From contig JAGAKF010000078.1 in the NCBI GenBank assembly GCA_017625835.1, positions 62,001 to 126,000 of the forward strand: 64,000 bases of DNA. The letters run 5' to 3'. Positions 1 through 64,000 of this stretch are shown here, one piece after another (the stretch's first letter is position 1; each line of letters opens with the position of its first letter). The stretch comes from Clostridia bacterium (GTDB taxonomy: Bacteria > Bacillota > Clostridia > Oscillospirales > Acutalibacteraceae). A program made the position numbers and the translations under genes. The notes below the pieces were generated by a model. It saw only the letters and a program-made list of their open reading frames with translations. It ran no database searches and was not told where the DNA came from.

Positions 1-51
1 TTTAATGATAAGATTTTATAAACGGTATTTTCTAAAACAGGAGATTACAAT

Positions 52-618
52 ATGATTATAAGACCTTTTGAAGAAAAAGACAAGGAAAATGTGCGTTTTG
101 TCTGCCTCAACAGCGAAGGTCCCTGCAGAATGACTCCCGACGAATCACATTTCATCCTGACAACATACTGCAACTACTACATCGAAAACGAGGGACACAA
201 CTGCTTTGTTGCCGCGGATGATGATGACAGAGCGATCGCTTACATCATCTGCACGGAAAACTTCGACAACTTCCGCGAGACGTTTGTCAGGGATTACGTT
301 CCGCGCCTTGAGGAAGACCTTTATGTCTGGGGCGGTAACGCGCGCGAAATGGCAAAAGCCTCTTTCAGACTTCAGGAGAAATACAAAAACGACTACCCTG
401 CCCACCTGCATATTGATGTTCTTCCCGAATATCATCGCAGAGGCATCGGTCATATGCTGGTTAACACTCTTAAAAAACACCTTCAAGAAAAAGGTGTTTG
501 CGGTGTTATGCTTACGGTCGGTGCGCAGAACGAAGTCGGACAAGGTTTCTACAACAAATACGGTTTTGATTTAATTGAAAAAGTCGGTGACGACGTCGCT
601 TTCGGCTTAAAGTTTTAA
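52..618 (+). CDS. GNAT family N-acetyltransferase
   Basis: A 188-residue single-domain GNAT protein that should transfer an acetyl group from acetyl-CoA to an amine. The acetyl-CoA-binding motif A is visible as R129-R130-G-I-G-H, and the fold ends with the common FYNKYGF segment (166-172). The start follows an aggag ribosome site at 39-43. It lies 19 bp ahead of a BadF-type sugar kinase and a SIS-domain gene on the same strand, so all three are probably co-transcribed. That context suggests an amino sugar or its derivative as acceptor, but the substrate cannot be read from the sequence. The true upstream promoter may lie outside the window. Confidence 0.88.
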   Translation: MIIRPFEEKDKENVRFVCLNSEGPCRMTPDESHFILTTYCNYYIENEGHNCFVAADDDDRAIAYIICTENFDNFRETFVRDYVPRLEEDLYVWGGNAREMAKASFRLQEKYKNDYPAHLHIDVLPEYHRRGIGHMLVNTLKKHLQEKGVCGVMLTVGAQNEVGQGFYNKYGFDLIEKVGDDVAFGLKF

Positions 619-637
619 AACTTTTGGAGGTAGCTTT

Positions 638-1540
638 ATGAAGTATTATCTCGGAATTGACGGCGGCGGAACAAAAACTACTGCCATCATCTGTGACGAA
701 AACGCTCAGCTTGTTTCGCGCTTTGTCGGTGAAAGCATTAATTTCAATTCCGTCGGTATGGAATCAGCAAGAAAAAACCTTAAACTGACAGTCGACGGTG
801 TGCTCGGTTCGGATGATATTAAAATCAGTGCCGCTTTTATCGGAATGTCTGCAATTTCGGAACGCGCTGACTGTGAATTCACAAAAAAGCTTTGCGACGG
901 AATCATAGACTGCGACAAAATCACAATGGACAGCGACGTTTACATCGGTCTTGAAGCAATGCGATGCGACGGTGCCGCGGCTATGGTCATAAGCGGTACG
1001 GGTTCAATGGCTGTCGGCAGGCTCCCTGACGGAGAAATTATTCATACAGGCGGTTGGGGTTACATCCTCGGCGACGAAGGTTCAGGCTACGCAATCGCGA
1101 TTGATGCGTTGAAGGCAGCAATCTGCGGTTACGAAGGAAGCGCTGAAAAAACAGCTCTTACAAATACTGTACTTGACTATTATAAAATCGACAATATTAA
1201 CAACCTTATTGATATTTTCTACGACCCGCCGATGCCGCGAAGCGAAATTGCCAAGCTCGCACCCGTCGTTTTCGAATGTGCAAAGACAGACAGCGTTGCG
1301 GAGTCAATCGTCAAAAATCACGCTCAGCTTCTTGCGAATACGGTTTCGGCTTTACTCACGCAGATGCCGTCGGGTACTCCCCTCGGTCTTTGGGGCGGAC
1401 TTTTCCAGAACTGCGAAAAATTCAGGGCTGATTTTTCTTCAGCTCTCAACAAGAGATTTCACGAAACAAAAATCAGCGTGCTTGAATACGCGCCCGAATA
1501 CGGTGCTGTTTTTGCCGCAATAAAAACGGATGGTGAATGA
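638..1540 (+). CDS. BadF/BadG/BcrA-type sugar kinase (GlcNAc kinase-like)
   Basis: A 300-residue ASKHA-fold ATPase of the BadF/BadG/BcrA/BcrD family, whose single-domain members include N-acetylglucosamine kinases. The first phosphate loop is GIDGGGTKTT near residues 6-15. The second is SGTGSMAVG near 118-126, followed by the GGWGYILGDEGSG signature near 138-150 that is typical of GlcNAc-kinase-like members. A ggagg site precedes the ATG. The end overlaps the next gene by 4 bp (ATGA), implying translational coupling to the SIS protein. I infer phosphorylation of GlcNAc, ManNAc or a related sugar; glucosamine kinase is an alternative. Confidence 0.82.
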   Translation: MKYYLGIDGGGTKTTAIICDENAQLVSRFVGESINFNSVGMESARKNLKLTVDGVLGSDDIKISAAFIGMSAISERADCEFTKKLCDGIIDCDKITMDSDVYIGLEAMRCDGAAAMVISGTGSMAVGRLPDGEIIHTGGWGYILGDEGSGYAIAIDALKAAICGYEGSAEKTALTNTVLDYYKIDNINNLIDIFYDPPMPRSEIAKLAPVVFECAKTDSVAESIVKNHAQLLANTVSALLTQMPSGTPLGLWGGLFQNCEKFRADFSSALNKRFHETKISVLEYAPEYGAVFAAIKTDGE

Positions 1541-2280
1541 TTATGAACAAGCCTCTTGAATACCTCGAAAATCTTTCACGTGTTCTTGACGACATCAGAA
1601 ACACTCAGCTCGGTGCAATCGAAGAAGCTTCCGAAGCGTTTGCAACTGCTCTTGAAAATGACCGTAGCATTTTTCTTTTCGGAACAGGACATTCGCATAT
1701 GCTTGCGGAAGAGCTTTTTTACAGAGCAGGCGGCCTTGTGAAGATTCAGCCGATTTTTGAAGGCAAGCTTATGCTTCACGAATCTGCATCCAAAAGCACG
1801 GAATACGAACGGCTTGAGGGGTATGCACAGAAACTTTTTGACGAATACTCGATGAAAGAAAATGACGTTGTTGTTATCATTTCAAACTCGGGCAGAAACG
1901 GTGTCTGCGTTGATATGGCACAGCTTGCAAAAGAAAACGGACTGACGGTCATTGCACTTACAAACCTCAACCATTCAAAGAGTATGGCTTCACGTCATCC
2001 GAGCGGCAAAAAGCTTTACGAGTTTGCGGATATCGTGCTCGACAATATGGGATGTGTCGGTGATGCAAGCATTTACTTTGACGAAATAAAAAGAAACGCC
2101 GCACCCACATCAACAAGTGCAGGCGCAGCAATACTTAATGCAGTTGTAGCCGGTTGCATTGAAAAAATGCTTGAGGACAGCTTTGTCCCCGAAGTTTTTT
2201 CAAGCAGTAACGTTGACGGCGGCGATGCCGTAAACGAAGCATTTCTTGAAAAATACAGAGATAAAATTAAATCCCTTTGA
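1537..2280 (+). CDS. SIS-domain phosphosugar-binding protein (UPF0309-like)
   Basis: A 247-residue single SIS-domain protein. The phosphosugar-binding features are FGTGHSHMLAEE near residues 49-60 and the IISNSGRNG segment near 114-122, where Ser/Asn/Ser/Gly bind the sugar phosphate. It resembles the UPF0309 group rather than the longer MurQ or GlmS proteins. It overlaps the kinase gene by 4 bp, so it likely acts on the kinase product as an isomerase, etherase or sensor. The ATG at 1537 depends on coupling; a second ATG at 1543 is equally possible. No regulator DNA-binding domain is present. A hairpin terminator follows at 2287. Confidence 0.8.
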   Translation: MIMNKPLEYLENLSRVLDDIRNTQLGAIEEASEAFATALENDRSIFLFGTGHSHMLAEELFYRAGGLVKIQPIFEGKLMLHESASKSTEYERLEGYAQKLFDEYSMKENDVVVIISNSGRNGVCVDMAQLAKENGLTVIALTNLNHSKSMASRHPSGKKLYEFADIVLDNMGCVGDASIYFDEIKRNAAPTSTSAGAAILNAVVAGCIEKMLEDSFVPEVFSSSNVDGGDAVNEAFLEKYRDKIKSL

Positions 2281-2282
2281 TT

Positions 2283-3350
2283 TTATGAAGTCTGCTTTGC
2301 AGGCTTCTTTTTTCTGTCAAAAAGAACCTTGTCAAGAGCTGCCGTTCCCCTATCAAAAAGCTCGGACATTATTACCGTAGCAACAAGGGACAGGACAAAG
2401 AACAGATATCTGTTCGAAGCAATCTCATCAAATCTTCTGAAAATTGCCATCGGGAAACGTTGCAGGATATAAACACTGAACACGTGGTTTCCGAGCCAGT
2501 AAAGAATCTTGTTGCCGATATTCACTTTCATAGTCACAAGCACAACAAGAAGAGTAAAAAGCAATGTCCACATTGTGTAAATAACAAACGGTAACTTATT
2601 GTAATGCGCATACATAAATGCCGCAAACACAGCAACGAGAATACCGTGGTAAACAATGTTGTTTTTCATTACGATGCTGTTGATTTTTTCTTTGAAGAAA
2701 GAATAGTACATACCGAGTGGCAAGCACATTACCGTGTTGTACCAATACTGTTCTTTGCCCGAAAACTTGTGCATTAAAATAACGTATACACCCGTAAGCA
2801 CGGTAGTTGCAACAAGGGCAAGGAAATTCTGTTTTCTGAACACTATAAAGGATAAATACACTGCAACATATAAAAGCAGAACTGCAAACATAAACCAGTT
2901 GCTGTTACCAATGCAATCCCAACCGAACAGTGATAAAAGCACCTGTGCGGGTTTCATATGGACACCCATTATAAGGTTTCGTATGAAATAGAGAAGCAGG
3001 GCAAGGTCAAGATGCAACAGTGTTTTCAGGATTCGGTGAACCGGAAAGCTTTTTATGTAACCCGTGCCTTTTCGTTTCACGCTTTCGTAAATTCCGTATC
3101 CCGAATAGAAGAAAAACATTACAACGACGAGCTGACCCAGAAACAACCGTATCTCTTTATACTGCATATCATAAGAATCGATCGGTGTGTAATACTGTAA
3201 AAAGTGGCTCATAAAAACAAGAAAAACAAAAATGCCTTTCACGGCCGTAGTATTGTTTCTTGAAATATAATCCTGATTAAATTCTTTCGGCCCGTAAATC
3301 TTCATTCCGTAAACGCAGACAAGAGCCAGCAAAACAATAAACAGAATCAA
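2283..3350 (-). CDS. Acyltransferase family 3 membrane protein (TTG start)
   Basis: A polytopic membrane protein with about ten hydrophobic segments, of the acyltransferase 3 type that O-acetylates surface polysaccharides or lipids. The family region begins with NTTAVKGIFVFLVFMSHFLQ, where the histidine after the first helix is the expected catalytic residue. The open frame extends upstream to 3461, but a perfect gaggaggag site lies 6 nt before a TTG at 3350 and a consensus promoter at 3387-3415 sits inside the longer frame. I therefore place the start at that TTG (355 residues). It is divergent from a glycosyltransferase gene, so both may modify the same surface polymer. Confidence 0.75.
   Translation of the reverse strand: MILFIVLLALVCVYGMKIYGPKEFNQDYISRNNTTAVKGIFVFLVFMSHFLQYYTPIDSYDMQYKEIRLFLGQLVVVMFFFYSGYGIYESVKRKGTGYIKSFPVHRILKTLLHLDLALLLYFIRNLIMGVHMKPAQVLLSLFGWDCIGNSNWFMFAVLLLYVAVYLSFIVFRKQNFLALVATTVLTGVYVILMHKFSGKEQYWYNTVMCLPLGMYYSFFKEKINSIVMKNNIVYHGILVAVFAAFMYAHYNKLPFVIYTMWTLLFTLLVVLVTMKVNIGNKILYWLGNHVFSVYILQRFPMAIFRRFDEIASNRYLFFVLSLVATVIMSELFDRGTAALDKVLFDRKKKPAKQTS
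2287..2313 (+). terminator. rho-independent terminator after SIS gene
   Basis: A 9-bp stem (gaagtctgc / gcaggcttc, one T-G wobble) with a TTT loop is followed by a T6 run. It lies inside the last codons of the convergent acyltransferase gene, so this sequence serves both as coding and as terminator. Confidence 0.8.
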
Positions 3351-3386
3351 AACTTTCTCCTCCTCAACTTTATACTTCCTGTTTTT

Positions 3387-3415
3387 ATTATATTGCACCA
3401 AAAACAAAAAGTCAA
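3387..3415 (-). promoter_or_regulatory. promoter for acyltransferase
   Basis: On the minus strand TTGACT, a 17-bp spacer and TATAAT. The predicted transcript starts about 30 bp upstream of the TTG start codon at 3350, which rules out the longer frame's ATG. Confidence 0.65.
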
Positions 3416-3442
3416 TTTTGAATACCGTTTTTGTCAATGGTA

Positions 3443-3471
3443 TTGATTTTTTCCTCTGCATATTGTAAAAT
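3443..3471 (+). promoter_or_regulatory. promoter for glycosyltransferase fusion
   Basis: TTGATT, 17-bp spacer, TAAAAT. Transcription would start near 3478, downstream of the ATG at 3475, so translation is expected from the ATG at 3508. Confidence 0.6.
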
Positions 3472-3507
3472 GAAATGAAAAATATTTTTAGAAAAGGACT
3501 TGTTCGG

Positions 3508-6120
3508 ATGTCGGATTTTGCTTATAAAATTTCAGTTATAATCCCCGTTTACAACTGTGAAAAACATCTTGAAAAATGTATGAACAGCCTTAACCGTCAG
3601 ACGATGAATTCTTCTGACTTTCAGGTTGTTTTTATAAACGACGGTTCCAAGGATAAAAGCGACGAAATCTGTATGCGACTCAAAGAAAGCTGCAGCAACG
3701 TTCTCTACTTCAAAAAAGAGAACGGCGGCGTTTCATCTGCCCGTAACAAGGGCCTTGAGCTTGCAGAGGGTAAGTACCTTCTTTTTCTTGATGCCGACGA
3801 TTCAATTTCTGACAATGCGCTTGAAGACATCTATAATTTCTTCGAAAAGCATTATGATGAAGTAGATCTTGTTACTTATACAATCGACTACCTCAGCGAG
3901 ACAGGAAAGGTCACAACTCACAAGCGTTACGACGTCGTTAATCATACGGGAATCTATGACATTAATACAGACCATAACATTATGCAGACAACGATGAACG
4001 TCTGCGTTAAAAATGTTGACAAAAACAACCGTATTCTTTTTGACGAAAGCCTTACTCTCGGCGAAGATCAGCTTTTCATTTTCTCATGGATTTCACGTAA
4101 GCAGAAATTCGGGTTTGTTAAGGAAGCTGTTTACACTTATTACCGCCATTCAGGCTCCGCAAGTTCAATTTACAACGATCCTTACTACTGCTTTGATCAG
4201 TACATCAGCTTTTTCAACAAGCTTCTCAATGTACTTAAAACTCCCAACGGCAGACCTCATCCGACGGCTCAGTCAATGGTCGTTTACAACCTTAACTGGA
4301 GAATCACTTCCGACCTGCTTGTTACCCACGCGGACAAAGAGCTTGAAGCAAAACAGCTCGGCATTATAAAGGAAATGCTCAAAAACATTGACGAGAACAT
4401 CATCGTCGGTTCAATCTACGTTGACCCGTACCACGTTGAATGTTTTATGCGCCTTAAAGAGCTTGATTACGATTACGCGTACAACAACAATACATTAAGC
4501 GTATTCAGCAAAGATCATCTCTGGTTTTCACAGCCGCACACAATTGTTTTTGACACTGTCCGCATAATCGGCGACACATTCAATCTTTCGGGCTTTGTAA
4601 AAACGGGTGTCATTCCTTACAGCGAAATCAAGCTTTTCTACGATGACGGTACTAACAATCTTCAGGAACTTGAAATGACCGACACGCTGTTCAGCTGCTA
4701 CAAAGCAAAGGCAATAACCAACAACTTCGGCGGTTTCGAGCTCAACGTCAAGCTCACTGACAACAATTACGTCGGATTCAAAATAAAGATCGGCAACGAT
4801 TACATTTCACCTGCCGTATTTTTCAGCTTCAAGTGTATAATCAACAACGTAAGAACTACTGTTGCCTGCGGAAAATATGTTGTAAACTTGGACAAAGCCT
4901 CTCGTGGCATTACCGTAAAAACAGCTTCTGAAGCAGAGCTTAAAGCCGTTGCAAATAAAGCTGATATAGCGGCTCTTCACGAAAACAGAAACGCATTTAT
5001 TTACCGCAAAACGGCTAAATTTATCCGAAACGGAAAAGAAATCTGGCTTTACTGTGACAGAGAAGGTATCTTTGACAACGCTTATCAGCAGTTCCTGCAC
5101 GACTTTGAAATCAAAGACGGTGTACAGAGATACTATATAATTGATAACCTCAAGGATAAGAGCAAATATTTCTCCTTCAAGCACAGAAAGTATCTTGTTG
5201 AATTCAAGAGCCTCAAGCACAGATTGCTCTTCCTTAACGCAAAGAAAGTTCTCACTTCCTTTAATTCAATCACAATCATAAGCCCGTTCGGCAACCTTCC
5301 TTTAAGATGGTATTACGATATAATGGATCTCGATATCATCTACCTTCAGCACGGTGTGCTTCACGCAAATCTTCCGTTTATGTATACAAAGGAAAAGTCG
5401 AACGTTGACAAGGTTGTTATATCTTCTGAATTCGAAAGAAGAAACTTCTGCGAAATTTACAGATTCAAGGAATCTGATCTTCTTTACAGCGGTATGCCGC
5501 GTTTTGACACAATCGACGTAAGCGTAAAAGCGAAGAAAAAGATCCTCTTCTCTCCCTCCTGGCGTAAGAACCTTATCGGTGAGTATGTTGACAACACACG
5601 TGAGCTTTTTGTTGACAAGTTCCTTGATTCTCCGTTCTATAAAGAAATCAGCAACTTCCTTAACTCCAAAGAGCTTGCCGATATTCTTGAAAAGTACGAC
5701 CTTACTCTTGACTTCAAGAACCATCCGATTTTCAGAGATTACGACGCTTACATCAAGGTTGACAACCCGAGAATCAACGTTACCCAGGACGGCATCAATA
5801 TGCAGGATTATCTTGCGATGATTACTGACTATTCCTCCGTTGTATTCGACTTCGTTTACCTCAGCAGACCAATAATCTACTTCGTGCCTGACTACGACCA
5901 GTTCCGTGCAGGCGTCACTCACGGTTACCACAAGCTCGACCTTCCTCTTGAAAAAGGCTTCGGTGACATTACTCTTAACTCTGCTGAGCTTCTTGAATCT
6001 GTCCGCAAGCTTGCTGAAAACGACTTCAAAGCAGCTCCTGTTTACCAGAAGAGAATGGACGATTTCTTCGGAGAAAGAGACACAAAACACCGCGACAGAC
6101 TTTACGAGCTCATTAAATAA
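3508..6120 (+). CDS. GT2 glycosyltransferase fused to CDP-glycerol glycerophosphotransferase domain
   Basis: A bifunctional cytoplasmic, membrane-associated enzyme of about 870 residues for a teichoic-acid-like or glycerol-phosphate-decorated surface polymer. The N-terminal GT-A domain has SVIIPVYNCEKHL (about 9-21), VFINDGSKD (about 41-49), the GGVSSARNKG loop and the metal-binding DADD (95-98). The C-terminal third is TagB/TagF-like: YLQHGVLHA near 611, FSPSWRKN near 680, a KNHP segment, and TDYSSVVFDF near 772, all typical of CDP-glycerol glycerophosphotransferases. About 250 middle residues match nothing I recognise. The start at 3508 is chosen because aaaagga lies 9 nt upstream and the promoter's start site excludes the ATG at 3475. 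A strong terminator follows. Confidence 0.85.
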   Translation: MSDFAYKISVIIPVYNCEKHLEKCMNSLNRQTMNSSDFQVVFINDGSKDKSDEICMRLKESCSNVLYFKKENGGVSSARNKGLELAEGKYLLFLDADDSISDNALEDIYNFFEKHYDEVDLVTYTIDYLSETGKVTTHKRYDVVNHTGIYDINTDHNIMQTTMNVCVKNVDKNNRILFDESLTLGEDQLFIFSWISRKQKFGFVKEAVYTYYRHSGSASSIYNDPYYCFDQYISFFNKLLNVLKTPNGRPHPTAQSMVVYNLNWRITSDLLVTHADKELEAKQLGIIKEMLKNIDENIIVGSIYVDPYHVECFMRLKELDYDYAYNNNTLSVFSKDHLWFSQPHTIVFDTVRIIGDTFNLSGFVKTGVIPYSEIKLFYDDGTNNLQELEMTDTLFSCYKAKAITNNFGGFELNVKLTDNNYVGFKIKIGNDYISPAVFFSFKCIINNVRTTVACGKYVVNLDKASRGITVKTASEAELKAVANKADIAALHENRNAFIYRKTAKFIRNGKEIWLYCDREGIFDNAYQQFLHDFEIKDGVQRYYIIDNLKDKSKYFSFKHRKYLVEFKSLKHRLLFLNAKKVLTSFNSITIISPFGNLPLRWYYDIMDLDIIYLQHGVLHANLPFMYTKEKSNVDKVVISSEFERRNFCEIYRFKESDLLYSGMPRFDTIDVSVKAKKKILFSPSWRKNLIGEYVDNTRELFVDKFLDSPFYKEISNFLNSKELADILEKYDLTLDFKNHPIFRDYDAYIKVDNPRINVTQDGINMQDYLAMITDYSSVVFDFVYLSRPIIYFVPDYDQFRAGVTHGYHKLDLPLEKGFGDITLNSAELLESVRKLAENDFKAAPVYQKRMDDFFGERDTKHRDRLYELIK

Positions 6121-6125
6121 TTTTT

Positions 6126-6163
6126 CGCACAGACAGTTTAACCGCTGTCTGTGCGTTTTCTTT
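6126..6163 (+). terminator. rho-independent terminator
   Basis: Perfect 11-bp stem (cgcacagacag / ctgtctgtgcg) with an 8-nt loop, followed by TTTTCTTT. It ends the glycosyltransferase transcript. Confidence 0.9.
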
Positions 6164-6174
6164 AAAAAGAAAAT

Positions 6175-6203
6175 TTGACTTTTTCTCTTTTGTAATATAT
6201 ATT
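6175..6203 (+). promoter_or_regulatory. promoter for GH92/DUF4838 operon
   Basis: TTGACT, 17-bp spacer, TATATT. The start site near 6210 excludes an upstream ATG at 6203 and supports translation from 6236. Confidence 0.6.
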
Positions 6204-6235
6204 TGAATTATAAAATTATTCTCGGAGGGAAATTT

Positions 6236-8491
6236 ATGTGGCCGATTATAAGAATCTTTGTCTCCATTTTTATCGTTATTGAAACAGCCTTTGCCGGACT
6301 TTTTAACGGTATCGTGATGAAACCCGTTGAAATGCCCGAAACTGTCACAGGCGAACTTACGCAGTACGTCGATCCGTTCATCGGCACCGGCGGCACTCCG
6401 TGGGCATGCGGAATGTTGAGTCCTGCGGCTTGTGTTCCTTTCGGTGCAGTACGCCTTGGCCCCGACACATCGTTTATCGGCGGTGCATACTTAGTAAAAA
6501 CCAACACTTCAGGCTACTATTACGAAAACGGTCATTTAAGAGGCTTCAGCCACTCTCGTCTTTCGGGAACGGGAGCTGAAGATTATCAGATTTTCCGTAT
6601 TACACCCGTCGTCGGAGATAATGACGTCAATGTAATCCCCTACTCCCACAGAAACGAAGTTGCTTCTCCCGGATACTATGCGGTTCATTTGCAGTCGCTC
6701 GACTGTCTTGTTGAGCTTACAGCAGACAACCATACAGGTGTTCACAGATACACCTTCGGCAACTCCAAGGATGCCCGACTTTACCTCGACGTTACAAGTA
6801 CTGTTGAAAAGTACAGTGCAAACAGCGGCTTTGCCGAGTACGATGCCGAAACAGGACTTATCACGGGCGGCAGTGTGATTTGTGCGGCATTCTCGGACAG
6901 ATACGACGGTCTCCCCGTTTACTTTGCAGCAAAGACTGACAAGGAAATCAAATCCTGTGAAATTACAGGAACCCCCGAGGATCTCGGTGTTGACATAAAC
7001 TTCGGTAATATAAAAGACGACAGCGTTGAGCTTAAAATTGCAATAAGCTTCGTAAGCGTTGAGAATGCAAAGCTTAATCTTGAAGCGGAAACAGGCAATC
7101 TTGATTTTGACGGAGTAAGAAACAAAGCCGTTGAAAGCTGGGAAAACAGACTTTCAAGCATTAAGATTCAGAGCTCGGACGAAGAAATTCTTGAAGTTTT
7201 CTACACAGCTCTTTACCACAGCCTGATTATGCCGACGGACTTCACGGACACAAACGGTGAATACCTCGGATTCGACAAAAAAGTTCACGTTGCTGACGGC
7301 TATACATACAGAACAGATATGTCACTTTGGGATACCTGTCGTGACACACATTCACTTTACACTCTCATTGAACCCGAAATTCAACAAGACTGCCTTAACA
7401 GCCTTGTTGAAATGGCAAAGGCAGGCGGTGTTATTCCGAGATGGCCGATGGGTGCAGGATACGCTTCATCAATGCACGGCGACCCAACAAACATTGTGAT
7501 TGCAGAAAGCTATCTTAAGGGATTCCACGATTTCGACGTTGAAACTCTTTACGAATGTATGAAAAAGACATCGGAGACAAACGTTCCGAGATCGGGCAGA
7601 AACTTCGTTGAATTGTATAACGAATACGGCTATATTCCCGATGACCTCGCAAACGGTGAAGAATCCGTAAGCTTTACTCTTGAGTACGCCTGGGAGGATA
7701 ACGCAATCGCAGTCCTCGCAGAACAGCTCGGTAAAGCCGAAGACGTTGAAAGATACAGCGAAAAGGCAATGTATTATAAAAACCTTTTCAATCCTGAAAC
7801 AAAGTATTTCCAGGCAAGAAATTCAGACGGAACTTTCGTATGGAACTTCAGCCCGTATATTACAGCATTCTACGACGCAGTTATGATTAAAAAATTCGCT
7901 TCCTGCTACAGCGAAGGCAGTGCAAGACAGTGGCGCTGGAGCGCTATTCACGATATTGACGGAATGATCGAGCTTTTCGGTTCAGAAGAATATTTTGTTT
8001 CTGAACTCGAAGATTTTATGAAAGATGCTTCTCTTTCAAGAGCTGCTATTGATCCTAGTCACGGTTTTTGGATCGGCAACCAGCATGACATTCACACACC
8101 GTACCTCTTTGCAAACGCAGGCAGACCCGACCTTACACAGAAGTGGGTGCGCTGGACTCTTGACAGACGTTTCAGTAATGACGTAAACGGTCTTGACGGA
8201 AACGATGACGGCGGTACACTCAGCTCCTGGTACGTATTCTCTGCAATGGGATTCTACCCGCTTGCAGGTTCAGACAAATACTGGATCGGCTCACCGAACA
8301 TTGACAGCGCCGAAGTTACTCTCGGCAACGGCAAAACACTCAAGGTAACAGCTCTCAATCAGGGCAAGAAAAACGTTTACGTTGAATCAGTTACACTCAA
8401 CGGCGTTGAACTCGACGGCTGTTACATCACACACGACCAGCTCATGAACGGCGGAGAGCTTGTTTTCACAATGAGCAAAAATGCAAAATAA
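6236..8491 (+). CDS. GH92 alpha-mannosidase, membrane-anchored
   Basis: A 751-residue family 92 glycoside hydrolase, expected to trim alpha-mannosides (1,2-, 1,3-, 1,4- or 1,6-linked) with calcium. Recognisable family features in order are YVDPFIGTGG near residue 44, LSPAACVPFGAVRLGPD, HLRGFSHSRLSGTG, the WDTCRDTHSLY segment, GDPTNIVIAESYLKGF, GNQHDIHTPYLF and WYVFSAMGFYPLAG near the C-terminus. Residues 1-22 form a hydrophobic helix without a clear AxA cleavage site, so it may stay anchored on the cell surface. The start is set by ggaggga 5 nt before the ATG. It is followed after 12 bp by a DUF4838 gene. Likely substrates are host N-glycans or yeast mannan. Confidence 0.93.
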   Translation: MWPIIRIFVSIFIVIETAFAGLFNGIVMKPVEMPETVTGELTQYVDPFIGTGGTPWACGMLSPAACVPFGAVRLGPDTSFIGGAYLVKTNTSGYYYENGHLRGFSHSRLSGTGAEDYQIFRITPVVGDNDVNVIPYSHRNEVASPGYYAVHLQSLDCLVELTADNHTGVHRYTFGNSKDARLYLDVTSTVEKYSANSGFAEYDAETGLITGGSVICAAFSDRYDGLPVYFAAKTDKEIKSCEITGTPEDLGVDINFGNIKDDSVELKIAISFVSVENAKLNLEAETGNLDFDGVRNKAVESWENRLSSIKIQSSDEEILEVFYTALYHSLIMPTDFTDTNGEYLGFDKKVHVADGYTYRTDMSLWDTCRDTHSLYTLIEPEIQQDCLNSLVEMAKAGGVIPRWPMGAGYASSMHGDPTNIVIAESYLKGFHDFDVETLYECMKKTSETNVPRSGRNFVELYNEYGYIPDDLANGEESVSFTLEYAWEDNAIAVLAEQLGKAEDVERYSEKAMYYKNLFNPETKYFQARNSDGTFVWNFSPYITAFYDAVMIKKFASCYSEGSARQWRWSAIHDIDGMIELFGSEEYFVSELEDFMKDASLSRAAIDPSHGFWIGNQHDIHTPYLFANAGRPDLTQKWVRWTLDRRFSNDVNGLDGNDDGGTLSSWYVFSAMGFYPLAGSDKYWIGSPNIDSAEVTLGNGKTLKVTALNQGKKNVYVESVTLNGVELDGCYITHDQLMNGGELVFTMSKNAK

Positions 8492-8503
8492 GGATGTGCT
8501 CTT

Positions 8504-10390
8504 ATGGAATATATCAAAGCGATTTTTTGTGTAATCGAAGTACTCTTTCTCTCAATGGGTTTAATTCCCGTTGATAAAAACATTGACTACGGCGGAGGCG
8601 ATTATATACCGCCGTCAATCGTTGACGAAATGGTAATCGTTGACGATGGCAAATCTGATTATTACATCGTGACAAAGGAAAACCCTGACGAATGTATTCA
8701 GACAGCAACAAAAGAACTGCAGACATACATTGAAAAAGCCAGCGGTGCAAACCTTGCTGTTGTAACAGAAAACAATCTCCCTGAAGGAAGCAAAGCTATC
8801 CTTGTCGGAGAAACTGAGCTTGAAAAAGATATCGTCGCAATCGACCGTTCCGCAATCAAGGCTGACGGATTCAGATTCTTCTCTGACGGAGAATATTTCG
8901 TAATCGCAGGTGCGGACAGCAGAGGAACACTTTACGGCGTTTACACTTTCCTTGAAGAATATCTCGGCATCCGTTGGTTCACTCCTACGCTTGAGGTTGT
9001 CCCCGAAAAAGACGATATCGTAGTTGATGCAAACACAGACAGAACGGTTGAGCCCTCGTTCTCCGTCCGCAGAAACGACTGCGCAGGCACAAACGATGCA
9101 CACAGAGCGAGAACAAAAATGAATGTTTCATTCTGGCAGCCTGCAAAGGCTCACGGCGGTGCACTGACATACGTAGTATGGGACGCTTCACTCCCCTCTC
9201 TTGTTCCCGATTCGCTTTTCGCAGAGCATCCCGAATATTTTGCTATGATGGAAGACGGCACACGTTCAACTGACCACGTATGCCTTTCAAATCCCGATGT
9301 TCTTGAAGTCACAATCAAAAGCGTAAGAGCCGCAATTGAAGCAAACACAATGGACGCAAAATATGTTCACATCGGTCAGAAGGACAACGAACACTATTGT
9401 CGCTGTGAAAACTGCGAAGCACTTTACGAAAAGTATGGCAGTATCTGTGCTCCGACACTTATCTTCACAAACAATCTCGCAGATGCTCTTGACGAAGATT
9501 ATCCTGACTTTATGTTCACCTTCTTCGCGTATCTTGAAACGGCAAAACCGCCAAAGGATTTAAGCCTCAGATGCAACGACAATGTCGCTCCCGTTCTTTG
9601 CGGACTTCATAGTGCCTGCAGAAGCCACCCGCTTACAGAATGCGGACACGAGGATGTCCAGGACGAAACTTTGCTCACCGCTTACGGTGAATTCGAGCCG
9701 CAGATTGCAAAGGATTTTGAAAACTGGACCAAGGTCGCCGATACAACCTACATCTACGACTACACAATCAATTTCCTTAATGTTGCACAGTTTTTCTCAA
9801 ACTTCGGCACAATGCAGTCTACGATGAAATATATGCACGACATCGGTATCACAGGCTATATCTACAACTGCGGTGACGGACATTATGCGGCATTCAACGA
9901 ACTGAGAAACTATCTTCTCACAAAGCTTCAGTGGGATGTCGACTGTGACGTCGAATACCATATGATGGATTTCATCAACGCGTACTACGGAGAAGATGCC
10001 GCACCGTACATCAAAGAAATCCTTGATATCCAGACAGCACAGATTGCCGCAACGGCTCACGCATTCGATTTTGACTGGCATTACCAGTCCGGTTACTATC
10101 CGATTCATACTATTTCGAAGCTTGACCACCTTTGGAAAAAGGCTCTTAACGCTGACATAACAGACGAACAGCGTTTCAACGTTGAAGTTGCAAACCTGAG
10201 CTGGGAATACTTCAAAGCCAACCAGTTCCTCGGAGAATACTTCTTCCTGAATCCGTTCAGACTTAAGGCCAATGAAGAGCTTTACGATGCTTTCAAAGCG
10301 CACGGCATCAGCAGGGTTTCTTCTTTCGGACTCATCCCCGAAAACAAGGAAGACGTTGATTTTATGCTTCGTCCGTTTAACTGGAGATAA
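8504..10390 (+). CDS. DUF4838 domain-containing probable glycoside hydrolase
   Basis: A 628-residue protein. Residues about 60-170 resemble the small alpha/beta domain found before catalytic domains of alpha-glucuronidases and GH20 enzymes: DGFRFFSDGEYFVIAG and GTLYGVYTFLEEYLGIRWFTP. The rest fits DUF4838, with the characteristic Cys cluster HYCRCENCEALYEKYG near 298-313, and is probably a TIM-barrel hydrolase of unproven specificity. Residues 1-20 are hydrophobic and lack a clear cleavage site, as in the GH92 neighbour. Being 12 bp downstream of the mannosidase, it probably acts on the same glycan, perhaps on a HexNAc or uronic acid. A terminator follows. Confidence 0.82.
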   Translation: MEYIKAIFCVIEVLFLSMGLIPVDKNIDYGGGDYIPPSIVDEMVIVDDGKSDYYIVTKENPDECIQTATKELQTYIEKASGANLAVVTENNLPEGSKAILVGETELEKDIVAIDRSAIKADGFRFFSDGEYFVIAGADSRGTLYGVYTFLEEYLGIRWFTPTLEVVPEKDDIVVDANTDRTVEPSFSVRRNDCAGTNDAHRARTKMNVSFWQPAKAHGGALTYVVWDASLPSLVPDSLFAEHPEYFAMMEDGTRSTDHVCLSNPDVLEVTIKSVRAAIEANTMDAKYVHIGQKDNEHYCRCENCEALYEKYGSICAPTLIFTNNLADALDEDYPDFMFTFFAYLETAKPPKDLSLRCNDNVAPVLCGLHSACRSHPLTECGHEDVQDETLLTAYGEFEPQIAKDFENWTKVADTTYIYDYTINFLNVAQFFSNFGTMQSTMKYMHDIGITGYIYNCGDGHYAAFNELRNYLLTKLQWDVDCDVEYHMMDFINAYYGEDAAPYIKEILDIQTAQIAATAHAFDFDWHYQSGYYPIHTISKLDHLWKKALNADITDEQRFNVEVANLSWEYFKANQFLGEYFFLNPFRLKANEELYDAFKAHGISRVSSFGLIPENKEDVDFMLRPFNWR

Positions 10391-10404
10391 TTCAATATGA
10401 ATTT

Positions 10405-10436
10405 AAGACGGTTCTGTATGAACCGTCTTTTTTCTT
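10405..10436 (+). terminator. rho-independent terminator
   Basis: Perfect 10-bp stem (aagacggttc / gaaccgtctt), 5-nt loop and a T-rich tail, ending the GH92/DUF4838 operon. Confidence 0.9.
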
Positions 10437-10492
10437 TTGCAGAATGAAGGATAATTATTGCGAAGTTTTTGAAGTCATATTCTGATTTTCTG

Positions 10493-10521
10493 TTGATTTT
10501 TCTGTCGAATAATGTTACTAT
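10493..10521 (+). promoter_or_regulatory. promoter for Na/Pi cotransporter
   Basis: TTGATT, 17-bp spacer, TACTAT preceded by TG (extended -10). The leader to the ATG at 10606 is about 78 nt. Confidence 0.6.
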
Positions 10522-10605
10522 TCACTCAAAGGATGTTTTTTGAACAATCCTTTCAAAATCGGACAAAATATAAACACAGCATTGAACTCCCAGGAGGTCC
10601 CGATT

Positions 10606-12360
10606 ATGACAATTTTTAATTTCATCGCACTGTTCGGCGGTCTTGCCCTCTTTCTTTTCGGTATGAACACCATGTCCGGTAACCTTGAAAAAACTGCCGG
10701 CGGTAAGCTCGAAAAAATCCTTAAAGTTATGACTGACAAGCCCGTCAAAGCATTGCTTTTGGGTGCGGCCATTACAGCAACGATTCAGTCGTCCTCAGCT
10801 GTAACGGTTATGCTCGTCGGTCTCGTTAACTCGGGAATTATGCAGCTCGGACAGGCAGTCGGTGTTATTATGGGTTCAAACGTCGGTACAACCATAACCG
10901 CTTGGATCCTCAGCCTCGCAGGTATCGACAGCGACAATGTTTTTGTAAACCTGCTTAAACCAACAGCACTTTCGGCAATCATCGCATTCATCGGCATTCT
11001 TCTGACGATGGTCGCCAAGAAAAACCGCACAAAAGACATCGGCGGTATCTGCCTTGGTTTTGCCATTCTTATGTTCGGTATGGACATGATGAGCGAAGCG
11101 ATGGATCCCCTTGCTGAAATGGACAGTTTCCGTAACCTTATGGTTATGTTCGAAAATCCGATTCTCGCTCTTCTTCTCGGTATCGTTATGACAGCCGTAA
11201 TCCAGAGTTCATCCGCAACAGTCGGTATCCTCCAGGCATTATCGCTCACAGGCGCAATTTCCTACGGTATGGCAATTCCCATTATTATGGGTCAGAATAT
11301 CGGTACTTGTATCACTGCTCTTCTTTCAAGTATCGGCGTAAGCAAAAACGCAAAGAGAGTTGCCGCCGTTCATGTTTATTTCAACATTATCGGTACTGCA
11401 ATCTGGCTTTCAGTTTTCTATATTGCAGATATGATTTTTAAATTCGCATTTACCGAAGCTGCAATCGAGCCGGCCGGAATCGCTGTTATACACAGTATTT
11501 TCAACGTAGCAACTACGGTTCTCCTCTTCCCGTTCTCGAAGCTCCTTGAAAAGCTTGCAAGAAAAACAGTCAAAGACAAAAAAGCAACAGGCAAGAGTGC
11601 TTTCATCGACGACCGTCTTCTCAACTCCCCGGCTCTTGCGGTTTCCGAAAGCAAGAATCACACTGTTCAGATGGGTCAGGTTGCTATCTCGGCGCTTCTT
11701 GATGCAATCTCACTTGTTCAGAAATTCGATACTAAAACAGTCGATAAAATCGTTGAAAGCGAACAACAGCTCGATGACTACGAGGACAAGCTCGGTACTT
11801 TCCTTGTTAAGATTTCCAGCCATGACCTGACGGATCAGGACACAAACACAGTTTCGACTCTTCTTCACGCTATCGGTGACTTTGAACGAATCGGTGACCA
11901 CGCAGTTAACATTGCGAAAACTGCGCAGGAAATCAACGACAAGAACATTGAATTTTCAGAAAATGCAACTGCTGAGCTTAAGGTTGTAACCGATGCGATC
12001 AGAGAAATCCTTGAGCTTACCGAAAAAGCTTTTGCAGAAAATGATCTTGACCTTGCAAAGCAGGTTGAGCCTCTTGAGCAGGTTATTGACGACCTTCTTG
12101 CTGAGATCAAATCAAGGCATATTGCTCGTCTTACAGGCGGCAAGTGTACAATCGAACTCGGATTTGTTCTTTCAGACTTGCTTACAAACTATGAAAGAGT
12201 TTCCGACCACTGTTCAAACATTGCTGTTTGCCTTATCCAGATCAGCAAATCCGTATTTGATGCTCACGAATATCTGAATGAATATAAATCATCAGGTAGT
12301 GAGACATTTACACACAGCTTCGACGAATATAAAGAAAAATATATTCTTCCGACCAAATAA
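10606..12360 (+). CDS. Na+/phosphate cotransporter with C-terminal PhoU domain
   Basis: A 584-residue NptA/PNaS-type protein that couples sodium entry to phosphate movement. The membrane part (about 1-320) carries the two inverted-repeat signatures ATIQSSSAVTVM near residue 60 and AVIQSSSATVGIL near 199, whose Gln-Ser-Ser residues bind phosphate and sodium. The remaining residues (about 345-555) form two PhoU-like helical repeats with ERIGDHA and ERVSDHC metal-binding motifs, a cytoplasmic regulatory domain. The ATG at 10606 follows caggagg; the ATG at 10540 has no ribosome site. It is monocistronic between terminators. Phosphate uptake or export cannot be distinguished. Confidence 0.93.
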   Translation: MTIFNFIALFGGLALFLFGMNTMSGNLEKTAGGKLEKILKVMTDKPVKALLLGAAITATIQSSSAVTVMLVGLVNSGIMQLGQAVGVIMGSNVGTTITAWILSLAGIDSDNVFVNLLKPTALSAIIAFIGILLTMVAKKNRTKDIGGICLGFAILMFGMDMMSEAMDPLAEMDSFRNLMVMFENPILALLLGIVMTAVIQSSSATVGILQALSLTGAISYGMAIPIIMGQNIGTCITALLSSIGVSKNAKRVAAVHVYFNIIGTAIWLSVFYIADMIFKFAFTEAAIEPAGIAVIHSIFNVATTVLLFPFSKLLEKLARKTVKDKKATGKSAFIDDRLLNSPALAVSESKNHTVQMGQVAISALLDAISLVQKFDTKTVDKIVESEQQLDDYEDKLGTFLVKISSHDLTDQDTNTVSTLLHAIGDFERIGDHAVNIAKTAQEINDKNIEFSENATAELKVVTDAIREILELTEKAFAENDLDLAKQVEPLEQVIDDLLAEIKSRHIARLTGGKCTIELGFVLSDLLTNYERVSDHCSNIAVCLIQISKSVFDAHEYLNEYKSSGSETFTHSFDEYKEKYILPTK

Positions 12361-12378
12361 ATTGTTGAACACAGAAAC

Positions 12379-12411
12379 AACCCCTGACGGATTTAATTGC
12401 CGTCAGGGGTT
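12379..12411. terminator. bidirectional terminator between convergent genes
   Basis: Perfect 12-bp stem (aacccctgacgg / ccgtcaggggtt) with a 9-nt loop, between the plus-strand cotransporter and the minus-strand GH98-like gene. Confidence 0.85.
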
Positions 12412-12420
12412 AAGCTTATT

Positions 12421-14358
12421 TTATTCAACTGTAATATTTACTCTGCCGTTTGAGATAACGGAAAGTGTGAGTTTGCCTGAAGCTTCATCCCAGGTTTCTT
12501 TAAGCTGTGCGCCGTTTGTTCCCTGCGCTGTTACTGTCGGCTTTTCGCTGAAGCCATTAAGCTCGATAGTTGTTTCACGGAAGTTTTTCGGATCGCTTCT
12601 CTTCTCACCAAAAGCATATTTGTACATAAACTCGTATTCAGATTCAAGTCCGTTGCATACATCATCAGTATCAAGACGGAGGTTGCACATATCAATATTG
12701 ATTTTATCATCGTTCTCGGTAATGATAGCGTAGGTATGAGCTTCAAGCTGAAGATTCATATTTTTCTGAGTTTCGGGCAATGTGTAATTAACCGTCTGTC
12801 GTGCATCAATTGTTTTGTTCTCGTTGCTGTTGAATGCATAGATGTGATCATTTATATCAAACAGCACACCGTCGCCTGTGTAAATCTTCTCATAATACTT
12901 ATTGAAGAAATTCACTTTAATCGGATTTATAAACAGAAAACGGAAGAAATAATTGAAGTCGTTGAGAATGAATGCATTCGGCAAAACTTCCTTTGCATCC
13001 GAATGAATCGGGAGAATCGGAACAATATAGTATCTTCCCGTTGACGGCACCCATGTTTTCGTACAGTCGTCATAGATATTGTTTAATGTGCTGTTCTCCT
13101 GCCAGAAAGTAAACGTGTCACAATAAAGACCCTGGAGAAGATGAGCATCATTACCCATAAGTGCATTTGCAATAGGATTGGTCATTTTATATGCGACCTT
13201 AATCTCCTGTTTTACCTGTTCTTTGTTCGGTACTGAGCCGTTGAGCACGTACTGATAGAACGGATAAAGCACATCGTAGAATGTTGCCGTCATAATAACG
13301 TCATTATCAATATACTGGTAGAGACCGCCACGGCTGAATGTACCCTCAATAGCGTAAACCGTTGCGCCTGCAACCGCATCGGCAATCATATCGATACCGT
13401 AGAGTGCCGGAGGATACTTGGCTGTTGTGATCGGATCGGGCTCATTCGGTGCAACACCAATGTCGTCATATTCGATAAAACCCTCCTCATACCAAAGGAA
13501 GTTTTCAAGGTTTACACCCCAGTTTCCGCAGACGTCATCAAGCCAACAGCCGAATATATTTGACTGTGAAGCAAAGTGTCTGCCGTGGCCGTTGTGCTTG
13601 TCCATAATAATCATATTTTCGCTATTGCTCTTGAACAGGTCGTAAAGCTCTCTGTCCTTGAGAAGATGATTAACATAATTAGACTTCTGCCAATAGATAT
13701 ATTCCATATCCTGCCAGATGAAAAGTCCGCCGTTTTCAACACATGCCTTAACGCAGGACTTCATTCGTGCAAGGATATTTTTGTGGACGCCCTGGTCATC
13801 GGTAACCTCGTCATAAGCAAGTTTTTTATTTGTAATACCGTTTGTTGAAAGCTCAACCTGAACAAATCCCATAAGCATAGTGTACTTTTTGAAAAAGTCA
13901 GAAAGCTGTTCCTGAGTGAACGGATCACGCTGCTTGTTTGTGCAGAAGCACTCTGACTGAAGCACAACGGGAATCTTTGCGACCTCGAGAAGATCAAGTA
14001 ACCCATACCAATAGTCAAGCTGTTCCTGAGGTGTCATATAAGCAGGACCCTCGTCCATATAGATAACAGTAAAGTTTCTTACGTCCTCAGGTAATGCATA
14101 ATATGTCTTGATTGCCGAATCAGCTGCAACTTCAGGAATATGCATATTACCTACCGGTGCGTTTCTTATCATAAACAGCGGGTTTTCCTCGTCAACGTAC
14201 AGACGCAAACCGTCAACCTGCTTGCGCGTTCTTACCTGTGTTGACTGCACCTGCAATTCGGGCAGAACAACGTATTCCTCCGAAGAAGAAGCAACAACTT
14301 CCAACGGAAGCAACAAAAGCGTAATAGCTACCATTAAAACGCTTATAAATCTTTTCAT
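12421..14358 (-). CDS. Secreted GH98-like glycoside hydrolase (tentative)
   Basis: A 645-residue exported protein with a cleavable-looking signal peptide (MKRFISVLMVAITLLLLPLE, cut near VVA-SS). The central region holds a TIM-barrel-like pattern: YMDEG near residue 99, WQDMEYIYW with paired acidic residues, and FGCWLDDVCGNWGVNLENF followed by WYEEGF. The last block resembles glycoside hydrolase family 98, which includes endo-beta-galactosidases cutting blood-group glycans, but I assign it with reserve. The C-terminal 100 residues look like a beta-sandwich. The ATG at 14358 follows ggaggga; an ATG 30 bp upstream lacks a site. It has its own promoter and terminator. Confidence 0.55.
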   Translation of the reverse strand: MKRFISVLMVAITLLLLPLEVVASSSEEYVVLPELQVQSTQVRTRKQVDGLRLYVDEENPLFMIRNAPVGNMHIPEVAADSAIKTYYALPEDVRNFTVIYMDEGPAYMTPQEQLDYWYGLLDLLEVAKIPVVLQSECFCTNKQRDPFTQEQLSDFFKKYTMLMGFVQVELSTNGITNKKLAYDEVTDDQGVHKNILARMKSCVKACVENGGLFIWQDMEYIYWQKSNYVNHLLKDRELYDLFKSNSENMIIMDKHNGHGRHFASQSNIFGCWLDDVCGNWGVNLENFLWYEEGFIEYDDIGVAPNEPDPITTAKYPPALYGIDMIADAVAGATVYAIEGTFSRGGLYQYIDNDVIMTATFYDVLYPFYQYVLNGSVPNKEQVKQEIKVAYKMTNPIANALMGNDAHLLQGLYCDTFTFWQENSTLNNIYDDCTKTWVPSTGRYYIVPILPIHSDAKEVLPNAFILNDFNYFFRFLFINPIKVNFFNKYYEKIYTGDGVLFDINDHIYAFNSNENKTIDARQTVNYTLPETQKNMNLQLEAHTYAIITENDDKINIDMCNLRLDTDDVCNGLESEYEFMYKYAFGEKRSDPKNFRETTIELNGFSEKPTVTAQGTNGAQLKETWDEASGKLTLSVISNGRVNITVE

Positions 14359-14378
14359 AGAGCATCCCTCCATTTTCA

Positions 14379-14407
14379 ATTTTAACATATTAGTTTTTTG
14401 TAATCAA
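14379..14407 (-). promoter_or_regulatory. promoter for GH98-like gene
   Basis: TTGATT, 17-bp spacer, TAAAAT preceded by TGT (extended -10). The same 12-bp -10 context, atatgttaaaat, occurs in the lacZ promoter. Confidence 0.65.
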
Positions 14408-14409
14408 TA

Positions 14410-14437
14410 AAAAGTGTCGGATTTCTCCGACACTTTT
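14410..14437 (-). terminator. terminator for anchored unknown gene
   Basis: Perfect 12-bp stem (aaaagtgtcgga / tccgacactttt) with a tetraloop and a U-rich tail on the minus strand, just beyond the stop codon at 14447. Confidence 0.88.
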
Positions 14438-14446
14438 CTGATCTTT

Positions 14447-15358
14447 TTATTTAATTGAGAAAACGCTGATTTCAACTTCCTCCTCATTGAAATAAACGCG
14501 TGTGATTCTGCCTGAGGAAATTGTAAGCTGTCCCGTAATCTGATCATCGTAGCCTGAGTAATCTTCAACCACCGTATCGACAAATTTTTCAACGGTAAGA
14601 TTCGGATCATCTGAACCTGCGACTACATCTTCAAGGACTTTTCTTGTTTCCTTGTCCTTCTTCGCAAATTCGCCTATGCAAGCCGTCATCTGCTCAGTAT
14701 TAAGTACAAAATTATAGGTTTTGCCTTTTTCCTGAGAATCGGTCTTCTCAACCGTGAGAGCTTCTTTTGTTATGCCCTTTTTAAGGAATCTGTCAACAAC
14801 CTTCATTGTTGTTTCATAGTCAGGAAGCTCAACGACCATATCGTATCTTTCCTTAATAGTCTTTTCAGCGTTCGGAACGAACTGATTGTTATAAAACAGT
14901 TCAAACTCTTTTTCATCAATCTTTCCGTTGATAAGAGTGTCAAGCACTTCAAAGAAATTAAGCTCGATGCCGTATGCCTCAAGGTCAGCGTTTCTTTCCG
15001 CTGTTTCAATGAGGTCGTCAACCTTACCGTACTCTCTGCCGTTGATTTTAATTCTGCCGTCCGAAAGAGAAAATACCATACCGTTCATTTCGATATCGAA
15101 CGAGCTGTCTTCAACTCCTTCGCCGAAAGCAACCTCTGCAGAATAAAGCTCTTTATCTTTTGCAGTCAGCGAAGCTTCAAGCGCACTTGATTCAAAAACT
15201 GTTTTCTTAAGAGCTTCAAAAGCAAGCTGCGGCTTTGATTTGCCTGAAAGTGCAAGGCCGAGAATAATTGCGATAGCGATCACTGCTGCCACAACAGGTA
15301 CAATAAGTTTTTTTATATTCACTTTTTTCGGAGTTGTTTGTGTATTAGCCTGAGTCAT
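14447..15358 (-). CDS. Membrane-anchored protein of unknown function
   Basis: A 303-residue protein I do not recognise. Residues 1-17 are polar and basic, 18-37 form one transmembrane helix (IVPVVAAVIAIAIILGLAL), and the remainder is a charged extracellular domain rich in Lys, Glu and Thr with no cysteine. The topology resembles Gram-positive surface proteins that have a DUF-type regularly folded outer domain. It has a gaaggaga ribosome site, its own promoter with a 19-bp palindrome over the -35 box, and its own terminator, so it is monocistronic and probably regulated. Function is unknown. Confidence 0.75.
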   Translation of the reverse strand: MTQANTQTTPKKVNIKKLIVPVVAAVIAIAIILGLALSGKSKPQLAFEALKKTVFESSALEASLTAKDKELYSAEVAFGEGVEDSSFDIEMNGMVFSLSDGRIKINGREYGKVDDLIETAERNADLEAYGIELNFFEVLDTLINGKIDEKEFELFYNNQFVPNAEKTIKERYDMVVELPDYETTMKVVDRFLKKGITKEALTVEKTDSQEKGKTYNFVLNTEQMTACIGEFAKKDKETRKVLEDVVAGSDDPNLTVEKFVDTVVEDYSGYDDQITGQLTISSGRITRVYFNEEEVEISVFSIK

Positions 15359-15388
15359 AATAACTCTCCTTCACTGTTTGTGACTTTA

Positions 15389-15417
15389 AGTTTAGCATTA
15401 TCCGCAACGGTTGTCAA
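15389..15417 (-). promoter_or_regulatory. promoter for anchored unknown gene
   Basis: TTGACA, 17-bp spacer, TAAACT on the minus strand. A perfect palindrome overlaps the -35 box. Confidence 0.65.
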
Positions 15418-15434
15418 TTTACAAATTGTAAATT
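15416..15434. promoter_or_regulatory. 19-bp palindromic operator candidate
   Basis: A 9-1-9 perfect inverted repeat (AATTTACAA-A-TTGTAAATT) shares two bases with the -35 hexamer of the 14447-15358 gene. The loop is too small for a hairpin, so a dimeric repressor site is more likely. It also reaches the stop codon of the ABC gene ending at 15433. Confidence 0.5.
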
Positions 15435-17196
15435 ATATTTTTACTTTGGAGTCGCTGACGTTGATTGTATCGCACGAATTGGAAAGCGAAGAGTTTCTGT
15501 GCGAGATTACGATTACGCAGCTTTCCTTGGCAATTTCCTGCAAAGCTTCAAGAATTCTCTTTTCAGCAATTACGTCAAGTCCTGACGTTGCTTCGTCGAA
15601 AACAAGAATATCACGCTTGCGCAAAAACGCTCTTGCAAGAAGCACAAGCTGAATTTCACCGTCAGAAAGGTTCGGGCTTTTTGAATTAAAAACGGTCTGG
15701 TATCCGTCCTGCCTGCGAGCAATAAACTCGTCTGCACCGCTGAGCTTTGCGGCACGTCGGATTTCTTCAAAGCTGACGTTTTCGCAACCGTAAGCAATGT
15801 TGTTTTCAATCGTATCGTCAAAAAGAGTTGACCCCTGAACGATTATATTGAACTTTGAAAAATAGTCATCCTTCTTTAATGAGGAAACATCCTTTCCTTC
15901 GAAAAGAACAGTACCTCTCTGCGGAGAATAGAATCCGAGAAGAAGCTTTATAATAGTTGTTTTTCCTGCGCCTGTCATACCCGAAACGACGGTTATGCCC
16001 TTGCGCTTTATGCCGAATGAAACATCCTTGAGGATGTATCTGCTTTCTTTATTGTACCTGAAAGTAACATCTCTGAACCTGATAATTTCTGCCGAATCTG
16101 TTTCCTCTATAAGTTCATTTCCGTCAGTCTCGGTATCATCGATATCAAGGAAATCGTAAATTCTGCCTGCGGACAGAATAGCTGTACGAAGGATTCCCGG
16201 TGCCATAGAAAAGTCGGTCAATGAACCGAACAGCTTTCTTATATAAACAAACTGGCACTGAAGTCCGCCGACTGAAAAACCGCCCTCAGCCATCATAAGA
16301 GCTGACGCAACCATTGCAAAAACAATGCAAAGAGAAACAGAAAGCTCAGAAATGCAGTTCTGCAAAACAGAAAACTTCTGCGACTTTTCGCTCGCCTGCG
16401 TTGTATGGCGTATTTTCTCAATCAGAGACTGTTTTCTTTCTTCAACCTTGCCTGAATTCTGCAATACGGCAAGACCGTTATAAAACTCGGCAGCTTCGGA
16501 ATAAAGTCCGCCCTTGTCCGACTGCTGTTTAGTTGCCGCTTTCTGCTCTTTTCTTTCAGAAAGTCGTGTCAGACCAAAGCCGAGAACACAGAAAACAATG
16601 CTCAGCACGCCAACGATCGGGCTTGTTACAAGCTGAGTTATGATTATTACGATAAAGGTAATAATCGGAGCAACAAATCGCATCAGGATAAGATTAAGGC
16701 TCTGGTTGAGCGCATCAACATCCTGCGTCATTGCGGAAATAATCTCTCCGTGTTCCGAGCTGTCAATGAACGAAACCGAAAGAGTGTCATATTTCTCCAT
16801 AACCGTCTTTCTCAGTCTGGCGGAATATGAGGTGATAATATCGCTTACAATATATCCCTGAAGCAGGGCAAATACTGCATTGGCAACGAAGAACATAACA
16901 GCGGGAATTGCATAAGGAATAATTTCGCCGAAGACACTTCCGTCGCCCAGGCCGAGAAGATACTGAATTATCGAAGACGCGAAAGCATCAATGATATCAC
17001 CGATCTTCTGCGGGAAGACAACAAACGTTATGCTGTACAAAAGAGTGACAACTGCGAAAAGAACAAGCTTCACCTTGTATTCAGAAAGGCTTTTAATTAA
17101 ACGACGCTGAATTTCCTTTTTGTTTGCGCGTTCTTCGACTGTTTTGGTGCCTGAATCAAATCGGAATTTAAAAACACCGCTTTTTTCATCATTCAT
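15433..17196 (-). CDS. ABC exporter subunit, consensus Walker motifs, degenerate signature
   Basis: A 587-residue half-exporter: about six transmembrane helices (43-330) followed by an ATPase domain. Walker A is GMTGAGKTT (406-414), Walker B LVFDE with the catalytic Glu at 535, and the switch His is H566 (ISHR). The signature is LSDGE (510-514) instead of LSGGQ. Its partner, encoded just upstream, has the opposite pattern, so the two should form a heterodimer with one active and one degenerate ATP site. The start at 17196 has ggaggtg upstream and overlaps the partner's stop by 8 bp; the longer frame to 17310 has no ribosome site. The cargo is unknown. Confidence 0.88.
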   Translation of the reverse strand: MNDEKSGVFKFRFDSGTKTVEERANKKEIQRRLIKSLSEYKVKLVLFAVVTLLYSITFVVFPQKIGDIIDAFASSIIQYLLGLGDGSVFGEIIPYAIPAVMFFVANAVFALLQGYIVSDIITSYSARLRKTVMEKYDTLSVSFIDSSEHGEIISAMTQDVDALNQSLNLILMRFVAPIITFIVIIITQLVTSPIVGVLSIVFCVLGFGLTRLSERKEQKAATKQQSDKGGLYSEAAEFYNGLAVLQNSGKVEERKQSLIEKIRHTTQASEKSQKFSVLQNCISELSVSLCIVFAMVASALMMAEGGFSVGGLQCQFVYIRKLFGSLTDFSMAPGILRTAILSAGRIYDFLDIDDTETDGNELIEETDSAEIIRFRDVTFRYNKESRYILKDVSFGIKRKGITVVSGMTGAGKTTIIKLLLGFYSPQRGTVLFEGKDVSSLKKDDYFSKFNIIVQGSTLFDDTIENNIAYGCENVSFEEIRRAAKLSGADEFIARRQDGYQTVFNSKSPNLSDGEIQLVLLARAFLRKRDILVFDEATSGLDVIAEKRILEALQEIAKESCVIVISHRNSSLSNSCDTINVSDSKVKI

Positions 17197-19339
17197 ATGC
17201 CGACACCTCCAATCCCTGCAAGGAAGCAAGTTCCCTGTAAAAATCTGAAGTTTCAAGCAACTGCGTATGTGTACCCTGCGCCTCAATGCCGTTTTTATTG
17301 AACACGACAATGTTGTCCGCTTCCATAAGGCTGTTTATGCGCTGGGACACAAGAATGACTGCCGACGTTTCCGAAAGCTTTCTGAGCTTTTTTAGGATAT
17401 TCTTTTCCGTCTGCACGTCGACAGATTTCATACAATCATCAATAATATATATTCCTGCTTTTTTTGAAAGTGCACCTGCGAGCGAAAGTCTGCCACGCTG
17501 GCCGCCGCTTAAGCGGTTGCCCGAATTTTCAAGAATCATATTTTCATCAGTTACAAAATCAACCGATGCTGATTCCAAGGCATTTTTCACCGCATCACGA
17601 TTATCTTCTGCACCGTAAAGCAGCAGGTTTTCTTTAACGCTTTTTGAAAAGAGTACAGGTTCACTGAACGCATAAGAAACTCTTTTCCTTAAGCTGTCTA
17701 TGCTGATTTCACGAAGATCCTGCGAATCGACAAGAATTTCGCCGTCAAAGTTTTCTCCGCTTCCCGTAAGCAAACCGAGAAGAGTTGTTTTTCCGCATCC
17801 TGTCGGTGCGGCGATTGCCGTAATCTGACCTTTTTTCGCAGTGAATGTCACATCGGACAAGCCACCGTTTTCAAAGCTGAGACCGACATTTCTGAATTCA
17901 ACGGTATGTCCGTCATTTTCACTGAGTCGGATTCCCTGTGAATTAGGTCTTTCGGGAATCGGCGTATTCATAACTTCATTGAATCTTTTGAAAGAAACTT
18001 TTGCTCTCGGAGCAAACATTATAACAGCGGCAATTGCCGTAAACGCCGAAACGCTGATTACGGAATACTGCAGAAACGCAATGATATCGCCGATGCCTAT
18101 TCTTGAAGAAAGAAGGCTGTTGCCCGAAAGCACTACCGTTGCCGCAACAACGAGATTGGAGATAAGAGAAACGATGCTGAGCCCTGTAAATACAGCTTTA
18201 AGCACATAGCTCTCGTCCTTCTTCACCTTATCGGTAACGTCCGCAAAGCGTGCTCTTTCAAGCTTCTGCGTTCTCATAGTGCGGATAGTATAGATTCTGC
18301 TTATACCGTTTTTAACAAAGCGGACAAGCAAGGAATAATTTTTCTGAAGGTTATCGTACTTAGGCAATGCCACCCTGTAAATTACAAAGAGAACTGCAAC
18401 AACGACAACAACCGTCGCAAGAACAACTATGCTCAAAAACGGGCTGATCGTGAACGAAAGCACAATTCCGCCAAGGCTGACAATCGGCGCATAAAACACC
18501 GCTGACATAAGGAAATTGATAACCAGACCGATATTGTTGATATCGTCCGAGAAAACCGAATACAGGTCATTATCACAAACACGTTTCTGCTTTGAAGAAA
18601 ACTCTGCCGTGTGGAGAAGATACTCTTCCCTCAATTTACCCGTAACGGACGACGATACCCTTGCTGCAATCCTGCCGGTAAGCGCAATGCACAAAACCTG
18701 CATCAAAACGCAGAACACCATTATTGCTCCTGTTCTGAAAATATATTTCTGCTGAATTTCTTCGCAGTCGATACCGACATCATCGTAAAAATACGAAACC
18801 GTAAGCGATGCGAGCTGATTTTTAAGCGCTTCGGGTGCATTGACCGCTTTTTCGTAAAATCCGAGAATTTCTTCATCGGAGAAAGCGGAAAGCTCATCCG
18901 AATAAAGGTACAGCGTGCGCAGGCTGACGCGTTCAACCATATAGTTGATCTGCTCAGCTTCCAAGTCGGGAGTTTTGCCCTGAGTGATTTCCGTTATGAT
19001 ATAAAAGCCTGCCGTCATTGTGTTTTCGTAAATTCTGAGGGCTTCGGCTTCGTCGTAATCTTCACGGAGGTTATAGACTTTTCCGTCCTCGGACTTTTCA
19101 TAGAACGAGAAGAAGGTTTTTTCGTCACCGTCCGGAACAATCTGAGTAAAAAGCTCAACTGCACGCGCCTTTATCACCTCAGGCACAGGACTTTCGATAC
19201 CCTTCTGCTGAATGCCGACGTTGATCATCTCGCCCATAAGGTACGGCACGCTAAGGCTGAACACTGCCTGGAAAACAAAAAGAACGGAGCAAAGGAATAT
19301 AAGCGCTTTGTGTGCGCCGAGATGCTTTTTCAAAAACAT
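17189..19339 (-). CDS. ABC exporter subunit with degenerate ATPase site and large outer insertion
   Basis: A 716-residue half-exporter. TM1 (about 12-33) and TM2 (about 202-222) are separated by roughly 165 hydrophilic, acidic residues that must sit outside the cell, which is unusual; typical loops are short. In the ATPase domain Walker A is APTGCGKTT (511-519, first Gly replaced by Ala), the signature is intact LSGGQ (610-614), Walker B ends in D634-D635 so the catalytic Glu is Asp, and the switch His is Gln (Q666, VSQR). This is the degenerate half of a heterodimer with the next gene. The ribosome site is aaaggag. It is third in an operon behind two acyltransferase genes. Confidence 0.87.
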   Translation of the reverse strand: MFLKKHLGAHKALIFLCSVLFVFQAVFSLSVPYLMGEMINVGIQQKGIESPVPEVIKARAVELFTQIVPDGDEKTFFSFYEKSEDGKVYNLREDYDEAEALRIYENTMTAGFYIITEITQGKTPDLEAEQINYMVERVSLRTLYLYSDELSAFSDEEILGFYEKAVNAPEALKNQLASLTVSYFYDDVGIDCEEIQQKYIFRTGAIMVFCVLMQVLCIALTGRIAARVSSSVTGKLREEYLLHTAEFSSKQKRVCDNDLYSVFSDDINNIGLVINFLMSAVFYAPIVSLGGIVLSFTISPFLSIVVLATVVVVVAVLFVIYRVALPKYDNLQKNYSLLVRFVKNGISRIYTIRTMRTQKLERARFADVTDKVKKDESYVLKAVFTGLSIVSLISNLVVAATVVLSGNSLLSSRIGIGDIIAFLQYSVISVSAFTAIAAVIMFAPRAKVSFKRFNEVMNTPIPERPNSQGIRLSENDGHTVEFRNVGLSFENGGLSDVTFTAKKGQITAIAAPTGCGKTTLLGLLTGSGENFDGEILVDSQDLREISIDSLRKRVSYAFSEPVLFSKSVKENLLLYGAEDNRDAVKNALESASVDFVTDENMILENSGNRLSGGQRGRLSLAGALSKKAGIYIIDDCMKSVDVQTEKNILKKLRKLSETSAVILVSQRINSLMEADNIVVFNKNGIEAQGTHTQLLETSDFYRELASLQGLEVSAYE

Positions 19340-19373
19340 ATTCCTTTCACTCCTTTCGTAATCACTTGTTTAA

Positions 19374-20321
19374 TTAATAACCGTATTTTTCTTTAAATTC
19401 TTCTCTTGTATTTCTTGTAAGAAGCTTTTCTCCGTCAAAAATCAGGATGCAATATGCGTGGCCGCATTTCTTACCTTTTTCAAACCATTCTGCAAAAGCT
19501 CTCTGCATACTTGTATTTCTCGGGAGCTCGTGAACTCTCTTCTGTGCATTTTCAACACCGAAAATTCGCCATCCGTCACCGAAGTCGTAAGTTCTTGTGA
19601 TATCAAGCGGCTCGAAGTCAAGAAGGAAATCCCTTACCTTTGACTTTTCGGGGAGAATATTGAGATTATCGGGATACAGAAGCCATGAACCGCAGCAGAC
19701 AACCATCGGGCCGTCAAATCTGTCCTTAAAGAATTCGTAAGCTTTCTTGTAAGAATCAAGTCTTGTTTCGTAGTCAAGGCTTCCGAGGTGTGACGGAATA
19801 TGGAGACCAAGAACAAACTGGCTGTCCTTAAGCTCGATTCCGTGCTCGTCGTAATAATCCTCGCAGAAATCTGAAAGTTCATACTGGAATCTGCCGATAC
19901 CGAATCTTTCAAGAGTATAGAACTGCTTGAACCAACCTTCAACAAACACGCCGTAAACATCGTAGTTTTCCTTACACTCAAGCATTTTTACCTTGAGGTC
20001 TATGATTGTGTTCCAGTAAATATCTTCGCTGATGTTTGCTTTCTTATACGCAGCGAGCAAAGGCTTTGTGCAGTTAAGCAGAAGAACGAGCTTTACCGTA
20101 TGCTCGTTTTCGCCGATCATTTCAGCAAGAGACTTTACCTTATCTTTAAAAGCATCGAAATTCTTTTTCTTAAGCCAGTATGCTCTGTACATTGATTCAT
20201 AGAGTTTGTTTGCTTTCTCGTCTGCAAGAATCTTTTCTTCTGTTCTGATGATAACTTCCTTTGCTTCTGCAGGATATTCCTGCTTGTCCATTACCAAAAG
20301 TGCGTGATTGTAATTTTTCAT
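19374..20321 (-). CDS. Acyltransferase-domain protein (GNAT_C/NAT_N-like)
   Basis: A 315-residue protein resembling a two-domain group of GNAT-related acyltransferases found in Clostridia: a helical N-terminal half (1-130) and a C-terminal acyltransferase-like domain with LGLHIPSHLGSLDYE (about 190-204) and DFGDGWRIFGVENAQKR (about 250-266). The acyl donor and acceptor are unknown. The start at 20321 is set by ggagg 9 nt upstream; the site overlaps the stop codon of the preceding GNAT gene, with a 4-bp gap, so the genes are coupled. An ABC exporter heterodimer follows after 34 bp, suggesting that an acylated product is exported; that link is inference. Confidence 0.65.
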   Translation of the reverse strand: MKNYNHALLVMDKQEYPAEAKEVIIRTEEKILADEKANKLYESMYRAYWLKKKNFDAFKDKVKSLAEMIGENEHTVKLVLLLNCTKPLLAAYKKANISEDIYWNTIIDLKVKMLECKENYDVYGVFVEGWFKQFYTLERFGIGRFQYELSDFCEDYYDEHGIELKDSQFVLGLHIPSHLGSLDYETRLDSYKKAYEFFKDRFDGPMVVCCGSWLLYPDNLNILPEKSKVRDFLLDFEPLDITRTYDFGDGWRIFGVENAQKRVHELPRNTSMQRAFAEWFEKGKKCGHAYCILIFDGEKLLTRNTREEFKEKYGY

Positions 20322-20325
20322 TGTT

Positions 20326-20919
20326 TTAAACCTCCGGGTCATAAAGCATATAGTAGTTGTAAATTTTTTCTCTTTTATAAAACTCTTCCTTGATTATTTT
20401 AAAACCGAGTTTTTCATAAAAAGGAACGTTGTCGGGATTCTGGGTTTCAAGACCGATTTTATATCCCTGAGGAACAAATTCCTCAATGCCTTTTCTGATC
20501 ATTTCTTTTGCGATTCCTTTTCCCTGATGCTTCGGGTCAACGAAAACAGGGGAAATAATCTTCGTTTTCTTGTCAAAAACTTTTGAATCAAGGTAGCGGT
20601 ACGCCATAAGAGTTCTGAAGGTTGAATCTATGTAATAGCAGAGGAACACCCAGTTGGGGCATTTAAGGAAATCTACGACGGTGTATTCGTTATGGGCATC
20701 TCGCCAGACGCAAAGCGCTCTGTTTTCGTCATCGACGTAAAAGACATCACAGTTGTTGGAAGACGTCAGCCTTTCAAGAAGAAAATGGTAAACAAACTTT
20801 TTTCTTCTTTCAACGTCCTTTGTTGCGTAGCAATGCACGGGGTCGTCGACGAAGCTTTCGGCGGCCATCCGCGCGTAAAATTTCAATGTTTCTCTGTCAA
20901 GCTTTGTTACTCTTTTCAT
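20326..20919 (-). CDS. GNAT family N-acetyltransferase
   Basis: A 197-residue GNAT protein. Motif A is VDPKHQGKGIAKEM (about 148-161) with the Q-x-x-G-x-G/A pyrophosphate loop, and motif B is NVPFYEKLGFKII (about 180-192). The N-terminal 100 residues contain an aspartate/histidine-rich segment (FVDDPVHCY) common in this subgroup. It is the first gene of an apparent four-gene operon running leftward through an acyltransferase and two ABC exporter subunits. The start follows acgaggtttt. The acceptor molecule is unknown. Confidence 0.85.
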   Translation of the reverse strand: MKRVTKLDRETLKFYARMAAESFVDDPVHCYATKDVERRKKFVYHFLLERLTSSNNCDVFYVDDENRALCVWRDAHNEYTVVDFLKCPNWVFLCYYIDSTFRTLMAYRYLDSKVFDKKTKIISPVFVDPKHQGKGIAKEMIRKGIEEFVPQGYKIGLETQNPDNVPFYEKLGFKIIKEEFYKREKIYNYYMLYDPEV

Positions 20920-20950
20920 AGAAAACCTCGTAAAAAATCATATTCGATGT

Positions 20951-20956
20951 ATTATA
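20951..20956 (-). promoter_or_regulatory. extended -10 promoter for acyltransferase/ABC operon
   Basis: TGTTATAAT on the minus strand gives a perfect -10 with an upstream TG; no good -35 lies 17 bp away. The ATG at 20919 is about 30 bp downstream. Confidence 0.45.
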
Positions 20957-21019
20957 ACACAAAAAACAATTATTTACTATACAATTTATAAAAATAATCA
21001 CGACTTTTGTGTTGAAGGC

Positions 21020-21047
21020 AAAAATAAAAACGCCCTTTCGGACGCAC
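21020..21047 (-). terminator. second terminator downstream of ncRNA
   Basis: A short GC stem closed by a GAAA tetraloop (cgtcc-gaaa-gggcg, one wobble) is followed by a long U-rich tract on the minus strand. It would stop read-through from the ncRNA into the GNAT operon. Confidence 0.65.
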
Positions 21048-21076
21048 TTCGGAATATAAAAAGTGTTATAAAATTG

Positions 21077-21465
21077 AAATAACCCTTGACCGAATGTTTC
21101 TTTACACATTTGAGCCGGTCAAGGGTTATTTCTGTTCACTCTTAATATCTAACATCTTTTTATATACCTCTCTTTCTTAATTTCGAAAGAACTTTAATAA
21201 TTTTGAATCCTGATTTAAATGTTTTTACGGTTATTGTTTAAATTCAAGTTACCATTGGCATTTAAAACTTTTTCCGAATTATTAAAGCTTTTGCTCAACC
21301 ATAATTTTGAAACTGTAAATTTTCAATTAAAACTCTTTTATACCACTTTCATTTGAGTTATTGTCTGAACACTCGGGGTTTTAACTGAAAGTTTAAACTG
21401 ATTCAATTTTTGAATTGAGCTTTAGGTTGTTACCTGTTCATTGGTATCACCCGTTCCTTTCTGTG
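21077..21465 (-). ncRNA. Putative large structured non-coding RNA, family unknown
   Basis: About 390 nt with no usable ORF, bounded by a consensus promoter (TTGAAA-17-TATATT at 21471-21499) and a very strong terminal hairpin (perfect 16-bp stem 21077-21092 / 21116-21131, with a further 5-bp stem in its loop). Internal complementarity is extensive and nested. An 11-bp helix pairs 21192-21202 with 21277-21287 and encloses an 8-bp helix of 21214-21221 with 21259-21266. There are hairpins at 21307-21326 and 21401-21415. A long-range pairing joins 21293-21300 to 21413-21420. Size and organisation recall Clostridial RNAs such as raiA or ROOL, but I cannot confirm membership. It is not tmRNA, RNase P or 6S as far as I can tell. 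Confidence 0.6.
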
Positions 21466-21470
21466 TCTAT

Positions 21471-21499
21471 AATATAACACAGATTCAACCGCTTTTCAA
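21471..21499 (-). promoter_or_regulatory. promoter for the large ncRNA
   Basis: TTGAAA (21494-21499), exactly 17 bp, TATATT (21471-21476) on the minus strand. The transcript should begin near 21465 with gacacagaaagg. Confidence 0.65.
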
Positions 21500-21574
21500 T
21501 TCGCAATGTTCAATAAACTTAAAAGCTTCAAATTATGCAAAACACAGAAATGTTGTTCCGGGCCGTCAAAACCG

Positions 21575-21604
21575 TTGACACTCAAGGGTTTAATGTGTTA
21601 TAAT
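21575..21604 (+). promoter_or_regulatory. consensus promoter for short RNA
   Basis: Perfect TTGACA and perfect TATAAT separated by 18 bp. It is the best sigma-A promoter in the window, yet no ORF follows before a terminator about 75 bp on. Confidence 0.7.
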
Positions 21605-21610
21605 AAATAT

Positions 21611-21682
21611 GTTGGGCGGCTTGAAAGCCGTTCGTTTTCTTTCAAAAACAATGAACACCCGTCAAAGCGACGGGTGTTTTTC
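21611..21682 (+). ncRNA. Putative short (~72 nt) RNA, family unknown
   Basis: It starts about 7 nt after a perfect TTGACA/TATAAT promoter and ends in an intrinsic terminator (9-bp perfect stem 21655-21663 / 21669-21677, then a T run). A first hairpin near 21616-21632 has the stem gcggct / agccgt with a TGAA loop. The 25 nt between the hairpins are A/U-rich, single-stranded and open for pairing. No ORF with a ribosome site is seen. The RNA is divergent from the large ncRNA and lies about 165 bp upstream of an FAD-oxidoreductase gene. Confidence 0.55.
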
Positions 21683-21787
21683 TATGTCTATATTATAGCA
21701 CATATTTTTTTGAAAAACAAGACTGTTATTTGTTACGGTAATAAGCTATACTTTAAACAAATTCGGGCATTTTTCTGTTTGGAACTA

Positions 21788-21816
21788 TTGAATATGGCAA
21801 ATGTTAGTGATATAAT
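21788..21816 (+). promoter_or_regulatory. promoter for FAD oxidoreductase/ABC operon
   Basis: TTGAAT, 17-bp spacer, TATAAT; the ATG at 21847 is 31 bp beyond with a caggagg site. Confidence 0.68.
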
Positions 21817-21846
21817 TTTTCCATATGTTTTTCAGGAGGTTTTGCT

Positions 21847-23169
21847 ATGGCTAAAAAGATTATTGTTGCCGGTCTCGGTCACGGCGGTATCGCCGCAGCC
21901 GCTCTTCTTGCAGAGGCAGGTTACGACGTTACGGTTTACGAAATGAAGGCTGAGGGTACGCTCGGCTACGACTGGACTGACATTTTCGCTCCCGACGCAC
22001 TCAGAATCGCTAAGATTCCGATGCCTGACGAAGACAAATTCGAATATAAGGAAGATATGACATTCGTTTCTTCTAACGGTACCTCCAAGCTTTATCAGCA
22101 CGTTCCCGAGGCTGAGCTTGAAATCAAAATGGAAAGAAAAGATATTTACGACCTTTTCATCAAAAATGCTGTGGATAAGGGCGTTAAAATCGTTTATGAA
22201 TGTGAAGTTCAGAAGCCGATTATGCTCGGAAACCGCGTTGCTGGTATCCGCACTTCAAAGGGAGACTTTTTTGCCGACCTCATCATTGACTCCTGCGGTA
22301 TGAATTCCCCGATCCGTCGCAATCTTCCGTCTTCACTTATGATCCAGAAAGAAATCACACGCCGCCAGAAGGTTACTATTTTCCGTGCTTTCTACAACAA
22401 GGCAAGCGATGTTGAAGTTGAGGACAAGTTTAAGGTGCTTCTCCGTCCCGAAGGCGGCGAAAGCATTGCCTGGGTTGCTTCCGAAGAGGAACACACTGAT
22501 CTTCTTATCGGCAGATTTGAGGACTTTGATATTCAAGAGGTTGAGCGTTTTGCTCAGTGGCTTCGTCCGACCAACCCGAGGCTCGGCACAGAAATCGTCC
22601 GTGGCGGTCAGTTTGTTGAAATTCCCGTCCGTCATCCCCTCTCCGTTATGGTTGCTGACGGATATGCAGCAATCGGTGACAGCGCATTTATGACGGTACC
22701 GCTTATCGGTTCGGGAATCGCAAATTCACTTAAAGCAGCAAGAATTCTTGCTGAAACAGTTATCAATGACCCGACACAGGGCTTCGGCGTTGAAGCTCTC
22801 TGGAGATATCAGGTTCTTTTCTTCAAGCATCTCGGAAGAGGGCTTGCTCCGCTTGAGTGCGTAAAGAACCTTATGTTCAGATTCACTCCCGAAGACCTTG
22901 ACTATTGCTTCGACTCGGGTCTTCTTACCGACTACAACGTAACTATGACTGCGAACTTCGGCAGCTTCTATGACCTTATTGATTTCTTCGACATAAACGA
23001 TCTTCTCAACAAAGCAAAGCAGGCTTGTGCGGACATCGACTTCCTGAAAAAGGTAATGAACGCAGGCAACAAGATTTCTCTCGTTACGGCAACCTGCCTC
23101 GCAATTCCGAGAAGATGGGACAGAAAGCTCGTTGAACTCTGGGCAAACGGTTACGACAAGATTTTTTAA
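21847..23169 (+). CDS. FAD-dependent oxidoreductase (geranylgeranyl reductase/halogenase-like)
   Basis: A 440-residue flavoprotein. The N-terminus has the dinucleotide-binding GLGHGG (9-14) followed by a hydrophobic helix and the acidic end of the second strand (VTVYEMK). A second FAD motif, GYAAIGDSAFMTVPLIGSGI (about 273-292), is the form found in geranylgeranyl reductases, FixC and related monooxygenases. The substrate is not evident: lipid or prenyl double bonds are possible. It is the first gene of an operon with two ABC half-exporters (32-bp gap), so it may modify an exported compound or its lipid carrier. The start is supported by caggagg 7 nt upstream. Confidence 0.78.
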   Translation: MAKKIIVAGLGHGGIAAAALLAEAGYDVTVYEMKAEGTLGYDWTDIFAPDALRIAKIPMPDEDKFEYKEDMTFVSSNGTSKLYQHVPEAELEIKMERKDIYDLFIKNAVDKGVKIVYECEVQKPIMLGNRVAGIRTSKGDFFADLIIDSCGMNSPIRRNLPSSLMIQKEITRRQKVTIFRAFYNKASDVEVEDKFKVLLRPEGGESIAWVASEEEHTDLLIGRFEDFDIQEVERFAQWLRPTNPRLGTEIVRGGQFVEIPVRHPLSVMVADGYAAIGDSAFMTVPLIGSGIANSLKAARILAETVINDPTQGFGVEALWRYQVLFFKHLGRGLAPLECVKNLMFRFTPEDLDYCFDSGLLTDYNVTMTANFGSFYDLIDFFDINDLLNKAKQACADIDFLKKVMNAGNKISLVTATCLAIPRRWDRKLVELWANGYDKIF

Positions 23170-23201
23170 TTCAAATTTTATTTTATAAAGGAGGCTGACA
23201 C

Positions 23202-25025
23202 GTGAGAGCAGTAGACTTCAAGGCAAAAGCTCATATTTTCAGAAACACTGCCTTTATGTTAAAGTGCAGCTTCAAGAGTGCGCCGATTGCAACGATCCTG
23301 ATTTACCTTGCGTATATCAGCGAAAACGTGTACTACGCAGTTGTTTTCAACGTTATGTTTCTGCAGACGGCACTCGCGATTATCGAAGGTAACGGAACTT
23401 TCCGCGAATTTGTTATCAAAATCGGTCTGATTATCCTCGGCAAGCTTGCCGTTGACCTTTTCGGATACGTCGTCTTCCACCCGGTACGTGAAAGATATGA
23501 AATTAAGTACGAAGGTTATATAAACAGACTTATTTTTGAAAAAGCACAGCAGGTTGAGCTCGCTTGTTACGAGAATCCCGATTTCTTTGACAACTACAAC
23601 CGCGCAACGTGGGTCGTTGAAAAAGGAGCTTACAAGCGTATTATTGAGGGTTCGGCATGGACTGTCGGTTCAATTATAAGCATAATTTCGCTTGCGATTT
23701 ATCTTTACCAGCTTGATCCGATCCTGCTTCTTGTAATCCTCTGCCCCGTTATCGTTATGTACTTCCGCATTAAACGAAACGGCGTGGAATTTGCAAAAGA
23801 AAAAGCAATGACACCTTTTGAAAGACAGAAGGACTATACAAAAAGAACAGTTCTTCTTAAGGACTTTGCAAAAGAAATCAAGACAACAAGCATCTTCAAG
23901 GTTGTTAACCGGCGTTTCAAGGAAGCGATTGACACCAACATCAAGCTTATCAAAAAATACGGTTGGAGAATCGCTGTTCTCGAAATGTTCAGCGACTTTT
24001 TCGGTGAAGTTATTCCGATTGCAGGCGGCTTCGGATACGGTTGCTTTCGTCTCATTGTCCGTCAGGATATTCCGATTTCACAGTTTTCGGTTCTTATTTC
24101 TGCAATCACCAACTGCAGAAACAAGCTTAATCAGCTCGCCCACTACTTCACGATGCAGCAGAAACACTGCCTTTGGGTGCAGAATCTGAGAGAATTCCTT
24201 GCATATGAACCAAAAATTCAAGGTGGCACGCTTGAGCCGGGCGAATTTGAGAGCCTCGAATTCAGAAACGTTTCCTTCTGTTACATCGGAAACAAGAGAA
24301 ACACGCTTACAGACGTTTCTTTTAAAATAAACAAAGGTGAAAGCATTGCCGTTGTTGGACATAACGGTGCTGGCAAGACAACTCTTTCCAAGCTTATGAT
24401 GAGACTTTATGACGTTGATGAGGGCGAAATCCTTTACAACGGAGTCAACATCAAGGAGTACGATCTTCTCAAATACCGTGAAAGATTTGCAAGCGTTTTC
24501 CAGGATTACAGAATATTTGCAATGACCGTTGCGGAAAATGTTCTCATTCAGGAAGTTGACGAAAACAACATTTCCCTTGCACAGAAGGCACTTCGTCAGA
24601 GCGGAGTTTACGAAAAAATTCTTACTCTTGACGAAAAAGAAAACACAATTCTTACACGTGAATTCGTTGAAGACGGTGCGCTTCTTTCAGGCGGTGAAAG
24701 TCAGAAGGTTACAATTGCAAGAATGTTTGCAAAGAATTTTGACGTTGCGATACTTGACGAACCTTCATCCGCGCTCGACCCTGTTGCAGAAACAAAAATG
24801 TACGACAGCCTTATGGAAGGCACAAAGGACAAGACGGTTATATACATTTCACACCGTCTTTCAAGCGCAACAAGAAGCGACAATATCCTTGTTTTCTCAG
24901 GCGGTAAGTTAACTGAAAGCGGTACTCACGAAGAGCTCATGAACCTCGGCGGTGAATACTGCGAGATGTTTACTTTGCAGGCTTCGGGATACAGAGAGGA
25001 GGGTGACGACGATGAAGAAGAATAA
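23202..25025 (+). CDS. ABC transporter, fused permease/ATPase (GTG start)
   Basis: A 607-residue half-exporter with an N-terminal transmembrane region (about 30-330) and a C-terminal ATPase domain. The motifs are all canonical: Walker A GHNGAGKTT near 386, LSGGESQK near 496, Walker B VAILDEP near 514, and the switch His in YISHRLS. The Walker loop with Asn-Gly-Ala is more like RiPP- or lantibiotic-cluster exporters than MsbA. The start is GTG at 23202, backed by aaaggagg. Its tail is strongly acidic (EEGDDDEEE) and overlaps the next ABC gene by 14 bp, so the two probably form a heterodimer. The cargo is unknown. Confidence 0.87.
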   Translation: MRAVDFKAKAHIFRNTAFMLKCSFKSAPIATILIYLAYISENVYYAVVFNVMFLQTALAIIEGNGTFREFVIKIGLIILGKLAVDLFGYVVFHPVRERYEIKYEGYINRLIFEKAQQVELACYENPDFFDNYNRATWVVEKGAYKRIIEGSAWTVGSIISIISLAIYLYQLDPILLLVILCPVIVMYFRIKRNGVEFAKEKAMTPFERQKDYTKRTVLLKDFAKEIKTTSIFKVVNRRFKEAIDTNIKLIKKYGWRIAVLEMFSDFFGEVIPIAGGFGYGCFRLIVRQDIPISQFSVLISAITNCRNKLNQLAHYFTMQQKHCLWVQNLREFLAYEPKIQGGTLEPGEFESLEFRNVSFCYIGNKRNTLTDVSFKINKGESIAVVGHNGAGKTTLSKLMMRLYDVDEGEILYNGVNIKEYDLLKYRERFASVFQDYRIFAMTVAENVLIQEVDENNISLAQKALRQSGVYEKILTLDEKENTILTREFVEDGALLSGGESQKVTIARMFAKNFDVAILDEPSSALDPVAETKMYDSLMEGTKDKTVIYISHRLSSATRSDNILVFSGGKLTESGTHEELMNLGGEYCEMFTLQASGYREEGDDDEEE

Positions 25026-26811
25026 AAAAGATGAAAAGGCACACAGCTTTAAAAATTATCTTTTTATGTTGAAATTCGTTATGAAAAACTCACCCGGCCT
25101 TCTCTTCTCGTTGATGTTTTTCGACGTTCTTTCAAACCTCCCGTGGATTCTTTCCAACGTCGTTTTGCTCAAATACATAATTGACGTTGTAACTTCAGGT
25201 GTAGACCTTTACAGAATCGCTGTTGCCTGCATCATCTTTGCGGTGGTTGTTGTCCTTGGTAATCTCGGTAACACGCTGTTCTACGAGGTATACCGTCCTC
25301 AGCAGGCCGAAAAGCTTTACTACAAGCTTTACTCGATGATTTACGAGAAAGCAGCTAAAATGGACTTTCAGGCTTACGACGATCCTGAATTTTACAATGA
25401 TTTCGTTCTCGCGATGAACACGATGAGCGACCGCGTAAACAGTATTCTTTCGACGTCGCAGGATTTCGTAACGCATACCGTTTCGATTATTTCCATAACC
25501 GCAGTTATCGTCACTATCGACCCTGTGTGCTTTATTTTCATCGCACTCTGTGTCGGAATAATGGTACCTGTCGGCAGGTTGATCGCAAAGGTCAACGTTG
25601 AAAAGAAAAAGGTAATGACACCTCTTGACCGAAAGAATCTTTATTTCTCCCGAGTATTCTACTTGCAGGATTATGCAAAGGAGCTTCGTCTCAACCCTGC
25701 AGGTGAAATGATCGAAAGACGTTACAACAAAAACATAGTTGACCGTATTTTCACAATTTCACCTTTCCTGAAAAAGCAGTGGATTCTCTACTTCAGCCAG
25801 GAAAGCCTGCCGATGACATTGCTCATCTGCCTCGGCGTTACCCTTTATATGGGATACAAAGCAATCGTTACGAAAGAAATCGGACTCGGCAGTTTTGCCG
25901 CGACATTTAACGGCGTAAGCTCCGTCAGCAACAGCGTTTTTGCAATGACAAGCTGGTTTGCGCTGAGCGTCAGAGAAAACGGACTTTACGTTGAAAAATA
26001 CAAAAAGTTTATGTCCGCCGAAGAAAAGATCAAGGACGGCAACATCATCAAAAAGTTCGACAAGCCCGTTCCTATCAAACTTGAAAACGTTTCTTTCACA
26101 TACCCCGGTTGTGATAAACCCACACTCAAAAACATCAATCTTGAAATCAAGCCCTGTCAGAAAATTGCTCTGGTCGGCTACAACGGTGCAGGAAAAACCA
26201 CTCTTACAAACCTGATTCTCCGTCTTTACGACGTTACGGAAGGCAAGATTACCGTTGACGGACAGAACATAAAAGATTGGAAGCTGCGTTCTTATCACGA
26301 TAACTTTGCCGCGGTTTTCCAGGACTTCTCTCTTTTCGGCGCAACGCTTGGCGAAAACGTCGCGATGAGCGAAAATCCTGACAAGGAGAAGGTACTTCAC
26401 GCTCTTAAGGAAAGCAGTTTCACGAAGCAGCTTGACAACGGAGTTGATTCTATCCTGCTTCGCGAATTCGACGACGAAGGTGTTTCGCTTTCGGGCGGTG
26501 AGGCTCAGAAGGTTGCTGTTGCACGAGCTTTCTACAAAGACTGTCCGTTTGCAATTCTTGACGAGCCGAGCGCCAACCTTGATCCCGTTTCGGAGTATTC
26601 GCTTAACGAAGCGATGTCACGTGCAGCTGAAAACAAGACGGTTATTTTCATTTCCCACCGTCTTTCAACAACGGTTATGGCAGACGTGATTTATATGCTT
26701 GAAAACGGAGAAATCGTTGAAAGCGGATCTCACGAAGAGCTTATGGCGAAAAACGGAAAGTACGCATATATGTTCAATTTGCAGGCAGAAAAATATAAAG
26801 AAGAACATTAA
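25012..26811 (+). CDS. ABC transporter, fused permease/ATPase
   Basis: A 599-residue partner of the preceding gene with the same architecture. Walker A is GYNGAGKTT near 388, the signature LSGGEAQK near 494, Walker B FAILDEP near 513, and the switch His is in FISHRLS. Both ATPase sites of this pair therefore look functional, in contrast to the 15.4-19.3 kb pair. The start at 25012 has ggaggg 8 nt upstream, inside the end of the first gene; the frame extends upstream to 24952 without a ribosome site. Downstream is a bidirectional terminator. Similarity between the two subunits suggests tandem duplication. Confidence 0.87.
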   Translation: MKKNKKDEKAHSFKNYLFMLKFVMKNSPGLLFSLMFFDVLSNLPWILSNVVLLKYIIDVVTSGVDLYRIAVACIIFAVVVVLGNLGNTLFYEVYRPQQAEKLYYKLYSMIYEKAAKMDFQAYDDPEFYNDFVLAMNTMSDRVNSILSTSQDFVTHTVSIISITAVIVTIDPVCFIFIALCVGIMVPVGRLIAKVNVEKKKVMTPLDRKNLYFSRVFYLQDYAKELRLNPAGEMIERRYNKNIVDRIFTISPFLKKQWILYFSQESLPMTLLICLGVTLYMGYKAIVTKEIGLGSFAATFNGVSSVSNSVFAMTSWFALSVRENGLYVEKYKKFMSAEEKIKDGNIIKKFDKPVPIKLENVSFTYPGCDKPTLKNINLEIKPCQKIALVGYNGAGKTTLTNLILRLYDVTEGKITVDGQNIKDWKLRSYHDNFAAVFQDFSLFGATLGENVAMSENPDKEKVLHALKESSFTKQLDNGVDSILLREFDDEGVSLSGGEAQKVAVARAFYKDCPFAILDEPSANLDPVSEYSLNEAMSRAAENKTVIFISHRLSTTVMADVIYMLENGEIVESGSHEELMAKNGKYAYMFNLQAEKYKEEH

Positions 26812-26814
26812 AAA

Positions 26815-26843
26815 AACGGCTGTTGCTCAGTGCAACAGCCGTT
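26815..26843. terminator. bidirectional terminator
   Basis: Perfect 12-bp stem (aacggctgttgc / gcaacagccgtt), 5-nt loop, with an A-run on the left and T-rich sequence on the right. It separates the convergent ABC and phosphoesterase genes. Confidence 0.9.
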
Positions 26844-26854
26844 CTCTTATTCGT

Positions 26855-27844
26855 TTATACTAATTCAAATGACCAGTCATAATCTGTATACCATACGCCT
26901 GCGGAGAAGCTTCTTGCGCGGATTTCAACCTTATCCTCGTATACTTCGAAAACAAAGCCTGTACCGTTTGCAATTCTTCCTCTGATTGTAAGGTACATAT
27001 ACTGCGGAAGATTTATGCTATGGAATGAACCGTCGGACTCAACACTTGTGTATCCGTAAACATCAGTCTGTGAGTCGTTTACAAAACCGCTGTGAATGTG
27101 GCCTGTAATATAGAAAACATTGTCGTAAGACTTAAGAATAGCTTCTACTTCTTCGGACTTGTCGCCGATACCGCCGTCATCGGGCATAGGCTCATCATCA
27201 CCCCAGGTTTCGGGAAGGCCGTGGCTTTCATTGATCGGCCAGTGATTGATAACGAAAATCGGAAGTCCGTCCTGCGAAGCCTTTTCCATTTCTGCTGCAA
27301 GCCATGCAACCTGCTCATCGCTGACTGTTGCATATGTATGATCAGACTCACTGCCGAGAACGATGAATGTATAACCGTTTACCTTTGTTGAATAGTAAAC
27401 CTCGTCAATTTCACGTCCTGCAATTTTTTCATTGTAGTCGATAAAAAGCTCTCTTGAAAGAGCATAATCGTCATCACTTGTCCAGGTATCGTGATTACCC
27501 TGCGCAAGAATGATGTTCGTTGCGGGAGTGTAATCTGCAAAAGCGCTTGCAAGATTTGCCCATTCCTCGGGCTCACCGTGGTCTGTAAGGTCGCCTGAAC
27601 AGATAAGAAGATCAAGCGGGCTTTCAAATTCCTGCATATCCTGAAGACCGAAACGAAGCATATCCGCTCTCGCTGTTTCTTCTGTCATATGAATATCAGA
27701 AATTACGGCAAAATTCACCTTGCAATCGTCATTAAGAGGCTTTGTCTCTGCCGTAAAATTACCGAAGATTCCCAGACTGAAGAAATTCAGCACTGTAAGA
27801 AGAACGGAGAGAAAGCTTTTTGTTACTGCTATAAACTGGAACAT
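26855..27844 (-). CDS. Metallophosphoesterase, membrane-anchored/exported
   Basis: A 329-residue calcineurin-like phosphoesterase. The five metal-binding blocks are present in order: SDIHMTEE, SGDLTDHGEPEEW, QGNHDTW, NHWPINESHG and GHIHSG. The N-terminal 30 residues are hydrophobic (SFLSVLLTVLNFFSLGIFG) with no clear cleavage site, so the enzyme probably sits outside, tethered. The ATG at 27844 is chosen because aaggaagg lies 9 nt upstream; a GTG 9 bp earlier is too close to it. The C-terminal 70 residues look like a small beta domain. It is divergent from an unknown anchored protein with a similar N-terminus. The substrate is unknown. Confidence 0.85.
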   Translation of the reverse strand: MFQFIAVTKSFLSVLLTVLNFFSLGIFGNFTAETKPLNDDCKVNFAVISDIHMTEETARADMLRFGLQDMQEFESPLDLLICSGDLTDHGEPEEWANLASAFADYTPATNIILAQGNHDTWTSDDDYALSRELFIDYNEKIAGREIDEVYYSTKVNGYTFIVLGSESDHTYATVSDEQVAWLAAEMEKASQDGLPIFVINHWPINESHGLPETWGDDEPMPDDGGIGDKSEEVEAILKSYDNVFYITGHIHSGFVNDSQTDVYGYTSVESDGSFHSINLPQYMYLTIRGRIANGTGFVFEVYEDKVEIRARSFSAGVWYTDYDWSFELV

Positions 27845-27868
27845 AAACAACACCTTCCTTTTGGAATT

Positions 27869-27897
27869 ATAATATCAAAAAAACAAAATTAATACAA
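27869..27897 (-). promoter_or_regulatory. promoter for metallophosphoesterase
   Basis: TTGTAT, 17-bp spacer, TATTAT on the minus strand, 25 bp from the ATG. Confidence 0.55.
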
Positions 27898-27968
27898 TAG
27901 AAAACTGATTTTTATTTGCTTTGAAAAGGAAAATATGGTAGTATGTTAAAAACAAATGAGGTGATTAT

Positions 27969-29411
27969 ATGTTTTTGATTACGGCTAAAAAAATACTGAG
28001 TATTATCCTGTCCTTCATCTTCGGATTTTTCACTTATCCTTTCAGCTTCATCCCCTCGCTGAATGATGCCAATTTTGAACTTGTCGGCGGCGACTTCACT
28101 TCCGAAAGTGTAATTCTGAACGGAGAATCTCAAGATATGTACTTTGATACTGAAGTTTCTTTTAACGAAAACTATCTTGTCCTTGACAGCAAAAAAACAA
28201 TAAACTTCGAAGATATCACTCACGGCTGGTACAACTACTACGGCATTGCTTACAGTACGGATGCTTATATCAAAGGTACACTCACCTACCGTTGCGGTAT
28301 CGTTGAAAAGAGTGAAAACTTTTTCCTTGAACCGGGCGAAAATAAAACTTTTTACTCGTTTATCGACAATATGCTCAGCGGTACAAAAGCGAACGCGATA
28401 TGCTCCGTTTCTTTCGAACCGCTTGATAAGGAAACAGCGAAAATTAAAATCAACGGAATTTCGATTTATAACCGCGAAATCCCCGATGAAGATATTTTTA
28501 TTCAGACCGATACTTATAAAATCGGCGTAAACCTCCTCTGGGGCGGTGCTCTGAGCTATATGGAAGACCTCAACTCAAACGTAGAAGCGGTTGAAATCGA
28601 CGGACGGATTTTCGTCGATTCAAATGCAGGTAAACGTTATGATTCAGAGGTTATCAATTCAAACGTAAACCTCATTAACAGAGCTGATACAGGAAGACTT
28701 GTACAACAATCCTATTACGGTTCTTTCAGCGGACAGGGCTATGAAAACGGCGAATATATGGGTAACGTGTGGGATTACAACCCCGTTCAGGGCGGAAACC
28801 AATTCAACGAAAACAGCAAGATTGTCGATGTACGTTATGATGATAATTCTATTTATATCAAGTGTCAGCCGCTTGACTGGGCTAAACCCAAGGAATGTAT
28901 AACACCGTCGTATATGGAAGCTAATTACGTTATTGAAGAAAATCTTGTTCGTGTTTCCTGCAGATTTGTTGATTTTTCCGGTTATGTTACAAATCCGCGT
29001 CATCAGGAAATTCCTGCTTTTTATTGCATTGAGCCGTTCAACAGATTTGTTTATTACGGTGGAAATCAACCTTGGACAAACGACACAATTTCTATTGAAC
29101 CCGACCTGATTTTCTGGCCCGATGCAGGTTATCCGAATTTCGTTTCGTCTGAAAACTGGGCAGGCTTTATCGGAGAGTTTGATGACAGCTTCGGTATCGG
29201 CGTTTATGTTCCCGGCGAAACAACCTTCCTTTCAGGTGTGTTCAACCGTGAAACTACTTCAAACCCGGATCCCTCAGTTGACGGCACAACATCATACATC
29301 GCTGTGATAAGATCTATGGCGCTCCAGAGCTACACTCCGTTTGAATACAGCTACTACCTTACAACAGGCGATACAACCGAAATACGCGAGAATTTTAAAA
29401 CAATAGTATAA
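27969..29411 (+). CDS. Anchored extracellular protein of unknown function
   Basis: A 480-residue protein I cannot assign. Residues 7-28 are a hydrophobic segment (KKILSIILSFIFGFF) very like that of the divergent phosphoesterase. The remainder is rich in Tyr, Trp, Asn and Gly with beta-strand periodicity and acidic patches, including LINRADTGRLVQQSYYGSF (about 236-254) and the aromatic block YYGGNQPW (near 358). Such composition is common in extracellular carbohydrate-binding or lyase proteins, and the arginine/tyrosine-rich segment could be an active site, but this is a guess. The ribosome site is gaggtg. A bidirectional terminator follows. Confidence 0.7.
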   Translation: MFLITAKKILSIILSFIFGFFTYPFSFIPSLNDANFELVGGDFTSESVILNGESQDMYFDTEVSFNENYLVLDSKKTINFEDITHGWYNYYGIAYSTDAYIKGTLTYRCGIVEKSENFFLEPGENKTFYSFIDNMLSGTKANAICSVSFEPLDKETAKIKINGISIYNREIPDEDIFIQTDTYKIGVNLLWGGALSYMEDLNSNVEAVEIDGRIFVDSNAGKRYDSEVINSNVNLINRADTGRLVQQSYYGSFSGQGYENGEYMGNVWDYNPVQGGNQFNENSKIVDVRYDDNSIYIKCQPLDWAKPKECITPSYMEANYVIEENLVRVSCRFVDFSGYVTNPRHQEIPAFYCIEPFNRFVYYGGNQPWTNDTISIEPDLIFWPDAGYPNFVSSENWAGFIGEFDDSFGIGVYVPGETTFLSGVFNRETTSNPDPSVDGTTSYIAVIRSMALQSYTPFEYSYYLTTGDTTEIRENFKTIV

Positions 29412-29415
29412 AAGC

Positions 29416-29446
29416 AAAAGCAAGGTGATTTTCTCACCTTGCTTTT
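29416..29446. terminator. bidirectional terminator
   Basis: Perfect 13-bp stem (aaaagcaaggtga / tcaccttgctttt) with a 5-nt loop between the unknown protein gene and the convergent feo operon. Confidence 0.9.
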
Positions 29447-29449
29447 TAG

Positions 29450-29611
29450 TTATTTGGATTGGTGGCAAGCTCCGTTCATTGAACATCCTGAACACGAGCA
29501 TCCGCAGGAACAGGAACTCTTGCCTTTCTTTTTATCAATGACTGTTTTAGCGATAATCCCTACGAACACTGCTACAACAATCAACAAAACTACCAATGTA
29601 GGCACATTCAT
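29450..29611 (-). CDS. FeoB-associated Cys-rich membrane protein
   Basis: A 53-residue protein. Residues 4-20 form one transmembrane helix (PTLVVLLIVVAVFVGII), followed by a basic stretch and a cysteine cluster (CSCGCSCSGC at 34-43 and one more Cys at 49). This is the usual small partner encoded after feoB in Firmicutes and probably helps ferrous-iron handling at the inner mouth of FeoB. The start follows ggaggtg, and the gene begins 15 bp after the feoB stop, so it is the last gene of the feo operon. Confidence 0.88.
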   Translation of the reverse strand: MNVPTLVVLLIVVAVFVGIIAKTVIDKKKGKSSCSCGCSCSGCSMNGACHQSK

Positions 29612-29626
29612 AAGAACACCTCCGAA

Positions 29627-31810
29627 TTATTTTGTCTTAATTTTTGAGGGTTTATTTTCGTACTTATTCTTTCTGAAAAGCATATACAAAATAAACACAA
29701 GAACAACTGCAGCAACTGCTGTGCCGATCACACTGCCTGTTCCGCTGAACCATGAACCGAACTGGTAGATGATAAGCGATGCAGAATATGCAACTGCGCA
29801 CATATATGAAATTGCGCCGATTGTCCACTTTGCATTGTTCATTTCACGTCTGATTGCACCCATTGCTGCAAAGCACGGAGCGCAAAGAAGGTTGAACACC
29901 ATAAACGAGAAACCTGCAAGCTTGCTACCGCCGAAGATTTCGTAACCGATAAGTGCAAGTCTCGATGAGTCAGCGCCTTCAACAAGCTCGAACGCAAGGT
30001 CTGCGTCTGCCATTGAAGAAAGAGAACCGAACACACCGACAACCTCTTCCTTTGCTACAAGACCGAGAATTGTTGCAACAGCAGCCTGCCATGTGCCGAA
30101 GCCGAGGGGCTCGAAGATTACAGCAATAGCTCCGCCAAGAATTTCAAGGATTGATGCGCCTGAATTTTCTTCTGTAATATAGTGGAAACCGTCCTCGAAA
30201 GAGAGACTGTTAAGAACCCAGATGATGATACTTGCAGCAAGTATAACTGTACCTGCACGTTTGATGAACGACCATCCACGTTCCCACGTTGTGCGTAAAA
30301 TGTTTGACGGGAGAGGAGCGTGATAAGCAGGAAGCTCCATAACGAACGGTGACGCCTCACCTGCAAACATCTTTGTTTTCTTAAGTATGATACCTGAAAC
30401 AACAACTGCTGCTACACCTACAAAGTACGCAAGAGTAGCAATAAGCGGACTGTTTCCGAAAAGAGCTGAGGCAATAAGTCCGACGATCGGCATTTTCGCA
30501 CCGCAAGGAATGAAGCAGGTTGTCATAATTGTCATCTTGCGCTCACGGTCCTGGTCGATAGTACGGCTTGCCATAACGCCCGGAACACCGCATCCTGAGG
30601 AAACAAGCATTGGGATAAAGCTCTTACCTGAAAGACCGAATTTACGGAAAAGACGGTCCATAATGAAGGCAACTCTGGACATATATCCGCAGTCCTCAAG
30701 AAGCGAAAGAAGGAGGAAGAGAATCAACATCTGCGGAACGAAACCGAGCACGGCACCCACACCGCCGACTGCACCGTCAGCAACAAGGCTTACAAGCCAC
30801 GGTGCGCAACCGATTGACTCAAGGCCTGTTGTAACAGCAGGAACAATCGTTTCTCCGAAAAGTGTGTCGTTCATAAAGCCTACTGTCCAGTCGCCGATTG
30901 TGCCGATTGAAATTGTGTAAACAAGCCACATAATCAGCACAAAAATCGGAATAGCAAGAATTCGGTTTGTAACGATTCTGTCTATCTTATCCGAAACAGT
31001 GAGTCTGCCTGCGTGCTTTTTCTTGCAGCATCCCTGCATAAGCTTTTCTATGTAAACGTATCTGTCGTTGATAATAATGCTTTCTGCATCGTCATCCATT
31101 TCTTCTTCAACGTCTTTGATATCGAATTCGATATGCTCAAGAGTTTTCTTATCAAGATTCAGCTGAGAAAGAACCTTTTCGTCACGTTCAAAAATCTTGA
31201 CCGCATACCATCTCTGCTGTTCCTCGGGCATATTGTGAACCGCAGCTTCTTCAATATGAGCGATCGCGTGTTCAACTGCACCTGAGAAAATATGAGAAAT
31301 ATGGTCGTGCACCTGTTTTTTAGCCTTTGCCAATGCTACTGCAGCATCCGCAGCTTCCTGAACGCCCTCGCCCTTAAGAGCTGAAATTTCAACAACAGGA
31401 CAGTTAAGCTTTTTCGAAAGAACTTCGATATTTATCTTATCACCGTTCTTACGGACGATATCCATCATATTGATTGCGATGACAACGGGGATACCGAGTT
31501 CCATAAGCTGGGTTGTAAGGTAAAGGTTTCTTTCAATGTTTGTTCCGTCAACAATATTAAGGATTGCATCCGGCCTCTCGCCTATAAGGTAATCTCTTGC
31601 AACAACCTCTTCAAGAGTGTAGGGCGAAAGCGAATAAATACCCGGAAGGTCTGTAATTACTACATCTTTTTCTTTTTTGTATGTACCTTCCTTGTGTTCA
31701 ACTGTAACACCCGGCCAGTTACCGACATACTGGTTGGATCCTGTCAGGGCATTGAACAACGTCGTCTTACCGGAGTTAGGGTTGCCGGCAAGAGCAATTT
31801 TAATTGACAT
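29627..31810 (-). CDS. feoB: Ferrous iron transport protein B
   Basis: A 727-residue Fe2+ permease. The cytoplasmic N-terminal GTPase has G1 GNPNSGKTT (9-17), G3 DLPG (about 54-57) and G4 NMMD (about 114-117), followed by the helical GDI-like region. The membrane domain holds the two Gate motifs, including SSGCGVPGVMASRT and CFIPCGAKMPI with the conserved cysteines. It is cytoplasmic-membrane bound. The start has aaaggag 7 nt upstream. It is probably co-transcribed with feoA from the promoter at 32465, but a 344-bp gap containing a structured 274-bp element separates the two genes, which is unusual since they normally abut. Confidence 0.96.
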   Translation of the reverse strand: MSIKIALAGNPNSGKTTLFNALTGSNQYVGNWPGVTVEHKEGTYKKEKDVVITDLPGIYSLSPYTLEEVVARDYLIGERPDAILNIVDGTNIERNLYLTTQLMELGIPVVIAINMMDIVRKNGDKINIEVLSKKLNCPVVEISALKGEGVQEAADAAVALAKAKKQVHDHISHIFSGAVEHAIAHIEEAAVHNMPEEQQRWYAVKIFERDEKVLSQLNLDKKTLEHIEFDIKDVEEEMDDDAESIIINDRYVYIEKLMQGCCKKKHAGRLTVSDKIDRIVTNRILAIPIFVLIMWLVYTISIGTIGDWTVGFMNDTLFGETIVPAVTTGLESIGCAPWLVSLVADGAVGGVGAVLGFVPQMLILFLLLSLLEDCGYMSRVAFIMDRLFRKFGLSGKSFIPMLVSSGCGVPGVMASRTIDQDRERKMTIMTTCFIPCGAKMPIVGLIASALFGNSPLIATLAYFVGVAAVVVSGIILKKTKMFAGEASPFVMELPAYHAPLPSNILRTTWERGWSFIKRAGTVILAASIIIWVLNSLSFEDGFHYITEENSGASILEILGGAIAVIFEPLGFGTWQAAVATILGLVAKEEVVGVFGSLSSMADADLAFELVEGADSSRLALIGYEIFGGSKLAGFSFMVFNLLCAPCFAAMGAIRREMNNAKWTIGAISYMCAVAYSASLIIYQFGSWFSGTGSVIGTAVAAVVLVFILYMLFRKNKYENKPSKIKTK

Positions 31811-31838
31811 AATTATTCTCCTTTGGTTAGTTCACGCT

Positions 31839-32112
31839 AGGGTGACGGTAATAATCCGAACCGTGTTTTTTATCGGAGGATTTCCGCCATTTCTTTGTTA
31901 AAATACTCGCCAATCCGCAAGGATTGGCTGTGTTTTTGCCTTGAACTGCCAAAAATCTTCTCGATAAAAAATCTTCGACCCGAAAGCTGAGGATTTTCAG
32001 ATGATTTTTGGATGTTGAGGATGCTGACAGGCTGACGCCTTTCAAATCCGAAACGCCGAAAAGCACTGAAAAGACTTGCTTTCGGGCAGGTTAGGATTAT
32101 TATCGTCACCCT
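31839..32112. mobile_element. 274-bp inverted-repeat-bounded element (MITE-like or structured RNA)
   Basis: The ends are 19-bp near-perfect inverted repeats (31839-31857 and 32094-32112, 18 of 19 matching, beginning agggtgacgg). The interior is itself foldable: CCAATCC-GCAA-GGATTGG near 31910-31930, a 9-bp stem of 31949-31957 with 32003-32011 enclosing a 6-bp stem, and further GC-rich pairings toward the right end. No ORF is present. No clear target-site duplication flanks it. It lies between feoA and feoB and would be transcribed with them. A non-autonomous transposable element is my first choice; a cis-acting RNA is the alternative. Confidence 0.55.
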
Positions 32113-32154
32113 CGACAATGTAAAAATTAACAGGGTTTGTTCCCCTTTGCTGTT

Positions 32155-32376
32155 TTATTCAACCTCAACCATTTCAGCGTCGGCCTTTCTCAACGAAAGC
32201 TCGTAGCCGCGAAGATTCATCTCAATCGGGTCCCCCAGAGGAGCAACTTTACGGACATAAATCTCCACACCCTTGGTGATTCCCATATCCATAATTCTGC
32301 GCTTAAGAGCACCTGTACCGTGAACCTTGACTACTGTGGCCTTTTTGCCGACTTTGACATCTTTGAGTGTTTTCAT
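32155..32376 (-). CDS. feoA: Ferrous iron transport protein A
   Basis: A 73-residue SH3-like FeoA protein, the small cytoplasmic partner of FeoB. Typical features are the opening TLKDVKVGKKATVVKV, the central RRIMDMGITKGVEIYVRK and the ending ALRKAD-type segment seen as LSLRKADAEMVEV. The ATG at 32376 follows ggaggt by 5 nt; the frame extends 30 bp upstream but lacks a site there. Two palindromes resembling DtxR/IdeR boxes lie in the leader, so it is probably repressed when iron is plentiful. Confidence 0.94.
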   Translation of the reverse strand: MKTLKDVKVGKKATVVKVHGTGALKRRIMDMGITKGVEIYVRKVAPLGDPIEMNLRGYELSLRKADAEMVEVE

Positions 32377-32405
32377 ACAAAGACCTCCATATTGAACAAT
32401 CAACA

Positions 32406-32423
32406 AGTTAGCCTAGGCTAACT
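32406..32423. promoter_or_regulatory. DtxR/IdeR-type iron box 1
   Basis: Perfect 18-bp palindrome (AGTTAGCCTAGGCTAACT), sharing the TTAGnnTAnnCTAA skeleton of DtxR-family sites. It lies in the feoA leader, 30 bp upstream of the start codon. Confidence 0.65.
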
Positions 32424-32440
32424 CGGCGACACGAAATTAC

Positions 32441-32458
32441 GGTTAGCTCCTGCTAACC
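32441..32458. promoter_or_regulatory. DtxR/IdeR-type iron box 2
   Basis: An 18-bp site with 7-bp perfect arms (GGTTAGC-tcct-GCTAACC), centred 35 bp from box 1 and covering the predicted transcription start of the feo operon. Confidence 0.6.
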
Positions 32459-32464
32459 ACAGAT

Positions 32465-32493
32465 ATAATAACGCGATTTTTAAGTTTTGTCAA
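32465..32493 (-). promoter_or_regulatory. feo operon promoter
   Basis: TTGACA, exactly 17 bp, TATTAT on the minus strand. Transcription would start within iron box 2. Confidence 0.72.
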
Positions 32494-32519
32494 GCAGTTT
32501 TTCGGAAAAATTTTCAAAA

Positions 32520-32548
32520 AAAGAGGCAGGTTTTTCAACCGCCTCTTT
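32520..32548 (-). terminator. terminator for secreted hydrolase gene
   Basis: An 8-bp plus 4-bp stem (aaagaggc and ggtt against aacc and gcctcttt) with one bulged A, and a U-run on the minus strand. Confidence 0.82.
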
Positions 32549-32560
32549 TAATATTTATAG

Positions 32561-34393
32561 TCAGATCATTATATCAAACCAACCGCGCGGACCGTAGTAT
32601 TTATAAACAAGGTCGTTTGCTGTCTTCATAATCTTTGTAAGAATAGGATACTCTTCCTGCTCGGGTTCGTACTCTGTTCCCTCAGCGTGTGCGCGTGCTA
32701 CATAGAAGTTAAGCTTTGCAACTTCAAGAGCTTCAGCGTCAACAACTGTGTTTGCAAGAACAGCTTCCAACTGAGCAATCGCTGTTTCAAACTCCTCTGC
32801 AACAACTGGATCAAGCGAAGACTTATCCATAGCCTTAGCTCTGTTGACATCGTTAATAATATGCTTTGTATCTCTTGCTGTGTTGAACTGAGGGAATCTG
32901 TCGGGATATGAATAAACATCCTCGAACTCTTCATTAGTAAGAAGTTCAACTGCAAGTTGCATTACAACGTCGTTACCACCTGTTCTTTCGTGGTTCTGGT
33001 TGTAGAAATAGAAAGTATGGTCAGGAAGAAGACCTGCGCGTGCGTCAACAATGTTGTGAGGATCAATATGGTTATGGTCGGGGTTTGTGCAGTTGGGGTC
33101 TTCAGTAACGTAACCCTCGGGAAGTTCAACGTCAACACCGTAGCTTACAGCGCCCATTGATGTTGATTCAAGCTGAATAACGCCGTCTGCATTCACGTCA
33201 TCCCAGCAATCAACGAGAGCATAGAGTGAATAGTTGTATCCGCAGATATCAAACACCTTAACGCCTGAATCGATTGCATCAAGGATATTCTGGTCAGCAT
33301 TGCACTGAGCTTTGTAGAAGATATCCGTCTGACGCTTGATTTCCTTCATGCTTTCGTCGCTGAGGTACTTTTCTGCCGCACCGGGATAATTCTCCTGCGG
33401 GCAAAGACCCCAGATAAGTGTGCTGTTTTTAAGACCGCCGTTGATAAGACCATCAACAGCTGAATCAAGAACACTGTTGAGAACTTCTTTCGGGAAAAGT
33501 CTTATTGCAAAGTTGATAAGATAGCTGCTCCATGAATAGCCCATAAGACGCGGAATCATATAGTTGTAAAGAGCCTCGTCATCATCGATAAGACCGTACT
33601 CAAGGATTTCACCAACTATGCTTGATCCGTTCTTTGCAGGAACAACGTAGACGATTCTGTTGATATCTTCAGAAATGTCTCTGCCCTTGTCCTTATACAT
33701 CTGTAGAAGAAGGTTTGCAAGTGAACCGCCCTGGCTGATCGGAACAATGTTGATCTTGTCGTGGCCTGTCTGCTTCTTGATAAGCTGGATGTAATCATAA
33801 AGCTCTTCTACTGTGTCAATCATATTGCCGAGTGAGAAGAACGAGAAGAAGTAGAGATGATCTGCTCCTGCGATGTCGATGTACTTCTGAAGAGGAACAG
33901 CGTCGAGGATGTGTTCTCTGTCGTGGTCAGAAAGGTATGCAACACTTGTATTGTACTTAGTTGCACGGACATCCTTGATAACCTTACCGTTTTCGTCACA
34001 CTTGATGTTCTTCATAATGATTTCGCCGATACCGTCGCCGAGATTTGTTGCGAGCAAATCAGCAACGTCACGCTGAAGCACAAGAGACATAATAAGCGGA
34101 ACAAGAGCCTTGCTCAGAGCAATCTCAAGAATTTCGGCTGTTGATTCAAGATAAAACGGACCTGAATACTGTTCTCCGTCTGCATTGACTGCAATCTCAC
34201 CGTTTTCGTCATACATGAATACTTCCGACTGGAAGATACCAGGAATAACGAGTGACGGACACTGGTCACAGTTGCCCTTGCAATCAGTCATAACGTCTGC
34301 ATCGGGTGCTGCAAACGCAGGTATGCCAACGAGGAATACAAGCGAAAGAGCAACGAGCACTGCCGTTAACTTGGAAAATAAACTGTTTTTCAT
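32561..34393 (-). CDS. Secreted alpha/beta-hydrolase-like protein (paralog 1)
   Basis: A 610-residue exported protein with a clear signal peptide (cleavage after AFA, residue 28). It resembles lipase/esterase-type alpha/beta hydrolases: an early strand VIPGIFQSEVF (49-59), then INIVPISQGGSLANLLL (215-231) with S220 as probable nucleophile in a P-x-S-x-G elbow, and a late HTFYFYNQNHERTGG segment that could supply the histidine. The order of blocks matches a second secreted protein at 42679-44229, so they are paralogs. The start at 34393 is set by ggggg 7 nt upstream. The substrate is unknown: esters or lipids outside the cell are plausible. Confidence 0.68.
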   Translation of the reverse strand: MKNSLFSKLTAVLVALSLVFLVGIPAFAAPDADVMTDCKGNCDQCPSLVIPGIFQSEVFMYDENGEIAVNADGEQYSGPFYLESTAEILEIALSKALVPLIMSLVLQRDVADLLATNLGDGIGEIIMKNIKCDENGKVIKDVRATKYNTSVAYLSDHDREHILDAVPLQKYIDIAGADHLYFFSFFSLGNMIDTVEELYDYIQLIKKQTGHDKINIVPISQGGSLANLLLQMYKDKGRDISEDINRIVYVVPAKNGSSIVGEILEYGLIDDDEALYNYMIPRLMGYSWSSYLINFAIRLFPKEVLNSVLDSAVDGLINGGLKNSTLIWGLCPQENYPGAAEKYLSDESMKEIKRQTDIFYKAQCNADQNILDAIDSGVKVFDICGYNYSLYALVDCWDDVNADGVIQLESTSMGAVSYGVDVELPEGYVTEDPNCTNPDHNHIDPHNIVDARAGLLPDHTFYFYNQNHERTGGNDVVMQLAVELLTNEEFEDVYSYPDRFPQFNTARDTKHIINDVNRAKAMDKSSLDPVVAEEFETAIAQLEAVLANTVVDAEALEVAKLNFYVARAHAEGTEYEPEQEEYPILTKIMKTANDLVYKYYGPRGWFDIMI

Positions 34394-34433
34394 AATATTA
34401 CCCCCTGTTTTGTGGAGAAATTTTACAACTATT

Positions 34434-34462
34434 ATGATATACCAATTTGCCGAAAAAGACAA
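34434..34462 (-). promoter_or_regulatory. promoter for secreted hydrolase
   Basis: TTGTCT, 17-bp spacer, TATCAT on the minus strand, 41 bp from the ATG. Confidence 0.5.
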
Positions 34463-34559
34463 TAGCATTGTTAAAATTTATATGTTGATAGGAATAATTT
34501 TTATTTTATCGGTTAAGCCTTAAATCAGCAAAACACTCTGACAAATTCGGGTTTGTTGA

Positions 34560-34648
34560 GCAAAGGCGATGCCTTTGCAATGATGCATCCGCTGTGCGGA
34601 TATGATGAATGATGTTCGCTACGCGAATGATGCGTTTGCGTTGCAAAC
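34560..34648. repeat. tandem array of four short hairpins with AATGATG linkers
   Basis: Four perfect stems each with a 3-nt loop: 34560-34578 (8 bp), 34587-34601 (6 bp), 34615-34627 (5 bp) and 34634-34648 (6 bp). The linkers share the core atgatg or aatgatg. The arms differ in sequence between units, so pairing is kept while sequence is not. It lies in the 550-bp gap between two minus-strand genes and has no ORF. It resembles intergenic palindromic repeats of Clostridia, from memory. Confidence 0.7.
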
Positions 34649-34698
34649 ATTAAGGGTCTGCGACGCTAAAATATAACACCTCGACTTTGATAGTGCCT

Positions 34699-34812
34699 GT
34701 AGGGGAGGCGTTTCGCCTCCCGCAAAACTGCACCGTATCTGACGGGACGGGAAACCCGTCCCCTACGTGATGAGTTGAATAAACAGCGTAGGGCGGTGGC
34801 TTGCTGCCGCCG
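34699..34812. repeat. GC-rich cruciform-type intergenic repeat
   Basis: An outer stem (gtagggg 34699-34705 with cccctac 34760-34766) encloses two hairpins, gggaggcg/cgcctccc-like near 34703-34721 and gggacggg-aaa-cccgtccc near 34744-34762. A related unit, cgtagggcgg with ccgcc, follows at 34787-34811. It is much richer in G+C than its surroundings and non-coding. Confidence 0.65.
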
Positions 34813-34893
34813 ACAGAATTTATAGACTTTCATTAAATCATCCCGACAACCCCGAATTTGGCGTATTCAGAATGTTAGAAACACAAAAAAGAA

Positions 34894-34931
34894 AAAGAAC
34901 AAGAAGCAGGCAAAGCTGTTTCTTGTTCTTT
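34894..34931 (-). terminator. terminator of nan locus
   Basis: A perfect 12-bp stem (aaagaacaagaa / ttcttgttcttt) with an inner cag/ctg pairing, followed by a U-run on the minus strand, 12 bp past the epimerase stop. Confidence 0.85.
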
Positions 34932-34942
34932 AAATTCATTAT

Positions 34943-36145
34943 TTATTTTGCGAGGATTTCGCTTATCATCGTGTCAAGCATAATGAGCATTCTCGGGAGG
35001 TGGAACGGTCCTTTGAAAGTACTGCCCTTGCAAGCAGGCTCAGTCGGCTTACCGTCGCGGCGAAGATAACCGTACCATTCGCCGTAAGCGGGATCAGAGA
35101 AAACTTCCTGACAGTAAGCAAGGGTCTTCTTAAACCAATCCATATAATACTCATCTTCCGTATCGCGGTATGCCATCATTGAAGCGATAAGAATTTCGTT
35201 ATGCGGCCACCAGAGCTTCATATCGTGCTCGTAAGCTTCGGGAGGATTGCCGAGACAGTCGCGGAAATAGAGAAGTCCGCCGAATTCATTATCCCAGCCG
35301 CCTTCGATTGCAAAGCGGTAAACTTCTTCTGCTTTTTTGTAAAGCTCCTTGTCACCGATACGGTTAGCTTCTTCCATAATAAACCACGCGCACTCAATGT
35401 CGTGACCCGGGTTAACGACTCTGCCTGCGGTATAATCGGAGCAGAATTCACCGTTAACTCCAACGCTTTCAAGCGTACACTTGAGCTCGGGTTTATGATG
35501 ATATGCGAAAATGTCGTGCACACATTCTGCACTGTATTTGTCGTACTTTGCAGCGTTTTCGGGGTCAACACGACGCATAATTGCAGTAGTATTGAGGAAA
35601 ATCATCGGATCTGCCAAAGCTCTGCCTGTTCTTGTTTCAGGAATCGTCTTCGGTCCCATACCTGTCGGGTCAGCACCGCCGTGGTTAAGGTGGTAAATAA
35701 GGTCATAAGCCTGTCTTGCTCTTTCAAGATGCTCTTTGTCGCCTGTTACGCCGTAATATTCAGCATTTGCAATGCAATAGAAGCCTTCGGAGAAGCAGTA
35801 TCTTCTCTGACGAAGCGGTTTGCCGTCAGCGGTAACCGTGAAATACATTCTTCTGCCTGCATCCTTATTGATACAGTAGTTTTCCATAAAGTCAAGGCAG
35901 GATTTTGAAGCCTTGAGCCATTCATCCTTTACACCGTAAACTTTGCAAAGGTATGCAAAAATCCAACCGCATCTGCCCTGCATCCATACGCTTTTATCTG
36001 TTGAGTAAATCTTGCCTGTTCTGTCAAGGCAGGTGTAAACACCGCCGTTAACTTCGTCCATACCGTTTTCGAGCCAGAAGTTTACACAACGTTCAAGCTC
36101 TTCCTTAACCCATTTCTGAGTTTCAATCAAATACTCTCTGTTCAT
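34943..36145 (-). CDS. N-acylglucosamine 2-epimerase (AGE family)
   Basis: A 400-residue (alpha/alpha)6-barrel epimerase. In this setting it should convert N-acetylmannosamine to N-acetylglucosamine. Family landmarks are the opening WVKEELERCVNFWLENGMDE, WMQGRCGWIFAYLC (near 55-68), the substrate-site GHDIECAWFIMEEAN near 246 with its histidine, and WWPHNEILIASMMAY near 312. The ATG at 36145 follows gaggtg and lies 8 bp after the nanA stop, so the two genes form an operon. Cellobiose or mannose 2-epimerase activity is possible in this superfamily, but the neighbour argues for ManNAc. Confidence 0.9.
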   Translation of the reverse strand: MNREYLIETQKWVKEELERCVNFWLENGMDEVNGGVYTCLDRTGKIYSTDKSVWMQGRCGWIFAYLCKVYGVKDEWLKASKSCLDFMENYCINKDAGRRMYFTVTADGKPLRQRRYCFSEGFYCIANAEYYGVTGDKEHLERARQAYDLIYHLNHGGADPTGMGPKTIPETRTGRALADPMIFLNTTAIMRRVDPENAAKYDKYSAECVHDIFAYHHKPELKCTLESVGVNGEFCSDYTAGRVVNPGHDIECAWFIMEEANRIGDKELYKKAEEVYRFAIEGGWDNEFGGLLYFRDCLGNPPEAYEHDMKLWWPHNEILIASMMAYRDTEDEYYMDWFKKTLAYCQEVFSDPAYGEWYGYLRRDGKPTEPACKGSTFKGPFHLPRMLIMLDTMISEILAK

Positions 36146-36153
36146 ACTGCACC

Positions 36154-37071
36154 TCAACCAACGTATTTTGCAATTGCTTCGTCAATCATAACCTTGACGT
36201 TGTGTGCAAGCTCTATACCCTCTTCTGTAATCTCAGCAAGAGGAGGACGGACTGAACCGCACTCTACTCCCTTTTCTTTAAGAATCTGCTTTGCTGCAGC
36301 ATACATATTGCACTTACAAGCACACATAGCGTAAATAATTTTATCGATTGCGTGCTGAATCTCGCAGGCTTCTGTGATTTTGCCTTCCTTGATAAGTTCA
36401 TCAGCCTTGAGGAAGAGTTCAGGCATTACAGCGTAAGTGCCGCCGATTCCGCCGCCTGCGCCGATGATTCTGCCGGAAATAAACTGCTCGTCCGGACCGT
36501 TGAAGATGATGCAGTCGTCCCCGCCTTCCATCTTGAACATCTGGATATCCTGAACAGGCATTGATGAATTCTTAACACCGATTACACGGGGGTTTTCAAG
36601 CATCTTTTTGAAAAGAGGCATTGTAAGAGCAACACCCGCAAGCTGAGGAATATTATAAATAACAAAATCAGTATTCGGAGCTGCAGATGAAATATCGTTC
36701 CAATACTTCGCGATTGAATCTTCGGGAAGACGGAAATAAATCGGAGGAATTGCAGCGATTGCATCAACGCCGAGGCTTTCAGCGTGAGCAGCAAGCTCCA
36801 TTGAATCTCTTGTATTGTTGCAGGCAACGTGAGCGATAATAGTCATCTTTCCGCCGACTGCCTTCATAACGCTTTCGAGAGTAATTTTTCTTTCTTCTTT
36901 ACTCTGATAAATACATTCACCTGATGAACCGCAGACATAAAGGCCCTTCACACCTTTTTCAAGAAGGTACTTTGCAAAGTTTGCAGTACGCTCTGCGCTT
37001 ATGTCTCCGTTGTCGTCATAGCAAGCATAAAAAGCAGGAATGACGCCCTGATATTTTGTTAAATCTCTCAT
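36154..37071 (-). CDS. nanA: N-acetylneuraminate lyase
   Basis: A 305-residue class I aldolase of the DapA/NanA family that cleaves sialic acid to ManNAc and pyruvate. It shows GSSGE (48-52) for pyruvate carboxylate binding, Y139 in IYNIP and the Schiff-base K167 in VIGVKNSS. The GSSGE variant and the downstream AGE epimerase favour sialic acid over dihydrodipicolinate. It is cytoplasmic. The start has aaaggag upstream. It is first in a two-gene operon with the epimerase. No sialic-acid transporter or sialidase is in the window. Confidence 0.93.
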   Translation of the reverse strand: MRDLTKYQGVIPAFYACYDDNGDISAERTANFAKYLLEKGVKGLYVCGSSGECIYQSKEERKITLESVMKAVGGKMTIIAHVACNNTRDSMELAAHAESLGVDAIAAIPPIYFRLPEDSIAKYWNDISSAAPNTDFVIYNIPQLAGVALTMPLFKKMLENPRVIGVKNSSMPVQDIQMFKMEGGDDCIIFNGPDEQFISGRIIGAGGGIGGTYAVMPELFLKADELIKEGKITEACEIQHAIDKIIYAMCACKCNMYAAAKQILKEKGVECGSVRPPLAEITEEGIELAHNVKVMIDEAIAKYVG

Positions 37072-37108
37072 TTTTGACAGCTCCTTTTTAATACAATATT
37101 ACAGTTAA

Positions 37109-37137
37109 ATCTTATCACAGCAATATTGTGTTGTCAA
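37109..37137 (-). promoter_or_regulatory. nanA promoter
   Basis: TTGACA, 17-bp spacer, TAAGAT on the minus strand. The spacer contains caatattg, a short palindrome that recurs as caatatta near 37094 and may be part of a regulator site. Confidence 0.65.
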
Positions 37138-37140
37138 GAA

Positions 37141-37165
37141 AAGCAGGGGTATAAAACCCCTGCTT
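37141..37165 (-). terminator. terminator of phosphohexomutase transcript
   Basis: Perfect 9-bp stem (aagcagggg / cccctgctt) with a 7-nt loop, 5 bp past the mutase stop codon; the upstream arm of the nanA promoter region begins right after. Confidence 0.82.
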
Positions 37166-37169
37166 AAAA

Positions 37170-38579
37170 TTAAATATTCAAGAAATCTCTGAATGCTGAA
37201 ATATACGACTTTGCAACTTCTTTGTCCGAGCTCTCAGCAAAAATTCTGAGCAACGGCTCTGTGCCTGAGAAACGACAGATAACAAAGCTGTCATCTTCAA
37301 AGTAAACCTTACAGCCGTCTTCATAATTCACACGGATAACTTTCTTTCCGAAATCAGGAAGAAGCTTTTTAACCATAAGAATATCGTTGACGGTAGCCTT
37401 ATATTCAGGTTCAAAGCGAAGATTATCCTCTACCATTACGAACTTTCCGAACTGTTCGGTGAGCTCATCCATCATATCTGACGGAGACTTGCCGGCGACG
37501 CTTATCATTTCTGCCATAAGGGAAGCCGCATAAACGGAGTCCTTACCGTGGATATGTCCTCTTACTGTAAGACCGCCTGATGATTCGCCACCGAGAACAG
37601 CGTCAACTTCGTCAATTTTCGAAGAAATATATTTGAATCCGACGGGTACTTCGTAGCATTTCTCTCCGAAAGATTCAGCAATTTTATCAAGCATATGTGT
37701 TGTTGCGAGGTTGCGGACAACAGGACCTTTCCAACCCTTGTATTTTACAAGGTAGTAGTAAAGAAGGCAAAGGATCTCGTTTGCATCTATGTATCTTCCG
37801 CTGTGGTCTATAATACCAAGGCGGTCACCGTCGCCGTCCATCGCGATACCGAGGTCGTAGTTTCCGCGGATAACACCGTCACGGAGGAGACCGAGTGTAT
37901 TCTCGCTCGGAGCAGGCATCATGCCGCCGAACCATGCATCTTTATTGAGGTTCATTGTGTCAATCGTGCAACGTGCAGTATGGAAAATTACCTGCAACGG
38001 GTATGCGCCCGAGCCGTGCATTGTATCGAAAAGAACACGAAGTCCGCGTTCACGGAGCGCTTCCATATCAAGAAGCCCGATGATATCGTCAAGGAACTTA
38101 TTGAACGGATTGCGGAGGTAAACGATGCTTCCGTTTTCGATTCCTTCATCCATATCAATCTCTTTGATTTCCTTAACTTCTGCAATAAGCTGTTCGAGCT
38201 CCTGTGTTGTTTCAAGGGGAGCGTCACGGCCCTCCTCAACAATGAGCTTGATGCCGTTGTAGTTTGCAGGGTTATGGCTTGCAGTGATTTCGATTCCGTA
38301 GTAAAGCTCACTGTCCTTTACAATATGCATAACCAACGGAGTCGGAGTTGAACGGGGCATAAACCATACGTCAATTCCGCCGCCTGCAATTACCTGTGCA
38401 ACCCACTTTGCCGCACCCTGAGAAAGGAAACGGCGGTCGTAGCCGACAACTATGGGTTTATCTGTCTTACCTTCTTTTTGGGCGAGTGCAACAACACCTG
38501 CTGCCACTCGTGCAATGTTATCGTAAATAAAATCGTTACCGATTACGGCTCTCCAGCCGCCTGTACCAAAGTTAATCAT
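37170..38579 (-). CDS. Phosphoglucomutase/phosphomannomutase family protein
   Basis: A 469-residue alpha-D-phosphohexomutase that interconverts hexose 1- and 6-phosphates. It has the N-terminal GTGGWRA (5-11), the phosphoserine S101 in TASHNP, the magnesium loop DGDGDR (248-253), the sugar-binding GGESSGG and the C-terminal phosphate-binding RFSGTEPLLRI. It overlaps the stop of the PIG-L deacetylase gene by 4 bp (ATGA), so the two are translationally coupled. Which hexose (glucose, mannose or glucosamine) cannot be decided. It is cytoplasmic. Confidence 0.92.
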   Translation of the reverse strand: MINFGTGGWRAVIGNDFIYDNIARVAAGVVALAQKEGKTDKPIVVGYDRRFLSQGAAKWVAQVIAGGGIDVWFMPRSTPTPLVMHIVKDSELYYGIEITASHNPANYNGIKLIVEEGRDAPLETTQELEQLIAEVKEIKEIDMDEGIENGSIVYLRNPFNKFLDDIIGLLDMEALRERGLRVLFDTMHGSGAYPLQVIFHTARCTIDTMNLNKDAWFGGMMPAPSENTLGLLRDGVIRGNYDLGIAMDGDGDRLGIIDHSGRYIDANEILCLLYYYLVKYKGWKGPVVRNLATTHMLDKIAESFGEKCYEVPVGFKYISSKIDEVDAVLGGESSGGLTVRGHIHGKDSVYAASLMAEMISVAGKSPSDMMDELTEQFGKFVMVEDNLRFEPEYKATVNDILMVKKLLPDFGKKVIRVNYEDGCKVYFEDDSFVICRFSGTEPLLRIFAESSDKEVAKSYISAFRDFLNI

Positions 38580-39412
38580 TTTGTAAGCCTCACTATTGTG
38601 TTTTCTACTTCAGATTTGAATTTTTCAATGTAACTTGTGATGTAATCGACAGGAGAAGCCTCACCGTTTACAAGCGGTGTGAGGTCAAGGCCAAAGCTCT
38701 GGCTTGATGCTTCGTCCGTGTTGTGCGACTCAAAGAAAGTTGCATTTGCACAACGTCTTCCGATTGCTGCCTTGTCGTAGCTCTTTCCGCCTACAACCTG
38801 TGAACGGTAGACTGTGATAAGGTCTCTTGCAAGACGTGGGTATTTAGAAGTATCAACACATACCTTCTCGCTGTCGGGAAGCCAGTCAAGGTTACGCCAA
38901 ACTTCAAGGGCAATTACCTCTTTCGGACGGATGTCCTCAGGCATACGGCGGACAGCTTCGATTACACGAAGAACAACTGCAACGTGTGTTTCGTGCTTAT
39001 CCGCGAGGTTATGTGTATAAAGCCTTTCAGGCTTAACCTGACAAAGAAGGTCATAAATTTCGTCAACAGTGTCTTTGTTTGCACCGTCCTTGATTTCTGA
39101 AGAAGCATAGCCAAGCTGAACGATTGCAGTGTACTTACCTCTTTTTGCGGCATCGTTCTGCTCCTGAATTCTTACTTCTTTCATCTGCTCGTTTGTGTAG
39201 TTGCTGTACTCGCCTGCACGCGGGCTGCCTGCACCGTCAGTCATAACAACACCGCAGAAATTGCGAGACTTGCTGTTATAGCACTCAGAAATCGGGCCGT
39301 AAGCCATAATTTCGATGTCGTCCTGATGCGCAGCAATACACATATCGGTTACACCTTCAAGGCTTTCTTTGCCCGGAAAGTAAATTGACGCATTGCTCTT
39401 TTTGAATTTCAT
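38576..39412 (-). CDS. PIG-L family deacetylase
   Basis: A 278-residue LmbE/PIG-L zinc hydrolase that removes an acetyl group from GlcNAc-containing substrates. The zinc motif is A-H29-Q-D31-D32, with the later THNLADKHETHVAV segment (near 133-146) providing the third ligand histidine. There is no signal peptide, so it is cytoplasmic. It is coupled to a phosphohexomutase (4-bp overlap), which together with the nan genes next door suggests processing of an amino sugar such as GlcNAc or its phosphate; BshB-type thiol biosynthesis is a less likely alternative. Confidence 0.88.
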   Translation of the reverse strand: MKFKKSNASIYFPGKESLEGVTDMCIAAHQDDIEIMAYGPISECYNSKSRNFCGVVMTDGAGSPRAGEYSNYTNEQMKEVRIQEQNDAAKRGKYTAIVQLGYASSEIKDGANKDTVDEIYDLLCQVKPERLYTHNLADKHETHVAVVLRVIEAVRRMPEDIRPKEVIALEVWRNLDWLPDSEKVCVDTSKYPRLARDLITVYRSQVVGGKSYDKAAIGRRCANATFFESHNTDEASSQSFGLDLTPLVNGEASPVDYITSYIEKFKSEVENTIVRLTK

Positions 39413-39461
39413 TTTTAAAACCTCCCTGTATTGGTTATGTTTTAAATGTTTTTGAGATTAT

Positions 39462-39489
39462 ATAGTAACATAATTTTTTGAAAAATCAA
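39462..39489 (-). promoter_or_regulatory. promoter for deacetylase/mutase pair
   Basis: TTGATT, 16-bp spacer, TACTAT with upstream TG (TGTTACTAT), the same extended -10 as at the Na/Pi cotransporter. Confidence 0.5.
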
Positions 39490-39518
39490 CCAAAAAATCA
39501 GAAATATTATAACAAAAA

Positions 39519-39541
39519 GAATCTGACGCTGTGTCAGGTTC
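39519..39541 (-). terminator. terminator overlapping maturase stop codon
   Basis: A 9-bp stem (gaatctgac / gtcaggttc, one wobble) with a 5-nt loop and a U-run on the minus strand. It contains the TGA of the maturase gene. Confidence 0.75.
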
Positions 39542-40625
39542 GTCTTTCATTTATAAATACTCTGAAAAGCGGAAGACACGACGAGAAAAATTTCTTGTAC
39601 GCTTCGCAGTAATCTCGGTCGGCACGGTTGCGCTTGCATCCGCCGCTCCGACAGATCGGATAAAACTTACATGCCTTGCATTTTTCGTCAACTTTCAGGC
39701 TTTCGAGAATGAAATTTTTCGCCTTTTCGCAGTTTGCAAGATTTGCAAAGTTTTCTTCATTCACGTTTCCGAGAAGCCACTCGTCCGTACAGTAGAAGTC
39801 GCAGGGATAGACGTTGCCGTTGCCCTCAACGACAAACTGATGCGTACAGTGTCCGCACACTCCGCACTGTTCAGGTCGGTTGCCGACATAAAGATGCACA
39901 AGATTGTCAAAATACCTTATGCTCGTATACTCCCCTCTTACATAGTCCTTCACAAAGTAGTTGAAGCACTTTATAAGGAAGTCGGCATACTGGTCGTTGG
40001 TCATATAGAGTTCGCTTTCGCTCTTGTCGCCAAACGGTCGGAGACACGGAATGAACTGCAGGAATTTAAATCCCTTTGACCTGAAAAAGCTGTAAATTTC
40101 GTCGATATTCTCGGCACAGTTTCCCGTCAGCACGGTGAGGATATTGAAATCAACTCCAACATTCTGAAAAAGCTGTGCCGCGCCCAGTATCTTATAAAAA
40201 GTATTGTTTCCTTTGTCGTCCACGCGGAAACGGTTGTTATCGAAGTTGCCGTCCAGGCTGAGTCCGATAAGAAAACCGTTTTCTTTAAAAAACCTTGCCC
40301 ATTCTTCGGTAACAAGCGTTCCGTTCGTCTGCAGGGAAAAATAAATCTGACTTGAAAGAACGTTGTGTTTTTTAACAAGGTTTACAAAATCCCTGAAGTA
40401 ATCAAGCCCGGCAATCAGTGGTTCTCCGCCTTGAAAGGCAAAAGCCACGCTTTCACCGTTTGCAAAAGACAAGGCTTTTGTAATAAGATTTTCTGCCGTT
40501 TCCTCAGTCATGATACCGAAGGACTTGACGTCTCGCTGTTCGGTAACATCGTGGTAGAAGCAGTATCTGCATCTCATATTGCACAAGCTTGATGCAGGTT
40601 TAATCATTATTGATAACGGTGGCAT
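39534..40625 (-). CDS. Anaerobic sulfatase-maturating enzyme (radical SAM, SPASM)
   Basis: A 363-residue radical-SAM protein that oxidises the active-site Cys (or Ser) of type I sulfatases to formylglycine without oxygen. The SAM cluster motif is C15-N-M-R-C19-R-Y-C22. FQGGEPLIAG near 64-73 is the GGE motif. The C-terminal SPASM region carries the two auxiliary Fe-S cluster ligands: CGVCGHC, YPCDFYC, and CKACKFYPICRSGGCKRNR. It directly follows a CxPxR sulfatase gene (10-bp gap), which is very probably its substrate. Confidence 0.93.
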   Translation of the reverse strand: MPPLSIMIKPASSLCNMRCRYCFYHDVTEQRDVKSFGIMTEETAENLITKALSFANGESVAFAFQGGEPLIAGLDYFRDFVNLVKKHNVLSSQIYFSLQTNGTLVTEEWARFFKENGFLIGLSLDGNFDNNRFRVDDKGNNTFYKILGAAQLFQNVGVDFNILTVLTGNCAENIDEIYSFFRSKGFKFLQFIPCLRPFGDKSESELYMTNDQYADFLIKCFNYFVKDYVRGEYTSIRYFDNLVHLYVGNRPEQCGVCGHCTHQFVVEGNGNVYPCDFYCTDEWLLGNVNEENFANLANCEKAKNFILESLKVDEKCKACKFYPICRSGGCKRNRADRDYCEAYKKFFSSCLPLFRVFINERRT

Positions 40626-40635
40626 GGCTTACCTC

Positions 40636-42651
40636 TTATTTATTGTAATAATCGTAGTTGATTCCTCTGCGGTTTTCTTTGAATGAGGCTGTAACCTCGT
40701 CCATCTTCGCATTCATTTCGTCTGCAATTTCAGGATAAACCGTTGTTCTGTTGTAGTTTTCACCGACGTCATCCGTAAGGATATGAAGCCAGTTTTTACG
40801 GTACTTGTCAAAGAAAGCAGAGTTGTCGTTCTGGATGTTTTTGAAATATTTGAAAGTAACGTTTTCGTTATCCTTCAGCACGGCATGGTCATAATTCTTG
40901 TAGCTTTCCTTTGCGAGAACATCTGCCGTGGGTACAGTGTACTGAATTGCTTTGATTTTTTCGCGCTTCATATGAAGAATCGGCACTTCCGGAGTGTGGA
41001 TAACCTTATCCTCTGAGAGAAGCGGAAGCATCGAAACACCGTCAATCTGTCTGTCCGTCGGAAGATAATTCTTCTGTCCGCCGTTGCCTGTTACGGAGCA
41101 AAGGTCAATAAGCGTCGGGAAGAGGTCAACAAGCACAGCACTCTGTTCAAGGGTTGTTCCTGCATCCCAGAGACCGTCGTTATTGCCCCAACGGATCATA
41201 AACGGAACTTTCTGTCCGCCCTCGTAAGCAAGGTACTTACCGCCGCGAAGTTCGTTAACAGAGCCCTCAAGCGCAGGACCGTTATCGGAAGTGAAGACGA
41301 TAATTGTATCGTCCATTACTCCAAGCTCTTCGAGCGTTGCAAAAAGCTCGCCGAGATAATAGTCAAACTCCGTCACACAGTCAACGTATGTACCCATACC
41401 CGTTGTACCGTCGAAGTCATCGCCTGCATAGACGGGACCGTGAGGCCACGGAGAAGCATAATAAGCAAAGAACGGTTCGTCCGAATTTGTAACGGTATCC
41501 GTCACCCACTGTGTAATTTCTTCGTGGATCCACTTGGTAGCGTTGCTCTGATCCTCAAGCTCGTCATAACCGTGAACGATTTCGTACTCCCCTGCCTCTT
41601 CCTTAACGTGGTAGAAAGGAGTCATATCGTTAACATGGTGACTGCCGTAGAAATAATCAAAGCCCTGATTTGTCGGAAGATATTCGCCATAATCGCCAAG
41701 GTGCCATTTACCGAATGCACCTGTGTTGTATCCTGCATTCTGGAAAACTTCCGCAATCGTGATTTCGTCACCGAGCATACCGTCACAGTTTGCACCCATT
41801 TCAAAAGAGTTGAAGAGACGTGTTGTTGCAAACTCCGTTGTTGAGCTGATTGTCGGATAGATAACATTATCTGCGTGTCCTCTGAACGGATAGCGTCCCG
41901 TAAGAAGACCGAAACGTGCAGGTGAGCAAACTGAATAACAGGAATAGAAGTTTTCTAAATTCACGCCCTCTTCACCGATTCTGTCGATGTTCGGAGTGTC
42001 ATAGATTGCACCGTTGAGCGAAACGTCGCCGTAACCGAGGTCGTCCATAAGAATGAAAAGGACGTTCGGATTGTCAGTCGTTGCTTTATCAACCTTCTTA
42101 AGGTAGTCGTCGTGACCTTCCCAAAGTCTTTCAACATTGGGCTGTGAACGAAGGTTCATCGTAAGAAGATAGAGAACCGTTGTCAATACGAAAACTACAC
42201 TAAGTACGGCCGTAAGAGCTTTCTGCAGCTTAACTTTTTTAAGCGTCTTAACCGCCAGAACAAAGAGTAACGCACAGATAACTGCACTCGGAAGAATCAG
42301 AAGAATATTGCCGAGGAAACGCAGACCGAGGTTTCCAGCACCTGCAAAAAGTGCGTGTTCGGCAGATTTCCAGCCTGCAAGGCAGTTTGAAAAAGCGCCG
42401 AAGCCTGCATCGGCACCGTATACCGTGTAATACATGGTTACAGCAAAGCCTGATGTTGCATAAGCAGCGAGAACATTTTTTGACGGCTTCTTGCTGATTA
42501 TAAAGCTGAGAATCACAAGCACCGTGCAGATGCACATAAAAGCTACGTTCACAACTGCAAACATATTAGCTCTTTTATAGAGCAACAGTATAATAAGTAA
42601 CATTGAGATGATGTTCGGCAAGAAGCTGAACACCTGCTTTTTATCTTTCAT
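40636..42651 (-). CDS. Multi-TM membrane sulfatase with formylglycine motif
   Basis: A 671-residue enzyme. Residues 1-165 contain about five transmembrane helices (roughly 12-28, 32-52, 62-80, 112-135, 146-165). Residues from about 194 form an alkaline-phosphatase-fold sulfatase: NVLFILMDDLGYGD with the metal-binding aspartates, then C242-S-P-A-R246, the Cys-type formylglycine signature, GKWHLG, and FTSDNGP. The helix count recalls LtaS lipoteichoic-acid synthases, but those use Thr; here the Cys and adjacent maturase point to a true sulfatase facing outward. The substrate may be a sulfated host glycan such as mucin. It is co-transcribed with the maturase and a secreted hydrolase. Confidence 0.88.
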   Translation of the reverse strand: MKDKKQVFSFLPNIISMLLIILLLYKRANMFAVVNVAFMCICTVLVILSFIISKKPSKNVLAAYATSGFAVTMYYTVYGADAGFGAFSNCLAGWKSAEHALFAGAGNLGLRFLGNILLILPSAVICALLFVLAVKTLKKVKLQKALTAVLSVVFVLTTVLYLLTMNLRSQPNVERLWEGHDDYLKKVDKATTDNPNVLFILMDDLGYGDVSLNGAIYDTPNIDRIGEEGVNLENFYSCYSVCSPARFGLLTGRYPFRGHADNVIYPTISSTTEFATTRLFNSFEMGANCDGMLGDEITIAEVFQNAGYNTGAFGKWHLGDYGEYLPTNQGFDYFYGSHHVNDMTPFYHVKEEAGEYEIVHGYDELEDQSNATKWIHEEITQWVTDTVTNSDEPFFAYYASPWPHGPVYAGDDFDGTTGMGTYVDCVTEFDYYLGELFATLEELGVMDDTIIVFTSDNGPALEGSVNELRGGKYLAYEGGQKVPFMIRWGNNDGLWDAGTTLEQSAVLVDLFPTLIDLCSVTGNGGQKNYLPTDRQIDGVSMLPLLSEDKVIHTPEVPILHMKREKIKAIQYTVPTADVLAKESYKNYDHAVLKDNENVTFKYFKNIQNDNSAFFDKYRKNWLHILTDDVGENYNRTTVYPEIADEMNAKMDEVTASFKENRRGINYDYYNK

Positions 42652-42678
42652 TTCAGAATCCTCTCTGTTTCGCAGGGA

Positions 42679-44229
42679 TTATATAGTGGGAACAAGATTT
42701 TTGAAGAGGAAAGCTGTAACTGTTTCGAGAACAGCAACAACAAGCTTCACAAAATTGAGGAAGCTCGGAATTGTCTGCATCATATTGAATGCATCCTCAA
42801 CGGGATTTGAAATCTCAGCAACAGGAACGAAAGTCTGATTGATAGTATCGTTCTGCATAAACTGCGGATACTCTTCCATATCAAAAACTGTAAGCTGTTC
42901 TTCGCTTGCAAAGAGCTTGTCATAGAATACGCCGTGGCCGTCGTGTGTTGTTGAATGAAGCATATCCTTTACGAACCATGTGCATTCGGGAAGCATACAA
43001 GTTGAAGCGTCGATCATTCTGTCGGGTGAGATATAGTTGATATCGTTGAAACGAGCCTGAGTGTAATCCTCGGGAAGCTGTGAACCGATCGGTGCGCAAG
43101 TTGCTCCGCAAGAAGCATACTTTGTATCAACAGTACCGTCAGAAGTTTCCATATATGCTGAAACGAGAGGCGTTCTCTGCATATTGTAGCCTGCAACAAT
43201 GTAGATGTTTGTGCCGACAGCCTGAGCTCCGCGGAGAAGCTGTTCAGCCTTACCCTGAACTTCGTAGTGGTAGAAGTCAAGCTTAGCAATAAGGCCTGCC
43301 TGTGTTGCAGGATCAAGCTTCATAAACTCCTTGCCGCTTTCGTAATATTCATCAGGAACGAAGCTCCAGATTCCGGGAAGTGTGCCGAAAATCGGAATAA
43401 GGCACTCGTCAAAAACTCTGTCCTTAAGGTTTACGATAAGGCCGTCAACCATACCGAGAAGAGCTTCAAACACACCTGCCGCATCAAGAGCCTCACAAAG
43501 TGCATAGAGAAGACCGCTTACAAAATCGATTTCGATTGCAGGAAGAGCACACTCAGCATAGCGTACGAGTGCGTCCTTGTTAATTTCAAACTTGCCGTTG
43601 AAAAGTTCACCTGCAACAGCTGTTCCGAGAAGCGGACAGTTCTGGAAAATGATAGTTTCGATATTCTTTGTACCGTAGAGACGGATATAAGACATCATAA
43701 CAACACCGCCCATGCTTGATGCACGGATCTGAACGTTCTTATGGCCTGTAAGCTCTTCAACTTCTTCCAAGTATGCGTGAAGCTTCTGTGCAGTTTCAAC
43801 AGGATCCATACGGAAGTCATATCCGAAATAATATGAATGGTCGCCGCCGTGTTCTGCTGTGTCGGGGTGGAACTCTTCGCTTGTTACTCTCGGGTGAGAA
43901 TTGCCGTTGCCGTCAAGCGCAAGCATACCGAAAGCTTCGTTAACACAACCGATAAGAACATCGCCGAATTTGTCATAATTCTTTGTTGCGATAAGTTCTG
44001 CCGCAGCAGGAACAACAGGAAGAAGAATCTCAAGGATATCCCCTGTTTCAGGTCTGAAGAGAACTCTTTCATTCTCTGTTCCTTCATCAAGCATTACGTA
44101 GCCGCTGCCGAGAGCCGCAACGTAAACCGACGGTGTTTCACCGCAAGTGCATGTGTCAGCAGCAAGAGCCGGTACCGCAATACCGATCATCATTGCAACT
44201 GTGAGTAAAACTGATAAAATTCGTTTCAT
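42679..44229 (-). CDS. Secreted alpha/beta-hydrolase-like protein (paralog 2)
   Basis: A 516-residue exported protein with a signal peptide (cleavage after ALA, residue 23) and a Cys pair just after it (CTC). The hydrolase nucleophile elbow is probably RASSMGGVVMM, with S172 (A-x-S-x-G). The helix before it, ETAQKLHAYLEEVEELTGHKNVQ, aligns in position and content with the equivalent helix of the protein at 32561-34393. A late TTHDGHG segment may hold the catalytic His. It is the first gene of the operon continuing with the sulfatase and maturase, so it may remove acyl groups from the same sulfated glycan. The substrate is unproven. Confidence 0.68.
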   Translation of the reverse strand: MKRILSVLLTVAMMIGIAVPALAADTCTCGETPSVYVAALGSGYVMLDEGTENERVLFRPETGDILEILLPVVPAAAELIATKNYDKFGDVLIGCVNEAFGMLALDGNGNSHPRVTSEEFHPDTAEHGGDHSYYFGYDFRMDPVETAQKLHAYLEEVEELTGHKNVQIRASSMGGVVMMSYIRLYGTKNIETIIFQNCPLLGTAVAGELFNGKFEINKDALVRYAECALPAIEIDFVSGLLYALCEALDAAGVFEALLGMVDGLIVNLKDRVFDECLIPIFGTLPGIWSFVPDEYYESGKEFMKLDPATQAGLIAKLDFYHYEVQGKAEQLLRGAQAVGTNIYIVAGYNMQRTPLVSAYMETSDGTVDTKYASCGATCAPIGSQLPEDYTQARFNDINYISPDRMIDASTCMLPECTWFVKDMLHSTTHDGHGVFYDKLFASEEQLTVFDMEEYPQFMQNDTINQTFVPVAEISNPVEDAFNMMQTIPSFLNFVKLVVAVLETVTAFLFKNLVPTI

Positions 44230-44283
44230 TAAAATCGCTCCTTTACGATCCTTTTAAGTGTAAAAACACTTATATTCCATTTA

Positions 44284-44312
44284 ATGTTAACATATCCGAA
44301 AAACGCTGTCAA
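44284..44312 (-). promoter_or_regulatory. promoter for hydrolase/sulfatase/maturase operon
   Basis: TTGACA, 17-bp spacer, TAACAT preceded by TGT (extended -10) on the minus strand; 55 bp to the ATG. Confidence 0.65.
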
Positions 44313-44421
44313 CTTTGACGGATGACGAACGGTGCCAAAATAAATCCGAAATTTTTGGTTATTATTTTTATGGTATAGAAAATTTTTAGAAAAAGATGCT
44401 TTTTTTCGAACAAGATACCAA

Positions 44422-44450
44422 TAGTCAACAACCGTTGCTTCTGCTATAAT
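44422..44450 (+). promoter_or_regulatory. promoter for nrdG
   Basis: A perfect TATAAT at 44445-44450 with a weak TAGTCA 17 bp upstream. The ATG at 44484 follows aaaggag. Confidence 0.45.
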
Positions 44451-44483
44451 ATTAAGCACGCGAATTGACAAAGGAGAATTTTT

Positions 44484-45179
44484 ATGAAAATCTGCGGTTT
44501 TCAGAAAATGACAATGCTCGACTATCCCGGTAAAGTAGCCTGTACTGTTTTTACGGGCGGATGCAATTTCAGGTGTCCGTTCTGCCACAATGCGCTTCTT
44601 GTGACCGAGATTGACGACGAAAACGTTTTTGACGAAGAAGAGATAATATCATACCTTTATAAAAGGAAAGGTATTATTGACGGAGTCTGCATTACCGGCG
44701 GTGAACCGCTTCTTCAGAAGGATATTGCTGAATTCCTCCAAAAAATCAAAGCAACGGGATTACCAGTCAAGCTGGACACAAACGGAAGCTATCCGCAGAA
44801 GCTCAGAGAGCTCGTTGAAAAAGGTCTTGTTGATTACGTTGCAATGGACATAAAGAACTCCAAGGAAAAGTATGCCGAAACAATCGGGCTTTCCGACTAC
44901 GACCTCTCAAAAGTTGAAGAAAGCGTTGAATTTCTTCTGAGCGGTGCAGTTGACTACGAATTCCGCACAACAGTTGTCAGAGAATTCCATACGCAGGAAG
45001 ATATCCTCAATATCGCAAGCTGGATCTCCGACGCAAAAAGATACTTTTTGCAGGGATTTGTTGATTCAGGAAACCTTATAGGTAGTGGTATGAGTGCTTA
45101 CATACCACAAGAAATGGTGGAAATTTGCACAAAAGCACAAGAAATTGTACCGAATACAGTACTCAGGGGTGTAAAATAG
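44484..45179 (+). CDS. nrdG: Anaerobic ribonucleotide reductase activating protein
   Basis: A 231-residue radical-SAM activase that uses SAM and a 4Fe-4S cluster to form the glycyl radical on NrdD. The cluster motif is C27-N-F-R-C31-P-F-C34, preceded by MLDYPGKVACTVFTGGC typical of the NrdG group, and GGEPLLQ near 75-81 is the GGE motif. It lies 110 bp upstream of nrdD, which has its own promoter, so the pair may be expressed both together and separately. Confidence 0.92.
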   Translation: MKICGFQKMTMLDYPGKVACTVFTGGCNFRCPFCHNALLVTEIDDENVFDEEEIISYLYKRKGIIDGVCITGGEPLLQKDIAEFLQKIKATGLPVKLDTNGSYPQKLRELVEKGLVDYVAMDIKNSKEKYAETIGLSDYDLSKVEESVEFLLSGAVDYEFRTTVVREFHTQEDILNIASWISDAKRYFLQGFVDSGNLIGSGMSAYIPQEMVEICTKAQEIVPNTVLRGVK

Positions 45180-45188
45180 CACAAATTT

Positions 45189-45204
45189 AACAATATCTTG
45201 TGTT
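45189..45204. promoter_or_regulatory. NrdR-like box upstream of nrdD
   Basis: The segment caatatcttgtgt matches 12 of 13 positions of the NrdR half-palindrome consensus CWATATATWGTGT as I recall it. A second, weaker copy starting acaatatct lies 32 bp downstream at 45222, about three helical turns away, inside the promoter spacer. The tandem layout is typical of NrdR sites. Confidence 0.5.
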
Positions 45205-45210
45205 TGACTG

Positions 45211-45240
45211 TTGACACGGTTACAATATCTATGCTATAAT
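45211..45240 (+). promoter_or_regulatory. nrdD promoter
   Basis: TTGACA, 18-bp spacer, TATAAT. The spacer contains the second NrdR-like element, so repressor binding would block polymerase. Confidence 0.72.
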
Positions 45241-45289
45241 CGTGTCGCTCTCGAAAAAACGAAACAAAATATAGGTAAAGGAGAAAACT

Positions 45290-47659
45290 ATGTATACTGT
45301 ACTTAAAAGAGACGGCAAAACCGTAGCATTTGACATCTCAAAAATCAGCACAGCAATCTCCCAGGCATTTGAAGCATGCGAAAAGTACTCGCATCCCGAT
45401 ATCATCGACTTAATCGCATTGAAGGTCACAGCAGAGTTTGAGCCCAAAATCAAGGACGGCCAGATCACTGTTGAAAACATTCAGGACAGCGTTGAATCTG
45501 TTCTCATCAAGGCAGGCTACGATGACGTTGCTAAGGCATACATCATCTACCGTCGCCAGAGAGAAAAAATCCGTAACATCAACGCAACAATGGTTGACTA
45601 CAAGGCAATTATTGACAATTACCTTAAGATCAACGACTGGCGTGTTAAGGAAAACTCAACAGTTACTTATTCAGTCGGCGGTTTGATTCTTTCAAACTCA
45701 GGTGCTGTTACAGCTAACTACTGGCTTTCAGAAATCTATGACGATGAAATCGGCAATGCTCACAGAAACGCTGATATTCACATTCACGACCTTTCCATGC
45801 TTACAGGTTACTGTGCAGGTTGGTCACTCAAGCAGCTTATTCAGGAAGGTCTCGGCGGTGTTCCCGGAAAGATCACATCTGCTCCCGCAGCTCACCTTTC
45901 AACTCTCTGCAACCAGATGGTAAACTTCCTCGGCATTATGCAGAACGAGTGGGCAGGCGCTCAGGCTTTCTCATCATTTGACACATATCTTGCTCCATTT
46001 GTTAAGGTAGATAACCTTTCATACAAAGAGGTTAAGCAGTGCATCCAGTCATTCATCTACGGTGTTAACACTCCGTCACGTTGGGGTACACAGTCACCGT
46101 TCACAAACATCACTCTTGACTGGACAGTTCCCAATGACCTTGCAGAGCTCAACGCAATCGTTGGCGGTAAGGAAATGGACTTCAAGTACAAAGACTGTAA
46201 GAAAGAAATGGATATGGTTAACAAGGCCTTCATCGAAATTATGGTTGAAGGTGACGCTAACGGACGCGGCTTCCAGTATCCTATTCCTACTTATTCAATT
46301 ACACGCGACTTCGACTGGTCAGAGACAGAGAACAACAAGCTTCTCTTCGAAATGACAGCAAAATACGGTACTCCGTACTTCTCAAACTACATCAACTCCG
46401 ATATGGAGCCCAGCGATGTACGTTCAATGTGCTGCCGTCTTCGTCTTGACCTTCGTGAGCTTCGCAAGAAGTCAGGCGGTTTCTTCGGTAGCGGCGAATC
46501 AACAGGTTCAGTCGGTGTTGTTACAATCAACCTTCCGAGAATTGCTTACCTTGCAAAGGATGAGGCTGATTTCTACGCTCGTCTTGACAGAATGATGGAT
46601 ATTTCCGCTCGTTCACTCAAAGTTAAGCGTACAGTTATCACAAAGCTTCTCGATTCAGGTCTTTATCCGTACACAAAGAGATACCTCGGTACATTCGACA
46701 ACCACTTCTCAACAATCGGTCTTGTCGGTATGAACGAAGTTGGTCTTAACGCAAAGTGGCTCAGAGCTGATATGACAACAGAAAAGACACAGCAGTTTGC
46801 TAAGGACGTTCTCAACCATATGAGAGAAAGACTTTCTGACTATCAGGTTCAGTACGGCGACCTTTACAACCTCGAAGCTACTCCTGCTGAGTCAACCGCT
46901 TTCCGTCTTGCAAAGCACGACCTTAAGTACTATCCTGACATCATCACAGCAGGTTGTGAGAAGAATCAGACACCTTACTACACAAACAGCTCACATCTTC
47001 CCGTTGGCTATACAGAGGATATCTTCACAGCTCTCGATATGCAGGACGAGCTCCACACACTCTACACATCAGGTACTGTTTTCCACGCATTCCTTGGCGA
47101 AAAGCTTCCTGACTGGCAGTCGTGCGCAAGCCTCGTAAGAAAGATTGCTGAGAACTACAGACTTCCGTACTACTCAATCTCTCCGACATACTCAGTATGT
47201 AAGAACCACGGTTACATCGCAGGTGAAGCATTTACCTGCCCCGAGTGCGGAGAAGAAGCTGAAGTTTACAGCCGTATCACAGGCTACTACCGTCCCGTTA
47301 AGAACTGGAACGACGGTAAGACTCAGGAATACAAGGACCGTAAGGTTTACGATATCAGCAGATCAACACTCAAAAGATCTGCTCCCGCAGCAGAAGCTGC
47401 TGCACCGGTTGAAGAGGCTGCTCCCGCACCCGAAAACCGTAACCTTCTTTTCGCAACAGCAACCTGCCCGAACTGTAAGATTGCTTGCACTTTCCTTGAT
47501 AAGGCAGGCTTCCCCTATGAGAAGCTTCTTGCAGAGGACAATGCAGAGCTCGCAACACAGCTTGGCGTTAAGCAGGCTCCGACACTTGTAGTTATCAAAG
47601 ACGGCGTTGTAGAAAAGTACGCAGGCGTTTCTGATATCAAGAAATTCCTCAATGCGTAA
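45290..47659 (+). CDS. nrdD: Anaerobic ribonucleoside-triphosphate reductase with fused redoxin domain
   Basis: A 789-residue class III reductase. Residues 1-95 form an ATP-cone for allosteric control. The catalytic barrel follows, with the finger-loop STIGLVGMNEVG near 477-488. The Zn-finger cysteines appear as VCKNHGYIAG and CPECG, and the glycyl radical is in RITGYYRPV with the Gly near residue 665. After an Ala/Pro/Glu-rich linker (about 695-717) comes an 70-residue glutaredoxin/thioredoxin-like domain with the CPNC redox motif and a KQAPTLVV cis-proline segment. Such a fusion probably supplies electrons in cis, with trxB just downstream. The ATG follows aaaggag. Confidence 0.95.
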   Translation: MYTVLKRDGKTVAFDISKISTAISQAFEACEKYSHPDIIDLIALKVTAEFEPKIKDGQITVENIQDSVESVLIKAGYDDVAKAYIIYRRQREKIRNINATMVDYKAIIDNYLKINDWRVKENSTVTYSVGGLILSNSGAVTANYWLSEIYDDEIGNAHRNADIHIHDLSMLTGYCAGWSLKQLIQEGLGGVPGKITSAPAAHLSTLCNQMVNFLGIMQNEWAGAQAFSSFDTYLAPFVKVDNLSYKEVKQCIQSFIYGVNTPSRWGTQSPFTNITLDWTVPNDLAELNAIVGGKEMDFKYKDCKKEMDMVNKAFIEIMVEGDANGRGFQYPIPTYSITRDFDWSETENNKLLFEMTAKYGTPYFSNYINSDMEPSDVRSMCCRLRLDLRELRKKSGGFFGSGESTGSVGVVTINLPRIAYLAKDEADFYARLDRMMDISARSLKVKRTVITKLLDSGLYPYTKRYLGTFDNHFSTIGLVGMNEVGLNAKWLRADMTTEKTQQFAKDVLNHMRERLSDYQVQYGDLYNLEATPAESTAFRLAKHDLKYYPDIITAGCEKNQTPYYTNSSHLPVGYTEDIFTALDMQDELHTLYTSGTVFHAFLGEKLPDWQSCASLVRKIAENYRLPYYSISPTYSVCKNHGYIAGEAFTCPECGEEAEVYSRITGYYRPVKNWNDGKTQEYKDRKVYDISRSTLKRSAPAAEAAAPVEEAAPAPENRNLLFATATCPNCKIACTFLDKAGFPYEKLLAEDNAELATQLGVKQAPTLVVIKDGVVEKYAGVSDIKKFLNA

Positions 47660-47686
47660 AAATTATTGATAAGGGATAATATTATT

Positions 47687-48595
47687 ATGTATGATATTAT
47701 AGTTATCGGCGGTGGCCCTGCGGGGCTTACCGCCGCCCTGTATGCTCGCAGGGCGAACAAGAGCGTTCTCGTAATAGAGAAAGCAACATTCGGCGGACAG
47801 ATTACGTTCTCCCCGAAAGTTGAAAATATCCCCGGTTTTATTCAGCTTACAGGCAATGAGTTTGCCGACAAGCTCGTTGAACAGGTGCTTGAACAGGGCG
47901 CAGACGTTGAACTTTGCGAAGCTCTCAGCATCAAAGACGGCGACGTTAAAACAGTTGTTACAGATTCAGGTGAATTTGAAGGTAAGGCCGTAATCATTTC
48001 GACTGGTGCAAAGCACAGAATGCTGGGTCTTGAGAATGAACACAAGTACGTCGGCGAAGGAATTTCCTTCTGTGCAGTGTGTGACGGTGCTTTCTACAAG
48101 GGAAAGACAGTTGGTGTTGTCGGCGGCGGAAACTCAGCACTTCAGGAGGCAATCCTCCTCTCTGACCTTGCAGAGAAAGTATATGTTATCCAGGATCTTG
48201 ATTTCCTCACTGGCGAAAAGAAACTTGCTGAGCAGGTTTATGAAAAGGAAAACATTGAGGTTATCACAGGCACAAGGGTAACAGCTTTCACGGGTGAAAC
48301 AGAGCTTGACGGTGTCGAGCTTACCAAGACTGCTGATTCAAGCGTTTCTCATCTCAGCGTTGACGGACTTTTCATCGCGATCGGTCTTATCCCCCAGAAC
48401 GAAGCTTTTGCAAACGTAATCACTCTTGACGAAAGAGGATATGCAAGCGCTGACGAATCCTGCGTTGCAGGCGCAAACGGAATCTTTGTTGCGGGCGACT
48501 GCCGTACAAAGAAAATCCGTCAGGTTGCGACAGCAGCCGCTGACGGCGCAGTTGCAGCTCTCGCAGCTTGCGACTACGTTGATTCATTGAAATAA
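47687..48595 (+). CDS. trxB: Thioredoxin reductase (NADPH)
   Basis: A 302-residue low-molecular-weight thioredoxin reductase. FAD binds the N-terminal GGGPAG (8-13), NADPH the central GGGNSALQEA (near 145), and the redox-active pair is C-A-V-C in CAVCDG near 130. The C-terminal GDCRTKKIRQVATAAADG is the second FAD motif. The ATG at 47687 has aaggga upstream; an earlier in-frame start at 47666 has none. It begins 27 bp after nrdD and is likely co-transcribed, making it the probable reductant source for the fused redoxin domain of NrdD. Confidence 0.94.
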   Translation: MYDIIVIGGGPAGLTAALYARRANKSVLVIEKATFGGQITFSPKVENIPGFIQLTGNEFADKLVEQVLEQGADVELCEALSIKDGDVKTVVTDSGEFEGKAVIISTGAKHRMLGLENEHKYVGEGISFCAVCDGAFYKGKTVGVVGGGNSALQEAILLSDLAEKVYVIQDLDFLTGEKKLAEQVYEKENIEVITGTRVTAFTGETELDGVELTKTADSSVSHLSVDGLFIAIGLIPQNEAFANVITLDERGYASADESCVAGANGIFVAGDCRTKKIRQVATAAADGAVAALAACDYVDSLK

Positions 48596-48602
48596 AAAAA
48601 CA

Positions 48603-48637
48603 ACCGTTCCGCAACAAAATTCGGGACGGTATTTTTA
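48603..48637 (+). terminator. terminator of nrdD-trxB
   Basis: A 9-bp stem (accgttccg / cgggacggt, one wobble) with a 10-nt loop and TTTTT. Confidence 0.85.
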
Positions 48638-48646
48638 TGCATATAA

Positions 48647-48675
48647 TTGACAAGATTTTTGCTAAATGATACACT
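48647..48675 (+). promoter_or_regulatory. promoter for alpha/beta hydrolase
   Basis: TTGACA, 17-bp spacer, TACACT; 43 bp to the ATG. Confidence 0.62.
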
Positions 48676-48718
48676 TGTTTAAATATCTCAGCCATTAATA
48701 CAGTCAGGAGGCTTTTGT

Positions 48719-49678
48719 ATGAAAAAGGGCGTTAAATTTGCAATCGGCACGGTAATGGGCGCTTCCGCAGTGCTCGGCGCCGCAGGGTACATTGCTTTTA
48801 TGGAGCTTATGAGCAACAAAGCCAAGCTTACTCCGTATCTGGGCAAGCTTTTTGACAAGCCGGGCGAAGGTGCAATTGAATTTGACGACAGCAAGCCCGA
48901 CGAGAGAAAAGAGTGGTTTTTCGCGCAGGAGCTTGAAAGACACGAGCTTTTAAGCGAACGCGGAGAAAGACTTCGCGGTTACCTCCTCAAGGCTGACGAG
49001 CCGTCCGACGTTTACGTTTTCTGTATTCACGGCTACCGCGGTGAAGGTAAAACAGAATTCCGTTACAGCGCAAAATTCTTCCACGACAAGGGCTACAATG
49101 TTTTTCTTGTTGACCATCAGGCGGCAGGAGAAAGCGACGGCACATACATAACCTTCGGTCATTACGAGCATCGCAACTGCCTGAAATGGCTCGAATACCT
49201 CAACGATGTTTACGGCAAAAATATCCGTATTATTATCTACGGCATTTCAATGGGAAGTGCAACGGCAATGCTTATGACAGGAAACGAGAAGCTGCCCGAA
49301 AACGTACGCTTTACGATTGCGGACTGCGGATATACTTCAATGTGGAACGAGATTTCGCACAACCTCAATGGTATCGGCAAGCTGAAAGCTCCTGTGCTCG
49401 GCATCCTCAACGGCATCAACCGCGCTGTTCTCGGATTTGATTTTAAAGATGTAAACCCCATTGATGCAATTAAAAATGCAAAAATCCCCATGCTCTTTAT
49501 TCACGGCAGTGCTGACGATTTTGTCCCCTGCTTTATGGTTCACGAGCTTTACGATGCTTGCGCAAGCGAACATAAGGAAAAGCTGATTATAAAAAATGCA
49601 GCGCACGGAATTTCGTATATGATCGACAGCGAAACCTACGAAAACAAGGTAAACGAATTTATCGGAAAATATCTGTAA
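48719..49678 (+). CDS. Alpha/beta hydrolase, membrane-anchored
   Basis: A 319-residue serine hydrolase. One N-terminal hydrophobic helix (about 6-28) anchors it, probably with the domain outside. The oxyanion region is HGYRGEG (104-110), the nucleophile is S177 in G-I-S-M-G, the acid is likely in the FIHGSADDFVP segment and the His is in NAAHGIS near the C-terminus. It resembles Firmicute acyl-CoA-thioesterase/BAAT-like or peptidase S9-like hydrolases such as YkfD-type proteins; no specific substrate can be given. It stands alone between terminators, with a caggagg ribosome site. Confidence 0.85.
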   Translation: MKKGVKFAIGTVMGASAVLGAAGYIAFMELMSNKAKLTPYLGKLFDKPGEGAIEFDDSKPDERKEWFFAQELERHELLSERGERLRGYLLKADEPSDVYVFCIHGYRGEGKTEFRYSAKFFHDKGYNVFLVDHQAAGESDGTYITFGHYEHRNCLKWLEYLNDVYGKNIRIIIYGISMGSATAMLMTGNEKLPENVRFTIADCGYTSMWNEISHNLNGIGKLKAPVLGILNGINRAVLGFDFKDVNPIDAIKNAKIPMLFIHGSADDFVPCFMVHELYDACASEHKEKLIIKNAAHGISYMIDSETYENKVNEFIGKYL

Positions 49679-49683
49679 AAAAT

Positions 49684-49706
49684 ACACCGCAGAAAATCTG
49701 CGGTGT
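49684..49706. terminator. bidirectional terminator
   Basis: Perfect 10-bp stem (acaccgcaga / tctgcggtgt) with a 3-nt loop between the convergent hydrolase and O-antigen-ligase genes. Confidence 0.9.
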
Positions 49707-49712
49707 TGATTT

Positions 49713-51008
49713 TTATTTAGTTTTCTTTTTAAGATAAATCGCAAACACTGCCTGCGAAAGTCCGAGAACCATCATAAAATACTGCAAGGGTTTCAGGCCG
49801 TAGAAAAGACAGTCCGTCATACCGCAGAGCAAAAATCCCGAAACAGATGCAAAAAGCGTTACGCCGATTTCTCTTTCCTTTTTGCCCATTCGTATAAGCT
49901 TTATTACATTGATCGCAAATACAATAAAGATACCGAGCAAAAGAACAGGGCCGACAATACCGTGCTCAACCCACGCTTCAAGGAAAATATTATGCGCGTG
50001 CGGCTGCTTGATCCCATATGTATTGTGAAGCATCTGACGCACATTGTCAAAACCGGTGCCGTATCCGAAAATCGGTTTATCTTTTATCATATCAAGAATT
50101 GCGGTATAAAGACCTTTTCTTGTATTAACAGAAATATCCTTATCGTTAAGAAGGGAAAGAATACGCTTGACCGTGCCATTGAAAACAACAAGTATTCCGC
50201 CTGCCGTAACTCCGCCGATAGCAAGAAGAGTTAGAAGTTTTTTACCGCCGTAGAAAAGAAGAACAGCAAAAACCGCGCAAGCGTAAAGGTACGGACCTCT
50301 TGAATAAGAACAGGCAACTCCACCAAGGCTCAGCATAAAGCAGGCAAGGCCGATGATCTTTCGCTTCAGATTGTCGGAACAAAGGAAGGTATGCGCCGCA
50401 AATGGGAAGAGCATAACCTCTGCCGTCGAGAAAAACAGCGGATTTGAATAAGTTCCGCAAGCTCGTGTTGCAAAGGAATGGAATGTCGTTGAGCCCATCT
50501 TCGAGGTTATGAATTCGGGAAGAAATACTACAAGCTTTTCCACACCGAAATCAATAAATCTCCAGAACGGATTGAAATAACGGCTGACATCAACCGAAAT
50601 GTGATAAAGCACCATCTGACCGATACCGATTGCTCCCGCAATTCCTGCGCACCAGGCACCGCAATAAAACAGCCTTTCAACGTCTTCCTGCGTTCTGACC
50701 GTTTCCGTAAAGAAATAGTAACCTGCAAACATAAGAGACCAGAGCCCGATGCTCGCCAACGAGGAAATAACCGAAGAAGTCCATAACGACGCAACAACCA
50801 TCCACGCCATATAAACGAGAATACTGATGCCAAGGTCGCCGAATTTCGGTCTGACCGAATTCTTTATTCTGTTTTTAAGAACCAGAATAAAACCAATTCC
50901 CGTAAAAAACGGTGCAACATATTCCGGCATAAGACCTGCAAAAAGAAATGTTGCAGGTGCAAGATAACTGAGCTTGTCAGTTTTTTTGTTTTCAAGTGCA
51001 ACGGTCAT
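49713..51008 (-). CDS. O-antigen ligase/polymerase family membrane protein
   Basis: A 431-residue polytopic protein with about ten to twelve helices and the Wzy_C-type region around 190-330: SYSRGPYLYA, and GYGTGFDNVRQMLHNTYGIKQ with the conserved HAHN-like motif seen as PHAHNIFLEAWVEHG. Such enzymes polymerise or ligate undecaprenyl-linked polysaccharide on the outer face of the membrane. In a Gram-positive-type cell this would act on a capsular or wall polymer. The ATG at 51008 is chosen over a GTG at 51017 because agggcgg lies at proper distance. It follows the VTT gene by 1 bp, third in an operon. Confidence 0.85.
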   Translation of the reverse strand: MTVALENKKTDKLSYLAPATFLFAGLMPEYVAPFFTGIGFILVLKNRIKNSVRPKFGDLGISILVYMAWMVVASLWTSSVISSLASIGLWSLMFAGYYFFTETVRTQEDVERLFYCGAWCAGIAGAIGIGQMVLYHISVDVSRYFNPFWRFIDFGVEKLVVFLPEFITSKMGSTTFHSFATRACGTYSNPLFFSTAEVMLFPFAAHTFLCSDNLKRKIIGLACFMLSLGGVACSYSRGPYLYACAVFAVLLFYGGKKLLTLLAIGGVTAGGILVVFNGTVKRILSLLNDKDISVNTRKGLYTAILDMIKDKPIFGYGTGFDNVRQMLHNTYGIKQPHAHNIFLEAWVEHGIVGPVLLLGIFIVFAINVIKLIRMGKKEREIGVTLFASVSGFLLCGMTDCLFYGLKPLQYFMMVLGLSQAVFAIYLKKKTK

Positions 51009-51009
51009 T

Positions 51010-51783
51010 TCATTCACCGCCCTCGGCTTTACTGTTGTTTTTATTATCTGCGATTTTTTCTTTTGCCTCTTTTTTTGATGAATATTTGTTGTAAATTACG
51101 GAACAGACTATACTCAGAATTCCTGTTGCCGCAAAGATAATAATTGCGAGAGTGTAGTTTTTATTGATTATCTCCTGACCGCACCAGGTGGAAGTGATAA
51201 TCGACGGGATTCGCGCGATGCCTGTAATAAGCAGAAACTTTTTCATATTAAGTCCCGTAAGGCCTGCCGCGTAAGTCAGAACATCCTTCGGCGTACCGGG
51301 AATAAGGTAAATAAAAAACAGAGAAAGATAAACTTTTTTCTTGTTCTGAAGAAAACGAAGCGATTCAATTTTTTCGATCGGGATAAATGCGCCGACAAGT
51401 TTTCTGCCGAAAGCACGTGTAAGGGCGATTATCACAAACGAACCGATCATCGTTCCGAGAAGGCAAAGGAACATTCCCTCCCATGTGCCGTAAAGAGCAC
51501 CTGAACCGATTTCAAGCGGTTCGGCAGGGATAATTTTGATTACCGTCTGGAAAGCTCTGATCGCAACGAAAACCCACTTATCAAATCCTCTGAACTGCGA
51601 AAGAAAAACCTTAAGACTTTCTGCATCACCGAAAATTTCATAAAGCTGTTTACCGTAACGAAGATAAAAATACAGGAAAACACCTGCTATCACAAGGCTT
51701 GCACAAACAGCACCTATACGCTGAAAAAGCTGAACTTTACGCTTGTAATCAACATCGTTATCAGAAGTTTTTATATTTTTCAT
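51010..51783 (-). CDS. TVP38/TMEM64 (VTT domain, DedA-like) membrane protein
   Basis: A 257-residue membrane protein with about six helices. The VTT domain shows GSGALYGTWEGMFLCLLGT near 100-118 and the LIPGTPKDVLTYAAGLTGL loop near 172-190, both characteristic. The family is linked to lipid-carrier flipping or scrambling, e.g. undecaprenyl phosphate recycling by DedA relatives, fitting its place between a GT8 and a polymer ligase. The ATG at 51783 has cggaga upstream and overlaps the GT8 gene by 23 bp. The longer frame to 51879 has no ribosome site. Confidence 0.85.
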   Translation of the reverse strand: MKNIKTSDNDVDYKRKVQLFQRIGAVCASLVIAGVFLYFYLRYGKQLYEIFGDAESLKVFLSQFRGFDKWVFVAIRAFQTVIKIIPAEPLEIGSGALYGTWEGMFLCLLGTMIGSFVIIALTRAFGRKLVGAFIPIEKIESLRFLQNKKKVYLSLFFIYLIPGTPKDVLTYAAGLTGLNMKKFLLITGIARIPSIITSTWCGQEIINKNYTLAIIIFAATGILSIVCSVIYNKYSSKKEAKEKIADNKNNSKAEGGE

Positions 51784-52573
51784 AAAATTCTCCGAGTTCC
51801 CCTTTATAATCGGGTTCATTCCATGGCTTATGCTTTCCGTTGTAATGAATAATAACCGTATTCCTGCGAACCCAATCAAGATTCATTTCCTGCTTTTTGA
51901 ATAACTTCTTTTTATAATGCTTATACGTTTTCTCATCAAGGTTATAAATACGTTCATCAATTTGCATAATCTTATCCGCAAACATTGCGTTTATTACATC
52001 CTGATCCGCAAGAAGCAGGAACTTGATGTTTTTCTGAATAAACTTAAGAATCTGACTGAGCGTAACAGTTTTTCGCCACTTTGCAAGATCAATCAGAAGA
52101 ACACCTGCATTGATATAGTGGTGTTTTTTGTCCGGGAATACGAGCAAACGTGCAAGATTGCCCATTTCTATAATACCGTAAAGGTGAGTTCCGCCTGCCA
52201 GCACACAACCGTTGAGGTTCATATTGTACATCTGAGTAAGATCACCGTTAATTACAATATCAGGGTCAAGATAAAGCAATCTATCAACGCTTTCTGGAAT
52301 AATATCACTGATCAGGAGACGGTAATAAGTCGCCTTACTTAACCTGCTGAGAACGGGAGCACCCGAAAAAATTTCATCGTCAATAAGCACTCTGTGGATT
52401 TTCGCATCAAGAGTGCCGAGTGCTTTTTCCATCTGCGCAAAGTCATCCTCGGTCAGTGACGAGTAAGCAACGTAGATATCAAAGCTGTTACCCGCATTCG
52501 TTTTTGCCAGAGAATGAAACATAACGCAAAGAGGATGTATGTAATTCGAGTCAAGAGCTACAAGAATATTCAT
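51761..52573 (-). CDS. Glycosyltransferase family 8
   Basis: A 270-residue GT8 enzyme, a retaining transferase using UDP-sugars. It begins MNILVALDSNYIHPLCVMFHSL. The metal-binding DxD is in LYLDPDIVINGD near 97-108, followed by YINAGVLLIDLAKWR near 150-164, DQDVINAMF near 190, and the C-terminal IIHYNGKHKPWN near 245, all typical GT8 blocks. The ATG at 52573 has agaagga upstream; the longer frame to 52654 starts inside the promoter. It is the first gene of the GT8/VTT/ligase operon, so it likely builds a repeating surface glycan. Confidence 0.93.
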   Translation of the reverse strand: MNILVALDSNYIHPLCVMFHSLAKTNAGNSFDIYVAYSSLTEDDFAQMEKALGTLDAKIHRVLIDDEIFSGAPVLSRLSKATYYRLLISDIIPESVDRLLYLDPDIVINGDLTQMYNMNLNGCVLAGGTHLYGIIEMGNLARLLVFPDKKHHYINAGVLLIDLAKWRKTVTLSQILKFIQKNIKFLLLADQDVINAMFADKIMQIDERIYNLDEKTYKHYKKKLFKKQEMNLDWVRRNTVIIHYNGKHKPWNEPDYKGELGEFYEKYKNF

Positions 52574-52625
52574 AACAATTCCTTCTCGATAAGTCATTGA
52601 TTTTAAAACAAACCTATACGTATAT

Positions 52626-52654
52626 ATTATACCAATAAGGATAATTAAAGTCAA
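52626..52654 (-). promoter_or_regulatory. promoter for GT8/VTT/ligase operon
   Basis: TTGACT, 17-bp spacer, TATAAT on the minus strand, 53 bp from the ATG at 52573. Confidence 0.68.
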
Positions 52655-52791
52655 CTGAAATAAGACAGTACCGATGTTTAGTGTTGCTTTACTTTCTTCT
52701 ATTATGTATAATGCATAATCATCAGACTATTACACTTTTAAACAGGATTTATACTGTAAACTTGAATCTCTGCAAAACAAAGGCAAAATAA

Positions 52792-52819
52792 AAAGCCGTC
52801 CACTTTCGTGAACAGCTTT
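52792..52819 (-). terminator. terminator of tRNA-Thr
   Basis: A 12-bp stem (aaagccgtccac / gtgaacagcttt, two G-U pairs) closed by a GAAA tetraloop with a U-run on the minus strand, immediately after the CCA end. Confidence 0.85.
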
Positions 52820-52820
52820 C

Positions 52821-52896
52821 TGGAGCTAGTAGTCGGACTCGAACCGACGACCTGCGCATTACGAATGCGCTGCTCTACCAACTGAGCCATACTAGC
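52821..52896 (-). tRNA. tRNA-Thr (anticodon CGT)
   Basis: A complete 76-nt cloverleaf on the minus strand: 7-bp acceptor GCTAGTA/TACTAGC, D arm GCTC/GAGC, anticodon arm GCGCA-TTCGTAA-TGCGC with anticodon CGT, T arm GTCGG-TTCGAGT-CCGAC, and an encoded CCA. It decodes ACG. It is a single-gene transcript with its own promoter and terminator, not part of a tRNA cluster. Confidence 0.96.
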
Positions 52897-52910
52897 AATT
52901 TGCAGTGGTT

Positions 52911-52939
52911 ATTATAATACATATCTGCGAAAATTTCAA
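52911..52939 (-). promoter_or_regulatory. tRNA-Thr promoter
   Basis: TTGAAA, 17-bp spacer, TATAAT on the minus strand, ending 15 bp before the mature 5' end. Confidence 0.7.
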
Positions 52940-53053
52940 GGGTTTTGAGAAATATTGTTTTCTTTTATATCATTATAAATTTCATTTGCAAAATTGTACA
53001 AATATTCGTCAAATTATTCTATTTCCCGAACCGTAAAAGTTTTGATTTTGTTA

Positions 53054-53082
53054 TCGACATCACGATTTATATATGTTAAAAT
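53054..53082 (+). promoter_or_regulatory. lacZ promoter
   Basis: TCGACA, 17-bp spacer, TAAAAT preceded by TGT (extended -10); the ATG is 34 bp downstream after aaaagga. Confidence 0.6.
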
Positions 53083-53115
53083 TTATTAAATCCACCTTGG
53101 AAAAGGAGCGTTTTT

Positions 53116-56088
53116 ATGGTTAAAAGATTTCACAGAATGCTTGAAAATCTTCACGTCGGATGCGAAGCTCCGAGAGCATACTTTGTTCCGTTTGAGTCTG
53201 CCGAAAAAACTGCACTTCCCCGTGAGAATTCTGCATTTTTAACTCTTCTCAACGGCGAATGGGATTTCGCTTTCTTTAACAATGTTGAGGAACTTGATAT
53301 TGAAGCTGAAGGCTTTTCTTCATCTGTCGTATGTCCCGACAATATGACTGTACCCTTCTGCTGGCAGATGAAGCTTGACGGAGGCTACGATGTACCAAAC
53401 TACATCAACCAGGACTACCCCTATCCTGTTGATCCGCCGCATCTTCCCGACGTTATCCCCTGCGGTTTCTACCGCCGTAAGCTTAACTTTACAAAAGCTG
53501 ACGGCAAAAAGTATTTCATTAACTTTGAGGGCGTTGCTCCCTGCTTCTACCTCTGGGTTAACGGTAAGTTTGTCGGCTACAGCCAAGTAAGCCATAACAC
53601 AAGCGAACTTGAGATTACAGACAAGCTCGTCAGCGGAGAAAATACATTTGAGTTGCTCGTTGTTAAATGGTGCGACGGTTCATACCTTGAGGATCAGGAC
53701 TTTTTCCGTCTTTCGGGTATCTTCCGTGATGTTTACATCCTTGAACGTGACGAAGTTTATCTTAAGGATATTTATATTGATTACGCATTTGAAAATAAAT
53801 TCGAGAAGGTTGACATAAACGTTGACATCACTCTCACTGCAGACGCTTCAATTAACTGGGCACTCACTGCGCCGAACGGAGAAAAGGTTGCCGACGGTAC
53901 AGCAAACGGTTCGTTTGCAATCGGTGTTGATTCACCTGTTCTTTGGAACACTGAGAACCCTCAGCTTTACAACCTTACTCTCAACATCGGTAACGAATGG
54001 ATCAACTTCCCTCTTGCCGTAAGAAAAGCTGAAATCAAGAATTCCTGTTTCCTTTTTAACGGTAAGAAGGTTAAAATCCGCGGTATCAACCGTCACGACA
54101 GCAATCCCGAAACGGGATACGCAGTCGATATGGAGCATATGACACGTGACCTTTATATCCTTAAGCAAGGTAATGTCAACGCGATCCGTACTTCACATTA
54201 TCCCAATGATCCGCGTTTCCTCGAGCTTTGCGACAAGCTCGGCTTTATGGTTATTGACGAGGCCGACATTGAAACTCACGGTATGGGTTACAACTACGGC
54301 GACTGGTACTGGGACTACTGGGCATTCCTTTCGGACACTCCCGAATGGAGAGAAGCTTATATTGACCGTGCAATGCGCCTTTTCGAACGCGACAAGAACC
54401 ACGGCTGTATCATTATGTGGTCACTTGGTAATGAATCGGGCTGCGGCGAAAACCACAGACAGATGGCAAACTACATCCGCTCAAGAAAGTCCGATGCGAT
54501 TATCCATTACGAGAACGCGCATCTTGAATATCAGTCAAGACTCTGCAAGGACTTCAGCGACATTTCTGACGTAGAAAGCCGTATGTATGCTCCGCTTGAT
54601 TATCTTGAATCGTACCTCAAGAATCTTAAAAATAAAAAGCCGTTCTATTATTGCGAATATGTTGCCGCCTGGAGCACGGGAGACATCCCTCTTCATTGGG
54701 GTAAGTTTGAAAAATATGACAATTATATGGGCGGTTGCATCTGGGAATACTGCGACCATGCGGTTAATATCGGAACAAAGGAGAATCCGAAATACCGTTA
54801 CGGCGGCGACTTCGGCGACCTTCCGAACGACAAGATTTACTGCGTTGACGGTCTTGTTTATCCCGACCGCAGACTTCGCCCCGGTTTCCACGATATGAAG
54901 ATCACATATCAGCCGTTCGAAGTTACGTATAAAGACGGAACAATCACCGTTATGAACAAGCGCTATTTCACTGCTCTTGATGACCTCGGCTTCAAGTGGA
55001 CAATCGAGAAAAACGGTAAGGTTGTTTCAGAAGGTACTGTTGAAAAAGCAGAAATCAGCGCCCGCGAAAAGGCTGAATACAAGCTCTTCGACGATATTCA
55101 GAAAGATGAGCTGACAACGCTCAACATTCATTTCTTCCAGAACAGCGACACACCCTGGGCAGAAAAAGGCTTTGAGGTCGGTTACGTACAGTTTATTCTC
55201 TCGGATTCTGCAATCAAAGTTAATACATCTTCAAACGATGCATTGAGCCTCGACGAAAGCAGAACAGCAATTACAGTAAACTGCGGCAAGACTAAGTTTG
55301 TATTTGATAAGATCACAGGCAAGGTTGCTTCGATCAATAACGGCAAGGAGCTTCTTGCTCAGCCGATTGAGTTCAATGTAAACAGAAGCTATCATCTCAG
55401 CAACGGTTTCGCTGACGAATGGAAGCGTGCAAGATACGAGCAGGTTAAGCAGAAGACATATTCAAGCGAGATCACCGAGGCATCGGACGAGAAAGTTGTT
55501 ATCACAACAAAAACTGCTTTTGCAGCAGCTGCTATGCCTCCCGCAATCCGTGCGGACATAATTTACACATTTACTGCAGACGGCAAGCTCAATATCAGCG
55601 TAAAAGCGAATGTTACATATAATGCACCTGCACTCCCCCGTTTCGGAATCAAGCTCGTTATGCCTGAGGGATTTGAAAATGTAACATACCTCGGCTACGG
55701 CCCTGTTGAAACTTACTCCGACCGTTACATCAGCCAAAGAATCTCTGAATACAGCACAACGGCTACCGAAAACTTTGAGCATTATATCAAGCCTCAGGAA
55801 TGCGGTTCACATTATAAGACTAAGACTGCAAAAGTTATTGATGCTGACGGAAACGGACTTTCATTTGCTGACACAAGCGCAGAGGGCTTCTGCTTCAAGG
55901 CTATCCACTACGATGACGCTCAGCTTCACGAAACTCTTCACGATGACGAGTTGACTGCACTTGAAGAAACAATCGTTTCACTTGATTACAAGATGCATGC
56001 AGACTGTCAGGAATATGCTAACCTTGAACCCTGGAGAAAATTCGAAGAAAAAGAATTCGCATTTTCTTACGATATAATTCCGGAATAA
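53116..56088 (+). CDS. lacZ: GH2 beta-galactosidase
   Basis: A 990-residue LacZ-type enzyme of the usual length for the family. It has no signal peptide, so it acts in the cytoplasm. The N-terminal jelly-roll contains FYRRKLNF and VNGKFVGYSQVSHN. The TIM barrel begins with IRGINRHDSNPETGYAVD (near 316), then IRTSHYPNDPRFLELCDKLG, the acid/base Glu in WSLGNESGCG near 440 and the nucleophile Glu in YCEYVAAW near 514. The C-terminal Bgal_small_N domain occupies about 715-985. It should hydrolyse lactose, LacNAc or galactans. A uronate isomerase gene follows after 12 bp. Confidence 0.95.
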   Translation: MVKRFHRMLENLHVGCEAPRAYFVPFESAEKTALPRENSAFLTLLNGEWDFAFFNNVEELDIEAEGFSSSVVCPDNMTVPFCWQMKLDGGYDVPNYINQDYPYPVDPPHLPDVIPCGFYRRKLNFTKADGKKYFINFEGVAPCFYLWVNGKFVGYSQVSHNTSELEITDKLVSGENTFELLVVKWCDGSYLEDQDFFRLSGIFRDVYILERDEVYLKDIYIDYAFENKFEKVDINVDITLTADASINWALTAPNGEKVADGTANGSFAIGVDSPVLWNTENPQLYNLTLNIGNEWINFPLAVRKAEIKNSCFLFNGKKVKIRGINRHDSNPETGYAVDMEHMTRDLYILKQGNVNAIRTSHYPNDPRFLELCDKLGFMVIDEADIETHGMGYNYGDWYWDYWAFLSDTPEWREAYIDRAMRLFERDKNHGCIIMWSLGNESGCGENHRQMANYIRSRKSDAIIHYENAHLEYQSRLCKDFSDISDVESRMYAPLDYLESYLKNLKNKKPFYYCEYVAAWSTGDIPLHWGKFEKYDNYMGGCIWEYCDHAVNIGTKENPKYRYGGDFGDLPNDKIYCVDGLVYPDRRLRPGFHDMKITYQPFEVTYKDGTITVMNKRYFTALDDLGFKWTIEKNGKVVSEGTVEKAEISAREKAEYKLFDDIQKDELTTLNIHFFQNSDTPWAEKGFEVGYVQFILSDSAIKVNTSSNDALSLDESRTAITVNCGKTKFVFDKITGKVASINNGKELLAQPIEFNVNRSYHLSNGFADEWKRARYEQVKQKTYSSEITEASDEKVVITTKTAFAAAAMPPAIRADIIYTFTADGKLNISVKANVTYNAPALPRFGIKLVMPEGFENVTYLGYGPVETYSDRYISQRISEYSTTATENFEHYIKPQECGSHYKTKTAKVIDADGNGLSFADTSAEGFCFKAIHYDDAQLHETLHDDELTALEETIVSLDYKMHADCQEYANLEPWRKFEEKEFAFSYDIIPE

Positions 56089-56100
56089 GGAGATTTTACT

Positions 56101-57498
56101 ATGAAAGCTTTTATGGATAAAGATTTCCTGCTCTTTAATGACACGGCAAAAAAGCTCTACCACGAGCACGCGGCAACAATGCCCATTTTTGACTGGCACT
56201 GTCACCTTTCGCCAAAGGAAATTTATGAAAACAAACAGCCTGCTGATATTACGGAGCTCTGGCTCAGCGGTGACCATTACAAGTGGCGCGCAATGAGAAG
56301 TTGCGGAATCGACGAGAAATATATCACAGGCGACGCTTCTTCCTACGAAAAGTTCAAGGCCTGGGCAAAGGCTATGCCTTACTGCATCGGCAATCCTCTT
56401 TACCATTGGACACACCTCGAATTGCAGAGATATTTCGATATATACGAGCCGTTGAGCGAGAAAACTGCCGATGAAATCTGGGAAAAGGCAAACAAAAAAA
56501 TTGCCGACGGTGGTTTCACACCCCGTCAGCTTATTGAAAAATCAAACGTTGCCTGCGTATGCACAACAGACGATGCGGCAGACAGCCTCGAGTATCACAA
56601 ATTAATCGCAGAAGACTCTTCGTTCAAGTGCAAGGTTCTTCCCGCTTTCCGCCCCGATAAGGCGCTCGGAATCGAGCTTTCCACCTATCTTCCCTGGCTT
56701 GCTGACCTTGAAAAAATAAGCGGAGAAAAAATCGACAGCTACAAAAAGCTTGTAGCCGTACTTAAAACAAGAATTGATTTCTTTGAGGAAATGGGATGTA
56801 AGGCAAGCGACCACGGCTTCCTTTACGTACCGTATAACAGAGCAAGCGAAGAAGAACTTGAAGCAATCTTCGCAAAGGCACTCAACAATGAAACTCTTAC
56901 GGTTGAGGAACAGGACAAGTACAAGACAGAACTATTCCGTTTCTTTGCAAAGGAATATGCGAAGAAGGGCTGGGGTTGTGAAATTCACATCGGTCCGATG
57001 AGAAACAACAACACCGCAATGTTCAAAAAAATCGGCCCTGATACAGGATTTGATTCAATCTGCGACCGCAATATTGCGGAAGATCTTTCCAAAATGCTTG
57101 ATTCACTTGAGGTTGAGGGCAATCTTCCGAAGACGATTCTCTTCTGCCTTAATCCAAAGGACAACTACGTTCTCGGTACAATGCTCGGCAACTTCCAGTC
57201 AAGCAAAGCTCCGTCAAAGATTCAGTTTGGTTCAGGCTGGTGGTTCAATGACAACATCGACGGAATGCGCGAGCAGATGAGAACGCTCGGCAACCTCGGT
57301 GTGCTCGGAAAATTCGTTGGTATGGTAACGGATTCCCGAAGCTTCCTTTCATATCCCCGTCACGAATATTTCCGCCGTATTCTCTGCGGACTTATCGGCG
57401 ATATGGTTGAAAACGGACTTTATCCTTACACGGATGAGCTTGAAGATATTATCAAAGATATCTCCTTCAATAATGCAAAAAACTATTTTGGAATTTGA
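56101..57498 (+). CDS. uxaC: Glucuronate isomerase (uronate isomerase)
   Basis: A 465-residue UxaC enzyme of the amidohydrolase superfamily converting D-glucuronate to fructuronate or D-galacturonate to tagaturonate. The metal-binding opening is PIFDWHCHLSPKEI (near 25-38), followed by LWLSGDHYKWRAMRSCG (near 53-69), the HIGPMRNNN segment near 296-304 and GSGWWFNDN near 378-386. It has aaggaga before its ATG and sits 12 bp after lacZ, an unusual partner that hints at a galactose- and uronate-containing polysaccharide as the nutrient. No UxuA/UxaB/KdgK partners are present in the window. Confidence 0.96.
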   Translation: MKAFMDKDFLLFNDTAKKLYHEHAATMPIFDWHCHLSPKEIYENKQPADITELWLSGDHYKWRAMRSCGIDEKYITGDASSYEKFKAWAKAMPYCIGNPLYHWTHLELQRYFDIYEPLSEKTADEIWEKANKKIADGGFTPRQLIEKSNVACVCTTDDAADSLEYHKLIAEDSSFKCKVLPAFRPDKALGIELSTYLPWLADLEKISGEKIDSYKKLVAVLKTRIDFFEEMGCKASDHGFLYVPYNRASEEELEAIFAKALNNETLTVEEQDKYKTELFRFFAKEYAKKGWGCEIHIGPMRNNNTAMFKKIGPDTGFDSICDRNIAEDLSKMLDSLEVEGNLPKTILFCLNPKDNYVLGTMLGNFQSSKAPSKIQFGSGWWFNDNIDGMREQMRTLGNLGVLGKFVGMVTDSRSFLSYPRHEYFRRILCGLIGDMVENGLYPYTDELEDIIKDISFNNAKNYFGI

Positions 57499-57507
57499 CC
57501 AAAAAGA

Positions 57508-57540
57508 AAGAGCTGAGGTTTTCACCTCAGCTCTTGTGCT
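57508..57540. terminator. bidirectional terminator
   Basis: Perfect 12-bp stem (aagagctgaggt / acctcagctctt) with a tetraloop between convergent uxaC and the permease gene. Confidence 0.9.
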
Positions 57541-57550
57541 TTTTTGAAAA

Positions 57551-58972
57551 TTATTTTGTTTCCTTGTTGCCCTTCTTGTAGAAGAATGCGCCGATAATCA
57601 TAATAACTGCGAAAACGATGAGATAGAAGAGAACCGGGAATGAGAATTCGCCGTTTGCTTTTGCATTGAGATACGGTGTGATACCGTGCGCATAAACAGC
57701 AGCGAATACCATAAATGCAGATGCAATTACACCAATGAGAGGCATGATAACATTTTTGAAGATGCTTTCCTTGCCGTGCTTAGCTATAAATGCAATAAAA
57801 ATCGGAATATAAAGAGCGTAGATTGTGATAATCGGAAGCTCTGAAGAGTCGAAGCTAAAAAGACCGAAGAGAGGCTTGCCTGTTTCAGGATTGCCCCAAA
57901 GGTTTGCTGCGTAGAAGTAGAAAAGCCATGCTGCGCAAACGAAAAGTCCGAAAACTGATGCGTTTGTGGGCATATTTGTCTCTTCGCTTACTTCCTTGAA
58001 CATCTTAACTTTCGGGCCCTGATTTCTTGCTGAGAGAGCGTAGAGGCTACGTGTGCTTGCAACCATAAGGCCGTTAAGTGTACCGAGGCAGGAAACAACG
58101 ATCATTGCGTTGAGAGCTGTACCTCCGACAGGTCCGAAGATGTTAAGGAAAGCTGTGGGAGCACCTGCGCCGTCCTTAAGGTCAGCAATCTTTGCACCAC
58201 CTGCAAGGCCGATGTAATAAAGAATGTAAACTGCAACAATGATGAGTGAGCCGACAACAAGAGCGATCGGAAGATTTTTCTTTGAATTCTTAAGCTCTGC
58301 GTTGATTGATGTTGCGATGATCCAGCCTTCGTATGCGAATGCTGTTGCAACAACTGCTGCAAACAACGGTGCGCCGACACCTGTCTGCTCAACAAGATCC
58401 CATGTCTGGAAAGCTGCTGCTGTGTTACCGTTTTTAATACCAACGATTGTACCAACGATAGCCATAATGATAAGCGGAACAAGCTTAACAGCTGTTGAAC
58501 CAACCTGGAATTTACCTGCAATGATCGGTGAAAGTGCGTTGATTGCATAACTCAGGCAAAGATAGAAACAAGACAAAGCAAGGCAAAGACCGCCTGTAAT
58601 GTCATCTGATCCGAACAATACGAGTGTGTAACGTGCTGAAACCCAGGCGAGAACACTTGTCATACCCGGATAGTAGATCGTTGTTGTAAACCAACCGAGC
58701 ATATAAGCGTATTTCGGACCGAGCGTTGCTTCCGCATAGTCAACAAGTCCGTTAACCTTTTCGTATTTGTTTGCAAGAGTTGCGAAGTTGTAAGAACAAA
58801 CAACAATAACGATACCGCCGATAACCCATGCGAGAATACCGAGAGGCATGTTACCCTGTGTGTACTGAAGTACGTTCTGCGCCTTGAAGAAAACACCGCT
58901 ACCGATAACGATGCCGACAACCATACAGATGGCTGTAAGCAGGCCGTACTTTTTCTTAAGTTCTGTACCCAA
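57551..58972 (-). CDS. APC family amino acid permease (TTG start)
   Basis: A 473-residue transporter with about twelve helices of the amino acid-polyamine-organocation superfamily. The first helix carries GIVIGSGVFFKAQNVLQ, the unwound substrate-binding GSGVF motif. It resembles LAT/serine-threonine-exchanger-like members, but the substrate is unknown. The start is a TTG at 58972 with aaaggggt 8 nt upstream and no nearby ATG in frame. It is divergent from a LysR gene with overlapping promoters, so the regulator probably controls it. Confidence 0.9.
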   Translation of the reverse strand: MGTELKKKYGLLTAICMVVGIVIGSGVFFKAQNVLQYTQGNMPLGILAWVIGGIVIVVCSYNFATLANKYEKVNGLVDYAEATLGPKYAYMLGWFTTTIYYPGMTSVLAWVSARYTLVLFGSDDITGGLCLALSCFYLCLSYAINALSPIIAGKFQVGSTAVKLVPLIIMAIVGTIVGIKNGNTAAAFQTWDLVEQTGVGAPLFAAVVATAFAYEGWIIATSINAELKNSKKNLPIALVVGSLIIVAVYILYYIGLAGGAKIADLKDGAGAPTAFLNIFGPVGGTALNAMIVVSCLGTLNGLMVASTRSLYALSARNQGPKVKMFKEVSEETNMPTNASVFGLFVCAAWLFYFYAANLWGNPETGKPLFGLFSFDSSELPIITIYALYIPIFIAFIAKHGKESIFKNVIMPLIGVIASAFMVFAAVYAHGITPYLNAKANGEFSFPVLFYLIVFAVIMIIGAFFYKKGNKETK

Positions 58973-59010
58973 AATTAAAACCCCTTTCTTTTTTAGAAAA
59001 CTATAGTAAG

Positions 59011-59039
59011 ATTATAAAATATATATTGAAAAATGTAAA
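59011..59039 (-). promoter_or_regulatory. promoter for APC permease
   Basis: TTTACA, 17-bp spacer, TATAAT on the minus strand, interleaved with the LysR promoter. Confidence 0.6.
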
Positions 59040-59054
59040 TTTTCATATTATAAT
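59026..59054 (+). promoter_or_regulatory. promoter for LysR gene
   Basis: TTGAAA, 17-bp spacer, TATAAT. Its -35 lies inside the spacer of the divergent permease promoter, so the two compete for polymerase. Confidence 0.62.
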
Positions 59055-59060
59055 ATAAGT

Positions 59061-59075
59061 ATTACAAAATGTAAT
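59061..59075. promoter_or_regulatory. LysR-type operator candidate
   Basis: A 6-3-6 perfect palindrome (ATTACA-AAA-TGTAAT) containing the T-N11-A skeleton of LysR sites, centred about 14 bp after the -10 of the LysR promoter; expected to mediate autoregulation. Confidence 0.55.
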
Positions 59076-59089
59076 GTTTGGAGGCAGGT

Positions 59090-59953
59090 ATGGACTCTTC
59101 AAAATTTTTTGCTTTACTTAAATCTGTCGAATACGGAAGCCTTACAAAGGCCGCCGATGAGCTCGGCTACACGCAGGCAGGACTTACACATATGATGAAC
59201 CGACTGGAAAAAGAAATCGGCATAACTCTCCTGCAAAGAACAAAGTCCGGCGTTACCCTTACCAACGACGGAAACAAGCTTCTTCCCCTCATTCGTTCTT
59301 TCACTCAACAGGGACTTGAGCTTGAAAAAGCGATAAAAAGTATGATTGAAAGCAACGATACAGTCATCCGCGTTGCTTCATACGCGAGCATAACGAATAA
59401 TTGGTTGCCGACAATCATCAGCAACTTTAAAAATGATTTCCCCGATGTCCGTTTCGAGCTCAGCGTTAATAACCTTGATGAAATATGCACGCTTGTGTCC
59501 AACAGTGAAATTGATATCGGATTCACAAGTAAGCAAGATATTCTTCACGGCGACTGGATTCACCTTAAAAATGATCCCTTATATGCTGTTTTGCCGCCTG
59601 ATTGCAAGACTGAAGGCGAAACAGTACCTGTTTCTATTTTTGACAATAAAATCTTTTTTATGCCGTCACACGGCTTTGATTACGACGTTATGAATGCACT
59701 TAAGCAAAACGGAGTAAATCCGATTATAAGCCGTACTTCCCTTGACGACTCAACGATTGTATCAATGGTCAGCCACGGGCTCGGATTCTCCATTCTTCCG
59801 AAGCTTGTGCTTGAAGGAATTTCAGGCTCGTTTATAGCAAAACCCATCGAGCCGTACTCGTACCGTGAGCTCGGAATTCTGATCAAATCCAAGAATACTC
59901 TTTCCCCCGTTGCACACAAATTCATTTCTTACTGCAAGCAGGAGATAAAATAA
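59090..59953 (+). CDS. LysR family transcriptional regulator
   Basis: A 287-residue LysR-type regulator. The N-terminal winged helix reads FFALLKSVEYGSLTKAADELGYTQAGLTHMMNRLEKEIG, ending in the usual LxRTKSGVTLTNDG wing. The rest is a two-subdomain periplasmic-binding-protein-like effector domain. The ATG at 59090 has ggaggcag upstream, 12 bp inside the longest frame. It is divergent from the APC permease, which is its probable target, and has a palindrome at its own start site. The ligand is unknown. Confidence 0.94.
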   Translation: MDSSKFFALLKSVEYGSLTKAADELGYTQAGLTHMMNRLEKEIGITLLQRTKSGVTLTNDGNKLLPLIRSFTQQGLELEKAIKSMIESNDTVIRVASYASITNNWLPTIISNFKNDFPDVRFELSVNNLDEICTLVSNSEIDIGFTSKQDILHGDWIHLKNDPLYAVLPPDCKTEGETVPVSIFDNKIFFMPSHGFDYDVMNALKQNGVNPIISRTSLDDSTIVSMVSHGLGFSILPKLVLEGISGSFIAKPIEPYSYRELGILIKSKNTLSPVAHKFISYCKQEIK

Positions 59954-59973
59954 TTCTTTATTGCTGAAAGCTA

Positions 59974-60003
59974 TTGAAAAGACTTGTTACGATATGTTAA
60001 ACT
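59974..60003 (+). promoter_or_regulatory. promoter for GH3 gene
   Basis: TTGAAA, 18-bp spacer, TAAACT preceded by TGT (extended -10). Confidence 0.55.
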
Positions 60004-60033
60004 CTAAAAAAGCAAAAGCAAAGGAGCATCATA

Positions 60034-62136
60034 ATGACAAAAAACGAAGCAAAAATCAAAGCAAAAGAACTCGTTTCCAAGATGACTGTTGAGGAGAAAA
60101 TCTCCCAGCTTCTTTATACATCCGCACCTATTGAAAGACTCGGCATCAAGGCCTACAACTGGTGGAACGAAGGCTCACACGGTGTTGCCCGTTCGGGAAC
60201 TGCCACTGTTTTCCCCCACGCAATCGCTATGGCAGCAACCTTCGACCCAGAACTTGTTAACACAGTTGCCGATGCAATTTCAACAGAAGGCCGTGTCAAG
60301 TATAACCAGCACGTAAAATATAACGACTTTGATATTTTCAAGGGCATCACTTTCTGGGCACCGAATATCAACATTTTCCGTGACCCCCGTTGGGGCAGAG
60401 GTCAGGAAACTTTTGGTGAAGACCCATTCCTTACTTCCGTTCTAGGTGTTTCATTTGTAAAGGGTATCCAGGGCGAGGGTGAATTTTACAAAGCAACTGC
60501 CTGTTCAAAGCACTATGCTGTTCACTCAGGACCTGAAAAAGACCGCCACGGTTTTGATGCTCAGGCTTCAATGCACGATATGTATGAAACATATCTTCCT
60601 GCTTTCGAAAAGACTGTCAAAGCAGGCGTTGCAGGTGTAATGGGCGCATACAACCGTACAAACGGCCATCCCTGCTGTGCTCATCCTTATCTCCTTAAGG
60701 AAGTTCTTCGTAAAAACTGGAACTTTGACGGTTACATTGTTTCCGACTGTGGCGCGCTCAACGATATCTACGAGCATCATAAGTACGTAAATACAAAGGC
60801 TGAGGCTGCCGCTGTTTCTCTTAAGAACACCTGTGACCTCAACTGCGGTGAGATTTATCAGTATCTTATCGACGCTTACGAAGAAGATCTTGTAACTGAA
60901 GAGGATATCACCGCTGCAGCAGAAAGACTTTATACAATCCGTTTCCTTCTCGGTGAATTTGAAGAAACAAGACCGTATTCGGACATCAGCTACGACAAGC
61001 TCGACTGTAAGGAACACAGAGAGCTTAACCTTAAGACAGCTCAGGAAAGTATCGTTCTTCTTCATAATAAAGATAACTTCCTTCCTCTTGATAAGAATAT
61101 TCAGAAGAAAATTGCTGTCGTTGGTCCTAACTCAATGTCCGTAACTGCGCTTGAAGGAAACTACAATGCATATGCATCAGAATACATAACTGTTGCCGAC
61201 GGTATGCGCCGTGTGTTCAAGGAATCACACATTACTGTTGAAAAAGGCACAAACTACTGCCTTGAAAAGGAAAACGATTGGGGCGGATTCGGTAACCTCA
61301 TCAGCGACGGTGTTGCAGCTGCTGCTCAGGCGGATATTACAGTTCTTGCTCTCGGTCTCGATTGTTCGATTGAAGGCGAAGACACAGGCTTTGACAACGA
61401 CTACACAGCTTGCGGCGACAAGAAATACGTTACACTTCCTGCAACTCAGCAGAAGCTTGCAGAGGCTGTCTGCGACGAATGCGAAAACGTTATCGTCGTT
61501 CTTATGTGCGGTAGCTCAATCGACGTAGGAGAAAAAGTAAGAAACAAGGCAAAAGCAATCATTCACGCCTGGTATCCGGGTTCAACAGGCGGTCTTGCCG
61601 TTGCAAATCTTATTGCAGGCAAAGTTTCCCCCTGTGGTAAATTGCCAATAACAATCTACGACGAGAAACACGATCTTCCGAGCTTCCTTGATTATGATAT
61701 GCGCGGCAAAACATACCGTTACATTGACGGTGACGCTCTTTATCCGTTCGGCTACGGTCTTTCCTACACAAGCTTTGCTTACAGTAACGCGACGGTTACA
61801 GAAAAGAACGAAGACAACATAAAGCTCAGCGTAGACATCACCAACACAGGCGATTTCAAAGGAATTGAAAAAGCTCAGGTTTATGCGAAGTTTACAGACA
61901 GCAGAACCTACACACCGCACTTCCAGCTTTGCGGTGTTGCAAAGGCTGATCTCGACAAGGGCGAAACTGCAACAGTGACATTTGATATTGATACTTACTG
62001 GCTCAAGGCCGTTGACGAAAACGGTGAACGAATCACTCCTGACGGAGAGCTTAAGCTCTATGTCGGCGGACATCAGCCCGACTCTGTCAGCAACAAGCTT
62101 CTCGGCTACGAATGCATTGAAATTAATCTTAAATAA
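60034..62136 (+). CDS. GH3 beta-glucosidase/beta-xylosidase
   Basis: A 700-residue cytoplasmic family 3 glycosidase. Order of domains: (beta/alpha)8 barrel (about 15-310) with RWGRGQETFGEDPFL (near 126) and the nucleophile D239 in IVSDCGAL; the alpha/beta sandwich (about 340-560) with VVLMCGSSIDVG and WYPGSTGGLAVANLI; and a C-terminal fibronectin-III-like domain (about 610-695). The opening WWNEGSHGVAR is more typical of beta-xylosidase/alpha-arabinosidase-type members, so xylosides are a real possibility. There is no signal peptide. The start follows aaaggag. Confidence 0.93.
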   Translation: MTKNEAKIKAKELVSKMTVEEKISQLLYTSAPIERLGIKAYNWWNEGSHGVARSGTATVFPHAIAMAATFDPELVNTVADAISTEGRVKYNQHVKYNDFDIFKGITFWAPNINIFRDPRWGRGQETFGEDPFLTSVLGVSFVKGIQGEGEFYKATACSKHYAVHSGPEKDRHGFDAQASMHDMYETYLPAFEKTVKAGVAGVMGAYNRTNGHPCCAHPYLLKEVLRKNWNFDGYIVSDCGALNDIYEHHKYVNTKAEAAAVSLKNTCDLNCGEIYQYLIDAYEEDLVTEEDITAAAERLYTIRFLLGEFEETRPYSDISYDKLDCKEHRELNLKTAQESIVLLHNKDNFLPLDKNIQKKIAVVGPNSMSVTALEGNYNAYASEYITVADGMRRVFKESHITVEKGTNYCLEKENDWGGFGNLISDGVAAAAQADITVLALGLDCSIEGEDTGFDNDYTACGDKKYVTLPATQQKLAEAVCDECENVIVVLMCGSSIDVGEKVRNKAKAIIHAWYPGSTGGLAVANLIAGKVSPCGKLPITIYDEKHDLPSFLDYDMRGKTYRYIDGDALYPFGYGLSYTSFAYSNATVTEKNEDNIKLSVDITNTGDFKGIEKAQVYAKFTDSRTYTPHFQLCGVAKADLDKGETATVTFDIDTYWLKAVDENGERITPDGELKLYVGGHQPDSVSNKLLGYECIEINLK

Positions 62137-62143
62137 CAATCAG

Positions 62144-62176
62144 AAGTCCTCGGTTTATATTCTCCGGGGACTTTTT
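62144..62176 (+). terminator. terminator after GH3
   Basis: A 10-bp stem (aagtcctcgg / ccggggactt, one wobble) with a 10-nt loop and a T5 run. The oxidoreductase gene begins 28 bp later, so it is reached by read-through or an unseen promoter. Confidence 0.75.
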
Positions 62177-62203
62177 CAAAATATTAAACTGTGAGGTTTG
62201 GGT

Positions 62204-63196
62204 ATGAAAACTAACAAAATTCGTTTTGGCATCGTCGGAACGGGAACTATTGCTCACCGTTTTGCAGAAGCAATCAAGAACGTTGCAAACGCTGAGCTTA
62301 CAGCCGTCGCTTCGAGAAAAAAAGAAACTGCAGAAAAATTCGGCGACGAATTCAACATTCCGTTCCGCTTCGGGAGTTACGAACAGATGGCTGCTTCAGA
62401 CGTGATTGATGCCGCTTACATAGCCGTTCCACACTCAGGGCATATCGAATGCTCCTGCCTTATGATGAACAATAAAAAACACGTTCTTTGCGAAAAGCCA
62501 ATGGCTGTTAATTCGCGTGAAGCGGAGGAAATGTTCCGTTGTGCAGAAGAAAACGGCGTTATGCTTATGGAAGCTATGTGGGCAAGGCTCGTCCCCGGCA
62601 CAATCGAAATGCTTGAGCTTGTTAAGAACGGTGTGCTTGGAGATATACTCGGCGTCGAAGGAAAATTCTGCTATACAATGGATGAAGACGAAATGGATCA
62701 TCACGTTTTCAATCCCGAAAACGGTGGCGGTTCATTGCTTGACGTAGGAGTATACGGACTTAACTTTGCAAGCTGGTATCTTGGCAAAGATGTTGTTGAA
62801 ATCAGTGCTCAATCATCTTTCTACAACGAGGTAGATAGCCATACCTGCGCTCTTCTTAAATATAAAAGCGGCGCTATTGCGGATCTGTCGAGTGCTATTC
62901 TCTTACGCAAGCCGAACGAAGGCTATATCTACGGAACAAAAGGATTTGCGCATCTTCGCAGATTCTATGCACCGCAGGAGATTGAACTGCACTTCAACGA
63001 CGGTAAATCACGTGCAATTTCTGTTCCTTATGCAGGTAACGGATTCGAAGAACAGATCACGCATTTCAGCGAATGTGTCGCTCTCGGGTTGAAGAAAAGT
63101 CCCATTGTTACTCCGGAACAGACTATCTACATTACAAAACAGATGGATGAAATACGTAAAATCACAGGAATCGCTTATCCGCAGGACAACATCTAA
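62204..63196 (+). CDS. Gfo/Idh/MocA family oxidoreductase
   Basis: A 330-residue NAD(P)-dependent sugar or polyol dehydrogenase. The N-terminal Rossmann fold has GIVGTGTIAHRFAEA; the family motif EKPMAVN is near 95-101; and the C-terminal alpha/beta domain has GGSLLDVGVYGLNFA near 180-194. It resembles the trans-1,2-dihydrobenzene-1,2-diol/xylose dehydrogenase-like subgroup, though the substrate is unknown. The ATG at 62204 has gtgaggt upstream; a TTG two codons earlier is possible. It lies between GH3 and a sugar symporter and likely oxidises or isomerises a sugar released by GH3. Confidence 0.9.
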   Translation: MKTNKIRFGIVGTGTIAHRFAEAIKNVANAELTAVASRKKETAEKFGDEFNIPFRFGSYEQMAASDVIDAAYIAVPHSGHIECSCLMMNNKKHVLCEKPMAVNSREAEEMFRCAEENGVMLMEAMWARLVPGTIEMLELVKNGVLGDILGVEGKFCYTMDEDEMDHHVFNPENGGGSLLDVGVYGLNFASWYLGKDVVEISAQSSFYNEVDSHTCALLKYKSGAIADLSSAILLRKPNEGYIYGTKGFAHLRRFYAPQEIELHFNDGKSRAISVPYAGNGFEEQITHFSECVALGLKKSPIVTPEQTIYITKQMDEIRKITGIAYPQDNI

Positions 63197-63254
63197 ATCT
63201 AATTTTTATGCAACTTGTATTATAATTCAACGTGATTTTCAGCTTTCACAATGC

Positions 63255-63283
63255 TTGACTATTATTAACTTTTAAAGTAAAAT
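63255..63283 (+). promoter_or_regulatory. promoter for GPH symporter
   Basis: TTGACT, 17-bp spacer, TAAAAT; 34 bp to the ATG at 63317. Confidence 0.62.
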
Positions 63284-63316
63284 TATAGTGTGCAATAATC
63301 AAAAAGGAGGCGGAAT

Positions 63317-64000
63317 ATGTCAACAAAATTACGTGAGCCGAAACCAAGCACGACTGAAGACGGAAATGCTCACCGTAAACTACCTACCGGAAGGCGTTAC
63401 GTCGGATCCATGGAAACGGCCGCATACATAGCACAGGACTTTGCGGACAGTTTCTCTATCGGTAAGTACCAGAACAGATTCATCTGGGACGTAGTTGGTA
63501 TCGACTTCAACATCACGGGTGTTGTAACGCTGTTTACAGGCGCGTGGGACATAATCAACGACACATTTATCAGTGCGATGGTTGACCGCACAAGAACAAG
63601 ATGGGGTAAATTCAGACCATTCCTTTTGTGGATGAAAATGCCGCTTACTTTGTTCGGTATGCTTTATTGGTTTATGCCGATATTCTTCCCGAATACATCA
63701 ACCACCTACCTGCCGAAGTTGATTTTCTACTTTGCTTTCAGTGTTATTAATGAAACAGCAGGAACATTTATTTCGATTTCGCAGACTGGTTTGCTATCAA
63801 CCATAACGCCAAACCCCGAAGAACGCGTGCGGCTTATTGCAAACGCAAAGCTGTTTTCACGATTTTTGGGAGAACAGATACCTGAATGGGTTATGGGTAT
63901 CTTCATTGACCTTATCAACACAAACACGGTCAAATGGAAGCTCCAGAATCTTTTCATCGGAATGGGTGCTGCAACAAGCATACTTTCCGCATTAATGACG
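63317..64000 (+). CDS. GPH family sugar:cation symporter (partial, runs off the window)
   Basis: The first 228 residues of an MFS carrier of the glycoside-pentoside-hexuronide group. After a 40-residue polar N-terminus, a membrane-helical region includes the family loop DRTRTRWGKFRPFLLW (near 93-108), a hallmark of MelB/GPH proteins. The start is set by aaaggaggcgg. The 3' part is missing. Together with GH3 and the dehydrogenase it probably imports an oligosaccharide or glycoside. The ORF was read directly from the sequence. Confidence 0.88.
   Translation, partial: MSTKLREPKPSTTEDGNAHRKLPTGRRYVGSMETAAYIAQDFADSFSIGKYQNRFIWDVVGIDFNITGVVTLFTGAWDIINDTFISAMVDRTRTRWGKFRPFLLWMKMPLTLFGMLYWFMPIFFPNTSTTYLPKLIFYFAFSVINETAGTFISISQTGLLSTITPNPEERVRLIANAKLFSRFLGEQIPEWVMGIFIDLINTNTVKWKLQNLFIGMGAATSILSALMT

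Follow-up and report, generated by a model that had tools for sequence, protein, structure and literature searches.

The predicted RNA on the minus strand of the window (the whole stretch of 64,000 nucleotides analysed here) belongs to a family of stand-alone genes that, as judged by sequence comparison, typically begin with a three-codon frame and end with a nine-codon frame that extends into the closing hairpin. The best reading, to which we give a probability of roughly 0.4, is that the RNA serves as a translation gauge, its folding or stability reporting translation. The single parts of such a design are known; what appears to be new is the combination of head start–stop frames with a stop codon locked in the closing stem of a stand-alone RNA, and it is rated new because no family tested shares it.

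A predicted transcription unit with translation signals at both ends

With its coordinates re-read, the unit spans positions 21069–21464 of the minus strand and comprises a promoter, nested helices and a terminal hairpin. The minus-strand promoter of the original prediction, TTGAAA-17-TATATT, is present, with the −35 hexamer (21499–21494) seen also in genus alignment A1 and the −10 hexamer (21476–21471) placed behind a 17-base spacer, TATATTATAGACACAG being near-invariant in A1 and the start being predicted at ~21464. The minus strand folds with z = −5.3 (0 of 100 shuffles equally low) and the plus strand is likewise well folded (z = −8.0), so that folding alone cannot assign the strand; the assignment was made from the promoter, the ribosome sites, the codons and the T-rich end, from which we infer that the RNA runs from ~21464 to ~21069.

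The region had been described as containing no ORF, and no ORF of ≥40 aa, as a protein-coding mRNA of the usual size would have, lies within the RNA on the minus strand; the only one touching the region (20897–21109, 70 aa) starts within the terminal hairpin and extends beyond it. Although a gene-size ORF is thus absent, two short frames with strong ribosome sites are present and are conserved across families, and a purely non-coding view of the RNA is not supported, since its best-conserved parts are the translation signals at both ends.

At the 5′ end, which reads AGAAAGGAACAGGTGATACC ATG AAC AGG TAA in A1, an extended ribosome-binding site, AGAAAGGAACGGGTGAT (21446–21462, minus strand), is complementary to the 16S 3′ tail (duplex −17.1 kcal/mol) and accompanies the three-codon frame AUG AAC AGG UAA (21430–21441, minus strand), which is also readable from an in-frame GTG at 21450. 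The tail used, GGATCACCTCCTTTCTA, was typed and then seen in a genome of the same family (G024, one of ten genomes searched); no 16S tail site was found in the window's own assembly.

The architecture was counted on 139 distinct loci out of 146 records, the promoter and mini-frame counts having been repeated after removal of duplicates. A hand-made pattern, which misplaces some promoters (the shortest "middle", 8 nt in L084, is such a case), located a promoter in 111 of the 139 loci and recognised none in 28. Of the 111 loci with a promoter, 81 have an AUG preceded by a strong ribosome site no more than 75 nt from the predicted start, and exactly two sense codons separate this AUG from the stop in 66 of the 81, the remaining first frames having one sense codon (8), three (3), none (1) or more (3). 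AUG UAC AGG UAA (18) and AUG AAC AGG UAA (10) are the commonest. Short start–stop frames number 75, versus 16.8 in shuffles (counted before duplicate removal), and stand two or three in tandem in L091, L202, L128 and L252. With an AUG, very few codons (two sense codons in 66 of 81, one in 8 of 81), a stop and a strong ribosome site, these heads have the sequence features of a minigene, which are not universal because 28 of the 139 loci have no recognised promoter and in 30 of the other 111 no first AUG passes the ribosome-site cutoff. As calculated on the records before duplicate removal, the ribosome-site duplex has a median of −13.0 kcal/mol for the first frame (66 records) and of −13.6 kcal/mol for the second (146 records, including 7 duplicates); both sites are strong, yet ordinary genes cover the same range, −13 kcal/mol being reached by 21% of 43 genes of the window when counted generously over candidate starts.

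Near the 3′ end, a second ribosome-binding site, AAGAAAGAGAGG (21167–21178, minus strand), near-invariant in alignment A2, precedes the nine-codon frame MLDIKSEQK with stop TAA (21126–21155, minus strand), the whole reading GAAAGAGAGGTATATAAAAAG ATG TTA GAT ATC AAG AGT GAA CAG AAA TAA and entering the hairpin. The terminal hairpin, already part of the original prediction, occupies 21076–21132 (minus strand) with perfect 17-bp arms, the 5′ arm containing the frame end and the stop codon, and is followed by AATTTTA, a T-rich stretch to 21069. Downstream of it lies a second terminator, GCGTCC GAAA GGGCG TTTTT (21026–21045, minus strand); one within ~120 nt downstream was found in 60 of 139 records (some of them duplicates, the count preceding their removal), versus 10.0 expected.

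Upstream of the RNA promoter, two conserved boxes were recognised by eye from the upstream regions: box B, TTTATTGAACATTGCG, beside the −35 hexamer (21502–21517), and box A, TTTCTGTGTTTTGCATAATT (21531–21550). In the window (21502–21550) the boxes are 13 bases apart, their starts 33 apart, between divergent promoters, and they look like the binding sites of a dedicated regulator. The divergent promoter, TTGACA-18-TATAAT (21575–21604, plus strand), is predicted to yield a tiny transcript with the start TGTTGGGCGG (21610–21682, plus strand), containing a hairpin at 21617–21630 and a terminator at 21655–21682. The corresponding pattern, TTGAC-N16-19-TA[TC]..T, occurs upstream in 87 of 136 distinct loci versus 7.4 expected from shuffles, 74 of the 87 lying 20–170 nt upstream of a located RNA promoter; its few matches elsewhere are within the RNA or far upstream. 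At other loci the divergent promoter typically leads, by eye, straight into a hairpin starting near TGTTGGG, and where the unit is in tandem (L101 and L236), each copy has kept a divergent promoter of its own. Reading the GCCCAAC/GTTGGGC box as an integron attC site was rejected, the box not being kept in L100 and others (by eye). On the minus strand of window positions 21655–21706, a promoter-like TGCTATAATATAGACATAG leads straight into a hairpin, AACACCCGTC..GACGGGTGTT; both the site and the hairpin are present in G006, and the hairpin only in G002.

Conservation of the nine-codon frame and its closing hairpin

Among the 139 distinct loci, the nine-codon frame is of the LD type in 129, of the EP type (M-x-E-P) in 8 and of another type in 2. 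It ends with UGA in 78, UAA in 57 and UAG in 2, and this second stop codon is wholly inside the stem in 133 of 137 distinct loci. The 3′ ends of 61 sequences were aligned (79 were usable, with the window and L049 among them, and 62 were left once near-copies had been taken out; L080 was omitted), and 9 of their 18 consensus pairs carry compensatory changes. The middle base of the stop codon pairs as G–C in 35 and as A–U in 23 of the 61, stop and stem both being kept.

The frame could also be explained by an mRNA encoding a functional nonapeptide (MLDxKxxQK or M-x-EP type), in which the overlap of stop and terminator would reflect compactness, while the three-codon frame and the middle would set the stability or level of the mRNA. 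A strong second ribosome site and a frame length that is constant in 127 of the 129 LD-type loci, although set partly by the search pattern, would be expected of such an mRNA, as would the synonymous variation of the LD type at Leu (TTA 112, TTG 6, CTA 6, CTG 3, CTC 2), Asp (GAT 127, GAC 2) and Lys (AAG 114, AAA 15). These counts are conditional, since both the search pattern and the definition of the class require Leu-Asp and Lys codons and leave 10 of the 139 loci outside the class; because the residues are preset, the counts show codon variation and not the frequency of residue change. Similarly, all 81 matches in the 80 listed loci encode M-L-D-[ITN]-K-x-x-Q-K plus stop, a core whose conservation is partly forced by the construction of the pattern from which they derive. 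A functional peptide is harder to reconcile with the divergence among copies in one genome (MLDIKSAQK, MLDIKSEQI, MIEPNNEER and MTEPKHSGNNP, all in G323) and with last codons that vary jointly with their stem partners (by eye); it gives the repeated three-codon frames no role, and no neighbour family recurs as a possible receptor. We take the nonapeptide seriously as a rival and nevertheless consider it rather unlikely.

A middle that varies between families

Between the two frames lies a structured, fast-evolving middle (21179–21429, minus strand), assessed by covariation in 11 genus sequences, 10 of which have it; both ends of alignment A1 are nearly invariant and the middle is variable. The proposed nested helices were recovered, an 11-bp helix (21277–21287/21192–21202) around an 8-bp helix (21259–21266/21214–21221), with two compensatory pairs in each. 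Over the 11 genus sequences, ten helices pair in 93.1% of cells versus 32–51% when slid by 1–3 columns, a score that is favoured because the structure was drawn from the consensus of the tested sequences, with two helices added by hand. The covariation check that the original prediction had suggested gave a divided answer in the same 11 sequences: pairs changed on both sides exceed those in shuffles (11 versus 4.3), but further pair types do not (31 versus 29.5). Helix 8, the hairpin directly 5′ of the second ribosome site, pairs in only 66.7% of cells. In each of the 103 middles longer than 120 nt, the RNA strand is purine-rich from the predicted start up to the second ribosome site.

Other families possess a different conserved middle with CACGRCGGTG, a pairing of CGCCUUUUGC with GCAAAAGG directly ahead of the second ribosome site, and a UUCUC/GAGAA hairpin. 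In 23 sequences of this kind, 86.6% of cells pair versus 38–59% when slid, and 13 cells are changed on both sides versus 6.2 in shuffles; the pairs so changed (6 versus 3.8, with 40 of 500 shuffles as high) and the pair types (19 versus 17.5) both give weak support. Of a set of 86 sources, 19 contain matches (20 places) at E < 1e-7 to model R2, which describes this middle, as do 12 of a set of 68 (training sequences included). It was found in 12 of 341 class genomes, in all 12 directly upstream of a match to covariance model R1. The best R2 match in the window has E 0.03 and is confined to the second ribosome site, the window genus being without R2; comparison of the sequences indicates that the middle is not conserved between families. 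A kissing contact between a GGCG loop and CGCC in the R2-type middle was rejected, since the variants do not co-change (by eye).

Covarying helices in the genus, together with the placement of R2 directly upstream of R1 in other families, are what one would expect if the RNA were a structured non-coding RNA whose middle does the work, the frames only parking ribosomes that protect both ends from nucleases. The middle is, however, missing or short in places. In the congener G010 ~240 nt of it are missing and both frames are kept, a 186-nt stretch covering this short form folding with z = −6.5, and in L113 and L121 only 73 and 62 nt separate the predicted start from the second ribosome site, again with intact frames. 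The window itself also lacks R2 apart from the ribosome-site part. We regard ribosome protection of a working middle as a serious but rather unlikely account of the family.

Distribution, neighbours and relation to known RNAs

The original prediction had called for a search for relatives, and conserved homologues were found both in congeners and beyond the genus. A DNA search of 98 genomes returned full-length relatives of 70–84% identity in nine congeners and the short form in G010, while in G035, of the same family, and in G081, from another family of the order, the ends alone matched; 43 of the 98 genomes matched at E ≤ 0.1, and matches beyond these 12 relatives and the window's own genome are short and were taken as chance or a shared promoter. 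A pattern made of the nine-codon frame and the hairpin base gave at least 115 matches in one-genome-per-species contigs, with less than one expected by chance (our own estimate from the number of specified bases). The 80 loci kept are titled Clostridia, Oscillospiraceae, Eubacteriales, Faecousia, Lawsonibacter, Ruminococcus, Firmicutes or uncultured bacteria. The same single pattern gave 0 matches in viral contigs, on which a phage origin was rejected.

At E ≤ 0.001, model R1 matched 48 of 295 order genomes (30 of 149 genera; no genome had more than four copies), 20 of 341 class genomes and, in a phylum-wide draw, 1 of 299, the window's own genome only; among the 98 relatives it matched 19 at E ≤ 0.01, 14 of them at E < 1e-10. 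The tallies for the order, the class and the 98 relatives include weak matches on the reverse strand of the same hairpin and matches above ~1e-7 (e.g., G069, G083, G115 and G218 of the 48); neither kind was used as members in the argument, and those on the reverse strand were not counted as copies. The counts imply that most genomes of the order are without a recognisable member. The covariance-model matches were found with the model and not with the pattern, although for part of them the collection of loci again required a frame start of Leu-Asp, x-Asp or x-Glu-Pro.

Several loci offered observations of their own. Two unit copies lie ~1.3 kb apart on one contig in L123 (2380–2830 and 3846–4110), the first peptide starting MTLDIK, and on the reverse strand of L054 a second micro-ORF (MKLDFKSEQK, GTG start) with a hairpin stands just upstream of the matched copy, forming a tandem unit. 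In L100, two Gut-1 RNAs (RF01706) on opposite strands are found ~1 kb behind the unit (5720–5901). The stretch at 1500–2100 of L021 (G048) has a promoter 96% identical over 26 bases, followed by ~860 nt without a 90-aa ORF. An 18-codon frame there, MDSEQFHSAVSRLLGCRC, is preceded by a strong ribosome site, and a 6S RNA gene lies ~650 nt away; the stretch is possibly another RNA of no named family.

The RNA had been left unplaced among tmRNA, RNase P, 6S and SRP RNA, and it matches none of them in Rfam 15. A cmscan of the whole window against Rfam gave only tRNA elsewhere and no match over the RNA. At curated cutoffs, no Rfam 15 family overlapped the RNA in the window or the RNAs in sets of 14 (12 members), 18 and 16 further loci; matches at E ≤ 10 in the window region were all far below the cutoffs, as were those at E ≤ 0.1 in five loci, except for a tRNA beside the unit in L246. 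The resemblance to raiA or ROOL that had been suggested did not hold up, neither appearing even at E up to 10, and ARAGORN found no tRNA or tmRNA, and thus no tRNA-like acceptor domain, in window positions 20900–21850. Among the open papers searched, a range that stops short of a 224-candidate RNA survey, neither the nonapeptide string nor a matching RNA family was found. A term search in the main text of two genome-wide RNA surveys gave no name with Faecalibacterium, Ruminococc- or Oscillo-. In the accessible part of a 104-candidate survey, the motifs from gut samples and Clostridiales include Gut-1 and Clostridiales-1, with Rfam numbers, and TwoAYGGAY, which has none in the table there and was compared with the unit only insofar as Rfam 15 contains it.

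Among the neighbours of the 80 kept loci, even the most frequent family occurs at no more than 9, and no target or partner gene emerged downstream. The nearest downstream ORF (called mechanically, ≥70 aa) runs in the same direction as the unit in only 30 of 70 loci. Within the genus, the unit stands between a GNAT gene and an FAD-dependent oxidoreductase gene (Pfam), facing the former in the window, G002 and G006 and the latter in G013, G003, G010 and, across an intervening ORF, G014; in G004 it faces the oxidoreductase with a different left neighbour, and in G005, G009 and G012 it lies beside a homologue of window 19374–20342. One inversion explains these orientations on the oxidoreductase tree (8 rows, with support of only 77/74 for the branch uniting each group). 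The window unit is flanked by a 21-nt inverted repeat of 86% complementarity (20947–20967 and 21588–21608), a possible route for the inversion between congeners.

A short frame with conserved start, stop and ribosome site and a terminator hairpin is the known layout of a leader, as in the fthC uORF candidate (PMC11109978, accessible part), but a leader-peptide attenuator of a downstream gene was rejected as very improbable, because no consistent co-directional gene follows the unit, its neighbours vary and it is inverted between the same two genes within one genus. No likelier is a small mobile or invertible DNA element with the conserved ends as its termini, for which the opposite orientations in one gap, the tandem copies in L101 and L236, the patchy distribution and the inverted repeat could be cited, given that both repeat arms cover promoter −10 regions and may be alike for that reason, that a single inversion suffices, that the conserved parts are promoter, codons and hairpin, and that no transposase or integrase is seen, by eye, among the 12 commonest neighbour clusters.

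Discussion

The results support one half of the idea of a large stand-alone non-coding RNA: own promoter, own terminators, varying neighbours, inverted orientation and the lack of an Rfam 15 family all speak for a stand-alone unit, whereas the conserved translation signals do not support a purely non-coding RNA. In the translation-gauge reading, the long 5′ ribosome-binding site would hold an initiating ribosome, which after two sense codons would terminate or drop off, and the 5′ end would thus be occupied whenever free ribosomes and initiator tRNA are plentiful. A ribosome reading MLDIKSEQK would arrive at the stop codon only by opening the terminator stem at its base. With ribosomes running, the hairpin would be opened repeatedly, and either the polymerase would pass to the second terminator or the 3′ end would be exposed to nucleases; with translation slowed, the hairpin would stay shut and the short RNA would accumulate. 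The folded middle would carry the output, through protein binding or pairing with another RNA, and would be exchangeable or dispensable.

The enrichment of the second terminator is as expected if the first can be opened, and precedents for single steps exist. In E. coli, ribosomes almost fully repress a terminator that lies only a few bases past the end of a gene (PMC4824070, accessible part), and the accessible part of PMC8708949 describes ribosomes held on a six-codon minigene as protecting the mRNA and minigenes with strong ribosome sites as holding ribosomes, protecting RNA or causing peptidyl-tRNA drop-off. In bacteria of the B. subtilis type, the polymerase outruns the ribosomes (PMC13323073, accessible part), so that translation need not control a terminator that overlaps a stop codon, and any effect of the nine-codon frame would shift to RNA stability. 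Speaking against the gauge, the three-codon frame is not universal, the second terminator was found in under half of the records, the ribosome sites are no stronger than those of the best ordinary genes, and the peptide shows some constraint of its own (LDxK or EP) that a pure stop-in-hairpin gauge would not need.

A bolder form of the proposal, which we advance with considerable doubt, is that these RNAs make up a new class, neither mRNA nor conventional non-coding RNA, for which ribosomes are the ligand and which would act as a cell-wide gauge in gut Clostridia. The start–stop frames would count initiating ribosomes, the nine-codon frame would drive an elongating ribosome into the hairpin, and the middle would broadcast the result. 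If true, a stand-alone class of bacterial RNA sensing translation itself, and not a metabolite or tRNA, would be widespread in poorly studied gut and rumen Clostridia, and the cellular measurement of ribosome activity would become testable in an RNA that is shorter than 190 nt in one species. Even if only the family holds, its three- and nine-codon genes fall below the usual sizes of gene calling and provide a defined set for the study of start–stop translation.

The unit is worth comparing with known systems. raiA, ROOL, GOLLD and OLE are structured RNAs that stand alone, and several come from Firmicutes or rumen samples; the unit differs from them in having no Rfam match, conserved translation signals and a middle that varies between families. 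tmRNA is likewise a structured RNA, with a frame of about ten codons whose stop lies inside a helix, whereas the unit has no tRNA-like part (0 genes in ARAGORN) and its frame begins with AUG and a ribosome site. SgrS/SgrT and RNAIII are dual-function structured stand-alone RNAs with a short frame; the unit has two, one near-fixed at three codons and the other locked into the terminator. Minigenes, of which lambda bar is one, resemble the unit in that a strong ribosome site precedes a start codon followed by only a few sense codons and a stop, but they lie in leaders or inside operons of longer genes, whereas the short frames of the unit come first in a stand-alone RNA that has no longer frame and in some members form a row of two or three. 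Known examples, in the accessible part of PMC8708949, are a two-codon minigene in axe-txe and the six-codon mini-ORF of the LEE4 leader, and ribosome occupancy can there protect RNA or titrate tRNA. Finally, leader attenuators and uORF candidates (fthC and odc1) resemble the unit in their short conserved frame, and fthC also in a stop codon placed in a hairpin (PMC11109978 and PMC8632094, accessible parts); the unit departs from these leaders in being followed by no consistent downstream gene, in its additional 5′ start–stop frame and in possessing its own pair of promoters.
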